Under the pieces are notes generated by a model. It saw only the letters and a list, made by a program, of their open reading frames with translations, was not told where the DNA came from and searched no databases. Positions 1 through 64,000 of a stretch of DNA of 64,000 nucleotides are shown piece by piece. The position numbers were made by a program, and so were the translations under genes. Numbering within the stretch: the stretch's first letter is position 1; every line of letters begins with the position of its first letter. Source of the DNA: Plicaturopsis crispa FD-325 SS-3 (Eukaryota > Basidiomycota > Agaricomycetes > Amylocorticiales > Amylocorticiaceae); the NCBI GenBank assembly GCA_000827205.1, contig KN832557.1, positions 2,008,278 through 2,072,277 of the forward strand. The letters run 5' to 3'.

Positions 1-344
1 CTCCATTTCCACCACCCCACGACCATCGCCTTTCTGCCAGCGCACCCCAGCAACGCGCATAACGACGCCCATACCAGCATTGACAAGACGCCAGCACAGC
101 GCGGCTACACCCCCTTCCGCATGGCCGTTTCAATCGCGACCCCAACCCCACGACCCCTGCATGCCACATCACACAACCACCGCACCGGCGCATCGCGCCG
201 CGCGATTGAAGGACAGGGGCAGAGGGACAACCGGGGAAGTCAGCAGAGAGCGACGAGGGCCAGAGGCGACGGGCGTCCGCGCTCGCTCGCATGCGGCACA
301 CCCAGCACGCAGCCCCGATCCCAGCGTCCTTCCCCGGCCGTTGC

Positions 345-575
345 GCGCATCCCCGCACACCGCACGCATCTCCAACCGTCGCGCGCATCCCCGCACGTCG
401 CGCGCATCGCCAACCGCCGCGCGCATCCCCGCACGTCGCGCGCATCGCCAACCGCCGCGCGCATCCCCGCACGTCGCGCGCATCGTCAACCGCCGCGCGC
501 ATCGCCTACCGCCGCGCGCATCGCCTACCGCCGCGCGCATTGCCAACTGCCGCGCGCATTGCCAACCGCCGCGCG
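345..575. repeat. GC-rich 19-bp minisatellite
   Basis: Tandem copies of a unit close to CGCGCATCGCCAACCGCCG, with an alternating variant containing CCCCGCACGTCG. The period is about 19 bp, with higher-order pairing. Because 19 is not a multiple of three and the unit lacks stops, long overlapping open frames arise in several frames on both strands. I read those as by-products of the repeat, not genes. Confidence 0.85.
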
Positions 576-585
576 GCGCATTAAT

Positions 586-1182
586 GCGCCGCTTGCGCCC
601 CTCGGTGCTGTTTGCGCGCGCAGCGCTACGCATCACGACCACACCGCGCTTCCGACGCACGGTCAACGGAGATTGGGAGGGATGGTGAGGTGCGGCATGC
701 GCCAGTCGCGTGCCGGTGTACGCGCACCCCGTGCTCGTCACTCCCCGGTCAACCGCGCCTGCTGTGTCAAACACAGGCACTACAGACGCGGAAGGCGGGG
801 TTGAGTAGGGGTGCCGTGCACGCAGGCATGCAGACTGGGTGTGCGCGCACAGCGGGGATTTTTGGGTTGCTTTTCGAGCAAGTAAGGTTTGGCCCCTCTG
901 CTTATGTAAGCTTGTCCGCTCTTTTTGTACATTTAGATAGACAATATATTTTTTTGGCCCCATATCTTCTCAAAACAGGGCAAAATGCTGCCAAATTTTT
1001 TTTATCCCCTGGCAGTGTCCATCTGCCCAAGATTTCGGAGTCAATAGTAGAAGGGGCCGAAAAATCCGCAACATCACGTGAGCAGGCCGCAGGCTTTCAG
1101 CCACCTGGCCTAAATCCTGCAGCAAGTATTATAATGCGAAATTAGCAGGCCTGGGGGTTGCCGCATATATTGTAATGCCTGT
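586..1182. other. No gene recognised
   Basis: The sequence right of the minisatellite changes from GC-rich to AT-richer after about 860. An open frame (612-1145, plus) crosses it, but its translation resembles nothing I know. Confidence 0.5.
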
Positions 1183-2107
1183 GTGGCCCCACCCATATAC
1201 ATTCCAATAGTCCTACATGGACGCCTGTTTGCGTTCGCCTGGATCAATACGATCCAGGACGAGAACTTGCAAGGACTCGTACAGGCGATCCGGCAAGGAG
1301 TGGCTATGTCCCCTCCGCCGGCTCCCCTGTACAACGACGACGTCGAGTGGAGGCTCAATGCCACTACTCAGCGCTGGGAACCGGTGTCACCGCAGCAACC
1401 CCCTAGCGTATCGTCCGTGGCGACTTCGAGTCACGGCCTTGCGCACCAGGGCGGCCTGTCCGCGCAGATGCAACCGTTGGCCCCCGTGGCTCCCGGAGTC
1501 TATGGTGCTCCGGCAACGCTGGTATCGAGCGATACTCACGGCACCGGCCCCGGCGCGCCCCATTCCCTCGGCGTCACCATCGTCCCGCACGAGTTCGTGC
1601 GAGTCCCCATCGCCGCGACTAATGTCGCCGCTTCCACTCCGTCCACTACGGCTGCTCAGCCTGATGTGGACATGCGCGGGGACTCGCACCCGCAAAATAC
1701 CGCCGCCGAATCATCGTCCGCCTTCGAAGCAAGTGCTTCGATCTCATCATCCAACCCTGCGACGCCAGATGGCGACGCTATGCAGACCGAGCCGGATCCA
1801 CCTACCGGCGAGTCTAAGGATCACTCTAATGAGTGAGACTTAGGTATTCCTTCACGTCGTCGACGTTTCCCCGACGTTCATTCATACGGGGGGAATGTGT
1901 CAGGAGCGCAGCCACCAATGTGGCTGCAGCCACTAATGTGGCTGACGTTGTATGCGTCTGTGTGGCGCGCGCCTATATAGGCGCTCGGACTTTTCTTGAA
2001 CCTTATCTTTTACTCTGGTATCATCACGCATATATTCGCTATACCAATAGACAACGGTCTGGTTTAGCGTTGTGTGATCTAAGAGGCTTAGATACACCCC
2101 AACTTTA
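1183..2107 (+). mobile_element. Probable 3' end of an LTR retroelement (fossil)
   Basis: An open frame (1183-1836, plus) rich in Pro, Ser, Ala and acidic residues ends shortly before a G-run that resembles a polypurine tract (about 1888-1895). This is followed by TGTCAGGAGC, a typical LTR start, then about 200 bp that include a TATATAGG-like promoter box (near 1973). The element appears partial: no second LTR, no reverse transcriptase and no integrase were seen in the window. The family is probably Gypsy-like, judged only from the end structure. It directly abuts the truncated hAT transposase on its right. The age cannot be judged without the partner LTR. Confidence 0.4.
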
Positions 2108-3563
2108 CATCTCGGAAGCGCGCACGACGACAATACAGCCGCTGAGGACGAGCAGCCAATAGAAGAGTTTGAGCTCGATGACCTACCGTCTCACACTGAG
2201 GTTCTCACTGCCATTAGAAAGGTACGGAGACCATCTGCGAGATCACTAGGATGATATATCTGAAGATTTTTACAGCTCCGTAAAATTGTGACCGCCGTCA
2301 GGTCAAGCCCTCAACGACGCAAGCTGTGGCTCCACGAGGTCAACATCTCGTTGCAGCGAATGGAAGAGGCGCTCAACGATTTGGAAGAGGCGGTTATCAA
2401 CAACCTCTCCCATGCAGCCCAGGCTAAGGTCAGCCCGGCCGGACAAATGCTTATTTTAGACGTTCGGACACGTTGGGCCTCGACCCACCAAATGATGCGT
2501 GCGTCGTTTCTCACACAGTCGCAGGTACATACCATGATGCTGACATGTTTCGTAGGACGTGCTATCACTTTTAGAGAGGCCGTCGACTCCTTCGTTGCGA
2601 AAGTGAAGGAGCTGCGCAAGTTTGAGCTTTCCTCCGACGACTGGAATGCCATCATCCTCGTATCTGGCTGGCTTCAAACGTACCGGGAGGCAACAGTGCA
2701 GATGTCGACAACGAAGCAGGCGACATTGTCTTACGTTCACGCTGTCTTCAAGACTCTTCAAGCGGACGTCAAGACGGCCCTTGAGAAGCTCCCGGACAGT
2801 GCCCCTCAATGCATCCGCAACGGGCTTTATCGAGCTCATCGCAAACTCAGTGACTATTATTTCAAGTTCGATGAATCCCCATTCTATGTGTGGGCATCAA
2901 GTACGTGCACACACTGTATCTTCAGCTTTCGAGTCACACTGACCAGCAATGCAATAGTTCTTGATCCGCGCATCGGATACACAAACTTTCTATCGGACGA
3001 GGATAATGATGAAGACATGCGCGCGCACATCGAGTCCTCCCTCGACATGCTCAAGATCTACTACGCGAAACACTACGCAACGTCCGCCAGCACTCCCACC
3101 GCCTCATCTACTTCTGCCACCGCCTCTGGGCCATTCAATAAAGTCCCGGGCTCGCCGAGAAAGGATTTTACAGCGCGGTACAAGAAGAAAGTTCGGTGCG
3201 AGCCTGCACGCGAACTCGAAGAGTACTTACGGCTTCCAGCTGAGCCGTGGGATGGATGCGATCCGGTCAAGTGGTGGGCACTTCACGCGAAGCACTTCCC
3301 ATGCCTCTCTCGTTTGGCCCGTGATATCTTCACGATACCTGGTATGTGAGCCTTCAACACAACATCATTCTGGTTCTTGCTGAAATACGGAATTCCTGAC
3401 ATTAGGGTCGTCAGTTGCGGTAGAACGCATTTTCTCGGGTGGGCGGGATACTATTGGGCTACGTCGTGCAAGCCTCAAGCCTGAGACCATCCGTGTTCTC
3501 ATGCTCGTAAAACAACGCCTCCGTATCACTCGACGTACAATTGATGACCTGCTTAGCTCTTAA
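2107..3563 (+). mobile_element. hAT-superfamily transposase, 5'-truncated
   Basis: The C-terminal two-thirds of a hAT (Ac/Tam3-like) DNA transposon transposase. A first exon piece (about 2110-2225) is joined by a GT-AG intron to a long exon starting LRKIVTAVRSSPQRRKLW. That exon carries the hAT hallmark LDVRTRWASTHQM and later AIVLDPRIGY. A second intron (about 3342-3407) leads to the C-terminal dimerisation block SSVAVERIFSGG, which includes the Glu expected in the hAT catalytic triad. The N-terminal BED zinc finger and the first catalytic Asp region are absent: the reading frame begins directly at the LTR-like sequence. The intron near 2900 is not cleanly resolved, because splicing the obvious GTACGT site breaks the frame whereas reading through does not. 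I judge it a dead, 5'-truncated copy. Confidence 0.85.
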
Positions 3564-3681
3564 TATTGTGTCACCTTATCGTACACCATTAATCTTCGTA
3601 CTACTTAGTATTCTAATCCTACGTTCTAGAGTCCATACCATATCATATAACACAGTTTATTGTCGTAGCCTTTGGCTTTCA

Positions 3682-3820
3682 GTACCGTACCGCCGTTTAC
3701 GGTGTACGGTACGGCGTTTCTACCGTACCGTACCGTTTCTTACGGTTACGGGTTATTACGGTGCGTAACCGTAACCGTACCGTACCGTAAAAATACGGCC
3801 GTAGCCGTAACGGTACGGTG
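3682..3820. repeat. GTACGG/CCGTAC repeat block with inverted copies
   Basis: About 140 bp made of short direct and inverted copies of TACCGTACCG and its complement, able to fold into hairpins. It starts about 120 bp after the hAT stop codon. hAT elements often carry clustered short subterminal repeats that the transposase binds, so this may be the element's right subterminal region. That link is inference. Confidence 0.6.
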
Positions 3821-3958
3821 CGAAGTCCTAGTCGACCGCGAACGTCAAGCGGGGGCAAGATTAAATCCGAGTTCCGACCAATTCATCCGGTGAACGCGTC
3901 TGCGACGCGTCTTGCACTTGTCGACTCTTGCCTCCTACCACAACAATCTCCTGCTGCA

Positions 3959-5387
3959 ATGAGCGCCCGTCAGCCCTTCCAGCCCTCCAAGAGTATGCAG
4001 AAAAACGACCAGAACATCCCTCCACCTGTCTCGAAATCGGCTCAAGACATAGAAGCAAGTCAACACCAGCCGCTCGCCGCGTTCAAGAAGCCGCTCAACA
4101 TGTCTGGCCTCAAGCGCAGGAAGGATCCCGCAAACAACTCCCAGCGCGCTTCCGATGGTCCGGCCAGCGACGCTCGTGCGGACAAGTTGAAAGAACAGCC
4201 TCGTCGATCTTTCGAAGGCATCCAGCGGCCTCTTCTTCCTGCTCCCGCCCAGTCCCTCCGCAGTCGCCCCGCAAGCACCCATTCTCAGCTCCTGGCAGGT
4301 AATCAGACTCAAGACCAAATGCTCAAAATCGTCGCACCGCACCCGTCGTCTCCGTTTTTTCCTAGCTCTGTCTCAGGCCCCGATGCAGTCCCAATGTCCG
4401 CCTTCAGATCGTCCGCTTCGTACTCTCAGCAGCAACTCGGCAATCCGCTTACGGGCTCGCCAACCGTCAGTTCATCGCAAATGTACAACTACAATGCCTC
4501 AAGCCCGAGCGACCCCTTGACATCGATGCCTATGAACCAGGACCCTCATACCCAGATGCATGGCGCCGAAACGCACGACCACGCGCATACGGATACGACT
4601 TTCGCGAATCATCGCGACTCGATGCTTCAGCACACTGGAAAACGCTCGGAGCGGCCCGACGAACACGACAGCTTCGACGATACCGAGGGTTACGCGTACG
4701 GGTACGGGGAGCCGGCCAAGCGTTACCGGAGCGAGGGCGTTGCAGGAGCAGAGTACCAGCAGGTGCGTCCCGCGCCCCCACCTCCGCCATGTCCACCTCT
4801 CTAACGTTTCTATCTAGAGTGAGGGTGGATACGGGCGCATGTCGCGTCACGCCACCCCGGCGCCGCGCATGTCTGCTACGCCCGCACCGCGCATGTCCGC
4901 CACGCCCGCGCCGTACCAGAACGCGCCGTTTGGGTATAAGCAGCCCGGGAACGCATTCGCGGACGTTCTTGGGCGCGACTTGGATACCTATATCGAGGCG
5001 AACGTGCACAAGCACGAGGCTGCAACTAATCGCTGGCGGGAGTCTTCCATGGAGGAGTGGGTGGATGGCGCTGACGGTACGTCGTGCTTCTCGTACCTTC
5101 AAGCTATATATCTGACCGACTTGGATGGTGCAGAATTGACGCAGAAATTTGGGAAGATCCTGGACTTCGTGAAGGATGCGATGACGTGCGTCTCTACCCC
5201 TACTTCTCCTCTCCTAGGGTTGTCTGATCAATTTACCAGCGACAAGATGAAGCTCCATGCGACGCTCTTCAAGAGGCTCGCAGACCACAAAGAGGTACTC
5301 GCCACGCGCGACGCGGAGCTTAAAAGCGCGCAGAAGGATGTGGTGGACGAGGCGAAGATCCTCAGAGGGCCTAAGAGTGCCGTGTGA
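3959..5387 (+). CDS. ECM11: ECM11-like meiotic chromosome protein
   Basis: Four exons (3959-4762, 4818-5076, 5134-5185, 5240-5387) join in frame to give 420 aa. The N-terminal 290 residues are low-complexity (Ser, Pro, Gln) with basic patches and look disordered. The C-terminal 130 residues match the Ecm11 domain pattern: NAFADVLGRDLDTYIEANV, a Trp-rich segment ending EEWVDGADE, then helices LTQKFGKILDFVKDAM and KLHATLFKRLADHKEVL. In yeast, Ecm11 works with Gmc2 in the synaptonemal complex central element during meiosis. The domain is widespread in fungi, and a meiotic role here is inferred. The start was chosen as the Met (MSARQPFQ) after stop-free but low-similarity upstream sequence. A short repeat (PRMSATPA, twice) opens exon 2. 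Confidence 0.8.
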
Positions 5388-5631
5388 CGGTTATGGGTGC
5401 GTTCCATGCTCGCTGTGTCTGCTATCACGCTATTGTTTTCGTTTGCTGTCATGTTTTTCTTTCGGAAGATCGGACTGCTAGGATGTTAGATGGACCCTTA
5501 TCCTTGCTCTGGTATACGCGTGCGTCTGTATATGTTTTCTGGGCGAAATCGATGTTTTTCATGTTGTAAAATTAGGCTACGATGTAATTCGAACAGATCG
5601 CTCAACACATATGTACTTGTTCTGCTCGTAC

Positions 5632-7469
5632 CTAGGTCCTCGTCGTGCTTGTCTTAACCCCGCTGTCCCACTTGAATGGTATGGAGGTGATAAGACTCCT
5701 GACGCCACGCCGCTCTGGTATAATTATCCTAGTGACCGCCCTGACATCTGTCCCCGCGAGAGGTGCTCGTTCCACCTCCCGAACCATGTAGTCCCATTGG
5801 GCACGAAGAGTAGGGGCCTCCCTGTATTCGTCAGGTCTGCTGGTGATCACAGTGCCAATTTTCGTCTTCACCGGGAACTCGGTGTAGTCGAGCACCACAC
5901 ACGGTATGTTGGTCCCTGTCTGTTGCATGAACAGCGCGATATCGGCTGCCAGCGCGCTAAGCTCTGGCCTGGCGACTAGGTTTATATAGTCGTGGTCATG
6001 GGTAGACAGCCTAACATAAGCGCCGCCTATGAGATTATATCAGAAACATTCCAAGGCCACAAGATAACCATACTCCGACGTACTACGAAGATGTTTCGCT
6101 ATGCTTTTACACGTGCCTCGGTGCAGTCCATTCTGCCATTCGTACTGCAAGCATTCGTCAGAGCAAAAGAAAGTCTGGAGGCATTTGTCGCAGCGCTTCA
6201 GGTCTCGTGCCGTGTAAGCCTTCATGCACTGTAGAGCTAGTGGTAAGTTTCCATCCCTTGAAGTAATCCGTTAGCTCACCTCGAGATTTGCACAATGCAT
6301 GCCCCAGAGGCTTTCGCCGTGATTGTTTCGAGATAAAGCATCGATATCCATGCGCTCACGTACGATGTCCTTCAGCTTGCCCCACGCCTCGCGGATGTAC
6401 CCTTTCGGGGTCAGCGACTGTTCCAAGCGGCGCAGCCCCTTATCCGCGAGGCATTTGTCCACAAGGTGTAGGACAGACCGGTATATCATGTGCTTCGGAA
6501 TGACTTGTCCCAACAACATGCGGTATGGGTTCTCGTAAGGAGTCTGCCAGCCAGAGGTGTAGTCTGGGAGTACCGAGAGCCATTTGTCGCTGCGAGCGAT
6601 CAAGAGCAGTAGCTCATTCTCCAGCGCGAACAGAATATCCCCACAGCCGTTGATGTTGAGCCACTGGCTGAGAAATCGACAGCACGCAGAAATACAGTAG
6701 GCGACGCCCATGGTATCCGGCATAGCAGTCACCTTGGCCTTCGTCAGGGATCGCAGTATGTCGAGAATGACACGTAGGCTGTCGTGCGATCGCAGGGGCT
6801 CACTCATAGGGGGAGCTAATACAAATGGTGTCAAGACGTCGATGTCCGGTAGGAGGTTCGGGAAGTACTTCGACCCGCTGGAGAAACTGAGGGCTATGTT
6901 GGCGAGGAGGATTTTGGCGACATCATCGGGTCTCCTGCCAAGGGGTATAAACACGGCCCCTTCCCAGTCTGGGTTGGGAAACTGCCCTGTAACACAGAGA
7001 AGGTTCTCTAGAAACGCGGTGGCAACGAATACCAGTGACTTATAATCCGTGTTGGGCCCGAAAGGTTGATGGGGAGTACGGCGAGTGGATTCCAAGGCCC
7101 ACAGTCTGCCAGCGACAGAGAGGGCGCGGTAGCCGGAGAGCTCGATACAGGTGCGGAAGGTGATGTCCTTCGGTATGATCGTCGCGAGAAAGTCGCAGGT
7201 CGTTTGGAGCACAATGGGTCGGATAGCGGGTAGATGATTCAAGGGATCAGGCACTAACTCGAGGTATGCGGCGAAAAATTCCAGCCACTTTCGAATGGAA
7301 GGCCAGTGATGCTCGAGGGTGTCGAAAATACTGCGCCAGTTCCACTGGTCTTTGAGTGGCAATATCTTGGGTGGTAAACATAGACCCTTCAGGGACATGA
7401 CCCTTGGGCCTCGGATAACGGAGGCAGTTTCCTCTGCTGAAGCCTGACGTAGGTACTTTGGTAGGTGGC
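5632..7469 (-). CDS. MYND-type zinc-finger protein
   Basis: The large exon (7469-6280) encodes an alpha-helical region of about 395 residues including MSLKGLCLPPKILPLKDQW. It is spliced (intron 6279-6237) to an exon with the MYND finger: RCDKCLQTFFCSDECLQYEW, then a downstream HRGTCK that supplies the last His and Cys. A third exon follows a 57-nt intron and begins GAYVRLSTHDHDYINLV, ending at 5632. MYND fingers bind proline-rich partners. The long helical N-terminus is typical of the large basidiomycete MYND family, whose cellular role is not established. The true 5' end lies further upstream: a coding-looking segment IFELTKQFEIARCAKSP (about 7580-7530) should join through an intron I could not place. 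A decayed paralogue lies at 9430-10307 on the plus strand. Confidence 0.7.
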
Positions 7470-7589
7470 TCGACGCTGAGGTGTCCTAAAAAAATGCGCA
7501 TCAGCCGCTCGTAGATGAGCGGTGATTTCGCACACCTAGCAATCTCGAACTGCTTTGTGAGTTCGAATATGGCTGGTGGAAGGGAGGCC

Positions 7590-8319
7590 TGCTCGCAAAC
7601 TATTAGTTATATAGCCACTGTAAGTGGTAACATTATTTCACACTCATGTTAGCGCTGAGCACACGTTGCACTATGTGGGCTGGGACGAGTTGAGATGGGA
7701 TATGGGCACCGGGTGTATGGGCTCACGAGAGTCGGGAATACCGGTTGCGTCTTCCAACGAAAGAGGTACATACGTAACCGTTGAACTTGAGATCTGAGAC
7801 GTTGTCGACCACTCGGGAGTCGGCGGGGTCTTTCCGTTGAACCTTCTTCGTCTCTCTTCGTCGCGTCGACTGAGTTTCAGGCTTCATGCTGCTTCAAGTT
7901 CGATCCAACCTGGCACTAGCTTCAACGAGGACATCAATATTTCCGTTTCCCCTCCTTTCGCTATGCTGGCAGATTGCGTACCCACCTCAGACCCAACCAC
8001 AGACTCACCCACAGAGCGGCATTGCAACCCCAGATTTTAGGAGGAGATGCTGAGACGATACTATCCTAGCCATGATGAAATCAAATGCGCGGTGCAGTCG
8101 ATAGGTGGTGGTCAAGTGGTGGTCTAGATCACGATGTGCCAGTGAGCGAGTCGCGGGCTGTTGCGGGCGGGAGCAAATGGAGCTACTGAGCTCGATCGAG
8201 ACGCGCAGACGTCGGTGAGTCCAGAGACCGCAAGATTTGACAATGGGTTCCTATTGAACCACTTAAAGATCGTAGGGTAACACAACGCCGTTACACTCTA
8301 CTTCATATCACACACTGGC
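7590..8319. other. Intergenic region between divergent genes
   Basis: About 730 bp between the unresolved 5' end of the MYND gene (minus) and the gene at 8320 (plus). It presumably carries both promoters. No clear TATA box or repeat was recognised. Confidence 0.5.
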
Positions 8320-9123
8320 ATGGCATCCCTACACCGCTCAGGCAAATCCAGTTCCGACTGGTCCGCCAACGAGCTCGAAGCTTTCCACATCAGCGTCACC
8401 GAGCAAGATTTTGCAACCTTCTTCAACCTCGAACCAGATGCACCCCCTCCAACTCCGCGTGTTCCTGCCGGCGTCCTAACGGCGCTGACCTGCGAGGAGG
8501 CGGCTGACGGCAGCACGTTCGAATTTATACGCCTCATGGAGCTCGCGGCGATGCGCTCACCCAAGCACGAGTCCGCCGTGCGCGATTTCACATCCCACCT
8601 CCTTCACACGATGGGATACCTGGACGGGAAGTCGAAGGAGCAATGGGGCGTCGTGCAGAAGCATCACGTTATCCAGTTCACCGCCTGCGACATGACCGTC
8701 GACGCGACCCCGGACGTGTGCATCATCGACCGTAGCGGGTGCGTGCGCCTGCTGGTGCGCGAGGATAGGGGCGTCGACGACGAGCATGGCCAGTTTGACC
8801 CGGAGCCAAAGGTCATCGCGGATGCGATTGCGGCGTTCAGCCGCAACGATCACCAGCGGAGACATCATCTCGGTGTGCCCCGGCTGGAGGAGGAGACGAT
8901 AGCGGCGTTCACCATGGATGGCATCGTGCCGACGTTCTACAAGGCGACGATTACGCTCGATCTCCTCGACGGCGTCCATCACGGGAAATTCCCAAGGAAT
9001 GCCACCAAGATTCTTAGGCATGTTACGGCGTTAGATCAGGAGGGCGACGAGGACGTCTTGTCGATAGACAGCAGGAAGCGCATATTGGCTGCGTTCGAGG
9101 CGTTCAAGCAATTTGTATTTTAA
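8320..9123 (+). CDS. Intronless hypothetical protein, possible PD-(D/E)XK fold
   Basis: A single exon of 267 aa with no signal peptide or membrane segment. The C-terminal half has a pattern seen in a family of intronless basidiomycete proteins: TPDVCIIDRSGCVRLLVRED, followed by DPEPKVIADAIAAF and GIVPTFYKATITLDL. The PD, a following beta-strand and the ED(R) together look like a PD-(D/E)XK nuclease core, with Arg where Lys is usual. Helix (VIADAIAAF) and strand (TFYKATITL) elements also fit that fold. The fold call is inference from pattern only, and the Lys-to-Arg change may mean the protein is inactive. The N-terminal 90 residues are not recognised. Confidence 0.6.
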   Translation: MASLHRSGKSSSDWSANELEAFHISVTEQDFATFFNLEPDAPPPTPRVPAGVLTALTCEEAADGSTFEFIRLMELAAMRSPKHESAVRDFTSHLLHTMGYLDGKSKEQWGVVQKHHVIQFTACDMTVDATPDVCIIDRSGCVRLLVREDRGVDDEHGQFDPEPKVIADAIAAFSRNDHQRRHHLGVPRLEEETIAAFTMDGIVPTFYKATITLDLLDGVHHGKFPRNATKILRHVTALDQEGDEDVLSIDSRKRILAAFEAFKQFVF

Positions 9124-9429
9124 GCGATGTACCGGCTACGGACGAAGTTTCAGAAGTGAGTCGTTTATCCCTGCGTGTAGCGTGTTTCTAATCCGAGTCC
9201 TGATTTTCCTCCAGTATACTTTATTGTGGAGAAGTTTGGACGTTCGTCGTGTATCTGTGTAATAGAACCATGACTTTTACGGACACTCGAGCACTGACGC
9301 CCACTTTCATTATGTGGAGACAGTGGTTCGCGAATTCCAAGGGTCACCCGTACAATGTCGGTTGGATCAAGTTGAATGTGTGCATGGTACGTTGGACTCA
9401 ACTCCTGTGCTTTCCAGGTGTCCTTGCGA

Positions 9430-10307
9430 TATCGAAGTTTGCGGCAAGAGCCGTTCCATACGAATCAGACTTTGTCGCTGCTGTCTCCCGCCATCACCCG
9501 CATATTTGGACAGGCTCGACTCCGACGAGATATCTGCAGCCATGATCCAGCAGAAATATGGCTGCGTCTACGACCATGGATGAAGCTCGAAGATCTGGTG
9601 TAGCAGCGCGTGTCTATCGGAACCGGCCTGACTGGTGATAGTATTTTGGGCAAGGGATGCGCCAACACAAAGGTTAGTCGTCCAATTCCTCCGCATTCGA
9701 CATTCGATGAAGCTCAGTGATATCTTAGTGCAAAAAGGACTACACGTCGAATGAACTCAGGCGGTGCAAGAGTTGTCTCGAGGACTATTTTTGCTCTGTC
9801 GACTGCTCGCGTGCCGAATGGACTCATGGGATGCATCGGCCACACTGTCGGGAGATACAAATCATGCGAAGTAGTGCGTTGTATTGATATCTCGCCCTGT
9901 GCATGGTAATGACGGCAGAATTTACAGGCGGCTCCTGAGCGAGGGTTTGGACGCACGATCACGACCACATCAACCTGGTCGTAGCCCACAAGCTCAACCA
10001 GATGGCGCGCGAGATTGAACCATTCACACTCGCAAATGGGCTCGACATCCCGTGCGTGCTCTTCGACTACAGCGTCTATCCAATGCAGGCTACCATCGGC
10101 TCCGTCGTCTCGAACAGACCAAAAACCTACGTCTCCATCCCGTATTCTCGCTGTCAGTGGGACTACCTCGTAGAAGAAGTGCGGCGAGCATGCCGACGAG
10201 GCGAGGGTGTGCAAGCGGTCACGACGATGATCATACCTGAGAATCCGGGGCTGGGTTCGCGCAGTCTTTTTTCCGCCATACCGTTCCAGTACTCTGAGAA
10301 CTGCTGA
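9430..10307 (+). pseudogene. Decayed MYND-finger paralogue
   Basis: The plus strand carries a second copy of the C-terminal half of the 5632-7469 gene. The segment ARLRRDICSHDPAEIW through PWMKLEDLV aligns with GLRRLEQSLTPKGYI through AWGKLKDIV, but is followed by an in-frame TAG (9602-9604). A spliced MYND exon follows (intron about 9673-9728) with RRCKSCLEDYFCSVDCSRAEW and HRPHCRE intact. The next exon begins SGS then TGA, where the intact copy has SGAYVRL, and then runs open as THDHDHINLV to the stop at 10307. The helical N-terminal domain is missing or unrecognisable upstream of 9430. The last exon is well preserved, so decay may be fairly recent or a shortened product may still be made. 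Confidence 0.75.
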
Positions 10308-10992
10308 TTCAAGGACGGCCTAGGTTTGGCGCGCACTCTTTCAACGCCGTTGATTGTCTCTATCTTGGTCGTGAGTCCCGCTCCGTTACGATTCCTCCTC
10401 TATGCTAATGACTGCTCACATTTAAATGCTGATTATCTCGTCATAGAATCGCAATGCATTTCCCAGTGTGATATCACTGGACCAGGGAGATATGCTCAAG
10501 CAGTCCCAGAGCACCCCCTTGCGGAGCACTTCTAGTCGAGCATTGAAGGTATGGGCGACCGCGGGCCACTTGCTCGAGCCTCGAGCACGGCGTGCCGTGA
10601 TTTCGTCTCCCTAACAGTATAACCGTAAGATGCAATGCAACCACAACAGATATCGTAGTATTACACTGTCGTTTGAACGCGTCCAAGTTGTGATTTTTTT
10701 CCGATTTTTGTTGAGTATGACCTGTCGAGAATTTGCGGCGTCCGACGTCGGTGCCGCCCTGGTGCCGCCGGCTTGAATTTTATCCAAGGCGCACGGCGCG
10801 ACATTGTTCGGCACGATTCGGCCGACTTGGAAAATCCCACTCCTCCCCGGCTGTCGACGTCGTCTGAGCACGTCTGAGCGCTGTCCCGCCGTTTCTACTA
10901 TATCTATTGCAAACTGCTTGTTTACTGCTCGTCTTGCACTCTACTATCGTCACTGGTCTCTTTACGTCGCCCAACGTGGTCGCCGCCAAGAA
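10308..10992. other. Intergenic, ERT1 5' region
   Basis: About 685 bp. It should hold the MYND pseudogene's 3' end and the promoter and 5' UTR of the zinc-cluster gene. A CT-rich tract (about 10838-10935) precedes the start codon. No gene was seen. Confidence 0.5.
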
Positions 10993-12834
10993 ATGTCATA
11001 CCAAGTCGATGGCAACTATCTAGCGAACGAACCCACCGCTTCGAGCTCGTCTTTACCTGCAGAAGAAGATGACCCAACAGGCCAGAAGAAAAAGTCCAAG
11101 CGCCGCAAAGTGAACCACGCATGTCTCTACTGTCGGCGCAGCCATATGACGTGCGACGATGGGCGCCCATGCCAGCGGTGGTGAGCAGCAAGCAGGTTTG
11201 GGTTGTTGGGTATCACGGAGATAACGGCTGCATAGTATCAAACGAGAGATCGGGCACCTCTGCCACGATGAACAACGACCTTCCAGGAGCCAAGAGAAAC
11301 AGGCGGCCCCTACGACTTCTGTCGATATGTCCAGGAATTATTCCAGTGAGTATCGTACCGATGTACGCATGGAAGCGACTGATCATAGCATCGTAGCCAC
11401 TCATTCGAATGCGTATGGCACGCAGTCGGCAACCAGTTCTGCTTGGCCGATGGGTGTTCCCCAGGGTGCATACTTGTATCAGCCAGAAACATTAGGAAAT
11501 GAATTTTCGGTCCTGACGTGCGCACTTTCTTCTACTATCGGCGTCACAACATGTAGTTGATGCTCCCCCTAGCGACTTCCTTGAAACTCTCGATGAGCGC
11601 TCGTTCTTTACACCCCCGCCGTCACATCCCCAGACGTCGTTAGCGCCTTCCCTAATATCTGCAGGCTCGTTCGCGAACCGGCGACCAAATCCACCCATCC
11701 TCATGCCCCCCTCCACCAATGCCAACTCGTCTGTCGCTCCGGAGACAAACCCCCCGCCGCCACCTGTGTCCGCAACGGAGGAGGCGCCGCCAGTTGTCCT
11801 GCAGGCTGCGACAAAGACCGAGCGATTCCTGTTGACGGCCGCGGACCAGGAGAGCGGGTCTCGTGACGAACGGCTGAACCGTGTAATTCGAAGTAAGTAC
11901 GAGGCAGGCTTGCTGAAGCCGTACAACTATGTCAAGGGTTACGCTCGCCTTTCACGGTGGATGGACCGGAAGTGAGCTAGTATTTAACTCCTATTTTTTG
12001 TTGGTGCTCATCCACGCCCGTGTATGAAGTGTGTCTCAGGAATCCAAGCAGCAGATCCTACAGCCACTCTCCGTTCTCCGGCCAAAATTCAGGGCGCGTC
12101 TCCTTTTCCTTGCCAGTTACCTGTTTTGCTCATTTTCCATTCACCTAGGCTGTCGCCCAGTCCCTCCGAGACATTGTCAGTTCAGCTCATCTACCACACC
12201 ATCTATTTACTGACCTGTATCAGGATCTTGTATTCATCGAGGAGGCATTCGAACGGCTGCTTCTAGACTACGACCGCGTGTTTTCTGCCATGGGCGTGCC
12301 CGCGTGTTTGTGGCGCCGTACGGGCGAAATCTACAAAGGCAACCGTGAATTCACGGAGCTCGTCGGTGTCGATGGCTTCATGCTTCGCGATGTCAGCATC
12401 AATACACCTTACTACTGGCCTGACCACCGCTGATCGAATTTTACAGGGCCGCTTATGCATATACGAACTAATGGCGGAAGAATCGGCCGTCAACTACTGG
12501 GATGTGCGTGTTCGCTCATCAAATCATCTTCGTTCATCCCCTGACTCAAGCAAATCCACGCGCACGCCTCCCGCAGAGATACGGCCAGATCGCATTCGAC
12601 TCGTCGCAAAAGGCCGTGCTGACGTCCTGCGTGCTGCGGTACAAGCCAAACCGCAACACGCTCTCCTCGTCGACCGCGAACGACACGACGAACGGGAAGA
12701 AGCACGCGCGGAAGGACAGCGACGCGGACGCGCCGCCGGAGGAGTGCTTCATCAACTGCTGCTTCTCGTTCACCATCCGCCGCGACAAGTGGGGCATCCC
12801 GAGCATGATCGTCGGGAACTTCATCAAATGCTGA
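10993..12834 (+). CDS. ERT1: Zn2Cys6 transcription activator of gluconeogenesis (ERT1/AcuK type)
   Basis: Nine exons (10993-11180, 11236-11345, 11397-11517, 11573-11971, 12030-12093, 12149-12175, 12224-12391, 12447-12503, 12577-12834) join in frame to 463 aa. A basic stretch (KKKSKRRKVNHA) leads into the zinc cluster, with Cys at residues 44, 47, 54, 60, 63 and 72, split by intron 1. A Pro-rich linker is followed by the family-specific segment SKYEAGLLKPYNYVKGYARL and a PAS-like C-terminal domain (about residues 310-460) with YDRVFSAMGVPACLWRR and the ending WGIPSMIVGNFIKC. In other fungi the ERT1/AcuK/AcuM family switches on PCK1, FBP1 and related genes on non-fermentable carbon. The fifth intron (12094-12148) can only be spliced in frame from a GC donor. 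Exon 6 is just 27 nt. Confidence 0.9.
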
Positions 12835-13240
12835 GTGGGTGGCGATGCCAAATAGATGTTGGCGATAATGGTGACTGGGTGCATATCGGTGCGGACGATC
12901 TATAGGGTACTATCTTTTTTTGGTTTGCTTCATCTTCACGGGTTACAAAACACTTAATTGCGCCCCATCTCTCTTTCCTCTTACGTTTCCTTGGATGGAC
13001 GGATGGAGGGGGACTTGCACGTCACGGCGAGAGAGCCGTGCCAAAATGTTGTATCAAAAATTGCAGAATATGATGGTGGATTCACTAGTCTTGTCGGTTC
13101 GGATACTATACATACAGAGAGCGATCACAATCCGTGTGGATAGGGATAGGCGTTGGAAGACGAGAAAGAGAAGTCCGAAGGACCGCGATGCCGCCACCAG
13201 TCAAAAGCTCTGCGAGACGTAGCGGAAGGGCGTCGTTCCA

Positions 13241-13687
13241 CTAGTCACATATCCGAGTCGCATACATCCTGCACACCGGCGGCTCATTGTACAGATGCAG
13301 CTTAGTGAAGCGTATAGGCCTGCGCGGCGAGCGCCCACGTGGGATATACTGGAACGCCAAGTCGGGGTGCGTAATCTCCACATGTATCGACATGTCGCAG
13401 GGAATCATGTAGTGCGGGTAGGGGAGGGGCGCCATGGGGAGCTGACGGCCGTCTGTCGCTGCGGTGTACGACTTGACCGACACTTTATACGGCGGGGCGA
13501 GCGGAGGGACGGTACTGTCACCGACCTCCATCCGCAGTTCCGCTATGCCGACTACAGAGCGGGTGACGTCGAGGAAGCACGGCGGGAGATCGAGGTCGGG
13601 ATTGATGCTGACGATTTGGAAGCCGCCGCGGATCTCGGCAGCGTGGTAGGTCATAGAGAACTTGTTGCGAACAGTGGGTGGGGCCAT
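13241..13687 (-). CDS. 148-aa hypothetical protein, array-flanking family copy 1
   Basis: A single open frame of 148 aa starting MAPPTVRNKFSMTYHAAEIR. It is about the same length as the plus-strand protein at 20667-21113 and aligns along its whole length: a strand-rich pattern with (R)GGFQIVSINP versus RGDIEVVSTIP, then MSIHVEITHPDLAFQY versus NRIDIEIRTPGVEFQY near the C-terminus. There is no signal peptide or membrane segment. Function is unknown. The two copies bracket the six-member small-protein array, pointing outward-in: this one minus at the left, the other plus at the right. Confidence 0.65.
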   Translation of the reverse strand: MAPPTVRNKFSMTYHAAEIRGGFQIVSINPDLDLPPCFLDVTRSVVGIAELRMEVGDSTVPPLAPPYKVSVKSYTAATDGRQLPMAPLPYPHYMIPCDMSIHVEITHPDLAFQYIPRGRSPRRPIRFTKLHLYNEPPVCRMYATRICD

Positions 13688-14253
13688 GGTAGCAGCGAGG
13701 GGATCGACTGCCAGTTAGAAAAGGTAAGTTAGTAGTGCTATGTCAGTGTTGCAGGATCAGCTGGACGTACGGTGGTAGATTTCGTATATATACGATGGGT
13801 ACGATTGCGTGGTTGTTCTAGGACTGTTTGTTGAGTGTGTATAAAAGCTGAGCACACTCACCTTAAGTACCATCGGCGTGCTGCTAAAGCGGGCCAAAGC
13901 AGGCCAAAGCGCCCTATGCCGAAGGGGTGCCAAAGCATGTCAAATGCGGTGCATAGGCTGTGAAGGAGATCCAAAGCCAACAAAGCAGACAATAGCTGTA
14001 GACCGCGAGTCTAACCTGAGATATTGCGTACTGAATGGATCGGGACATCAGCACAGGTCTATGAACATTCAGAGCATCGGGGAGTGGTTTATCGAAATAA
14101 AATGCTATACAAAAAGTCATAGCGCAGATGCGCACGATACATATGAAGATACAAATGCGAACAGGAGCATTCAGGTCCTATATGATTCATGGGGAACGTG
14201 AGCAATGATGCCTGTCGATGATGCCGCTAGAACACGCACCGGATACCAATCCA
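13688..14253. other. Intergenic, no gene recognised
   Basis: About 565 bp. The right part (about 14080-14250) is the diverged 3' flank of the first array gene and resembles the flanks at 16330-16580 and 18600-18860. A few GCCAAAGC repeats lie near 13890-13960. Confidence 0.5.
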
Positions 14254-14793
14254 TTATACAAGCAGAACCTGTGGAGGAAATGATAGCGTCCGAATAATGG
14301 AACCGTCGGCGCCGAGAACTTCGTACTTTCCCTGTTTCGGGCAGTAGTATACGTGAGTAGTAGCACCCTTGCGCTCGCCGGCTCGCGACATGCGCTGAGG
14401 TGGCGCATAGTAAGGCGGGGTGTGCCAGAAGCCCCACTCGGTTTCGCCCTGGACGCGCGTACCATCGGCGTGCACAAAGTCAACAATGAGCACATTGTCG
14501 TAGAGAGGGTCTTGGTAGACGCGCATGGTGACGCCACCACCTATTGTGGCCATTTGTGCATGCGTGAGGTCAGGGTTCTCGTACTAGATGGTAACGAATA
14601 AGCATCTCATAGAATAAAGGCAGCAGAGAATTTGGCTCACTGAATGGTCCATGTTGCGCGTTCCCTCTGCGGGCTGGGGCACTACCTCGGTCACTTTCTT
14701 GATGGGTACTTGGCGCGGCGGGCTAATGGCTTTGCGAGTCTTGACAGTCGAACGATTCGCGGTTGTGCGAGCGGCAGTTCGAGCAGAAGACAT
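14254..14793 (-). CDS. Array gene A, small two-exon protein of unknown family
   Basis: Exons 14793-14641 and 14583-14254 give 160 aa. Exon 1 encodes a short basic, Thr/Arg/Lys-rich tail (MSSARTAARTTANRSTVK) and ends at HS before a phase-0 intron. Exon 2 begins YENPDLTHAQ and carries the family core: VTMRVY, VDFVHADGTRVQGETEWGFW, a Tyr-rich THVYYCPKQGKYEVLGADG, and a closing RTLSFP. No signal peptide or membrane segment was seen; the basic tail could direct nuclear entry or bind nucleic acid (inference). This is the most diverged of the five minus-strand members. I do not recognise the family. Confidence 0.75.
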
Positions 14794-14920
14794 ACTAGCA
14801 GATAGCTGTGTGGCGGTAGGTACTCTGGATTTTGTGGGAGTGGCACTTAAGAGGTGGTGGTTGTAAGGTGAAAGACGCTTTGGTTTCGTCGATCGCTTAA
14901 GGCTCAACGCGTCCTCAGCT

Positions 14921-14944
14921 GCCGCGGAGTCTGAATTACACATG
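14921..14944 (-). promoter_or_regulatory. Composite promoter motif of array gene A (degenerate)
   Basis: On the plus strand GCCGCGGAGTCT, 6 nt, then CACATG, 128 nt upstream of the start codon of gene A. The E-box half differs by one base from the CACGTG of the other copies. Confidence 0.55.
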
Positions 14945-15378
14945 AGATCTGCTGGGATCTACAACAATGGAACGTCCCCGAGAGCTCCCGGGCTCCCCAG
15001 AGTAAACGACCTAGCCTTGGATTTAGCTCGAGCGCCGAAATCAACTTAAAACTCAGCTTGCGATCCAGGGAATTATTTGCGGAAAATACAAGGATATTAA
15101 TTTTATTAGAGGCCTATCATGTAAGTGCGTGAGGCGTCGCGCGTTTCAAAGAAGGGCATCAGAGAAGAGGTGGGTAGACATTTGGAGCGTCGGGAGCCAT
15201 GAAATTAAAGTAATACAAGATACAACACTAGAGTACGAGATGTTCCATGGCAAGGCATTGTGTGGGCGAGAATACAAATGAAAACAGCAGCATTTCTGTC
15301 CTAGATCATCCTAAGACGACGTGAGCAACGATGACCGGAATGAAGTATTGCCACCTACGGCACGTACCTGATAATCCG

Positions 15379-15960
15379 CTACTCAAAGATGGTCTGTACG
15401 GGGAACGACAGCTTGCGGAGGACGGTGCCATCAGTCCGGCGAACCTCGTAACTGCCTCTTTTTTGGCAATAGTAGAAGTGGGTGCTCTCGCCAACGAATG
15501 TGCCATGTCGCGGCATGAGCATGTCCGAGCCATCGATGGACCAAAAGCCCCAATCAGTGGGCCCGTCAACGCGCGTGCCGTCGGAGTACACAAAGTCGAC
15601 CAGGAGTGTGTTGCCATTATCGATAGGCCAGGGGTAGACACGCATGGTGACGCTATCGTTCAGGGGCAACGTTTGGGCGTGGGTAAGGTCAGGACGCTCG
15701 AACTGGTAGACAAAGAATAAACGGGTGGCACACGAGATACAAAAGACGATGCTCACCGAGTGGTCTATCTTCGATGGGTTTGGCACGTTGGGGAAGAACT
15801 GCGCCAGTAGCTCTGCGTTTGTGAGTGGAGGGTTGCCTTTGCGTGGCTTCCGGGCTGTGTTGGCAGTCGCGCGTTTCTTGATGGCACCGGCAGATTTCTC
15901 GGGGATGGTAGGATTCTGAGCGGCCGCCGTAGTAGACCTGGTGGTCCGTGCTTCAGGCAT
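15379..15960 (-). CDS. Array gene B, small two-exon protein
   Basis: Exons 15960-15757 and 15702-15379 give 175 aa. Exon 1 is a basic tail (MPEARTTRSTTAAAQ, later KKRATANTARKPRKG) followed by an acidic-hydrophobic stretch (LTNAELLAQFFPNV) and KIDHS. Exon 2 runs FERPDLTHAQTLPL, then the core VTMRVYPW, VDFVYSDGTRVDGPTDWGFW, THFYYCQKRGSYEVRRTDG and LRKLSFPVQ. The 54-nt intron has a length divisible by three and no in-frame stop, so retention would add 18 hydrophobic residues. It is the closest relative of gene D in the second duplication unit. The start was chosen to match the MP(A/E)AR starts of the paralogues, although an upstream in-frame Met exists at 15993. Confidence 0.8.
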   Translation of the reverse strand: MPEARTTRSTTAAAQNPTIPEKSAGAIKKRATANTARKPRKGNPPLTNAELLAQFFPNVPNPSKIDHSVSIVFCISCATRLFFVYQFERPDLTHAQTLPLNDSVTMRVYPWPIDNGNTLLVDFVYSDGTRVDGPTDWGFWSIDGSDMLMPRHGTFVGESTHFYYCQKRGSYEVRRTDGTVLRKLSFPVQTIFE

Positions 15961-16064
15961 GATGGGTGGTAGTAGACTTATATCGAGTGGCAACAGGGTG
16001 GAAGGAAGTGAAAGACGGTGAAGGTCGAGGGGACTCAGAGCGCGTCGCTAAATTGCCCTTGAAC

Positions 16065-16088
16065 GCCGCGGAGTTTCAATCACACGTG
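16065..16088 (-). promoter_or_regulatory. Composite promoter motif of array gene B
   Basis: Plus strand GCCGCGGAGTTT, 6 nt, CACGTG, 105 nt upstream of the gene B start. Seen from the gene it reads CACGTG then AAACTCCGCGGC. Confidence 0.7.
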
Positions 16089-16579
16089 AATATTTGCCTT
16101 GTTGGGACTCGGTGGCAACTCTCTCACTCTGAGCCGCTCTCGCACAACTCTCGAAAGCGCAGACATTCGCATTTGATGTTTTGAGGTCTGAAGCAATCCC
16201 TATACTAGACCACGGGGACGTGTCAGCGCTTCAGCGACGAGAGTGCATATCGCTAGAAACTGAACCCAAACAACAACAAAAAGACTTGTAGGCACGCTTT
16301 GAAGGTGAACCGAAACTGTCGTAGTCAACGGTAAGATTGAGTCAGAGCCGTTGTGGATCATGGAGTAAGATTACGAGCGATACATTGCACGACACTAAGT
16401 ATGAGATGCTCGTCTAAGTCGTACAGAGGAGGCGCCGATACGCGCGTGAAGAATCGAAGATGCAAACGCAAATGCAGTCAAATTGGGGGCGTGTCGGTCC
16501 TAGACCATTCGGAAAGAACGTCAACAATTATAACTGGTATGCGGGCAACGAGTGCCACTCACTAGTCGATACGCCACAT

Positions 16580-17144
16580 CTATATAATCTCAAACGGTGG
16601 CGGGGGGAACACTAGCGCGCGGACGACCGTTCCATCAGTCCGACGGACTTCGTACCTGTGCTGTTTGAAGCAGTAGTAGAGGTGCGTGCTGAAGCCCTCA
16701 GATTGTCCGTGCCGCGGCATAATACTGGGTGGGCCATGCGGACCAATGAACCAGAAGTCCCAGTCGGTGGGCCCGTCAACGCGCGTGCCGTCGCTGCGAA
16801 CAAAGTCGACCATGAGGGACTCGCGGCATCCGGACCAAGGATAGACACGCATGGTGATGCCATCGTCTATCGATGCCGTTTTCGCATGAGTGAGATCGGG
16901 GTTGCGATACTGTGCATGGTGAATAAGTATATAAAGCTACGGATAGTAGGGTTCAACGTACTGAGCGATCTATGAGATGAGCGGGCAACTGCTCGGCGAG
17001 GGGCAGAACCTCGCTGAATCTGATGAGACGTCGAGTGGATGCTGGCTTGACTGCAGCTGTGGGTGTTGGCTTGACTTTGCGCGTGGCGACACTCATGGTA
17101 GCGGAGCGTTTCGTGGTGGACCTAGTGATACGCGCTGCAGGCAT
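16580..17144 (-). CDS. Array gene C, small two-exon protein
   Basis: Exons 17144-16962 and 16909-16580 give 170 aa. The basic tail MPAARITRSTTKRSATMSVA is followed by ACVKP-like Ala/Pro/Lys-rich sequence and LPLAEQLPAHLIDRS at the exon end. Exon 2 begins YRNPDLTHAKTA and carries MRVYPWSG, VDFVRSDGTRVDGPTDWDFW, THLYYCFKQHRYEVRRTDG and VRALVFPPPPFEII. The donor is GTACGT, not the GTGAGC used by most members. It pairs with gene E in the second unit. Function is unknown. Confidence 0.8.
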
Positions 17145-17264
17145 GGCGAGAGATATCGAAAGGAAGGAAAAAATCTAGGGGAAGAGTGGCAACAGGTGGG
17201 TGGTGGTGGTTCAAGTGAAAGCATAGAGAGTCGAGCGCTCAAGCTCGCAGCTTTATCTGTGGTT

Positions 17265-17287
17265 GCCGCGGAGTTTGATGACACGTG
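17265..17287 (-). promoter_or_regulatory. Composite promoter motif of array gene C
   Basis: Plus strand GCCGCGGAGTTT, 5 nt, CACGTG, 121 nt upstream of the gene C start codon. Confidence 0.7.
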
Positions 17288-17612
17288 GCTGGGGGTCCAC
17301 ACGAATCTACAACAATCCTTATTATCTGTCTGCAATGCGCGAGTACTATGATATATCAGTATTGGCGTCACACTTTTCATAGGAGGGCATCAGAGGAGAT
17401 GGGGTTAGACATTCGGAGCATCGGGGGCCATGAAATTAGAGCAATACATGATACAACACTAGAGTACGAGACGTTCAACCATGGCAAGGCATTGTGTGGG
17501 CGAGAATACATATGAAAATAGCAGCGTTTCGGTCCTAGATCATCCTGAGACGACGTGAGCAACGATTACTGGAATCGAGGATTGCCACCAGCGCCACGTA
17601 CCTGATAATCCG

Positions 17613-18216
17613 CTATTCAATGATGGTCTGTACTGGGAACGATAGCTTGCGGAGGACGGTGCCATCAGTCCGGCGAACCTCGTAACTGCCTATTTTCCGG
17701 CAGTAATAGAAGTGAGTGCTCTGGCCAACGGCTGCGCCATATCGCGGCATGAGCGTGTCCGAGATATGGTGGCCGATGGACCAAAAGCCCCAATCAGTGG
17801 GCCCGTCAACGCGCGTGCCGTCGGAGTGCACAAAGTCGATCAGGAGCGTCTCTCCATTGTCCTTAGGCCAGGGGTAGACGCGCATGGTAATGCTATCGTC
17901 TATGGCAACCATTTGGGCGTGGGTAAGGTCAGGACGCTCGAACTAGTAGACAAAGAAAGATAAACGGGTGGCGCGAGATACAGAAGATTATCACGATGCT
18001 CACCGAGTGGTCTATCTTCGCAATGCTGGACACCGGGGGGAACATCTGCGCTATTATCTCTGCATCTGTGAGTGGAGGGTTGACTTTGCCGCGTGGCTTC
18101 CGGGCAGCGGTGGCGGTCGAGCGTTTCTTGGTGGCGCCGGTAGATTTCTCGGGCACGGTAGGATTCTCGTCGGTAGTAGACCTGGTGGTAGACCTGGTAA
18201 TCCGTGTTGAAGGCAT
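17613..18216 (-). CDS. Array gene D, small two-exon protein
   Basis: Exons 18216-18004 and 17942-17613 give 180 aa. Basic tail MPSTRITRSTTRSTTDENPT, then KKRSTATAARKPRGK, LTDAEIIAQMFPPV and KIDHS. Exon 2 carries VDFVHSDGTRVDGPTDWGFW, THFYYCRKIGSYEVRRTDG and LRKLSFPVQTIIE. It is nearly a copy of gene B, but its 61-nt intron is not a multiple of three. There is no signal peptide; function is unknown. Confidence 0.8.
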
Positions 18217-18313
18217 GATGGGCGGCAGTAGATTTATCTCGAGTGGCAACAGGGTGGAAAGAAATGGAAGTTGAAGGTCGAGACAAGCGTGCGTCGCTAA
18301 ATTGCCCTTGAAT

Positions 18314-18337
18314 GCCGCGGAGTTTCAATCACACGTG
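18314..18337 (-). promoter_or_regulatory. Composite promoter motif of array gene D
   Basis: Plus strand GCCGCGGAGTTT, 6 nt, CACGTG, 98 nt upstream of the gene D start codon. Identical in core and spacing to the gene B motif. Confidence 0.7.
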
Positions 18338-18863
18338 AACGGTTGCCCTGTTGGGACTCGGTGGCCACTGGCCGACTACTGGCCGCACCTCTCACTGCTC
18401 TGAGCCGCTCTGGAAAGGGCGGATGGTTTGCATTTGAAGCTACTGTGTACATGATGATTGATGACGCGTCAGATGCTAGTCAATTGCCAGTCAGCGCTTT
18501 AGCGACGAGAGTACATATCGTCAACCACTGTCAAAACACAAGCATAACTTGAAGTTGAGGCGACAAAAGGACTGGGAGGCACACGTGAATCGGAACTGTC
18601 GTAGTCAATTAAAAGACTGACTCAGAGCGGTTACGGAGTAGCGAATAAGATTGCGAAGAATACATTGTACAACACTATAGTATGAGATGCTTATCCAAGT
18701 CGTACAGAGGAGGCGCCGATACGCGCGTCAAGAATCGGGAATACAGATGCAAATGCAGTGAAAGCAAGGGTGTTTCGGTTCTAGATTATCCGGAAATCAA
18801 CGTCAGCAATCGCAACTGGAATGCGAATGACGATTATCACTCACTGGTCGATGCGCCACATCT

Positions 18864-19413
18864 CTATATGATTTCAAACGGTTGTGGGGGGAACACCAAC
18901 GAGCGGATGACTGTCCCATCACTCCGACGAACTTCGTACTTGTACTGCTTAAGGACGTTGTATACGTGGTAGGAGAACCCCCTGTGTTCGCCATATCGCT
19001 CCATACGCGAAGGCGGGTAAGGGCCGATGTACCAGAAGCTCCAATCGGTTGGCCCCTCGACGCGCGTACCATCGGGGTGTACGAAATCGACGACGAGTGC
19101 GCTTTCAGAAACGGACCATGGGTAGACGCGCATAGTGATTCCATCGCATATGGGTGCCGTTTTCGCGTGCGTGACATCGGGGTTCTCAAACTAGACGAAG
19201 AGTGAGTATCTCGAACTGGCAAGAGAAATAATGTGATCAGCTCACAGAGTCGTCTATCTTATTCAAGCCCTCCTCGACTGGGAAAAGCACAGCGAGGTCT
19301 GTGATGGGTTCGGGCGGTTGGTTGACTTTGTTAATGCGAGCCGACCTTCGGGGGACACTTGTGGTAGCCGAGCGTTTCTTGGTCGTGGACTTGGTAGTAC
19401 GCGCTGCAGGCAT
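18864..19413 (-). CDS. Array gene E, small two-exon protein
   Basis: Exons 19413-19246 and 19190-18864 give 164 aa. Basic tail MPAARTTKSTTKKRSATTSV with PRRSARINK, then ITDLAVLFPVEEGL and KIDDS. Exon 2 begins FENPDVTHAKTAPI and carries VDFVHPDGTRVEGPTDWSFW, FSYHVYNVLKQYKYEVRRSDG and IRSLVFPPQPFEII. It pairs with gene C. The YC of other members (YYCPK, YYCFK) is VYNVLK here, so that Cys is not conserved and is unlikely to be essential. Confidence 0.8.
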
Positions 19414-19554
19414 GATGATGAATATCGACGCGTGGATAGATAGATAGATTGCTCCTGAGTACTCGAGTGGCGACAGCTGCAGCTGGGTGGCGGTGGCGGC
19501 GATGAAAGAATATGGGAGAAAGCTGAAATTCGGCGCCTTATATTGCACGACGTT

Positions 19555-19578
19555 GCCGCGGACTTTAAAAACCACGTG
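19555..19578 (-). promoter_or_regulatory. Composite promoter motif of array gene E
   Basis: Plus strand GCCGCGGACTTT, 6 nt, CACGTG, 142 nt upstream of the start of gene E. A TATA-like ATATAAGG lies between it and the gene (about 19536-19544, minus strand). Confidence 0.65.
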
Positions 19579-19580
19579 GC

Positions 19581-20666
19581 CTGGGATCAACATGGATCTA
19601 CAACAATTTACGGGCGTCCTGGTTATCACCTTGTACTTGTCCTTTCGTTCGACACACCTCGCTGTCGCTGGGCTATTGCTTTTGTCTTTGGTGCTTTATC
19701 TACGCTGGCCATTTATCTCGACAATAAAATAGTCCATCAAACTGGGAAATTCTATGTTGTTCTGAATCTTCTACCTCGTGCATTGGGCGTGCGGGTATTG
19801 CCAGCGGTTTTTGTTGAAAGAAGCCGTCTCCGAGCCAGTGAAGACACAAGAGGACAGAGGACAAGGACTAGTCAGTTTCCATCCTCGAACGCCTTTAGAT
19901 CCTCACCTCAACACGGTCGTGTTTCACCAGCTCGTAGGCGTTCAAAAAATAGGTGTGTATCGCCTTTACAACAAAGGTTTATGCTGCTCTGACAGGAAGC
20001 CCAATTATCTTCAGTACGCCATGCTTTGGCCAAAATGCTGTGCATCGATTTCCTCTGCGCTTCTCGCTCGTTTCCGTGGATCCTTTTGGCGCGCCCGAGG
20101 CGTCTGAAGTCCTGATGATGGCACACAAAGGCCATCTTACTAGATTGGGTTTTCTCTGAAGAATGAGACTTTAGGTAGAGGATGGCCCTTGTGAGTCGAG
20201 TCTAGTGGTGGCTGTAGTTTCCAAGTGATGCTAACCACGTTTTCTGCCGCGAGTTTTTCTTATTTTGTGGCAAGAGTAAGTCAGTCCTGCAACCACGTCG
20301 TCCGTCTGTTCCAACTCGTTACTGACGCCGTTCACAGATCTGCCTTCCATAGTGTCTGGCCCATGCCACCGCTCTGCCCATTGCGTCACTGGACAGGGTA
20401 CTGCGTAGCACATGATTCAGTACCCTTTGGCTTTGCAGTGTCCCTCTTTGTCGAAGAAGCGCCCGTCCCGTACCGGGTATATAACTGCATAGGTCCCACC
20501 ATTTCACAACTAACCGTCGAATAATTCATTCACTCAGTCGCCACTCCAGCAACAAACAGTCCACACGATAATCCGCACCCGTACGTCTATCCATTCATGA
20601 AGGCGGCGTCGCAGTTGTTGACAAGCTAGAATATTAAAGATACTCCCCTTCTCACGCTCTCCTGAT
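19581..20666. other. Intergenic, no gene recognised
   Basis: About 1.09 kb between gene E and the 148-aa gene. Open frames here (for example 19778-20107, plus) show no recognisable features. A TATA-like GGGTATATAA lies near 20478, about 185 nt before the next start codon. Confidence 0.5.
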
Positions 20667-21113
20667 ATGCCACGGGAACCCTTCGTCGGATCCATCTCGT
20701 TCAAACACGCAGGCAAGCTCCGAGGGGATATCGAAGTGGTGTCCACCATCCCCAACGGCAACATACAGGCGACACGCCTGGTCGTCAAATGCTATCAGAA
20801 CCAGATGGCTGAAGTGACGTGGGAGTACGAGGATGGCACCCACGTTCCACACCCCCTACCTTTTCGGGTGATGGACTGGGGCAACACCTACTTTCGGCAC
20901 GCAGCACCTGCGCAACTCAACGCCTTCGTCGTTCCCTATCAGCACATACGCATGCCATGGATGAACAGGATCGACATCGAAATTCGCACTCCAGGCGTTG
21001 AGTTCCAGTACAACTATCGCCAGAAGGAAGACGAGGCACCCCGCCCGCCCTACCGCTTCCTTCGCCTGGAGCTCGACACCCAGACTCAGGCTTACGCTAG
21101 GGCATGTCGTTGA
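20667..21113 (+). CDS. 148-aa hypothetical protein, array-flanking family copy 2
   Basis: A single exon of 148 aa starting MPREPFVGSISFKHAGKLRG, rich in alternating hydrophobic segments that suggest a beta-sandwich. It is homologous along its length to the 148-aa protein at 13241-13687. The central part, AEVTWEYEDGTHVPHPLPFR, resembles the array-family core VDFVYSDGTRVDGPTDWGFW: acidic residue, aromatic, DGT(R/H)V, then Pro and an aromatic. That suggests the two families may share an ancestor (inference). Neither signal peptide nor membrane segment is seen. Confidence 0.7.
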   Translation: MPREPFVGSISFKHAGKLRGDIEVVSTIPNGNIQATRLVVKCYQNQMAEVTWEYEDGTHVPHPLPFRVMDWGNTYFRHAAPAQLNAFVVPYQHIRMPWMNRIDIEIRTPGVEFQYNYRQKEDEAPRPPYRFLRLELDTQTQAYARACR

Positions 21114-21542
21114 CGCGTATCGACTTTGGACTACTCGATGCGCCGTCACATGCGCCACCACCGCCGCTCATCCACTCGCTTTCATGCAATCCTCCCGCTA
21201 ATCTCGCACTCGTTTCTTTCTATGATCTCTTATGTCTATATTGACATCATATGCTCATGTTTAACCCTCTGTTTTTTATCCAACTCGTTGCTCTCGCGCT
21301 TTCACCCTGCTATACTTACTCCCCTTCATTAGTGTATCCTTGTTGTATAATCTTATGTTCGCAGGTTATCTTATACTTACGACCGTTTTACGAATGACGA
21401 ACTCGGTACGAGATGTCGCGTGAATCAACGCATTTATCCCGAAAACGCATTTGCCATTGAGCGAGACGTACTGTACAGCTGTACCGTGGAGACTGCGACG
21501 TTGCTTAGACGCCGCATTGTAGATCCAAGTGTAAGGCCTGGC

Positions 21543-21564
21543 CACGTGCACTTAACTCCGCGGC
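21543..21564 (+). promoter_or_regulatory. Orphan copy of the array promoter motif
   Basis: CACGTG, 4 nt, TAACTCCGCGGC, in the orientation that would serve a plus-strand gene to the right. Only 12 bp separate it from the left end of the 640-bp inverted-repeat element, so its original target gene has been displaced. Confidence 0.6.
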
Positions 21565-21576
21565 TACTGAGGACCT

Positions 21577-22216
21577 ATGATAGTCCCAATGGAGGTCACA
21601 TACGGAGTCCGGACAAATTTTTGATTTTGAGCCCCGAATGTTGGATATTTGTCCGGACAAATCGCCAAAATCTGACAACAGGTCGGATATTTAGTCCGGA
21701 CAAGCCAAATTGGCGCCACAGAGGTCGGATATTTGTCCGGACAACCTCCTTACACGGAAATTGTCCGCCTCCATATACGACCGGTCGGCGGCTGGGCTCG
21801 TGGTCTATCGAGTTTTGTATGGAAAGCTGGCCAGTTTGGGTCCTATCGGTACTTTGTACCTCCGTATTTACCCCGTTCTTATTATTTCTTAATGTCTTAC
21901 TCGCCGCTACACATAAATCTGTAGATACTCATTGTGTTTGCTCCCGAGCTCTCCTCAATTTGGGGTAGACCACTCAAATGCATACTTGACCTGAGTAGGG
22001 CACTAATATGTGCTTACACCGCCTACGACAATATTCTGGGATTTTTCGCGAATTTATTCGATTTTTAGATGTCTGATACGTAGTCCGGACAAGGCCATTT
22101 TTCTTTCGAGGTCGGATACATAGTCCGGACAAAATCTTCGGCACGTGCGGTTCAGAGTCCGGACAAATTATATTCGATTATTTTTTTCAGTATGTGACCT
22201 CCATTGGGACTATCAT
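21577..22216. mobile_element. 640-bp non-autonomous element with 27-bp perfect TIRs
   Basis: The left end (21577-21603, beginning ATGATAGTCCCAATGG) is perfectly repeated in reverse complement at 22190-22216. Inside are seven copies of TCCGGA set in (A/T)GTCCGGACAA contexts, at about 21608, 21652, 21695, 21736, 22084, 22124 and 22158, often preceded by GGTCGGATA. There is no transposase frame. This is the structure of a MITE-like DNA transposon; the repeated palindromes could be transposase-binding sites (inference). A target-site duplication could not be set with certainty, because the terminal AT could be either TIR or duplicated target. The perfect TIRs suggest recent movement. Confidence 0.75.
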
Positions 22217-22361
22217 CGGTCCTGGTGATGATGATGATGAACTCTGCATTTATATACCGCAGCAGGCAAACGAGTGCCAAGAGCGGTCCTACAGTACATG
22301 CGTAAAGTAGGTAAACGGCGGGGTTCTCGAACGGTGTAAACGACGAGAGGTCAACGGGGGG
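22217..22361. repeat. Local duplicate of 23696-23829
   Basis: About 140 bp (including GCATTTATATACCGCAGCAG) occur again, almost unchanged apart from two small indels, at 23696-23829 on the far side of the assembly gap. Each copy precedes a coding-looking start (22421 and 23950), so it is probably a duplicated promoter with a TATATA box. Confidence 0.75.
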
Positions 22362-22420
22362 AGGGTAGTAGGGGGTAGTCGGAATTGCACAGTAACGGGT
22401 TATAAGTAGCATAATTGGGC

Positions 22421-22669
22421 ATGAGTAAAGCAACGTCAGAGAAACGAAGCAGGCGGCGGGTGAGCAAAGCTCATGGAACGGCAAACGATTCAGAAAATGT
22501 CCTTCCCCGCGACTCACGAAAAACACTCCACCCCAGTCCTGCAAAAGGCCCTTCCGTCATCGCAAACACCTCTCCCGCACCCGACTCTTCACCCACCAGG
22601 ACACCCTTCTCACCCAACTCGCAGCCCTTGCAAACCTGGCCGATGAGCTCGAGAGCCCGATCGCATTAG
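22421..22669 (+). CDS. Short basic open frame, possible damaged array member
   Basis: Begins MSKATSEKRSRRRVSKAHG: a basic start reminiscent of the array proteins' exon 1, then Pro/Ser-rich sequence. It sits downstream of a duplicated copy of gene F's upstream region and of the orphan promoter motif. A second frame in its 3' part reads more like coding sequence (HQDTLLTQLAALANLADELE), which suggests either an intron or a frame change. The family core (MRVY, DGTRV) is not seen before the gap, so membership is only inferred. Confidence 0.3.
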   Translation: MSKATSEKRSRRRVSKAHGTANDSENVLPRDSRKTLHPSPAKGPSVIANTSPAPDSSPTRTPFSPNSQPLQTWPMSSRARSH

Positions 22670-22875
22670 CACCTTTACTGGGGTGGACCAGAGATAGAAA
22701 ACCGGTTGTCGAATGATGTATGTCGTAGATGGATGGAGTGAGTGAATGGAAAAGTGGATGGAATCCGATTGGGTCGTGAGCGAGGCCGTAGTGTCAAGGA
22801 ATTACATAAGTGGGGCCAGGGCACACGAGTGCCTAACGTCGATTGGTGAAGGCGGATGCGCACACGGCGACCGGA

Positions 22876-23419
22876 NNNNNNNNNNNNNNNNNNNNNNNNN
22901 NNNNNNNNNNNNNNNNNNNNNNNNNNNNNNNNNNNNNNNNNNNNNNNNNNNNNNNNNNNNNNNNNNNNNNNNNNNNNNNNNNNNNNNNNNNNNNNNNNNN
23001 NNNNNNNNNNNNNNNNNNNNNNNNNNNNNNNNNNNNNNNNNNNNNNNNNNNNNNNNNNNNNNNNNNNNNNNNNNNNNNNNNNNNNNNNNNNNNNNNNNNN
23101 NNNNNNNNNNNNNNNNNNNNNNNNNNNNNNNNNNNNNNNNNNNNNNNNNNNNNNNNNNNNNNNNNNNNNNNNNNNNNNNNNNNNNNNNNNNNNNNNNNNN
23201 NNNNNNNNNNNNNNNNNNNNNNNNNNNNNNNNNNNNNNNNNNNNNNNNNNNNNNNNNNNNNNNNNNNNNNNNNNNNNNNNNNNNNNNNNNNNNNNNNNNN
23301 NNNNNNNNNNNNNNNNNNNNNNNNNNNNNNNNNNNNNNNNNNNNNNNNNNNNNNNNNNNNNNNNNNNNNNNNNNNNNNNNNNNNNNNNNNNNNNNNNNNN
23401 NNNNNNNNNNNNNNNNNNN
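22876..23419. other. Assembly gap
   Basis: A run of 544 unknown bases. Open frames drawn through it have no meaning. The flanking duplications (22217-22361 and 23696-23829) suggest that local repetition caused the gap. Confidence 0.99.
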
Positions 23420-23695
23420 AATGAGATGGATGGCTCTGTCCTTGCTCGGATGCACCTCGGTTGGCGGGTTTGGTCTACGGGGTGAGTCATGGACTCGTTG
23501 GTGCTACGACGATGTCGAAAGCGGCGGCGGGGCGATGGGAGCTATCGACTTCGGTGGTGCCATGGATGCTGAGGACGTGAGCTCTGCGAGCTCGCTGTGC
23601 GGAAGCGACACCACCGTCCTTGCCCAGCAAAGAAAGCGTGGGAAAAACTCGACCAGGTGGTGGTACGAGTTCAAGGAGCTCTCTATCATCGGTCC

Positions 23696-23829
23696 TGGCT
23701 ACTGCAGTGATGATGATGAACTCTGCATTTATATACCGCAGCAGGCAAACGAGTGCCAAGAGCGGTCCTACAGTACATGCGTAAAGTAGGTAAACGGCGG
23801 GGTGTAAACGACGAGAGGTCAACGGGGGG
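23696..23829. repeat. Local duplicate of 22217-22361, upstream of array gene F
   Basis: Near-identical to the segment left of the gap. It contains TATATA (23730-23735), about 215 nt before the gene F start codon. Confidence 0.75.
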
Positions 23830-23949
23830 CGGCCACTGCAGTGCCACCCTCGCGCGGCCTTTCGACGCGTTCTTTGTCCCAGCACCACGACCATCTCTGC
23901 TTACCTGCAAAACAGTTTTACTTCATCGCTACTCACATCGACAAGAAAC

Positions 23950-24506
23950 ATGCCTGCAGCACGCAAAACCAGATCCTCGAATAGAAAGAAAACTTCGGAC
24001 AACCTGGATGTCAAGCCCCCCAAGCCTGAAGTTCGCAATCCGCCACAAACACCCGCCGAAAGAATAGCGGAGCTATATCCTCTCGCCTCCGAGGAGCCCG
24101 GTGCTGTTTTTGATCGCGCAGTGAGCCCAACTTATATGCGGATCGTACCACTTTATCTCGAGATGCTCATTGTTTCGCCCAGGTCGAGGACCCTGATCTC
24201 ACACATGTCCGAACGCTCCCCATAGACGACAACGTGACAATGCGCGTCTACACCTGGGCGCAACATTTCGACAGCATCCTCATGGTCGACTTTGTCTACG
24301 CCGACGGCACGCGCGTCGAGGGGCCTACCGACTGGGGATTCTGGTCTATCGGCCACCATAGCCGGGATACGCTCCTACCCCGCTTCGGCGCAGCTGACGG
24401 CACTCACTTGTACTACTGCCCCAAAGTAGGCAGGTACGAAGTTCGGCGAGCTGACGGTACTGTCATTCGTACCTTGTCGTTTCCTGTACAAACCGTGTTT
24501 GAATAG
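23950..24506 (+). CDS. Array gene F, plus-strand family member
   Basis: Exons 23950-24120 and 24183-24506 give 164 aa, with the same phase-0 intron position as the minus-strand members. Basic tail MPAARKTRSSNRKKTSDNLD, then ERIAELYPLAS and FDRA. Exon 2 runs VEDPDLTHVRTLPI, VTMRVYTW, VDFVYADGTRVEGPTDWGFW, THLYYCPKVGRYEVRRADG and IRTLSFPVQTVFE. Its core is closest to genes B and D. It lies 4.5 kb from the main array in the opposite orientation. The composite motif is not found directly upstream of it, unlike for A-E. Confidence 0.8.
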
Positions 24507-26166
24507 ACGGCATCAGGGAATCCGCGCGTCGCTCGTATGATAAAACACTCCTCGCGAGTCAGCCACAAGCGTGAGATTTCCTTGGGATGGATTTTAATGG
24601 ATTATAATCCCTTACAATTCGCCCGAAAGTCTGTTGGCCACATTGTAGTCTGGCAAAGGAATTTCGAGTCATCACAAAGTCATACGAGATAGTCGCAATG
24701 CTTCCACCTGCGTGAGACTCTTCGGGCGATGGGGACTTAGAACTTTTATCGCCAACTCGTTCGCCACGTACGTTTGCCGCTGTGCCGAGGGGCAATTTAC
24801 AAACTCCGCTGCCTGTGGGCTTTAAGTCCGTCGCTACGTCGATACCGACCTTCACCGTAACCTCCACCTATTTATCAATTCTTTCCATGTTTCTCTTCGA
24901 ACGCTCGCCAAACGCCTCGTCGTTGCCGTCTGGGCCGACCACTGCAAGGCGGACAACCCAGGACCTCAAGAACCTATAGAGCCGACGTGGATTCCCATTG
25001 GCAAGAGCGCGCCTTGCGCCTTCACAGCCCGAAAACGATGTTGACGGCCTGGATTCCATCGGACGTTCGTGAATGTCATGGTTGGCTCCCTGTTGGCTCC
25101 CTCTCCCCCATGACGATGGTCTTCAACAATGGACTCGGGCTGCAGGATGCGGCTGCTACCCGCTCGTGGATGGCTTTCGTGTATCGTGGTGTCGCAAAAA
25201 TGCTCCAGGACGTTGACCGACACTCTGGTTCTCCGGGAACGGGCTCAGCCCGACGCGCGAGCGGTTGCTAGCGCTTACGCGGCCTTTCAAGCATGGCCAA
25301 CACCTCGAACGCAGCCGTTTGTATCGTCGATGGATCGCACGCCGTCGCATACCCGCAAACCTCTCTTGGGGTTGGTTGCGCTTTCCTCAAAGCTCGCTCC
25401 GTCGTTTGCCTGGTGTCTCCTGCTCTTTCTCATATGGTGTCTGATGTGTATGGCTGCTGTAAAGTCGTGTAGCCCCCTTCTGTATTATTTACTGCAAAAT
25501 GCGATGCTTTTCCACTATTCTTTCTCAACTGTAAGCTCCTGTATGAAGTCATGAGTCTGAGTGCCTCATTTTAAGTGATTTCGTGTGCGACGGCCACTAC
25601 ACCTGCAGCTATAATGTGTGTAAGCATTGTCTTAATCCACAACAATAGCGGAATATCAAAAACCTTGCGAATTTCCATAAAGTCTAGCCAGGATAACGAG
25701 CTTGTGCAATGCGATGTACAATCCTTACGCACATTTCATACATTTTACCCCTCGCAATGGCTCGTAAGGTGGTTGCGAGGCTTCCAAATTTCTCCGCCAA
25801 TTCCCTAATGCGGGTGGCGCATATAGCAGGTGCGTGCGTGCTTCTGCTGTATGATTGTATTCCTTATATTGCTTTGGTATACTGTCCATTATTTTAGACT
25901 CTGATACTTCGAACGACGCCGCTCGATATTATTGAACGTCCGAGATCTTCAGTCTTTGTGGAGGGTGTAGGCTGAACCATGTCCAGTATATGAGGAGCCC
26001 CACGTAGCGATACGAATAGGGTTCAAACCGCCATTTCTGTCCAAGCCGAGAAACATAGGATATTGATGGCCGATTCCACATGAGCTGTATGTACTGTAAT
26101 GATGATGTCCGTTTTGCGTATGCGCCGCAAGTAAATAAGAGAGAGAAATGTTGGTACCCGTCTAAA
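24507..26166. other. No gene recognised
   Basis: About 1.66 kb. A stretch near 24890-25330 has several short open pieces in changing frames (for example LAKRLVVAVWADHCKADNPG), which could be remains of a gene, but no family is recognisable. The last few hundred bases are AT-richer and form the 3' flank of the GH16 gene. Confidence 0.45.
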
Positions 26167-27454
26167 TCACTGGTATACTTTTATGAATTCGAAGTCGAAG
26201 TATGCGTTCGTAAACGCGGAAGGGTTGTTGTTAACATAGTCTGCGACAGCATGTCAGTATATTATGCCTGGAGCGTATAACGGCATGACGACTCACCAAT
26301 GCAGGTGCTCGGACACCCAGACGACGCATAGACGGAAGACGAGCCAGCATAACTCCCGCAGAAGTCCAGGTTGACTATAATGTGGTGGCCGGCAAAGTGC
26401 GTCCCTATATTGCAGGTGGTGCTGTTTGGCCAGAAGCCGGATGGTGTACCCTGAAAATCACGCTTAATGAGGCAGCGCCGCAAAACGAAAGGGAGTGGAC
26501 ATACCCAGGTGGCCGGGTTTACTGTGTACAGTCCTCCTGCGACGTCCAAAGGAACGTTCGCGCTGTTGCGGTCCCAGAACCAGATGCTGATGGCTGCGTT
26601 TGTGCGCTCGATGGCATACCTTGAATGCAAGACCCCAGTCAGTATTCGAGAAGTTCGCGGTAGAATTTACGGTACATACCAGCCGCCACCAGCAGTGTTC
26701 AATGAGGGCCCGTAGCTGTCTTTCTCCGCGAAAGCGACACCGCATCCCTTGTAAGTCTGTACCGCAGAGATACTGCAGTCTAGATCTTGGGCGGTGCCTG
26801 TCATCGTCCGATTGCTCGAAGGCATCGTGCATCCTGGTCATAGTATTAGCTACGTTGCTCCAGCGCCATTCTGGGATTGGCTTACCGTCTGTCGTATGAA
26901 GTGTTGCTTGATTGACGCCTCGGTTGTTGACGCCCTCGAAGATATCCGTTTCTGAACGAGCCAATGAGCTCCTGAGCTGCTGACAACTCGTATTTTTGTA
27001 CGCACCTCCTGTCGTCGGGTAATGATCGCCTGCCTCCCATATAGCAGGCCAAGTCCCGCAGCCCTCCGGAGTGTGGCGGACGCTGAAGACAGCGACGTGT
27101 GTCGTGTATGTTTTAATCGATCGAATGCGAACGGAATTACGGCCAGTGCCGTTGGCGGCTAACGTCGCCTTGTCGTCCCCGCGCAATATGAAGCCGTTGT
27201 CTGATGCAACGGTGAGGCCTGTACTCTGGGCGAACGACTGGTTGACATAGTTCCTATAGATAAATGATTGAACAGCGCTCCGTAAAGGATGAGAATCAGA
27301 CGTACACTCGTCCTCCGGTCGGGTCAGCCGCAGTCTGAAATGTGAAAGCGGTGTAAAAGTTGGGGCCAATGAAAGAGTCAGTTCTGGAGTAACTGGTGCA
27401 AAGCGCCTGTGCGACTAGTGCGAGGGTGACGGTGAGGCCACCGAGTATCTGCAT
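26167..27454 (-). CDS. Secreted GH16 endo-beta-glucanase
   Basis: A multi-exon gene. It starts with a signal peptide (MQILGGLTVTLALVAQALC), then the mature start SRTDSFIGPNFYTAFTF. The GH16 catalytic motif is complete as GETDIFEG (pattern ExDxxE), assembled across an intron near 26955-27010. Downstream are WHxx-type elements: SIWFWDRNSANVP and GHHIIVNLDFCG, the usual C-terminal half of this laminarinase-like family. The last exon, DYVNNNPSAFTNAYFDFEF then IKVYQ, ends at 26167. The enzyme would hydrolyse beta-1,3(4)-glucans outside the cell, in wall remodelling or nutrition. The fine specificity cannot be read from sequence. It is transcribed in the same direction as the trehalase gene upstream of it. 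Confidence 0.85.
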
Positions 27455-28161
27455 ACCGTCTATTCGAAAAAAGACAGGAGGAGATGCAAAGAGTGTGCAA
27501 AGAGTGCGTGGGGTGAAGAACGATGCAGAAAAGCTGACCACTGCGCACCTTTCGAGATTTTGTATACTAACGATGCGGATGCGTAATTTTAGGCGGAGGC
27601 TCTTTCTTGCCGGCTGCCAAGTGGTAGAGGGCCCAAGTCGATCTTCAGCGTCAGGGCTCAAGTGAGCCCGAGCGCGCCTGAAGACGCGTTACGACCATGA
27701 GGGGGCACTTGTATGGCTTGCGCGTTAGCCACAAGCGTGCACGGCGAATGAGGATCAGCGTGCGTTGTTCCGAACGGGTAGCAGTTCGGTGTCACGCGCG
27801 GGTGGTGGTAGCTGGCATGACCGCGTTAAAGCCCGGCGGGCCCCTGATGAGTCTTCAGCGACTCAATGTGTCTGCATCCGCCCAGTTCCGTTATATCAGG
27901 CCTTGGTCATCCTCTTTGGTCGCATCTAGGCCATTTCAATGCAGTCCGATACTCGCCGTGGTCAACGCGAACGGAGCTATGCTCTCAATTTTTTGGAATC
28001 ATTAGGGGCCTCCGTAGCCACCCAAAAACTTGTTTGAATTCGGGCCGTTAAGGGCACTAGACAGGAGGTTGTACATTTTCACCGCGTTCATCCAATAAGG
28101 CTAGTGTATCAAGCCACGTACATTATAGTCGTGCTCTTGTGCTCTTTTTATTTGAGCACAA
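27455..28161. other. Intergenic between GH16 and trehalase genes
   Basis: About 700 bp: the promoter side of the GH16 gene and the 3' flank of the trehalase gene. No further gene was seen. Confidence 0.55.
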
Positions 28162-31100
28162 TCAAAGAACAGCAAACTCGGCGAGGGTAGCGCCAGTACC
28201 GTCAGCGCGGTAACTCCCCTCGATAGTCACGTTCACGTAGCGCGCAGAAATAGACTGCGGCAGTTGAACGTCGGTCGTGTTTCCAACTTTGAGGCTGACG
28301 GCCACCGCGGCGGTCGCGTTGTATGGCGAGGAGATGGACACGGTGCCATTAGCGATCTGCGTCATAGAGTCGGTCGCGTTTCCTACGTGTACGGCGAACT
28401 GCGTGGCGGGGTTGAGGCCCCAGTTGAAATGGATTTTGGAGATCGTGTGGCTAGCTTGAAGGTCGACGGTGATAGTGGCCGAGGAGTTTTGAAGCTAATT
28501 CATGGGGGTGATGAGACATACAAACATCGTTGAAACGATCGCGACTTACCGGCTGCCATGCGGTAGCATTGGAGCCGTCGATGGCCGCGAGAGCGTACTG
28601 TCCGGGAACGATCGTAGCATTCGTGTTGGAGAAGCTCGTGTCAGTGGAGAGCACTGACTTGCACTGCGCGAGGTTGCCTTCCACAAGAGTGCCATTTGTA
28701 TGACGCGTTGGCACCACCAGTGTTTTTCCAACACCGAGCGTACTGTTTGAAGAGAGCATTAGTGTGCGACATGGCTTGAAACGATGAGTAGCGATACGAA
28801 CTAGTTTCCGGCTTTTGCATTGCCAGTTCCGATCTGAATTGGTATAGAGGAACCACCCTTGCGGTGAGCGATGATAGTGTCCTTGGACGTGAGGGTGACA
28901 TCCAGGATCGAGTCTCGCCATTTCATACCCTTCAGCGTGTAATTCGTCAGCTGCGCCGGCAGGATGGGGTCAAGCTGATAAGAAACGGGCGTCAGTCGTG
29001 GGTTTGAGCTATAGATTCGTGCACGCGAATCTCACGTAGAAGGCATTGGTCCGCGACCGATAGCCAGTGAAGCCGTGCGTGAAGGACCTAGAAAAGATAA
29101 CATACGATTAAGCTTAAGTCATCAAAAGGTGTCCGTAGCGCCCCTACTTACTGCAAAAAGCCGCCATGCCCGGTCAAGAACGTATACGCAGGGTTGGTGC
29201 CACCGTTAGTCTCGTCGTTGTCCGTAGTCTGTTCGGAAAACCTAGGCAGAGCGTCAGTTCACGACACGGAGTGGAAAAGACGTCGGGACGTACTGGTAGA
29301 ACGGAGGTCGCGAATACGGCTGCGATGCTGCGAGGAGGTACGTGTAGCTTGCGCAGCCGACAGGAGACAGTGCAGACGCATCGATGCTGAAGATCGAGTA
29401 TGTCATGCCCGGCCCATCAGGACTTGTCTACGGATGGATCGTTAGTGTTGTTACAGGCCGAAAGTATCACCGGATCTCACAGCTAGCGCATAGAAATCGA
29501 GATCATTGAGCCCTTGCTCAGCAGTCTGGTTGTATTCGAGAGGATACGGAAGAAGCTACGAAGCGATGCTATCAGGGAAGGGGAGCAGCTACAGGATGGA
29601 AAGAAGGACATACCACAACGTCAGCCTGCTTGACCGACGTGGTGCCATTGAACCCGTCATACTCCAGGGTAATTCCTGACGCACTGTCTCTGAGAACAGG
29701 GACCGCTGCTGCTATTGCAGACCAGTTGCTTGGCGTGGTGACCCCAATTTCCTTTGCCAGATCAATGGCCTCATTAATAATGACTGAGATACCGGCGTTG
29801 GCTAGTTCGGACAGCAAAGGTGAGTATGACGGAAAGATGGAACTGACAGCTCCGACATACTGAAGGCAGCGTTGTTTCGGAAGTTGGCATATTCGTCCGC
29901 TGCGAAAAGTGTATGTCGTTAGCATATATACGATCCGGGAAAAATTGAGCGTCGTGAACGCACGGTCAGTCTCATTAAGCGTGTCATACTTCTTCGTGGT
30001 CGTGTTGTAGACCACCTGGGAGGCCCAGAATTCTGCTACAGCGCTGATGATTGGCCATCCTTTGGTTTCCAGCCACGTTTTGTTCTGCGTGGAGGCATAG
30101 TACTGGTACTGCGCGAGCGCAATGTCGTTGTTCAAATGCTCTTCATAGTCATAGCACCTGAGATCGTGAAATGATGAGGATATTCCAGAATAATTGGATC
30201 GATTCAAGCACTTACGGGCCGACGCCAGTGCAGTTTCCAAAGCGCGCACCAGTCCAAGGATAGATGGCTCCCGAGCGATTGAACTGCTTCACATTTTCCT
30301 TCGCGGCACCGAGTTGGCGATAGCTATGTAGATATCAATGATTGCAATGGTAAGTGGACGCTGTCAAACATCGTTGGGAGAAATGACACATACCGGAAGT
30401 TGGTGATACTCTACGCGTTCGGGCCCACCATCAGTACCACCATTTTTGGAACTGCGAGAGGATAAATACCCACCTCGGCGTAGCTAGGGAACAGCGCCAA
30501 CAGAGACGGGAACATCCACGTATCAGCGTCCCAAAAGACCTGCCCAGCGTACGAGTCGCTCGTAAGCCCAGCCGGCGCAATCGAGTTGTCTCCCAACCCC
30601 GGACCCTCACTCCCCTGCCGCACATTGCTCAGCAAGTGGAACAGACTTGCGCGCGCCGCGAGCTGCAGCTCCTCATCCCCCGGCACAATGATATCCGCAT
30701 CGGCCCAGAGCGCGTCCCACGCTTTCTGGTGCGACGCGAGGACAGCATTGTAGCCCTTCTTAGCGGCGGAAACGACGGTGGAGTGCGCGGTGGAAAGCTC
30801 TTTACCGGGGAAGGCGTCGGAGGAGGCGATTCCCACGTACTTGATGATGGTGAGCTGCTTCTTGCTGCTTGGGGTCACGGCATAGCATTGGGCCGCCGTC
30901 GACGCGTTTTTGCTCACACCCGAGAAGCAGCCCGAGGTCGTGTTCGCGACGGGTGACCCCTTGGACCCGGAGACGAAGGTGGTATGGGACACTTGGTATG
31001 CGGTGACGTTGGAGATCCCGTTCGGCGATACGGCAGAATAAATTGTGTCAGTCGTGTTTTGAACCGCCCCGCTTCCCAATGGGGTGGTCCGCCAAGCTCC

Positions 31101-31990
31101 GGCACCCTATGTCGTGAGGAGGATTAGAACGTGGTACACTTGTAGAAGCGAAGACACGACTCACGTCGAGGACATCAGTAACTGTGACATTCACGCCCTT
31201 CGGCACATTGTCAACATCGAGGCGTACGATCCCGAGGTTGGGAAGTGTACGGTGCGCGAGGAGCGTATATTTGAGCTTGAGAGACGCGTTGCCAAACGGC
31301 GTCCAAACTAGCTCAGTAGAGACAACGCCATTCTGCAGTGACAGTGACTGGCTCCAGTTAGCTACTTGAGACGACGGTGTGTCGACAGAATACGTGGACC
31401 CGTTGACCGTGAGGTAAAGCGGCGACCAGGTTGGAAGTGTCGAGATTGGCTGGTCCCCGCCCGGTGTATCCTAAAAACGGGCCCAAGCATTATTTCTAAT
31501 GAAATTGTGGCAAACAAGTAGCCATAGACGCGTACGAAATTTGTACCCTCCGTGTCCGTTTGTTGATCGTAAAAGCCGGCTACCATGCTAGCGGTGAACC
31601 GAGGATCGAACTAACAGAGCTAAAATGAGCTCAGAACAATAGCATGAAACATGAATCAACTAACAATAGGCCAACCCGACGTGCCATCATTTGCGGACGC
31701 GTTGACCGGGGTGACTGTCGAAGCAAGTGAGCACAAACTCGGAGGTCTAGAAACATCACGCTCACTCTCATAGTAGCCCATGCCTTGCGCTGGAATGCGC
31801 TGGCCGATATAACTAAACCACTTTCTCAGCTTCTGGTTCGGACACGAAACTGGGACTCTACGTACCCATTCGCAACATATGGCTGTGACTCCCAGGACGT
31901 CTGGTTTAGGTTGGTTCCCGTCAATGTCCATGGATCGGCTGCACGCGATCCGGAGAAGAGACACAGGCCCAAGGCCAAAACCGGAAACAT
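28162..31990 (-). CDS. ATH1: Secreted acid trehalase, glycoside hydrolase family 65
   Basis: A long multi-exon gene (probably more than 15 introns of about 50 nt). Exon 1 (31990-31866) encodes a signal peptide (MFPVLALGLCLFSGSRAADP) and reads through TSWESQPYVANG into an exon continuing YIGQRIPAQGMGYYE. The middle holds AGQVFWDADTWMFPSLLALF and CYDYEEHLNNDIALAQYQYY, strong GH65 signatures. A short exon carries TDPDEYANFRNNAAF, whose Glu (codon 29892-29894) matches the general acid of the family. The C-terminus ends in the usual beta-sandwich segment, closing GATLAEFAVL. Many Asn-X-Ser/Thr sites fit secretion. Acid trehalases split external trehalose into two glucose molecules. Confidence 0.88.
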
Positions 31991-32730
31991 GGTGGATTCA
32001 CAGGTCGGTAGCGAATGGATAATGAAGGACGGGGATGAAGAGAGGAATCAGGCTTCACGTACGAGGTTAAAACTGTCCACGACCCCGCATTTTCATAACG
32101 AAATACGCATCATCACCAGGAACAGAGAACGCGGGCGGTTCCGCCTTAGGAGGACTCCGAGGGAGCAGGTGACCCCAACTCGTCGGTCACGCAGGCCTAG
32201 GGACAGGCGTCCAAACAAAAAATGATACGCGAAATATGAAGTGGCCATGATTTGCGATTGATCTGCGAATGCACGACAGGCGATGAAAATAAACGAGGGC
32301 AGCAGGTCCTGAAATCTGAGTCGAAAACTCGACGTGATTTAGTTATTCATGGGCCGTGTTGGACTCAGCATGCAAGCCGTAGAGATTTTTTTGGGTATCT
32401 CGCTAGTCGTATAGTCTTCATCCGAGAAAAATGAGACAAGAAAGCAGGAGTATCATTGCGTCCAGTGCGTCTGGCGTCGACATCGATGAGGCGGAGCAAG
32501 ATGAAAAACCTGGGGAAACTGTGGGGAAGATATTTTTTAAGTCACGTCCGAGATCCGATTCCGTTGCGGCGGCGCTCAAGCGGGCAGTGCCGACTGCTGC
32601 TCTTTCTCGCTATCTGACTCTTACTCTTGGTACCAGCAATCCCGACTTTCCTGCAAGACCTCCGGACTATACTATTACTACGACTGAGGATCTTGGTTTC
32701 TTACAAGGCTCTGGGGACTTTATCGCTAAC
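31991..32730. other. Divergent promoter region, trehalase and BTB gene 1
   Basis: About 740 bp between divergent starts. The open frame that precedes the BTB start in frame (from 32431) could be an N-terminal extension, but has no similarity to other BTB proteins. Confidence 0.5.
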
Positions 32731-33911
32731 ATGAAAGTCGAACATCAGCCGTCACCGACTGCGAATAACCACGTCGACAAACGGAGAGTCGACACATCTC
32801 CCGTAAGGGCTGACGAAGACAGTCATGTGGACAAGCGCCCTAGACTGACAGACAACGCTGGGACGCGCAAGAACGCTCTCTTTTGGCCGTCGGAGGACTT
32901 CGTCGTCGTCGAGGTCGAGAAGGAACGGTTTAAACTGCTCAAAACGACCTTGGAATTGCAGTCGAGCGTCTTTGCAGCTATCTTCCGAGGCGAACAGAGC
33001 GATATAATCAAGTCCAGCGGGAAGATCGACGGACACGCACTCTACTGCATCACCCATACCGTGACGGCGCGCGACTTTGAGATGCTTCTGCTCGTCCTGA
33101 GCAAAAGCGATTTGTGAGTCTTTGTGCATACAGCCGCCCAACAGCTCACTACCCTGACCAGCCCTGTAGTCAATGGAGCTCACGACCGGTGCCGATTCGA
33201 CTTCTTGCAAGGATACTACATCCAGCACACGCCCTCCAGTTCTTGTGCCTACGTGACGCTATCATACGCACCCTTGAATCTATCTGGTCGAAGGATATCG
33301 ATACTGTCGACACTGAACTATGCTTCGCACACGATATAATCACCGTCTCCAAAGAATGCGGCGCCCCTCAGCTATTCAAACGCGCGTTTTACGAACTTCT
33401 CCGCTCCCCCAAGTTTCTCAGCTTCAAGTACGACAAGGAAAATCACATCGCTGCTTTTGCTTCCCTCTCTGAACGTGACTCTGCTTTGAAACATCTCCTC
33501 GCACTTGACATCGAAGATTCGCCGACGGTCGCCAGACTAGACGCTCAGACGCTCCTCCAACTAACGGAGGCCCGCACAGAGCTGCAAAGTGCCTGGTTCG
33601 ATATCTGCTCTTCATACCCACCTATCGCCTGCCCCTCGGACGCCCGCGACTCCGAAGGAAGGAAGTTCCCTCACGCTCCATGCTCTTCCCTCTCCACCAA
33701 AACGACTGTCTGGAAGACTTACATGCTAGCTCCGGACATCTTCAAGACCTATATCAACGATCCTATCCTATGCTTGAAGTTCATGCCTCCGAATGGGTGG
33801 CAGAAACTTCACGGATGGAACATATGCAAAGAGTGCAACGACGGCATCAACGCGCATCTACGCGTGAAACGTGAGGAGTTGTGGGCGTTGTTGGATAAAT
33901 GGCGACGATGA
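32731..33911 (+). CDS. BTB/POZ-domain protein 1
   Basis: Two exons (32731-33113, 33170-33911) give 374 aa. A basic N-terminal stretch (HVDKRPRLTDNAG) precedes the BTB fold: LFWPSEDFVVVEVEKERFKL, then SSVFAAIFRGEQSD and ARDFEMLLLVLSK, broken by an intron exactly where the two paralogues have theirs. Exon 2 is helical (LHPAHALQFLCLRDAIIRTL) and ends with a Cys pair (HGWNICKECNDGINAHL). Proteins of this shape are a large basidiomycete family. BTB domains commonly dimerise or recruit Cullin-3; the role here is unknown. Exon 2 has the same length (742 nt) in BTB gene 3. An in-frame Met at 32431 is an alternative start. Confidence 0.8.
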
Positions 33912-34560
33912 GAACGAGGTGAGCATAACGCGTGCAATTTTGCCTTTCGTCATCTCAATGCACTACTACAGGTACCCTTATCGATGTATCCACATAAACC
34001 CTTCGCGCAGTCTCGCATGTTTCAAGCAGAGTACATATCGCTTCCCGAAAGAGACCGTCCGTGCATCATTTTGTTGTTTTTTTGTGCTCGTTTATTTCCA
34101 CTGATTCGACAAGACACGAGCCCGCTTCGCAGTTCTTCAAGTACCACTTTGTTGTCGGAAAATAATATAATGCCCCATCGATTGCCAGGCATTCTCGTTG
34201 ATCCTCAGTTAAGTTCTGTGGTCGGCCTCTGCTCAGACTGAACGCGATGCTACCACCCTTTGGCGCCTGCACTAATATTCTAGATCTCACATCTCATGCA
34301 TGCAGAGTTGGGCCTTATTGAAACAAATTCTCGGTACGCCCGTCGAGCATATTTTTAGATTTCACTTTTGACCAGAAACTTACAGCCAGCCTCTGCCATA
34401 TCATACTCAGCGTTACGCGTCAGCCCCACGTCGAAAAAAAAACGATAAGAGCGCCTCCGTACGGCGTGTCGTCCTGTTTCTCACCCCCCATCCCATTCGT
34501 AAGTACTCGCGCAAACGCTCGCCTATTCGCCTTCGCCCTGGCCCTTACGACCCATCGACA
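33912..34560. other. Intergenic, 5' region of coiled-coil gene
   Basis: About 650 bp without a recognisable gene. A C/T-rich stretch just before 34561 is typical of a fungal transcription start region. Confidence 0.5.
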
Positions 34561-37500
34561 ATGTCTATCGCCGTGTTCGCCCGTCTCTTGCTCATGTCTG
34601 TGGTACAGACCTTCGACAGGTTCACCCCGGAGCCAAACCCCTACTCTTTCACGCTCGACGACATCGCGCACCTCTTAGATGAGGTGCACCCAATTCTTGA
34701 AGATCATTTACCACCCGACATACCGCCCGACTTGTATATCTCTCCCCCCGCCACATCAACTCTCCCGCTCATCTATCCTCCCACGGCTACCCTCGAACTC
34801 ATCTCCTCGCCCCCGGTCTCTTGGTACATACTCTTTGCTATTCTCCTCTCCACGGTTCTATCCATCTATGTCGCGGTGCGTGTGCTATCTTCGTTCTGGA
34901 CTCGTCGGCAGTCGCCACCGGAGGCTTCGGCCTCCAAGAGCGATGAGGGCGAGAACAGAATGGAGAGCGTCAGCACTGCTGAGCAGCTCGCGGAACTCAG
35001 GGAACTGCTCGCGAACTCTACGGCTCTTAACGACTTGAATCACACCTCGGCTACCTCTCTCCTCTCCGTGGTCCTCGTTAACGTCCAGGACGGTCACCAG
35101 TCCCTTGCTCTCCTCACGCAGCGCAGGATTGCCGAACTTCAGGACCAGCTCACCGCGTCCGCGGCGCTGAGCGTCAAGACCGCGGACGAAGTGCACAAGC
35201 GCGAAGTCCTCTCGGCACGGCTTCATATAACCGATCTGCATACCCAGCTCGCTGCGTCTACGGCCCTCAACGTCAAACGCACGGAAGCGCACGAACGGGA
35301 CATCCTCGCGGAGCGCCAGCACACTGCCGATCTCCAAGTCCTGCACGCACAGTTCACGGCATCTGCGGAACTCGGTGCCAGCAAAGCTGAGGACGCGCAT
35401 AGGCGCGAACTCCTCTCAGCTACGCGGCACATCGAGGACCTCAAGGTCCAGCTGGCAGCATCCGTCTCCGAGAAACAGGCCCTCCATACTCAGGTTGCAG
35501 CGTCCACGGAACTCGGCATCAAGCACGCTGAAGACGCGCATAGGTGCAACGTCCTCTCGGCGGCACAACTTGATGACCTCAAGGTCCAACTGGCAGCTTC
35601 CGTATCCGACCACCAGGACACCAAGACGGCGCTCGACTCACGCGACGCAGAGGCCGTCGCGATGCGGCAACATATCTTGGAACTTCAGGCTCAGCTCGGC
35701 GCATCAAAGGAGGTCCAGCACCAACAGAACCTTGAGGTGCTCTCGGCGCGTCGGAAGATCGACGAACTGGAGGACTTGCTGGACGTCTCTCGGGAACTGG
35801 ATGTCAAACACACGGAAGAAGCGCATAGGCGCGAAATTCTTACCGTACGTCAGCATGCCACCGATATCCAGAATCTACAGGCCCAGCTCGTCGCGTCGAC
35901 AAAACTCCGAATTAAGGAGGCAGAAGACGTCCGTGCGCGTGGAATTATTACTACAAACGAGCACGTCGCGGACTTGCGCGCGCAGCTCGTAGCGTCCGCG
36001 GTTCTGGACACCAAGAACGCGGAAGACGCGCAGAGGCTTGCCACCATGAACGCCCAGCACCAGGTACAAATAATGGAACTGCAACACCAGCTCGTCGCCT
36101 CGAAAGCCCGCAATCGCGCCGCCTCGAAGTCCGCCCGTGTCAGATATGGCCAAGTCCTCGACGCACGAGAAGCCATTGTCGGTACATTGGGCGGCAAGCT
36201 TCGGATGCGCGGCAAGAAATTGACCAAGCTTAGGTCGACGGTTAGCAGTCTGCAGGCGACGATCGCGGAGTTGCAGGAGGCGGCTAAGACGGTGACCATC
36301 GAGCCGCTCGTGGTGTCGCCGGCCGTGTGCGCAGTGGAGAGCAGCGGTGTCGAAGAAGTCACGGCGAGCGCCCATATCGAGTCACAGGACCCGACTATGG
36401 CCGCCACACCTGCCGTGCGCAGGAAGGCAACCGCCGTAGACCTTATCAAAGGGGGGGCCAACACTCCGAGTCGCCTTGCGACCGTGGAGTTCGAGGACTC
36501 TCAAGGGACTCTGGCGGGAGGGAATAGTGCGGCCGCCTATTTTCCCCTGCCAGTCAACTTGGAGAGGTTCCTCGAGCCGAAGCGGCGCTCGAAGGCTTCC
36601 CCCCTTCCGTCCGCACAGACAGCGGGCGAGACGAAGGAATTCGAGGAGGCCATGCCGTGCTATCCTTGCGATTCTTCGGAGTCGTTGGGGGACACGGATG
36701 GGCGTCTGGCACTTCATGGTTATTTCCCTGAGGTGTCCGAATCGTCGTTCGTCAAAGGTCTACAGGTGGACGACTTCCGCGCGTCCTCGCCCTGCAACGC
36801 TTCTTCGGCACGAGCCATCATCGGCGTAGAGTCCGACGACTCCATGGCCGAGTACCTGCCCCCGTTCGAAGACGAGCAGGTTTCGACGGACGAGCCGCTT
36901 GAAGGTGAGCCATGCTTCTGACTCGTCTACAACGTATCTGACATAGCTTCATAGCTGAGGATGATGCGCCGAGCTGCTGCCCACCAGCTGAGGAAGTAGA
37001 GGGGGTGCTTAACGGTGAGTGATAGTCGTTCACAATCTACCGACCATATCTGACGCAATCATTCTCGTCTAGCTGATGACGGCCCGTTGAGTCGCTGTCT
37101 GCCTAATGAAGGCGCCGCGAAGGAGATTTCGGACGAGGGCATCGTTCTATCCCCATCATTCCTACTGGATATCCGTAGTGTCGTTCACAGCGCACGGTCG
37201 GACCAGTCTGGACCGCCGTTGCCCACTTCGTTGGAGGACTCCGTCGAGATGGGGCTGAACAGGAGCCTCTCGCCGTTCCCGTCCTTCGGCAGTCTCTGCG
37301 GTCCCCACGGTCCTTCCGTCGACGACTCGATGGATCTCAGCGACGAGGCGGATGTGGACGCCCCTCCTCCGGTTACGTCCACCTTCCCCGGGCGGGCTGA
37401 CGACGTTCTAGGGAATTATAGTGACGCTCAAAGCGTCGCTCCTGGAAACGGCAGCTCGATCTTATCCGACAGACTCAACGCGACCTTCGACCTCTCGGCC

Positions 37501-38475
37501 ATTGGCAATATGTACGAGCCTGATACATCCGAGGAGAAGCGGCGGGCGCGCTCGGCAAACAGCTCGATGGATTGCTCGCGGGACGGTTCGGTCGACGCCG
37601 ACCCGGACGCCTCCACTGCAGCAAACCTGAGCGAGAACGGATGCTCCTCGTTGAACCGGAGCCGACCGGTGGCCCTCAGCGACGAGTCCATGGAGCGCCT
37701 CTCGGCTCCCTTGCGTCGCACCAGCTCGACGGCGGCATATCGGGACCAAGAGGCTTCCAGAGACGACATCTCACTCGCCATGGAGGCCGCATTCGCGGCC
37801 GCCCAGCTTGTGGACTCTAAGGACATGCTGGCAAACCAGTCTCTTGACTCCGAACCGGTCGACGTGGACGCCTGGAACAGCAAAACGACTGTCCCCTCCC
37901 TCCATATTGCGAAGCTGCGGGCCAGACTGAGAAGGCTGCACCCCGTATACGTCCCTAGTGCCGATGCGCTCCGAGGAGACACGCCCCGTGCGGCTCGCCT
38001 GGCAAGGCAGGCCGTCGCTCCTTCGGTCGTTCTGCCGAAGGAGGACAGCCTGGATGCAGCGGGGCACCGCAAGAACCTGCGGCACGTCGCTCGCCCTCCC
38101 TCCGCTTCGCCAAGACAGGAGCCGCCGAGCCCGGCGACTCTTCGCACGAAGCTCAGGCCCGTCTCTCTCGCCCCATCCCCGACGCCGAGAGACAAGGCCC
38201 CGGGCGCGGATCTCCGCAGGATGCTCAGGCCGGTCAACGCGAACCTGCCGAGTCCTGCCAGGGAGCGGAGCACCCCCAGCGCGGTCTCCTCCACGGGCGC
38301 CAAGCGCGTCCTGTACCCGGGGTCGCGCCGGGCAGCTCTCGCGCAGTCGGCTGCGCAAGACGGGAGTCCGGGCGGTGCACGCAGGGGAGACGAGAACCAG
38401 AGCCCGCGCACGCCCGCGGGGACTCTGATGGCGAGGGCGCACGAGGGCGTCGGGGCCCGGTTTGCACGCAGGTAG
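34561..38475 (+). CDS. Membrane-anchored coiled-coil protein, 1268 aa
   Basis: Exons 34561-36904, 36955-37014 and 37073-38475 join in frame. A Pro-rich N-terminus is followed by one membrane segment (residues about 88-108, WYILFAILLSTVLSIYVAV) and a basic stop-transfer (WTRRQ). Residues about 140-590 are a long coiled coil of degenerate repeats of 33-40 residues with the pattern EDAHRREILSA, then DLxxQLAAS. Acidic and Ser-rich linkers follow. The C-terminal 200 residues are basic and hold four spaced copies of an LRxxLRPV-like motif (KLRARLRRLHPV, HRKNLRHVARP, TLRTKLRPVS, DLRRMLRPVN). A tether or organelle-shape role is plausible from the architecture, but no family is recognised. The start Met opens the only long frame and lies in a GACAATGTC context. 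Confidence 0.8.
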
Positions 38476-41400
38476 ATGCTGCGCTGACCGGGTCTCTTTC
38501 TTATTTTATTCACCCCCTCCCTAATTCCACATCCCATCCTTTCCTTTGCATCCACCCATCTGAATTCCTTTTGCTTTTCTCGCGTTCTGACCTGACCTGT
38601 TCCCTTCTCATAAACACTGCTAGATTTCCTTCTCGATCCTGATGCCCCTTATACCCGCGCTTCGTTATGATACCCTTTGAAGATTTCCCGATACAATTGA
38701 TTCACGACTACAGTATTATATTCGTCTCATTTCAATTCTAGCTCTTGTACATATTATCCAGCCTTTCTGATCCATCTATACCACCTGAATAAAAACCTAT
38801 AAACACTTTAAAACCATCCACTGCCAAGTCCGAGGCCTTAGATGAGCGTGCCAGTTGCCGCGGAAGTCCAATATCGATCGTCGACATTGAGGTTTGTTCG
38901 ACTTTCAACGTGTCTTTTCTCTTCATGTTTCGAGTTCTCTTTCAACTCTACCCTGTCAACCAAGATACAGCACGGAGGCAGTCCCAGCAAAACAAAGACG
39001 CCGCTTTATCTTCGCTTGCTGGCGAACATCTGTTTTCCCACCGCAGACCATTCAGCGGCACATAGCCCAAATTTCTCTGCAGCGCAACGATTCCGCGCAT
39101 GCTCAGGAACAGCTGCATACGCGAAGACAGGCTGGTGAACATCGAGACTGGGGATCAGGTATGTCACCGACTCGAGCTTTTTACCGTCATTCAATCTGAC
39201 GAGCGTCGTTCCTCGTTATCATGAAGGGAAGAATGCGTCGACGAGATGGCATTGGTACCGTACAAGCAACTGCTACATGCGTTTGAAAAAGTCTTCCTGC
39301 GCTCGATAAGTGAAACGTACAGTCCTCTGCGAGGATGTTGCTGGCCTGAGCCGCGCGGCATTCGCATTCGAGAAGGTGGCACGCGCTAAACGGGATTCCC
39401 CTGCAAAACCTCCAGCTTAAGACGAGGAAAAACAAGACCGAAACGACCTAGGCGAACGAGGCGTGCCACGCCAGTGCCAACGCTCGAGGAACTCGCCGCT
39501 GACTGTGGTGTCCACGACGCGGACACCAGCGGCCCCGGACGCGCACCTCCTTGTCTGCCCGACGCGCAACGCCTAGAGCTCAGAAACACAGGCTCCAGCC
39601 GGAGATATACGATCTCCCGCGCCTGCGCGACCCGAGGATTCTCAGATACCGGCGCGAATACGAGGTGCTGAGCCCCAGCGGACCTGGAGCACTGCACTGC
39701 AACTGGGCCCAGTGCAGCATCGACGAGTGGATGCACATCATGGAGAGAACGCGGAAGCCTGGATGCTCAATCCATGACAGGGAGAGGAGTGGGATCGAGA
39801 CGGACCAACGTATACGCGCTGAATCTGCCCGTATGATGGTTTGCCTGGAGCGGGATGATTCGGCAGGTGCGCGATGGAGACCTGCTCTCTATATTCTTGT
39901 CATCGTGTATATACATAGAGGCCTGAAACCGCAATTGAGATGGAGGGTGCGCACCCGAAGTTCTAATTCTGTTTGAATTGTGTGATCCCAAGGGAAGACG
40001 TTGTCCAGGCCGGTCACGAGAGACATCCATCGGCCACGGAGGTCGGGGATATACGATGCAATGGGATCGTCGCCGTCCAACATAGAAAGTGGTTCGAACT
40101 CTTGTCGCCAGATAGGCGCCGCCGAATTGCGGCCCGAGGGATAATGCAGCGGCACGACATATTCTTTCGAGCACGTACATGCCATAGACGAGTGGGATAT
40201 GCTGCAGCGACTTTTGTCACTGCATAAGAGCGAGAAGGGTATCGTCAGATGAATGTGCCGAGCGATCCTTTGCGCACGTCCGATCCAGAGGCAAGGCCTG
40301 TCAGCTCGCCGCCTGCACGCAAGATGGCGACATATCCGGATGACTATGAAACGCAGAACGGACGGCAGCCTATAGATAGACGACGCGGGAAAGAGCGCCC
40401 AGAGTGCGGCTCCGAAGGTGCTCGCCGCTGTAAAATGAAGTATCGATATTGATAGTACTTGGGTTCACCAGGAGCTTGAATTCAGTACTGAGATGCTCCC
40501 CGGGAGGTCCTGGGGCAGCTCGGTACGGAGATGTTGCGGAAATGCGCAGCGCGCGAGATATCTGCGCAGCGGGAGACATCTTCGGACCATTCAAACACTC
40601 GCAGCGGTGCCGTGGGCCGTGAGTCGGTATCTGCATCGACGGGGCGCTGTGAGAACGTGTGTGCACGCAATCGAGTTATCTTGGGCACTTACTTATCAGC
40701 GGTGCTCCGAGTCCGACCGTCGACGTGTGAGAATGGCTGCGTGCACACGCATGATGCTTCCTATTCCTATTCGCATTCGCACTCACATTCCTGTGCGGGT
40801 ATAGAAGAGAGATGGCGCAAGACGACGGTATCTCTGCAAGAGCACTACGGTCGCAAGATGGGTGTAAGCTGAGTTAACTTGGCAATGGAAGAACTCGAGA
40901 TACTTAAGTATCGGTATCCACTTGATCCCGATCCATCATGGATCATCATCATAGCAGATCTACAATGCCTTTTTCCTGCCGTAACGCCACAAAGACGCGA
41001 TGGAAGCGATTCCGGAGACGGCGCAGTATAAGTACTAGTTTCAAGGATTTGGAGTACAGGGATGATGCAAAACTCGCCTCGCCCGCCGTCGACGCCCGGC
41101 CCTGGCGCGTAAGAGCGCTGAGTGGCGGCCGCCATCGCCTCATTGCATAGCTAGTTTTGTGAGCGTAAAAAGCATTGCACGATTGAAGCCAGCGTTCTAC
41201 GTACCGATCAGTAACCAGCGACGCGCTGGCTGATAACTCCAGTAGACATGATCTTCCTGGCTGTAGAAGACCCTACCATCCGCGCGGAATTAAGTGAGAA
41301 ACCTGTGCGGCAGCGAACTAGCCTATGTTTGTACTTTTCGCAGGTGGAGGACGTGGATACACATTCAGTTGCAATCATACCGCGATTATTATCATCATGA

Positions 41401-42056
41401 AAAAGGCAAGTGCCGCGGGAGTTCAATCCATCTCCACGATCGATTTCCCAACTTTTTGGCCAAGTCCCTTTCCTCTTCCCCGCAGTCCTCTGCGGCGGCA
41501 TGAGCACTTGCCAGTCTGCATTTTGAGGCTGGCGCTTTCCCGAATCGCATGTTGGTGATCGTCTTGAGGGACCGCCGACTCCTTGCGCCCCACTGCAGCT
41601 CCAATTTGTGACCGGTTTTGCCCAGTGCGCAATACCGAGCGTTTGATATACACGTACTACTACCGTACACATGGTGTAAATACTGTTTTTGTACAAGTTC
41701 CAAGGTGGTTTGCCGGGAGCCACGCGCTGGGGAAGAGTTGGAGAGCCGCTGCAGGCGGACGTGTTGCGCGTGATCAGACTCCAAGGAGGCCCCGAGTTCA
41801 AGCCGACTGGAATTGGATCCGCAAGTAGCTAGAACTTGATGCTGCTCTCGAGGGCTCTATATACCTTCCAGCCAACGACATCGCCCACGCACGTCCCCTT
41901 TCAATCGCATGCTGTCGTCGTTCTGTCCTGGAAAACAGCGACGTCGAAGGTGCGTCGTTCGTGATCATCATATCAGCGTCCAAGTCTTAGGTTTCCTGCT
42001 CCAAGTCAAAAACAGCAGCCTAGCCCGACCCCTCTGGCACGCCTCCCCTCGCAGCG
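38476..42056. other. 3.6 kb without a confident gene
   Basis: The first 250 bp are a T/C-rich 3' flank. A plus-strand frame (39551-39976) contains a plausible coding stretch (LQPEIYDLPRLRDPRILRYR) with CNWAQC, and a minus-strand frame (40185-39889) reads MACTCSKEYVVPLHYPSG. Neither has a matching exon partner or a recognisable family. This is probably gene debris. Confidence 0.4.
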
Positions 42057-43514
42057 ATGCCCATCTCCCTGCACAAGTCCGAGTCCATAGGTGTCATTCT
42101 AGAGACATTGGCATATGGTGCGTACCTCCAACTCGCTCAGTCAGTCTTCGGTCGTCGCTGACGAGCTCCGGCAGGCGCATACTTGATCGTCTTCTCTCAA
42201 TGTATACAGATTTTGACGGCCCGGAGAGTCAAACCACATCCTCGTGGTTATCTGTTATGGACGGCGGTCGTGTTATGGGTACTGGTCACCATGGTGCGTA
42301 CGATGTCCGATCTCAAAGCGAGCAGAAGCTCACAGTGTATGCCTTAGCATCTTTGCGTGGACATTGACCGGAATATGGAGGCCCTCGACGGAAACGTGTG
42401 GACACCAGATGGCGCGGAAAAGTACTACCAGACGTTGGGGACATGGAAGAACGTGTTCAAGAGTGTGCTTTATGTCGCATCGACAGTCGTCTCCGACGCT
42501 TTCATAGTACGCATCGTCCCGTTTTGGCCTTGTATATTCATAACGCCGTCTAGTGCAGGTGTATCGCTGTTACATCGTCTGGGGACGCAATCGTTATGTT
42601 ATTCCTCTTCCTCTCCTTTTATTTCTTGCAGACATCGGTGCGTGGCTCTACTCGGGTCCGAAGGCCGATGTTGTCGAGTCTGCGGTCCTTGTCCATTTAT
42701 TTTACTCACGTCGGGGAATGACAGCGATCGGCATATATTGGTGTTACACGCTCAGTCTTGTGCAGCCGGGCCAGGACTTCGAGACAAAGGCGCTGTCCAC
42801 GCGTGTCACCGCATTCTACGCGATAACACTCAGTCTCAACTTCATCTGCACGAGTGCGCCCTACCTCGTTTCACCAAATTGTATTATAACTGACGCACGG
42901 CCGCAGTACTGATTGCGTACAAAATCCGGATGATTCAACACTCCGTGGCATCCTACTCGACGCTCGACTCGGAGCTCACGCGCGTCGTCGCCATGGTCGT
43001 CGAGTCCGGCGCAATATACTCCGCATACCTCATCATCATGATCGCAACCTACTCCAGCGGCTCCCCCACCATGTTCATCTTCCTCAACTCCGTGCGTCCT
43101 CCCTCCCTCTCTTCTCTCTCTCATCCCTCGACTAACAGTTCCCTTCCCGCGCAGATATCTCCAATAATAGCAAGTCACCCCCTTCGCCCCCGCGCCTCTA
43201 CCGATACTGACCTCTTACCTTTTTTGCGTGCGCAGGGCATCGTGTTCTCCGCAGTGATCGTGCGCGTGGGCCTCGGGTTGTCCCACGGCGACCGCTACTC
43301 GAACACCGCAACGACCTCGCGCGACATCCGCTTCAGCAGCCAACACGGGCTCGGCACGCGGCTGGGTGGGCTCGGGACGACGAGCTTCCCCGAGGGCGTG
43401 CAGATCAGCCTCGAGCACACTGTGCACATGCACCGCGACGGCGACCCCGACGACGCGCGGTACGACCGCGAGCTCGACGACGCCGGGAGCGGCAAGATGG
43501 CCACCGCCGTGTAA
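42057..43514 (+). CDS. Multi-pass membrane protein
   Basis: Seven exons (42057-42117, 42175-42293, 42348-42506, 42559-42853, 42907-43091, 43155-43169, 43236-43514) join in frame to 370 aa. About seven hydrophobic segments are visible, including GVILETLAYGAYLIVFSQ, YLLWTAVVLWVLVTM, VLYVASTVVSDAFIVYRCY, IPLPLLLFLADIGAW and AIYSAYLIIMIATY. The tail is polar and cytosolic-looking, with GVQISLEHTVHMH. This topology is shared by a very large, uncharacterised agaricomycete family, in which receptor-like roles have been guessed but not shown. Exon 6 is only 15 nt (ISPII), and the intron after it starts GCAAGT, making a GC-AG intron. Confidence 0.8.
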
Positions 43515-43869
43515 TGATGATGATGATGGACTGGGAGTCTTGCCTATATCGTGTATCTGGGCCCCCCGTGTTGTATTTTTTTTGTTTGTTTGCTCGCTTG
43601 CTTGCTGCACACGTCGACTATCCCCTCCATTGCTGCTTGCTGCCACTACCACTATCTACCTGACGAACCGCTACACCGACCGCTCATTTCTACGCTCTTG
43701 TTTGCCTTAATTTATTCCTCTTGTACCGATGGCGGTAATCTCAAAACGGTGTGGTATTGAGAGACATTGCACCGGAAGCGAGTGGGGGTTGGATTTCGTT
43801 ATGAGAGGACAAAGTGGTTAGTGCACCATAAGCAACACTGCAGACGCATACATATGTCGCATACTCGTT

Positions 43870-46800
43870 GGGCTCAAGACCAACACATCGGCGGCCTCCA
43901 AGAGCTTCTGCCTCTATGCGTAGCTGGGACAATCGGCTCATGCCAGTACGGCTGATCATATATATCAAGGACCGTCATCCAAGCCTGCCCTTCGACCACG
44001 GCCTCGGGCTGCCCATCCTTATAATCCTTCCAACAACGCACAACAATCTCATGCGACATGACCCCTTGCCCCCCGGGGGCGACCGGCGCCTGCAGCCAGC
44101 AGCAGTGCGCCAGCAGTGGGCAGACAGCAGCAATGGCACGGGTGGCTTCGAGTCGCCGCCAGAGGCAGCGCGCAAACTACTCGGTTTCGTCACGATTAAA
44201 ATCCCCGCATTCGGGGTAGGCACAGTTGTCGTAGCGGTTGTCGTAGACGTCGGCGTCGTTGTGCTCCATGTCGTGCATGCTCGAGAAATAGACGAGGTGC
44301 GGAAGGCGGGCCAGCAGTGCAACGTGTTTGGTCTACAACTCGCATGCACGCGCGTCAGCATTGTGTGTTAGCATTCGAAAGGGCGAAAAGACTGACCTTC
44401 CATACAGGACAGCTGTCTGCCAACCTGCCCGGCAACAAGTCGTGATGACTTTTGAACTCGAGGCACAACCACTCTAGAAAGGGGAACAATTTTGTTATCT
44501 GCTCGAGAGCGCCGCGGTCACGAATGTGGGCCCAATAACGAAACACCCGCAGTGTCGATCCTGCGTCACGCAGCGCCGTAAGGTCAAAGGGACGAAACCG
44601 CTGCCTGCTCTGGTCAATCTTGAGCTCCAGGTGGACCAGCGTACACAGTGACGGGCGGACGAGCGCCAGGAGGTGCGTGTGCGCGTACTGCGCGCTTGGA
44701 TCCGCATCGTGGACTTCCCAATGGACGAGGAGTTTCTTGAGGCCCTGCAGGCCGTCGACTAGCGGAGTCTTCGCGCAGACGAGTGCGTGGTAGGGCTTCG
44801 CGCTGCCGTACGTGTCTTGCACTGTGTTCCACATGTAGAGGCGGAGGGCGGGGGGAACGGCCGGGCGGAGCGCGTCGAGGAGGCGCGCCATGCGCTCGAA
44901 CGCGGTCGCTGCGCGGCTCGATTCGTCGGAGTCCGCACAGACGAAGTCGCCTGCTACTGACATGAGGCGGGGGAATGTGCTCAGCAGCTCATACTGGGGC
45001 ACCCAGCTCCCCCGAGATCACGTCCTCGACGACATCAGGAAAAACCCATATCACTAATCTAATCAAACACCGCGCGAATTTTGCACAAAAGACGCAAATC
45101 AAAGAAAACCGAAAAAAAATCGTGAATTCACATTAATTCTACACGGAGTCTTACAAAGTAGAGGCAGATACAGTGAAAGCTTGCATATTTGTTAACAAGT
45201 CAATAAATTGTTGATCATTGGTACCAATGCCGTACTTGACGCATTGACTGCAATGAAAACAAAGTAAAATGAACGTACTGTACACTTACAAGTGCAAAGC
45301 CTAGCATTAGCCCAGTTCTCTCCTGTTGCTGTGTGCACCTGTCGCGGACTCCAGCCTGATAGCGCACCACGGTCTAGCCATTGGTAGGATCTCGACGAAG
45401 CGGATGGCTTTAGTCTCCGCACTACCGTGCTGCCGCACGCGAGCACGCGGGAGTAACCGCACCGTAGCCTGGCGTGTCCGAGTCGTTGAGGCGCAGGACC
45501 TCGGCCGCGCACCCTTCGGCGATCCTTGGGCTCGGTACCATCACGTTGCGAGGATTGGACGCAGAGCGATGCCGATTGCACTGTCCAACGTCAGCCGTAC
45601 GAGGGCGGGGACACACCGTGTCCGCGTGCCGAAGAGAAGGCAGGGGAGGCGCGTGGTATCGCACGACGCGTACGCGCGCATCCACCGCTACTCAGCTCTC
45701 GGTCCCACAGATGCATCCAACGTGTCTTGCGAGCAATGTTGCCTGCCACGGTGTCATACCGAGGCAGGACAGTGATTTGCAAAGGTGATCAGACTTTGCA
45801 GACACCGGACATACTCGCGCTCTGGTGAGTCGCCGAGCATCGAGTGATCACCGTGTCGTCCAGGCGAATCGTGTAAGCTGTTAGGAAGGAGTCAGGGACT
45901 AACGAAGCGATGTCAGTGGTAGGGGGCGCACCTGATTACCGGGGGCTACCATAAACTCAGCCTTCTTCATTCTTGGTGTCGTTGTCCATCGTCGTGATGT
46001 GCATTGGAGACTGTGTAGAGCTGACTTGAAGACTAAGTTGAAGTTGAAGTCGGCGAGGCTTGGGCGAGGCGTCAGAGTCTCGATTGAGGTTCGAGAAAGT
46101 TCCGAAACACAATTCAAGCTCCGACCAAATATAAATAAGTCCACTGCCACGTCACACTGTCTCCGTTTCTCTCCCCTTCCTCCGTTGCTAAATGCTAACT
46201 CGACCTAACCGGTCAGTACCGCATGCACTCTACATCGTCTCCTCCCACTCTGACCTCGCTCGCCGTCTCCTTTGCTTACTCGGTTTACAGGTGCACTTCT
46301 GCAGCGCGGACAGCCTGCTTCACAGGCCGCTGGAGGGTCTTATCGCAGATTTGAGGATTTGCAGCACAGGTGAGCATTTAAGCTGCATCCTATGCTTCGA
46401 GTGCTGACAGCTCGTCTCCCCATCTCTCATTGTTCCAGGACGTTCGCTCTAGCGAACCACGTCACCAACCCCAACACTTCGCGGCCGCGTCAGGCGCGCG
46501 CGCTCACCACAACCATCGTTGCTGTGGTACCGGCCAATCCCAGGCTGTCTCGTCTCATGAGTTTAGGATATAGGTGCGCTTTTCCTGTTCGTCGCATTGG
46601 TCGTTACTGATGTCGTCTAGGTCAAATCACGCTTAGTCCACGAGGTATTTGGGCAGCTTCAGTTGCCCCATCCAGTAAGTTATTCTGGCATCGCTCCCCT
46701 CTGAATTTTGCATTCATACTGCTACCACTCGCATTTCAAGGCTTTCCCATTCCCCGGAGCTGCGATAGTGGAACTGTAGGGTAGCACATACTATAATCTT

Positions 46801-47365
46801 TGTATGTAGATACTCGAATGCGATTGATTTCATCTTGTCTTGAATGTTTCGTATTTGAGCTCAATAAGAGAAAAATGAATACTAAAGTCCAATGAAATGG
46901 GATGTATTCTGTGAGAATCCTTGAGAATTTGGTACGAATCAACGTGAATCCGCAACAAATTCGAGGGGAGTTTTTTGGACCTCCCGGATTTGAAGAATGG
47001 ACGAATTTGCAAGAATTTGCAAGAATTCTCGAGAATTTATGCAAATTCACGATACAGGTTTTTCCTGATGGAATATTTTCCTGTAGATTCAAGGAGGGTT
47101 TGCACCAGAGGTAGTCGAGAGGAAGAAGGTAGCCATACCGGACGAGGTCCTTGATCCCCCTTAGATCCCCCAGGGCGTCGGATGGGACTTGGAGCTCAGT
47201 AGTCTTGAGTATGTGCGGCAGCGCCACCGCACGCAGTAATCTGGACACTCTGCCGAATGCATTGCGTCCCTCGCGCGGTAAATGCGCTACGATGATGGAA
47301 AGGAGCTCGACCGGCAATGCGAGCAGCGCAGCGCTGTCGTCTGCTGTCGTTGATTGCGTCTCCAT
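43870..47365 (-). pseudogene. F-box protein copy 2, decayed and split
   Basis: Exon 1 (47365-47139) encodes an F-box (LLALPVELLSIIVAHLPREG) and ends in the same splice phase as the paralogue at 47646-49081. The exon 2 equivalent (LSTFPRLMSVAGDF through HDLLPGRLADSCPVW) lies 2.1 kb away, at about 45030-44390. Its 5' part (VEDVISGEL) is out of frame with the rest. The last exon (about 44335-43870; TKHVALLARLPHLVYFSS, later SWRPPMCWS) has a TAG where the paralogue has Trp. So at least two lesions and a very long first intron or insertion. F-box proteins recruit substrates to SCF ubiquitin ligases; this copy is unlikely to make a full product. Confidence 0.75.
45040..47138. other. 2.1-kb sequence separating the F-box exon from its gene body
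   Basis: In the paralogue the matching intron is only about 60 bp. Here about 2.1 kb intervene. The right part (46800-47110) is AT-rich with repeats of GAGAATT/AAGAATT type. The rest has short open frames in changing frames without family signatures. No terminal repeats or transposase were found, so whether this is an insertion or duplicated debris is open. Confidence 0.5.
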
Positions 47366-47645
47366 GGTGCAGTTGTATTTCCCGGGTATTGTCTATTCAT
47401 GAGATGGTGGTAAAAGAGATTGAGTGCTGAGCGAGAGAATCTAGGTGAGAGAGTCGCCTAAATTGCGCGGAAAACCCGATTGGAAAACCCTCAGTCAATC
47501 GCACCGTGACAACATACCGTGTATTACTACACTATTTAGCCCTCAAGGCTTGACTGTGTCAAACCTGTACAGGCAGCAAGCGGAGCGGCGAAGCCTTGTG
47601 GTACATTGCACATTGACAGTACATCTGTCTTCACATTCGTTGGGC

Positions 47646-49081
47646 TCACGACCAATACAGCGGCGGCGCCCAGGAATCTCTATATTCGTGCACAGCCGGG
47701 ACCGTCGGCTCATCCCAGTATGGCACAGAGTCGTCCTGGTCTAAGACCATCATCCAAGAGTGCCCTTCCACGACGGCCTCGCGCTGCCCATCCTTCCCAG
47801 TGCGCACGACAATCTCGTGCGCCATGCCCCCTCGCCCATCAGGGTCAATCGGAGCCTGCAGCCAGCGGCAGTGCGCCAGCAGCGGGCAAACTGCTGCGAT
47901 GAGACGGGTGGCCTCCAAGCGCCGCCGGAGGCAGCGCACGTACCACTCGATCTCCTCCGCAGACCAGTCCCCGGGATCTACAAATTCCTCGTCGTATACA
48001 TCGTCGGCGTTGTGCTCCATGTCGTGCATGCTCGAGAAATAGACGAGGCGCGGAAGACGAGCCAGCAGTGCGACGTATTCGTGCTAAAACTCGCATGGAA
48101 GCCCGTCGTCATTAGGTGCTATCATTCGAAAAGGTAGAAAGACTGACCTCCCATACAGGACAGCTGTGCTCTAAGGCGCCCGGCAACAAGTTAGTCGGAC
48201 TTCTGAACTCGAGTGACAACCACTCTAGAGAGGGGAAAATTTCTGTTATTCGCTTAAGAGCATCGCGGTCGTGGATATGTGCCCAGTAACGGAAGACCCG
48301 CAGCGTCGGTCCTACATCGCGCAGCGCGGTAAGGTCAAAGATTTGAGCGCGCCGCCTGTTCTGGCTAATCTTGAGCTCCAAGTGTACTAGCGTAGACAGG
48401 GACGGGTGGATGAGTGCGAGGAGGTGCGTGTACACGTACTGGGCGCCTGGAACCGCGTCGTAGACTTCCCACTCGACGCAGAGTTTCTTCAGACCCTGCA
48501 GACCGTGAGTTAGCGGCGATTCCGCGCTGACAAGCGCATTGCAAGGGTCATCAGGCTCTGCGTATGCTCCCGTGTCTCTCACGTAGATGATGAGGGTGCT
48601 CAGAGGAGTCCTGCGGAGTGCGTCAAGGAGGCATGATAACCTCTCAAATGCGACCGTTGCGCGGCTCGACTCGTCAAGATCGGTGCATAGGAAGCCGCAT
48701 AGCATCGACCTTAGATAGGGAAATGCACTCAATTGCTCGTACGAGGGCAATTCCTTGGTCGTTATGTCCTCCCGAATATATGTTTTCCTTGGATCGAGAG
48801 TAACATTCAAGGGGGATTGAAAGCGGGAACGATATAGACCAAACTCACCTCACAAAGTCTTTGATCTTCTCATCTGCGCTCTTTAAATCCTTCAGCTCGC
48901 TGTCATATATAGCGATGGACTCGAACAGGTGCGGAAGTGCTACGCCGCGCAGGAATCTAGACAGTGTGCCGAATACTTTGAGGTCCTTGCGGGATAGATG
49001 AGCTGCGATGGCGGAGAGAAGCTCTACTGGCAGCGTGAGCAATTCAGCGGGGTCATATTGGCTTTCCGTTACAGCTCTCAT
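47646..49081 (-). CDS. F-box protein copy 1, with a frame shift in the last exon
   Basis: Exon 1 (49081-48849) carries the F-box: LLTLPVELLSAIAAHLSRKD then FLRGVALPHLFESI. Exon 2 (48787-48148) is a solenoid-like region with GLQGLKKLCVEWEVYDAV and ALIHPSLSTLVHLELKIS. Exon 3 (48084-47646) continues HEYVALLA and, in the paralogue's frame, should read LPRLVYFSSMHDMEHN. Here one extra T around 48060-48061 puts the two parts in different frames, so the spliced product would end differently, at 47845. Either a recent mutation or an assembly error explains this, as the rest of the exon is open to 47646. Substrate recruitment to an SCF ligase is the expected role of the family. Confidence 0.7.
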
Positions 49082-49353
49082 TGCACATATGTGTCTGCAA
49101 TGCTTCCAGGCAGCTATTCAGAGATGAAGCAAGTACATAGAAAGCAAGTAGAAAGCATTCAGATCTAGGCAGTCGAAGTTGAGTCGACGATGCCGGAAAT
49201 TTTGCGGAAATCCACACCTTCCCGATGTGTCGCTTCCGAGAGCGCAGGACACGCCATTGCGACTGCGACTACGACCGCAACAACTGAATTTTTCCTTGTT
49301 TCCAACACCGTCAATACACAACACTGTAAACCAGGACTACATTGTGCACGACC

Positions 49354-50636
49354 ATGGATAGCTCTCACAGAACTACAGGAGCCTTAACCACTGGCAGATG
49401 GAGGACTAATCCAAAGCCGGTCAGAGCTAAAGCCACAGCCAAACGTCGGGTTGTCAGCGACGACGAAGGCGATGACGTCCCCGGACACAAACGAGCCAGG
49501 ATGGGGAGCCCGCGTATCAACCCTCTGTTCTGGCCCGATCAGGCGTATGTTGTCGTCGAGGTTGAGGACCAGCGATTCAAGCTTCTCAAAGACGACTTGA
49601 CGAGTAAATCACGCGTTTTCTCTCGTGCGCTGCGTGGAGAGAACCCTGTTCTCGGGGACAACGTGGTCAAGGCGCCTGGCATGCGCGTAGGCGAGGATAC
49701 ACGTTGGGTTGACGGGTGCGCACTGTACAGAGTCGGGGGGACGACTGCCTCCGATTTCGCGAAACTCATGCTTGTCTGCGGGCGTGGCGCCACGTAAGTC
49801 CGCATAGTAATACAGAGTGCGTCGCGTCCCCTTGGCTGATCGTACTCCTGCTTCTAAGGCCATGGGTACAGCGTACGACCCCAGACCACCTCGACCACGC
49901 GGTCTTCCGCGCCGCATGGGCGCTCGGGTTCGAGGACACGCGCCGTGACACGCAGAAGTACCTCGAGCGCCGCTGGAGCAGCGACCTCGATGATATGTGC
50001 GGCGGTGTACCCGGGGCATATGCAGGCGAAGCTGTCGTCTTGGCACGGCAGTACAATCTCCCGCAGCTGCTAAAGCACGCGCTGTACGACCTGCTCGCGG
50101 AGCCTGGGTTCGCCAACCGCAGCGGCGGTAGAGAGCTGTCCTGGGACTTGCAGGCAAAGAAAGACGACATATCCGCCGTTCTGTATGCCTACGATAAGCC
50201 ACAGTCGTCCGACACGGTCCTCAGCATCGAGGACTATCGCAACTTCACAAAGGCGCGCGAATTCCTGCAGGCTGCATGGTTCACAATCTGCACTACATAT
50301 CCTGAAATCGACTGTCCTCTGCTAGAGGATGAACCGTACAAAAAGCCGTCGGATGGTGTCCATGGGCACTGCTCTCCGCTCAAAAACAAGAAGGCAAGGT
50401 GGATGAAATATCTCATCAGTGATTCGGATATTTACAGGAAGTTTGTGTACGATCCAATCCGTGGGTTGGGGACTCTCACTGGGGAGACGGAATGGAATGC
50501 GATTGAGGGGTGGCTTATCTGCCCGGGGTGTGCGTCGCGTGTCAATAGGCATTTAGGTACGGAGGCGGTGCGACTCTGGCAGGAACTCGATGCGCTGCTG
50601 GGCCTAGAGAGAGATGATGCGTCTGCGGCACGGTAA
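49354..50636 (+). CDS. BTB/POZ-domain protein 2
   Basis: Two exons (49354-49793, 49859-50636) give 405 aa. Basic N-terminus (KATAKRRVVSDDEGDD, GHKRAR), then the BTB core PLFWPDQAYVVVEVEDQRFK, SRVFSRALRGENPV and ASDFAKLMLVCGRG. Exon 2: DHAVFRAAWALGFEDTRRDT, then LARQYNLPQLLKHALYDLLA and a C-terminal Cys pair (EGWLICPGCASRVNRHLG). The domain order, intron position and Cys pair match BTB genes 1 and 3. It is divergent from the F-box copy 1 gene, about 270 bp away. Confidence 0.82.
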
Positions 50637-51159
50637 GCAAACCAAATATACTCTTGCTACTGAGTTCTGATGCGTCTTGATTCCACGTAGCTTGCGAGGA
50701 TGACTTTCCTTCTCCTCGTGTAATTCAAGTACGATTATTGACTCTTTCAAACGCGAATGGTCGGTGTTGGGTCGGACACTAGCTTTGGACCTCGTCTTCG
50801 AGCACTAACGATAATTCACACACTGGCGACTGCGTAACCGTTCCCCTGTTGATGTCCCACCTCGACGAGTGGATGGGTCCAGGATATTGAGCCACTCAGT
50901 GCATTGTGGCTTCCCCGTATACCCTTCGCGTTCATTCAAACGTCTTTGCCCATCCCTCCTGTTATCATAGGCCCGCCAGGCTGACTAGTTCATAAGCTGC
51001 TCATTATGTCCTAGCCCTATGCATGCAAAAACAGAGGCACAGAAGGACACCGAGACTCTAGAGGAGGTACGTTCTTTTCGGTCTATCTGCGGCATACTGC
51101 CCTTACAGCTCCAGCTCAGTGGCCGCATTGACCGCAGCATCTGGCAGTCGCGGCGCAAG
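50637..51159. other. Intergenic, no gene recognised
   Basis: About 520 bp: the 3' flank of BTB gene 2 and the 5' side of the F-box remnant. Confidence 0.5.
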
Positions 51160-51760
51160 ACAACTTTTGTGCGCTGCTCGCGCTCCCGGTTGAAGTACAC
51201 ACCATGATCATCAAGCATTTTCCGTTCAGATAGTATGAGCTTGCGCCGTCATTGAGTGCCGTTTCAAAGTTTTGCGTGGAAGGGTCTATCCTGTCTTGTC
51301 CGAGTATATTCTTGTGATTCTTGTTTTCTTCACCGGGAGCATGCATCCGTCTCATACGCCCACCTGAACGCCACCATGTTTTTCTCGTCTAGCCCTCGGT
51401 CGCATTGTCAGGTCGTTCCTCTAGTCGCCCTGCATGTTTCGCGTTCATGAACCTCGTACAGCTCTTGGATGCGCCTGTCGAGGGCTTAAGGGTCTCAAGG
51501 AATTCTGCATCGATCGGGCTGTTTACGACACGAATATCCAAGACCCTGGAACTGCAAATGTGCGTTTGTTCGCCCTCATCCATATGTCGCTAGATACACT
51601 CGTCTACTTGCAACTCGACATCGATCAAGGCAGGTGTCGCCCCCAAGAGTTTTATCTGCGTGACGCAGCACCGACTCTGCAACCTTCTAACACAGGACGC
51701 GGCAAAGCGATGTTGTCGTATTGATTACTGTAGCAAGCTCGATCCCGCTCCTCGAGCATG
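51160..51760 (+). pseudogene. F-box protein copy 3, remnant
   Basis: The plus strand preserves LCALLALPVEVHTMIIKHFP (F-box start, followed by a stop) and then, in another frame from about 51440, CRGLKGLKEFCIDRAVYD and ALIHMSLDTLVYLQLDIDQG. These match GLQGLKKLCVEWEVYD and ALIHPSLSTLVHLELKIS of copy 1. Parts of the body and the whole C-terminal exon are gone. It is clearly non-functional. Confidence 0.7.
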
Positions 51761-51959
51761 GGGTGCAGCGATGACCCTATTTACGCAAAGACGTCGGATG
51801 GATGGAAGATATGTCACCAATATTGATGAGCGCGTTGCGTCGGTGCAAATCAACGCCCATATAAAAGCGGCCATACAGACAAGACCCGAGTGCACCTAAC
51901 AAAGTCAAGTGAGTACCGTATTCATCGCTGGGACAAGAAGTCAGTCGGACTCACGTACA

Positions 51960-53164
51960 CTACAGCCCGAGCCAGGTATCCATCTCCGTCCATAACTCCT
52001 CGCGGCGTCTCCGCAGAAAAGTGTTCATGCGGAGGTGGCACATCTCGCAGATATCCCAGCCCGCGAGACTATTCCACAGTGCTTCCGTGTCGTGCGAGAC
52101 GTCGTAGATCCCGTTCAGGGGATCGTAGAGATATTTCTGGTAGATGCCGGACCCGATCATGTGCCGTGTCCAGAACACGTCCTTGACGGACTGCGGAGAG
52201 CAGGGCCCACTGTGCGGGTTCGGTTCGGCGATGGCGGGGAAGGTCGTGCAGATGGTTAGCCATGCTTCTGTGAGTCGGCGGCGGGCTTTAACCAAGAGGT
52301 CGTAGTCGTCTGCGCTCAGCAGCGACTTTGTTGGCTGGACGGCACTGACTTCGTACAAGAGCGCCCACGCATGATCGTTTGCGTCCGCGGCGGAGGCAGC
52401 AGCAGTAAACTGAGCCTTCAGCTCGTTGGTGTAGTCCAAATTGTCGAAGTCGGGCTCAGCTAGCAGTAGATAGAAAGCGCGTTTGCGAAGCTGTGGAAGG
52501 GCGAATTGTCGTGAGATGGCGATCGTATTGGCAACCCGGCTGCGCATGTGGGTTTGGATACGATGAGCGTCAAGAGTAGGATCCCATAATTTTTCTAGCA
52601 GCACTGTCACGTTCGCCTGTACGCTCTGAAATTGGAGAGCAACTGCGGCACGAAGGACGGCGAAATCCAGCTCGAACGGGGTCTCATTGTTCGCCCACAC
52701 ACTTCATGGGTTGGAGAAACACGAAGATTCGACCTGCTCATAAGCGATGTGTTGTACAGAATATAGCAAGTATGTAGGACTTACAAGGCGCCGACTCCAA
52801 GAACAAGCATCAGCTTTTCAAAATCGCTCGCGCTCACCCCAGACACACCATATACCTTTAGGCCCTGTGCTTTCATCTCTGTGTCAACAACGTTGCGGTC
52901 CTTCTCACCACGGAACACCCGTTCAAAGCATTTTGAGTGCGTCTGCAGCAGGGTCTTGTACTGCTTGCACAGCAGCCCCGCGACATCTACCAGGACACAT
53001 TCCTCGGCAACCCAGACAACGGAGCTGATAGAGCGTCTGTCATCGGTGGATTGGGATTGCCTGGTACGTTTTGCCGGGGGTTTGCCAGATCGCGCCTCCG
53101 CCAACTCTGACTCGTCGAAAGCGAGGTTGTGTTTGCTGGACGAGGATGCAGATGTAGACTTCAT
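51960..53164 (-). CDS. BTB/POZ-domain protein 3
   Basis: Two exons (53164-52785, 52701-51960) give 373 aa. Basic N-terminus (KPPAKRTRQSQSTDD), BTB core SVVWVAEECVLVDVAGLLCK, CFERVFRGEKDRN and ASDFEKLMLVLGVG, then exon 2 FELDFAVLRAAVALQFQSV, RQFALPQLRKRAFYLLLAEP and the final Cys pair (AGWDICEMCHLRMNTFLR). Exon 2 has exactly the length of exon 2 in BTB gene 1. It converges on the F-box remnant. Confidence 0.82.
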
Positions 53165-54718
53165 TGAAGTGAAGCAAAGCAGTAGCGTGACGACCGCTCA
53201 ATGTCTGCCTTCCATTTACCAAACGGCAAAAACTGGTAATTTCGATGAGCGTACGAGTGAGCGGAAGGAGCGAGAAAAACTTGAACGCGACCGCGACGTG
53301 CCTGTCACCGGATCGGAATTCGGCTCGACGCGAAGACCTTTGCCGCCGTCGAAAATGATGACGACGAATCTCAAAATGCTCACAAAGATCTCTCTGCTGC
53401 TGATTTCTGTGCTGAGTCTGACGAGAAAAATGCAAAGCCTTTCAATCCTGCGACATGGCCACTGCGAGAGCCAAGTTTGCAGCTGGGCATTGACTTGCCG
53501 TTGAGTACGAACAGCGCCGTTGGGCTGTATGATAGCTCCCAGCGCGTTTTCTCTCTCTCTAGTTTAAGTTACTAGTCTGCAGTCGTGGACGACCTTCCAG
53601 GCTCGTGAGGCTCACCGCTTTTAGTCTCCCTGTGCAGACGAGAGACAATTCATTCAACCTCACGGGCTCGGATATTCTTGTCTGACGTCTGCTTTCTATA
53701 AGGGGGGTCTTGTCAATAGGTCCATCAGCCGAGGTTTGGCATATCATGTGCTGTACCTAACGCGTCCTCGTCGCGTTCTCGACGCGGAACTCTGTAGCAC
53801 TCATTCCGTGGCTAAAATCACTACCTCGTCGATGTCAAGCTTTTGTGTGCGCGTCTAGAGTATCCTAAGCATAGCTACACTGGATCTGCTCAAAATTTAT
53901 TGGTCAACAAATAGTCTATACATGATTTGTTGTCTTTTTTCTCTCCGTAACTGCCTCATGAGGCGTATACAGTGAGTGTAAGCAGCACCGACACGAGAAG
54001 AATCGGATAGAGCGGTCCTCGTTAAGGATCGACGGCGAGTGATAACGGGCCTTGCCATTGAGCTGTAGTAAACGGTTGGTAAACGGACCGAGAATCATCG
54101 TGCGGCAACTGTTGGCAGCCGTTTGGAACGTCAGGGAGTTAGCTTCAACGCGATTGAACAGACACCAGCAGGGCATTTCACGTACACTTTGTGGGCATGC
54201 TTATGCCGCTGTCCTATGCACTGTCTCGCGTGCTTAGGCCCCCGCCGTTGGCCTCCGCCAACGCGTTCCCCGTCGATGGCACATCATGGCCGTTGTGCCA
54301 GCCTGCTAGGTTCATGCAATGATAATGCACAGCAACCAGTCAGGCCGTTTGGTCGTCTCAGCCATGGAATCTGAGAGCACGACGCAAGTAAAACATGGAG
54401 AAAAGACTCGTGGAATGGTTAAACGCGTCACAATCGATCAGTAAAAATTTGTTGACAAGGCTTCAAAAAATTAGTGATAATTCAAACTCAGATGTAGACG
54501 AGTCACAAAGTGGTTACAATTTCATTACAAGCTGTTTAAACTCCGATTGAAAATCGACCTATCGACAAGCCCCCCGCGTCTGAACGTAGACTAACCGCTT
54601 TACCTTGTTCTCTTTGAACCCCTGACTCGCTTTGTCCCCCTTGTCGACGAAGCCACCGGAGCGCGCATGCTTGTGTGGCACGATACCGCCATAGGGCCGC
54701 CCCGCTTTGGCCTGTCGG
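53165..54718. other. No confident gene
   Basis: About 1.55 kb. An acidic open stretch (about 53325-53565, plus: ENDDDESQNAHKDLSAADF) could be an exon fragment but has no partner. The rest is AT-richer and featureless to my reading. Confidence 0.45.
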
Positions 54719-54727
54719 TATATAAGG
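54719..54727 (+). promoter_or_regulatory. TATA box
   Basis: TATATAAGG, 45 nt before the start codon of the next gene, in a good position for a short 5' UTR. Confidence 0.6.
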
Positions 54728-54771
54728 ACTTTCGTCTACTATGAGTGGTAGCAACAACAAAACCCGCTATC

Positions 54772-55719
54772 ATGTCTCAAGCATCAAACCCACCGGCCTA
54801 CGTCTCTCGCAAGACCGCCATCAAGCTCCTCGAGAAGGTGGTCACCGACCGCCTCGGGATCCCGCGCACACAACGCGGAATCCCCCTCATCGCCGGCCCC
54901 AATCTCGTAAGCCCCCCTTTCCCCCTACATATCCTCCCGCCTTTGTTAACGTGCACGCACCCGCACAGAGCTACCAACCCCCCGCCAAGATATGCGCGAA
55001 CGGCCACTGCGCGTACAACGACTGGGGCCGCCGGCGGTACGCGCAGCGCAAGGCCCTCGAGCGCGGCATCCCGGGTGCAGCATTCACCGACGTGCTATAC
55101 CGCAGCCGCCAGTACTGGCACATCTACCCCGCGCCGGAGCACCCTGTGCACGCCGCGGTTCTGTTCGTGCACCCCGAGAGCGCGGACGGCGTCGTGATGG
55201 CCGAAGTCGTGCGCAACGCGACGGGCGACGAGGCGCACCTGCACATGCGCTGGCCGCTGCGGCGCTGCGAGGACTGCCTGCCCGCGCAGTTCCGCGGGCA
55301 GATTGAGCGCATAACGCTGCGGATACATGTAAGTATTTTATCAAATCTTTTTCTAGATAGCTTCACTGTACTGACTATGCGCGCTAGTGGCCTGGATACG
55401 GACACCTCGAATGGGACCGGGAGATTGCGGTTTCGCCGGGCAGGCGGCTCTGGGAGGTCGCTAACCGTATCAGCTGGCACTACAGAGAGTTCTTCGAGGT
55501 TCGTCCTGTCTCATCTGTGGATTGTTCCCATCCTGAGTCCTGACCTCTGCTTTGTACCCGCAGTTCATCGAGAGCCAGCCGGGCAACCCTCTGATGCAGC
55601 ACGGGGGACTTCCCATCGGCCAGTGCGGATTCAAATTCTCTGATCTGCGGCTGTGGAGCATATGGACGCGCGCGGACAACGGGAAGAACTGGGTCGCGGA
55701 GGTCTCGTATGCTGTGTGA
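54772..55719 (+). CDS. Conserved hypothetical protein, 253 aa
   Basis: Four exons (54772-54906, 54969-55328, 55388-55498, 55564-55719), all with phase-0 introns. It begins MSQASNPPAYVSRKTAIKLL. The centre has two Cys pairs that could bind metal or form a fold core (KICANGHCAYNDW and RRCEDCLPAQF), and aromatic-rich strands (SRQYWHIYPAPEHPVHAAVL). The C-terminus, GQCGFKFSDLRLWSIWTRAD, ends VAEVSYAV. There is no signal peptide or membrane segment. I do not recognise the family. The coding region is very GC-rich in exon 2. Confidence 0.75.
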
Positions 55720-56145
55720 TGAATTGTGCAAAGTATACGTTTCTGTCGGGTTTGTTGAACGTTCGCGCAGGCTCCGTGTATGTACAGTATGTCTTTTACT
55801 TATATGGAGCTGGACTAAATGTTATACCTTCTACGCTAATTTCTGGCCTCCTGCTCATGGCGATCGCATACGAATTTTGCTGTACTGATAATCAATGCGC
55901 AATCTCAGCGTGGTATGGGACATAAGCCGCGAGCGCGTGAGCCGTGAGCTGACCACCTACGCACCGTTCGCATTACATTTGAACTCCCAGGACAGTTGAG
56001 TGTTTGAGTACCTCGAGTCACGAAAGTACAAAGAACGTTACGAGTGGAGATTAAAGCACGGTACATTGCAAAATACAGCATTGATACAGAAGAAAGAATA
56101 CAATCAACAGTCCGGATGCCAGTCCCATACGCAGACGCGACCAGC
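55720..56145. other. Convergent 3' intergenic region
   Basis: About 425 bp between converging genes. No gene was seen. Confidence 0.55.
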
Positions 56146-58509
56146 TCACACTTTGCGCCTCTTCGAGGCCCGAGGAACCACGGGAGGCTCAGATTTCCTC
56201 TTTGCAGCCCTCTCGAAGTCGTACAGGTTCTGCACCTCAATGTCACCCGAAAGGTCTGCCATCTGCTTGTATATCACGGCCATCTTGTTGTGGACACCCG
56301 TGAAGGCGCTCGCGTTGATGGAGGCCCTAGATTCCTCTGCGATTTCGTAGGCATCGACGAGGACGACGCGGGCCTCTTCCAAGAGGGGGACGAGTGGCCG
56401 GAAGGGCAGAGGCAGATGCTTCGCGAGTTTCGCGAGGTCGACTATGCCCGTGAGCACATTAGAGCGGTACAAGCTTTGTGGGGTTCCGGGGAACATCTGG
56501 GCAGCGTAGCTCATCTGCACATCCAGGCTCCAGCTGGAATCGGCGAAGTGAAGCGGTGCGTGCATAAAGACGTTCCACATTGCGATCCACCAAGTCGATT
56601 CGAGATCGTGCAAGAAGTTGTGGCGGAACGCCACAGCGGTTAGTGCGGCACCTTTGCGACGGGGCTGGAAAGCATATTCCATCGTGGATACCTCGAGTGC
56701 CATGAAATCAATAGTTCCCTGTTGAAACATTCAGCATCGTAGCATTCCTACAGGGCGCCTGAACTCGACGTACCGTGCGTATATTGTGAATAGGCGCGTT
56801 CGACGCCATGCTTATTGCATATTCGAAGTCCGAGAGCTTGCCGTGAACGTTATTTGATGATTTCCCATCGCTGCCAAATGCAAGCAAATTGCCCACGCTG
56901 ACATCGCGGTGGACGAAGTTATGTTCCATCAGGACCTCGAGCCCTGCCAGTGATACCATGTCAGCATATTGCCCATGACAACAAACTGCTGGAACGTACC
57001 CTTGGCCGCATCCCTAAGCACTACGAAGCGATCGTTGAGGCGGCTGAGCTCCTGAAGAGCAAGGCCAACACCGGGAAAGACAATCCGATAGTGGACGCGA
57101 CGCCGGTTGTCTTTTTGGAGCTGCTGGGTCCTGTGAAGGGAAGCCATGTCAATGGCCATAGACATCGCGTGACTGCCTGGCCGACGTGTCTCAGAAGTCG
57201 GCGTCTTCACGAGCGAGAGATAACCGTATACCGCAGGAAGGTCCCTACCGCGCATCATGACGTCGACCGTGTCATCGGCTCTGCCATCGACAATAACGTC
57301 CCCGTGTTGGACCAGCCCCATGAACAGTTTCTTGTCATTCTCGCTGATCAGTTTGTCCAGGATGCTGAGGATATGGCCCTCGGACTCGCGGTCCTGTTCG
57401 CGCCACACGTCCTTGACGACGAACGTGTTGTCGGCAGCGTCACGAACCTCGTGAACACGAGTGGCGCGACCTTGGGAGAACTCGGCACCGACGTCCCAGA
57501 TGGTCTTGACGATGCGGTAGGTGGTCCGTTTATTCTCAGCACCCGAGAAAACATCGATCTCCTTACGGCCAACACCCGGTAGGACACGGAAGGTGGGGTC
57601 CCAGCCGAGTTCCGTTTTCGTTGCGAACGCAAGCGAGGAGTACAGGCGGATGACCTTCTCGAAGTCCTGCAAAATCTTTATGAGCGACGGTGAGCCACAG
57701 CGGAATCAGACTACGACGTACCGTAATAAAGTTGAAGGGGTCTGAGACGACCATGCAGGCCCGGCTGCAGAGCCAGACGCGCATGGAGACGTTGTCGATC
57801 GTGACACCGAAGGTGAACCTTCTAGACGGATCGTTGCGCATGACGTGGTGAAGGCTCCAGATGGCCTTACATTTATTCTAAAGATTGCAAGTAAGCAAGT
57901 CGCACAAGAGAAAATGGCCGAGAGCATGCTTACATCATAGGCTGCTCCTGCGTCGATGAGCTTCTTGAACTCCTCTGATAGAGTGATGCCATTCCACTCG
58001 TATTCCGAGTCGAGGAGAAGCATGACGCCGTCTGGACGCGAGGTATTATTCCTTTCCGTAGATATGGGCCTTTGATGCGGGTTTTGTTGGGGTTTGCACG
58101 TCTGCGTCCTGTTCTTGAATTCTGGGAGAAGACATGTTTTCGATGCGGAGATGATCTGGCCGATGACGGCAGTGTCTAGAGGTTGGAAGACAACGGGCTC
58201 GTCTTCCTTCATCTTGATAGGGTCGGTGTCATAGGCTGACCAGCGGTTGTTGACAATGGCCTTCCGCTTCTTGAGAAGCTTTATGACGGCGGGTATGTCG
58301 ACGCAGTTCGGTGGTAGGTAGTGTTCGAAGTCGTTCCAGGCGAGCGCGGGCACCTTGCCTAAGCCTTGCATGACCACCGATCGTTGTTTGCCGAGGTCGC
58401 CGGTACGATAGTGATAGTTGTCTGCTTGACGAGGCCTCACAGGAGTGACCGGTAAAGACTGTAGAGAGGTTGGATTGTGAGCTCTTGGTCGCGGTGGAGA
58501 GTCCTCCAT
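56146..58509 (-). CDS. FunK1-type fungal protein kinase
   Basis: A multi-exon gene starting MEDSPPRPRAHNPTSLQSLP. The N-terminal half is the family-specific region (WNDFEHYLPPNCVDIPAVIK, then FTFGVTIDNVSMRVWLCSRA and FDFxxF-type SDPFNFIT). The kinase core shows VVKDVWREQD (likely Lys of subdomain II), the catalytic loop FVHRDVSVGNLLAF, DFEYA in place of DFG, and GTIDFMALE as the activation/APE region. The C-terminus ends in a basic KRKSEPPVVPRASKRRKV, a likely nuclear signal. FunK1 kinases are greatly expanded in agaricomycetes and are linked to multicellular development; substrates are unknown. All main catalytic elements appear present. The promoter region is duplicated in inverted orientation at 63180-64000. 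Confidence 0.85.
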
Positions 58510-59260
58510 AGTGGAAAGTGTTCGGTAGAAAGAGGATAAGGAAAGGAAAATGAGGAGGAAAAACGCACATTTTATAGGGTAGAGACGCTTCGAACACGAA
58601 CAATGGGTTCGAGCGACAAGTGGTGGCACGATCCCGTGCTCGGAAACTGGTGGCAAGTGGTGGCAACTTGGTGGCAACAGTGAAAGAGTCGCGCGCGCGT
58701 TCATTGTTCAACATCCTAATCCAGTGTCGCGGAGTTTGAATATTCACTCACGCTGAAGTCCGCGGTTTTCGTTTCTGTCCTCTGTCACTCTCGTTTTCTT
58801 CGTCGACTGCAGATTCAATGCTATCTTGAATTCGCTCGCAAATAATTAGCACTCTAGCCAAGTCAACACTCGCCGCTATACAGCTATCGAATAGTCTGGC
58901 GAGTGCTTATTGCGGGCTAACTAAACGAATTTAATAGATCGGTCTCCTTCTGTCTGTGCTCCTTACAGCATTGCTCACCGTGTTAATCGCCCGAAGAGAC
59001 AATTCTGAGGGTATAAGTACGTTGGCATTCTCCATCATCGAATGCTTGGGAGAATGTAGGACCCGTGGCCGAAGCAGCCGGATTGCTTAGCTCGACGCGC
59101 GATGCGTGCGCCGCCCATGCCGAACACACCCTCCCACGGATCCAGTATGTGCCACTGCTTTCCCTGCTACCAGTCGCCCATCGCACTGACTCGTGCACGC
59201 ATTCCTTTTCCCTAGCACGCATTACGAGGCGAGCTTCCCCATCCGCCCTTCATTGCTCTT
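58510..59260. repeat. Inverted duplication, left arm (FunK1 promoter and upstream region)
   Basis: Read on the minus strand, the region upstream of the kinase aligns with 63180-64000 read on the plus strand. Shared blocks, in order from the kinase: GCCACCACTTGCCACC, GAACAATGAACG, GAGTGAATATTCAAACTCCG, AGCTATCGAATAGTCTGG-like, and then CCGAACACACCCTCCCACGG. Similarity is moderate, so the duplication is not new. Confidence 0.75.
58570..58576 (-). promoter_or_regulatory. TATA box of the FunK1 gene
   Basis: TATAAAA on the minus strand, 61 nt before the start codon. A matching TATAAA is found at 63980-63985 (plus) in the inverted duplicate. Confidence 0.6.
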
Positions 59261-59627
59261 AGGGCTCTGCTTATCCACGGTGCTTTCTCGACTCATCACT
59301 CGAAAACTCACCTTTTCACAGCATCTTACAATACCACCCAAACGCAGAACAAGTGTAGGAATCACGTTTCCATTGACTGTCCTTGCAGTGGTCTGCTGAC
59401 CAAGGGACTCACCGGAAATGCTGTGCTATCTTCACCGGAAGATATCGCTGGACATCGACGACATGGTTTCGTTCCTGCTCCGAAGCTCGCTGTTCGAATC
59501 CACATGTTATTGTACAATTATACTGCTGGTTACAAGAAGATGGTAAAATACAACGAACTACTTAATAATCTGCTAGTTGCAGCACCTTGCCTAGTTGTCC
59601 ATGAAATATGAGCAGGTGAAGATTTGA

Positions 59628-62505
59628 TCAAAATGACGAGGGCCCACCAATATTGGAATATGCGGACTTCCTCCTCCCTCCAAGCAATTCGACGTCGCCG
59701 CTGTCGAAGAACGAATATCCAGCTGTGCATACACTCGTCAGATCGAGCATAGCACAGCGCGGGAAGGGGTCTGGCACTCACCCATCGTATCGCCCTCCGA
59801 GTCCGAGCCGTTCTCGAGGTCCGACGCGTAGCCATTGATCGGCCGCCCGGTCTTCGAATCCCTCAGTATTCCGGCGTGATCGACAAACGGCGCGGGGCGC
59901 TCGTTGGCGGAGCGGTGCAGGTGCACGAGGAGGCGCTGGATGTCGAGCAGGTACCCCTGCAGCGTGTCCAGGAATCGCCGCGTCTGCAAGTGCTTCGACG
60001 ACGCGCAGCTGCACGCACGGAACTACGAGTCAGCATGGGCTGTGCAAAAAAGAAACGCCGTGACTTACACGGAGATACCGTCCTCTTTGATGATGTATCC
60101 GATGCCGTAGCCGTCTGCAGTGACGGGGCCGAATCCGAACAGGCGCAGTGCGGGGTTTCCGCAGTTTGACGTCGAGAGGATCGACGTGCTGAGGAGCGAC
60201 CAGCCGGGGTCAGTGAAGATGTCTGGCATGGCGTTCCCTAGCGTATACGGGACGGGGTCGTCTGGGGATGGGTCCAAATTACCGCTTTGTTCGCGTTGAA
60301 GAATACAGTACAATGCGTAGAGATGCCTAGCGTAGGACTTATAAGATGCGACGCACTGACATGGTAGAGGACTTACCGATCCTGCCCCTTTCCCTGGCTG
60401 CACTCCTTCGTCAGCTGGACATGCCGCTCGCAGGCTTTCCGCAATGCGGCCACCTTTTGCTCAGTCGAAGCTTCCGAGAAGAAGGTCTGCAACGAGGTTT
60501 CAGTATACGATCGACGTGCACGCTGTACGGAGATCTACAAACCTTTGTGAACTGAACACTCTGCGGCTGCACAGAACGAATCGCTTCTGTTCTTCCGTGC
60601 ATGAAGGCCTTCGTCATAGCTGGTTCGTAAACGCATTCAGTGCGTCCTGTTTAAAATACCTAAGCATCGGGCATGCACCAGGTATCCACGCTACGCACCG
60701 TATAGACAAAAGTACGCTGCCTGGAACGCCATCTGAACAAAAGCATCGGGACTGAACCCATGGCTCGTGATAAAATTCTTGCCATACCCCTTAAACTCGA
60801 GCGCCTGGCAGTCGTTCTGGCATATAAGGTCGCTGAGGCGCGTCTCTGCGAAACGGATGCCAACGCGGAGCTCGGACGACAGAGCCCATTCGAGCTTCTT
60901 CGGTGTCGTGTCGTACACCTCGTCGCTCGGGGGCTTGCTCGACCCACGCGGCGGTTTGTAAGCCTTCGAATGGGGGGATAGCAGTGCATGGAAAAGCGTC
61001 GGCGCGGATGGATTAATCGACCGCGCGAGGAGCATGAGTCCTTCGGTGAAAACGTCCGCGGCGAATCTACGAGGGGTCAGTGGGTAGTCGAGAGGAGGCA
61101 CCGGCGACGCACCTCAAGACTGTATGTCCGTCAACACCAGAGTGCTCAAAATTAATGCCAGCGGAACCATCCGCGCAGACGATGATTTGCAGCTAAACGA
61201 TGTAAGTCGGAATGATGACTCATAGCCTTAACTAACCCACCTTGTCGTACCACCGGTTCGTGCAAGTGCCGACCTGCACACCGTTTTGTAGACCGTATGT
61301 GCCGCACAAGAAGTTGCTGCACAATTCCGCTAGGTTGGTCGGGGCGGCGTCATCGAGGCAGACGATGAACAGCGCGTCGTCGATAATTTGTAGGCACGCA
61401 GCATTGTTCTTGTCCTTGGAAAGGGTAGCGCGGAGAGACGACCAAGTCTTGCGATTCTCTGTCGAGAGCACCCCAATGGCACCCCGTGCGACCTGCATAG
61501 TGTTAGACATGGCAGTGCCGCTAAACAGGGAGCATACCTCTGTGGTAGGTGTTTTGTCAGCGTCCTTGACGATGGCCTGTAGGTTTCGAAGGGTCTCGCG
61601 CTCCGTTAATAAAGGTCTTTGCTCGTCGTCAAGCACATCGAACCAATCTACAAAATGGACATCAGCATACTTCTTCCCGCTCAATATTCCACGGGACGAA
61701 CAGAATTGCCCGCGTCGTATGACGACAACGTGCCGTCCCTCCGTATTGACCTGCATCTTGCATCCTCTCTGTGTAGAGTAAGTTCCCGTGTTGCACATCG
61801 TAGATATAAACAACCGCTGTGCGCACCTCAGTGGGGATGCGTGCTGTTCCGAACAAGCGCGTATATTGCTCCATGTCTAGAGGCGTTCCGCGTATCATGT
61901 CCGGGTCTAGCACTCCGGTACGTAGGTCATGCACAAATCCGAGCGAGGATACGAGGAGCGCGGCAGCGCGTGGGAGCTGCGACCCGCGATCTGGTGTAGG
62001 GTCATCTCTGCAACTCGAGCTGAGCAAAGATAAGACTGAAAGAAATGACACGACATACTCCAGTACAAAGAAAGGATTGAGGGCAAGAACGACGGGGTCG
62101 CTGTGGGACAGATACGACTCGTACCTGTTACAGAGTCAGCTCTATTTGACCGACACTGGCCAGAAGACTACTCGCCAGAACTCTTCGATATAACTGGCCG
62201 TGAGGCCACAAGCAAGAATAAGTATTTCTCCGAGGCTCCAATACAACATTCTAGACGCACCTATGTTTGTTCTCCGCCCACGCCTTGAGCTTCTCCTGTA
62301 TTCGCGGTCCTTCGCCTTCCAAGAATGCCTGGACGGCCTTCTTCGTCTGTGCGTGCTCGTTCTCGTCCTGAAGCCCTTCCAGCGCCGTCAGGTACCGCCC
62401 GCACGTCTCTTCGAGGGTCGGGATAGGGAGCTTGGGTAGTTTGTCTTGAAATGCAAAGGTGCGCGCGGCGGGCGGGTTGCGATCGAATGCCGTAGTCATT
62501 GTCAT
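59628..62505 (-). CDS. Carnitine O-acetyltransferase
   Basis: A multi-exon gene with the full order of the choline/carnitine acyltransferase family. The N-terminal FAFQDKLPKLPIPTLEETCG is followed by YLTALEGLQDENE. Next come SNFLCGTYGLQNGVQVGTCT-like sequence and the active-site segment GINFEHSGVDGHTVLR, whose His codon is 61142-61144. Then comes FKGYGKNFITSHGFSPDAF, the STS motif LLSTSILSTSNCGNPALRLF, and FGPVTADGYGIGYIIKEDGI near the end. The last exon ends IGGPSSF at 59628. The enzyme moves acetyl groups between CoA and carnitine for shuttling among peroxisome, cytosol and mitochondrion. No clear presequence is visible at the chosen start (MTMTTAFDRNPPAART); a second Met is two codons on. 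The last residues are not a PTS1 signal. Confidence 0.88.
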
Positions 62506-63179
62506 GGCGGATTTTCTAGCATAGAGTAAATTAGCAGAGGCGAATGCGGGGATATCAAGATACTGTACGGTATGCAAGCGCAGCCATTCGATTCGGGCTT
62601 TTGTATGGTCACCTGCTAGTGTTTTCGGAGGAGCATTCACTAATTCAGGAGCTGTTCAGGAGCCAAGAGTATGTATGGCAAAATGCGGGGCCCCACTTCG
62701 CGCTCAATCTCCGATTATCGGGCCCTTCAAAGATATCGACGCTGACCCTTGTAAGTTGGCTGACCCCGTCAACCTTCCAAGAACTCGCATACTGCATACA
62801 TATTCACGCTACTACTCAAATATACAAGATGGACTTTTTGGTGAGGTTTGTAGGTGCTGCAGCGCAGAAAAATATCAAATCTGTTAGCTGCGCTCAGGGT
62901 TTCAACGTCCGGAAATGCGGGGCAAGGAACGGCGCAGAGCAGATGAGGACAGGAACCAACCTCTATATACCGTCGATATCCTCCGATGTCCAGAAGAGAG
63001 CACTGCCGCATTCCTATCATTTCCGATTGTAATGCTTCGGTCAGCAGACCACTGCAACGGCAGTCAGCGGGAATGTGATTCCTACCGTGTGCCTGCGTTT
63101 GATTCGGTGATGCAAAATACTGTGACGAAGTGAGCTCTGCAATAGGAGGTGGAGAAACGCACCGTGATGAGCAGGAACC
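62506..63179. other. 5' region of the carnitine acetyltransferase gene
   Basis: About 670 bp, AT-richer, with no recognisable gene. Confidence 0.5.
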
Positions 63180-64000
63180 CTTGACGGAGGAAAATAATTT
63201 CAAGCTCGCCATGCAAGACGTGCAGGTCCTGGTGTCCGGATTTGCGCGCGCTCGTTAGAAACCGGAAAGAGAGTCGTGCATGTGTCAGTGCAATGCGGAA
63301 CGGGTAGCAAAGAAAGGTGAGCCTGCGGCACATCCTGAATCCGTGGGAGGGTGTGTTCGGCACGGGCGCACGTATCACAGCACGCCAAGCCGTGAAATCC
63401 AGCTCCTTTGGCCGCAGGTCCTATCGTGCGGAAGGAATGTGAGGAGCTGAACCAAATACCATTCGAAAATAGAGTACACTGCTTACAGTGACTGAGCTCT
63501 CTTCGGAGCGATCGCTGAGTGACTCAGATAAGTACTGTAAAAAGCCGATCCATATCACTTCATTCAGATATCCCAGAGTAAGCACTTACCAGACTACTCG
63601 ATAGTTATGCAGCGACGAAAATCATGTTAATACTTAGTTTCAAAACAAATGAGGGATACTGAGGGATACTGAAGTTGACGAAGAATTCAAGATTGAGCTA
63701 GAGGACGTTGCTGGGACGTTGAGACGAGAGCTGACGGTACGCGCTGACGAGGGCTCTCGTCGGGAGTGAATAATCAAAGTCCGCGCATTTGCTCAGTACG
63801 AACAATGAACGTTTGAACGGCGGCGCGACTCACGGCTCTTGGACACTCGCCACCACTTGCCACCGATTTCCACGAGCAAGGGACCTCGCCACAACCTGCC
63901 TCAAGTACCCATTGGTCGCACTCAGACGGCTCTACATATCAAGTGTGCGTCATTCCTGTTTCTCAGTCTCTTTCTACCCTATAAACCTCACCGGTTACTT
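63180..64000. repeat. Inverted duplication, right arm (probable promoter of a second FunK1 gene)
   Basis: A plus-strand copy of the sequence upstream of the FunK1 gene, including GAACAATGAACG, GAGTGAATAATCAAAGTCCG, GCCACCACTTGCCACC and a TATAAA at 63980-63985. By analogy with the left arm, a start codon would be expected a few tens of bases beyond position 64000 on the plus strand. Confidence 0.7.

What the first reader, a model, noticed from the sequence alone, without database searches (positions are those of the whole stretch)
14254..24506. Array of an unrecognised small two-exon protein family
At least six paralogues (A-F; 160-180 aa) share one architecture: a basic Thr/Arg/Lys-rich tail in exon 1, a phase-0 intron at the same place, and an exon 2 core with MRVY, DFV(H/Y)xDGTRVxGPTDWxFW, a Tyr-rich strand and YEVRRxDGT. 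I recognise no known domain. Conservation of the core against fast change in the tail, together with local expansion, suggests a lineage-specific function under diversifying pressure (for example self/non-self, DNA-binding or defence), but the role is unknown.
Basis: partly seen in the sequence, partly recalled or inferred. Interest (0 to 1): 0.8.

Follow-up and report, generated by a model that had tools for sequence, protein, structure and literature searches.

The report
Orphan fungal gene array, shared promoter
A wood-decay fungus carries a cluster of small two-exon genes found so far in no other named species, all sharing one unusual promoter signature, so they are probably switched on together, although what the proteins do is still unknown.

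Summary
Six intact paralogues (A-F, 160-180 aa) lie where stated, each with a phase-0 intron of 52-62 nt at the same place. The genome (Plicaturopsis crispa, Amylocorticiales, not Polyporales) holds two more, G and H. All eight lie within about 101 kb of one contig.

Pfam, NCBIfam, PDB-sequence and fold searches recognised no family. The four named homologues are all P. crispa. AlphaFold2 gives a confident all-beta core (pLDDT 87.6).

New here: each gene has a composite element, CA(C/T)GTG-N6-8-A(C/G)TCCGCGGC, 98-142 bp before the ATG in seven. The one assigned to F is displaced by an insertion. A strict form occurs 8 times in 33.2 Mb, 6 of them at these genes. Its columns are 96% identical where other upstream columns are 44%. 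Shared regulation is likely.

Diversifying selection is not supported: omega is 0.16-0.75 for the core in 28 of 28 pairs, and the basic tail looks relaxed. The array grew partly by a B-C to D-E block duplication.

Best reading: co-regulated, lineage-restricted intracellular, probably nuclear, beta-sandwich binding proteins. Molecular function is inferred only.

The parts
14254..14793 (-). Gene A: exon 1 14793-14641, intron 14640-14584, exon 2 14583-14254 (160 aa)
   Evidence: spliced translation equals NCBI model P0012
15379..15960 (-). Gene B: exon 1 15960-15757, intron 15756-15703, exon 2 15702-15379 (175 aa)
   Evidence: equals NCBI model P0010; the intron happens to be an open frame
16580..17144 (-). 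Gene C: exon 1 17144-16962, intron 16961-16910, exon 2 16909-16580 (170 aa)
   Evidence: identical core piece listed as P0013
17613..18216 (-). Gene D: exon 1 18216-18004, intron 18003-17943, exon 2 17942-17613 (180 aa)
   Evidence: equals NCBI model P0009
18864..19413 (-). Gene E: exon 1 19413-19246, intron 19245-19191, exon 2 19190-18864 (164 aa)
   Evidence: identical core piece listed as P0014
23950..24506 (+). Gene F: exon 1 23950-24120, intron 24121-24182, exon 2 24183-24506 (164 aa)
   Evidence: environmental relative P0011 differs at 7 of 107 core residues
14922..14944 (-). Composite promoter element of A (CATGTG variant), end 128 bp before ATG
16066..16088 (-). Composite promoter element of B, end 105 bp before ATG
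17266..17287 (-). Composite promoter element of C, end 121 bp before ATG
18315..18337 (-). Composite promoter element of D, end 98 bp before ATG
19556..19578 (-). Composite promoter element of E, end 142 bp before ATG
21543..21563 (+). Composite promoter element assigned to F, now 2386 bp from its ATG
   Evidence: assignment and displacement are inferred
21570..22223 (.). 654-bp TIR element (hAT-like, non-autonomous) 6 bp after the F element; left target duplication GGCTACTG at 21562-21569
   Evidence: six other near-full-length copies at 97-99% identity plus one broken copy; 8-bp target duplications at 5 of those 6; window ends
22876..23419 (.). Run of 544 N inside the DNA between the F element and F
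23683..23832 (.). Second copy of the right TIR end (23683-23696), then GGCTACTG (23697-23704) and F promoter-proximal DNA; repeats 22210-22364
15133..19184 (-). Block duplication: 15133-16903 (B and the 3' part of C) against 17364-19184 (D and the 3' part of E), 77.5% over 1845 columns

Best explanation
A lineage-restricted multigene family of small soluble proteins, transcribed as a regulon. Each gene has one short phase-0 intron separating a basic, probably disordered tail (exon 1; pI 9.7-12.0) from a compact all-beta core of about 108 aa (exon 2). [Shown: gene structure, paralogy, confident all-beta prediction, purifying selection on the core.] A proximal promoter element joins an E-box-type half (CACGTG) and an A(C/G)TCCGCGGC half, 7-8 nt apart (6 in F). 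All eight genes kept it while surrounding upstream DNA diverged, so they are probably induced together, most simply by a bHLH-type and a Zn2Cys6-type factor. [Shown: conservation and rarity. Inferred: factors and co-expression.] The tail most likely carries the protein to the nucleus or to nucleic acid, while the core binds a partner or ligand through its invariant charged and aromatic residues (DFV, DGTRV-G-T, H-Y). [Inferred.] Copies arose partly by tandem block duplication whose edge probably lies inside exon 2, which would make C and E partly chimaeric. [Supported by the identity profile, not proven.]
For: Gene models and matching public models. Eight copies, all on C4 between 1932021 and 2032780. 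Structure: pLDDT 87.6, pTM 0.80, seven strands. Element: at A-E, G and H and upstream of F. CACGTGN7-12TCCGCGG has 21 sites in 33.2 Mb, 7 at the family; its reversed-pattern control has 8. The strict form CACGTGN7-11A(C/G)TCCGCGGC has 8 sites, 6 at the family; its control has 0. Motif columns are 96.2% identical against 44.3% for the rest of the upstream alignment, over 21 pairs of 7 copies, B left out as a near duplicate of D. Core omega is below 1 in 28 of 28 pairs; tail pI 9.7-12.0 in 8 of 8. Block duplication and identity fall inside exon 2 of C/E.
Confidence: 0.45

Rival explanations
1. Cytoplasmic defence or storage proteins of the fruiting body, such as a small beta-sandwich lectin, expanded by dosage and induced during fruiting; the conserved aromatic and charged residues form a sugar site.
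Against: The basic 51-71 aa tail is not typical of such lectins (recalled). No Pfam lectin or fungal immunomodulatory family matched A-F cores at E<=10. The fold matches are at background level.
Confidence: 0.2
2. Chromatin or nucleic-acid accessory proteins whose basic N-terminus mimics a histone tail (ART/ARK-rich starts), with a beta core as reader or oligomeriser.
For: The tail starts MPAARTTKSTTKKRSAT (E) or MPAARKTRSSNRKK (F), which resembles the composition of histone H3 tails (recalled, not tested); tail pI 9.7-12.0 in 8 of 8.
Against: No sequence relation was tested; composition alone is weak. The core pI is 5.2-7.1.
Confidence: 0.15
3. Allorecognition or other self/non-self proteins under diversifying selection.
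For: Local expansion, a probable exchange point inside exon 2 and a fast-changing tail.
Against: No omega above 1 for the core in any of 28 pairs; the tail looks only relaxed. Environmental relatives of B and F differ from the reference at 1 of 193 residues (intron read through) and 7 of 107; those of C, E and H show no difference over the pieces listed. That is no sign of balanced polymorphism, but it is not a population sample.
Confidence: 0.07
4. Domesticated remnants of a mobile element or virus.
For: A TIR element sits beside the F element, and a hAT dimerisation domain is encoded at 2264-3346.
Against: The TIR element has copies on other contigs, where the core searches found no family member. 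The genes have a conserved intron and promoter element. No viral fold match at E<=0.001.
Confidence: 0.03

Closest known systems
Fibronectin type III / cytokine-receptor-like beta-sandwich domains (e.g. 4nn5, 3di3, 1cn4)
   Different: About 10% identity, best Foldseek E 0.079, Z within the stated background; here a fungal protein with a basic tail
Lineage-restricted tandem (orphan) gene families of fungi (kind recalled)
   Same: Clustered paralogues, one named species, no Pfam domain
   Different: A well preserved composite promoter element at all copies (displaced in F) and a shared intron position
Fungal immunomodulatory proteins and fruiting-body lectins (recalled)
   Same: Small soluble beta proteins of about 110 aa without secretion signal (recalled)
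   Different: No profile match; basic tail encoded by a separate exon

Membership tests
FN3/Ig-like beta-sandwich | Significant structural match to a solved FN3/Ig domain | tested here: inconclusive
FN3/Ig-like beta-sandwich | Sequence profile match in Pfam | tested here: not met
   No such family at E<=10 for A-F cores or at E<=1 for full-length G, full-length D and the H core
Fungal immunomodulatory protein / lectin | Pfam profile match | tested here: not met
   that Pfam holds such models is recalled
Fungal immunomodulatory protein / lectin | Glycan binding | not testable with these tools
   needs an assay
Lineage-restricted tandem gene family | Several paralogues clustered in one genome | tested here: met
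   8 copies on C4 within about 101 kb
Lineage-restricted tandem gene family | No homologue outside the lineage | tested here: inconclusive
   8 and 9 hits at E<=10 in a database of 5.77 billion proteins (4878 and 4028 candidates scored); the 4 named ones are all P. crispa, the others have no name. The search needs shared 5-residue words, so remote relatives could be missed, and no other fungal genome was searched
Allorecognition gene family | Diversifying selection | tested here: not met
   omega below 1 for exon 2 in 28 of 28 pairs; no population test
hAT-like TIR element (insertion at F) | Terminal inverted repeats with 8-bp target duplication | tested here: met
   TIR 37 nt at 94.6%; 8-bp duplications at 5 of 6 other copies, read by eye; in the window the matching duplication follows the second right end, at 23697-23704, not the first at 22223
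hAT-like TIR element (insertion at F) | hAT transposase that mobilises it | not tested
   a hAT C-terminal domain is encoded at 2264-3346 but no link was tested

The most novel reading that the evidence does not exclude
A new protein domain family confined to the Plicatura lineage, with a private regulon: a composite CACGTG/TCCGCGGC element defines a coordinated set made of the eight genes plus at least one second uncharacterised small-protein family (two of its three genes carry the element about 190-200 bp upstream). Together they form an unknown intracellular response of this fungus, and exchange points inside exon 2 generate new core variants.
Probability: 0.17. Interest if true: 0.65.

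Novelty: new member of a known kind. Interest (0 to 1): 0.42.

Why it matters
It gives a clean, testable case of how a young gene family is born and kept under common control. In 27 of 28 pairs the synonymous difference of the core is already 0.51-0.74 per site, yet a promoter module of some 22-24 nt survives at all eight genes, and one copy (F) offers a natural promoter-break mutant. The element gives a handle on function: the inducing condition can be sought in existing transcriptomes. P. crispa has deep short- and long-read mRNA data (PMC4503453, abstract and passages seen).

Tried and rejected
Pfam, NCBIfam and PDB sequence searches gave only background hits: RCR and Tcp10_C at E 0.06-0.13, eIF3h_C at 0.34, a bacterial synthase at 0.15, MMP-9 and a sodium/calcium exchanger at about 1. 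Fold searches against PDB and viral models had no hit at E<=0.001. No specific family is excluded by the VIA-align list.

A second small gene pair in the same stretch (13241-13687 minus; 20667-21113 plus) looked as if it might be distantly related ('DGT', 'DWG' patches), but profile-profile comparison gave probability 0.1% on three sequences. Its structure prediction was poor (pLDDT 59.9), so a link is neither shown nor excluded. No composite element lies upstream of either.

A search for other genes with the exon-1 tail of E found only E itself, not even its paralogues, so that test lacks power. Conserved 3'-flank patches were seen in A-E but not in F-H and were not pursued. tRNA (whole window) and Rfam (13000-25200) scans were empty. 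Searches of the paper library: orphan genes with tandem, Agaricomycetes and lineage-specific, all required, 0 papers; CACGTG with CCGCGG, promoter and fungi, 1 listing, not opened; PLICRDRAFT, 2 listings, not opened; Plicaturopsis crispa, 27 papers, 25 listed, one looked into.

Gene conversion of the whole C/E coding region was considered. The profile shows high identity in the 3' flank and the last stretch of exon 2, then a fall, so a duplication edge inside exon 2 is simpler, though dips elsewhere in the block weaken both. The tree is weak: no starred branch, B with D 92/92, C and E not joined.

The 24 control matches were added; for them I lowered the novel case from 0.20 to 0.17. 'No homologue outside the lineage' was changed from met to inconclusive.
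Full report
IDENTITY. The window is C4:2008278-2072277 of a 33.2-Mb genome. Named database proteins identical to genes A, B, D and G are from Plicaturopsis crispa FD-325 SS-3, order Amylocorticiales.

OBSERVATION. Six two-exon genes were rebuilt from the sequence: five head-to-tail on the minus strand (A-E) and F on the plus strand. All introns are phase 0, 52-62 nt, at the same place. Four public models (A, B, D, G) agree residue for residue with this splicing. Whether those models rest on RNA is not known to me. The six cores share 38 invariant columns. A nine-row alignment with G, H and the environmental F relative still has 23, among them R21, D36-F37-V38, D41-G42-T43-R44-V45, R67, H77 and Y79 in D numbering.

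COPY NUMBER. Genome searches with the cores of D and A found the six plus G (C4:1990487, +) and H (C4:1932021, -), all with open frames. One further match on C5 (E 0.2, 29% identity, one stop) was dropped as noise. About 0.9 kb upstream of G is 78% identical to DNA upstream of H, and no other match was reported, so G and H look like a dispersed segmental duplicate pair. B and the 3' part of C match D and the 3' part of E (77.5% over 1845 columns). Identity is 88-89% in the 3' flank and exon 2 of B/D and 79% in the 3' flank of C/E. It falls to 71% in exon 2, 56% in the intron and 62% in exon 1 of C/E. The last stretch of exon 2 of C/E is still 83-86% identical, and only C and E end in FEII. I read this as a duplication edge inside exon 2, leaving partly chimaeric genes. 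Against it, identity also dips to 0.47-0.65 in non-coding DNA between B and C.

HOMOLOGUES. Profile searches of a 5.77-billion-protein database gave 8 hits (4878 candidates scored) and 9 hits (4028 candidates) at E<=10. Four are named, all P. crispa. The other five have no name: environmental contigs, two of them (P0013, P0014) listed without source as the window's own are. P0018 is B with its intron read through and 1 of 193 residues different. P0011 differs from the F core at 7 of 107. P0013, P0014 and P0016 are identical to pieces of C, E and H. The method needs exact 5-residue words, so remote relatives could escape. No other fungal genome could be searched here.

SELECTION. Exon 2: omega 0.16-0.75, below 1 in 28 of 28 pairs. 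Exon 1: above 1 in 1 of the 26 pairs with a finite dS (two pairs were saturated). B/D gives 0.50 and 0.90. For the other 27 pairs exon 2 pS is 0.51-0.74, so their omegas are rough. The data fit a constrained core and a relaxed basic tail; diversifying selection is not shown.

PROMOTER ELEMENT. The upstream regions of A-E hold CA(C/T)GTG, then 7-8 nt, then A(C/G)TCCGCGGC. A genome scan recovered the element at G, H and upstream of F, where the spacer is 6 nt. Its end lies 98-142 bp before the ATG in 7 of 8 genes and 2386 bp before it in F. CACGTGN7-12TCCGCGG has 21 sites in the genome, 7 at the family (A is missed because of CATGTG) and 14 elsewhere. Controls: the pattern read backwards has 8; the same halves at spacing 13-24, twice as many spacings, have 10, and that pattern read backwards 24. 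Chance is thus about 5-12 per six spacings. The 14 sites elsewhere are little above it, while 7 within 101 kb, each upstream of a family member, are far above it. The strict form CACGTGN7-11A(C/G)TCCGCGGC has 8 sites, 6 at the family, control 0; A and F are missed by it. In the alignment of 7 copies (B left out; F's row short) the 15 motif columns are 96.2% identical against 44.3% elsewhere. Other shared patches, by eye: TTGTAGATC before the E-box half (A, E, F, H; variants in C and G) and TTGCCACTC nearer the start codon (B, C, D, G, H; variants in A and E). TATA-like runs stand about 10-14 nt after the element in C, E, G and H. That CACGTG suits bHLH factors and CCGCGG Zn2Cys6 dimers is recalled, not tested.

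OTHER GENES WITH THE ELEMENT. Of the 14 non-family sites, two lie about 190-200 bp upstream of paralogous 108-aa genes on C1 and C5, in reverse orientation. They have no Pfam match; protein databases were not searched with them. The third member, on C9, has CACGTG but no CCGCGG upstream. For the C10 site with the strict form I recognised no gene among the frames listed. The other 11 sites were seen only as short flanks, except the C6 one, whose frames were listed.

F. A 654-bp TIR element (21570-22223) begins 6 bp after F's element. It has six other near-full-length copies at 97-99% identity and one broken copy (counts are lower bounds). Five of the six show perfect 8-bp target duplications; the sixth lacks a recognisable right end. 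In the window the left target GGCTACTG (21562-21569) recurs not at 22224 but at 23697-23704, after a second right end. The intervening 1.5 kb includes a 544-nt gap and a duplicate of F's promoter-proximal DNA. The insertion thus seems to have split F's element from its start region, but the inner order is unresolved and could be partly an assembly effect.

EXPRESSION LITERATURE. Passages of PMC4503453 report deep short- and long-read mRNA sequencing of P. crispa and polycistronic transcripts enriched in tandem duplicates. Whether this array was covered is not stated in the passages I saw, and supplements could not be read. This is the quickest test.

CONCLUSION. Real, intact, restricted to one named species as far as could be searched, probably co-regulated; molecular function inferred only. 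The most likely role is a nuclear or nucleic-acid-associated binding protein, with a fruiting-body lectin-like role as first rival.

Noticed in passing
13241-13687 (minus) and 20667-21113 (plus): A second small gene family (about 148 aa, 32% identical to each other) interleaved with the array; only these two in the genome at E<=1, and one environmental relative, P0017, 62% identical over 53% of P0007. No Pfam match.
   Followed up: partly
L052 (C5:654490-654813), L053 (C1:229717-230040), L051 (C9:1343452-1343769): A further uncharacterised family of about 108 aa with three copies; two carry the CACGTG/CCGCGG composite about 190-200 bp upstream in reverse orientation. Not searched against protein databases.
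   Followed up: partly
21570-22223: 654-bp TIR element with 8-bp target duplications and 97-99% identical copies at six other sites, so probably recently active.
   Followed up: yes
2264-3349 (plus): hAT C-terminal dimerisation domain in an open frame, a possible source of transposase for the TIR element.
   Followed up: no
15703-15756: The intron of B is in frame and open; if retained it would add 18 mostly hydrophobic residues. G's intron is open too; the other six are out of frame or hold a stop.
   Followed up: no
14034-14253 and the 3' flanks of B-E: Short conserved patches (variants of TTGCTCACGT and TCTAGGACC) about 50-80 nt after the stop in A-E, not seen in F-H.
   Followed up: no
10777-11184 (plus): Start of a Zn2Cys6-type regulator gene near the array (partial Pfam match, E 7e-4, just below its cut-off). 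Whether it binds the composite element is untested.
   Followed up: no
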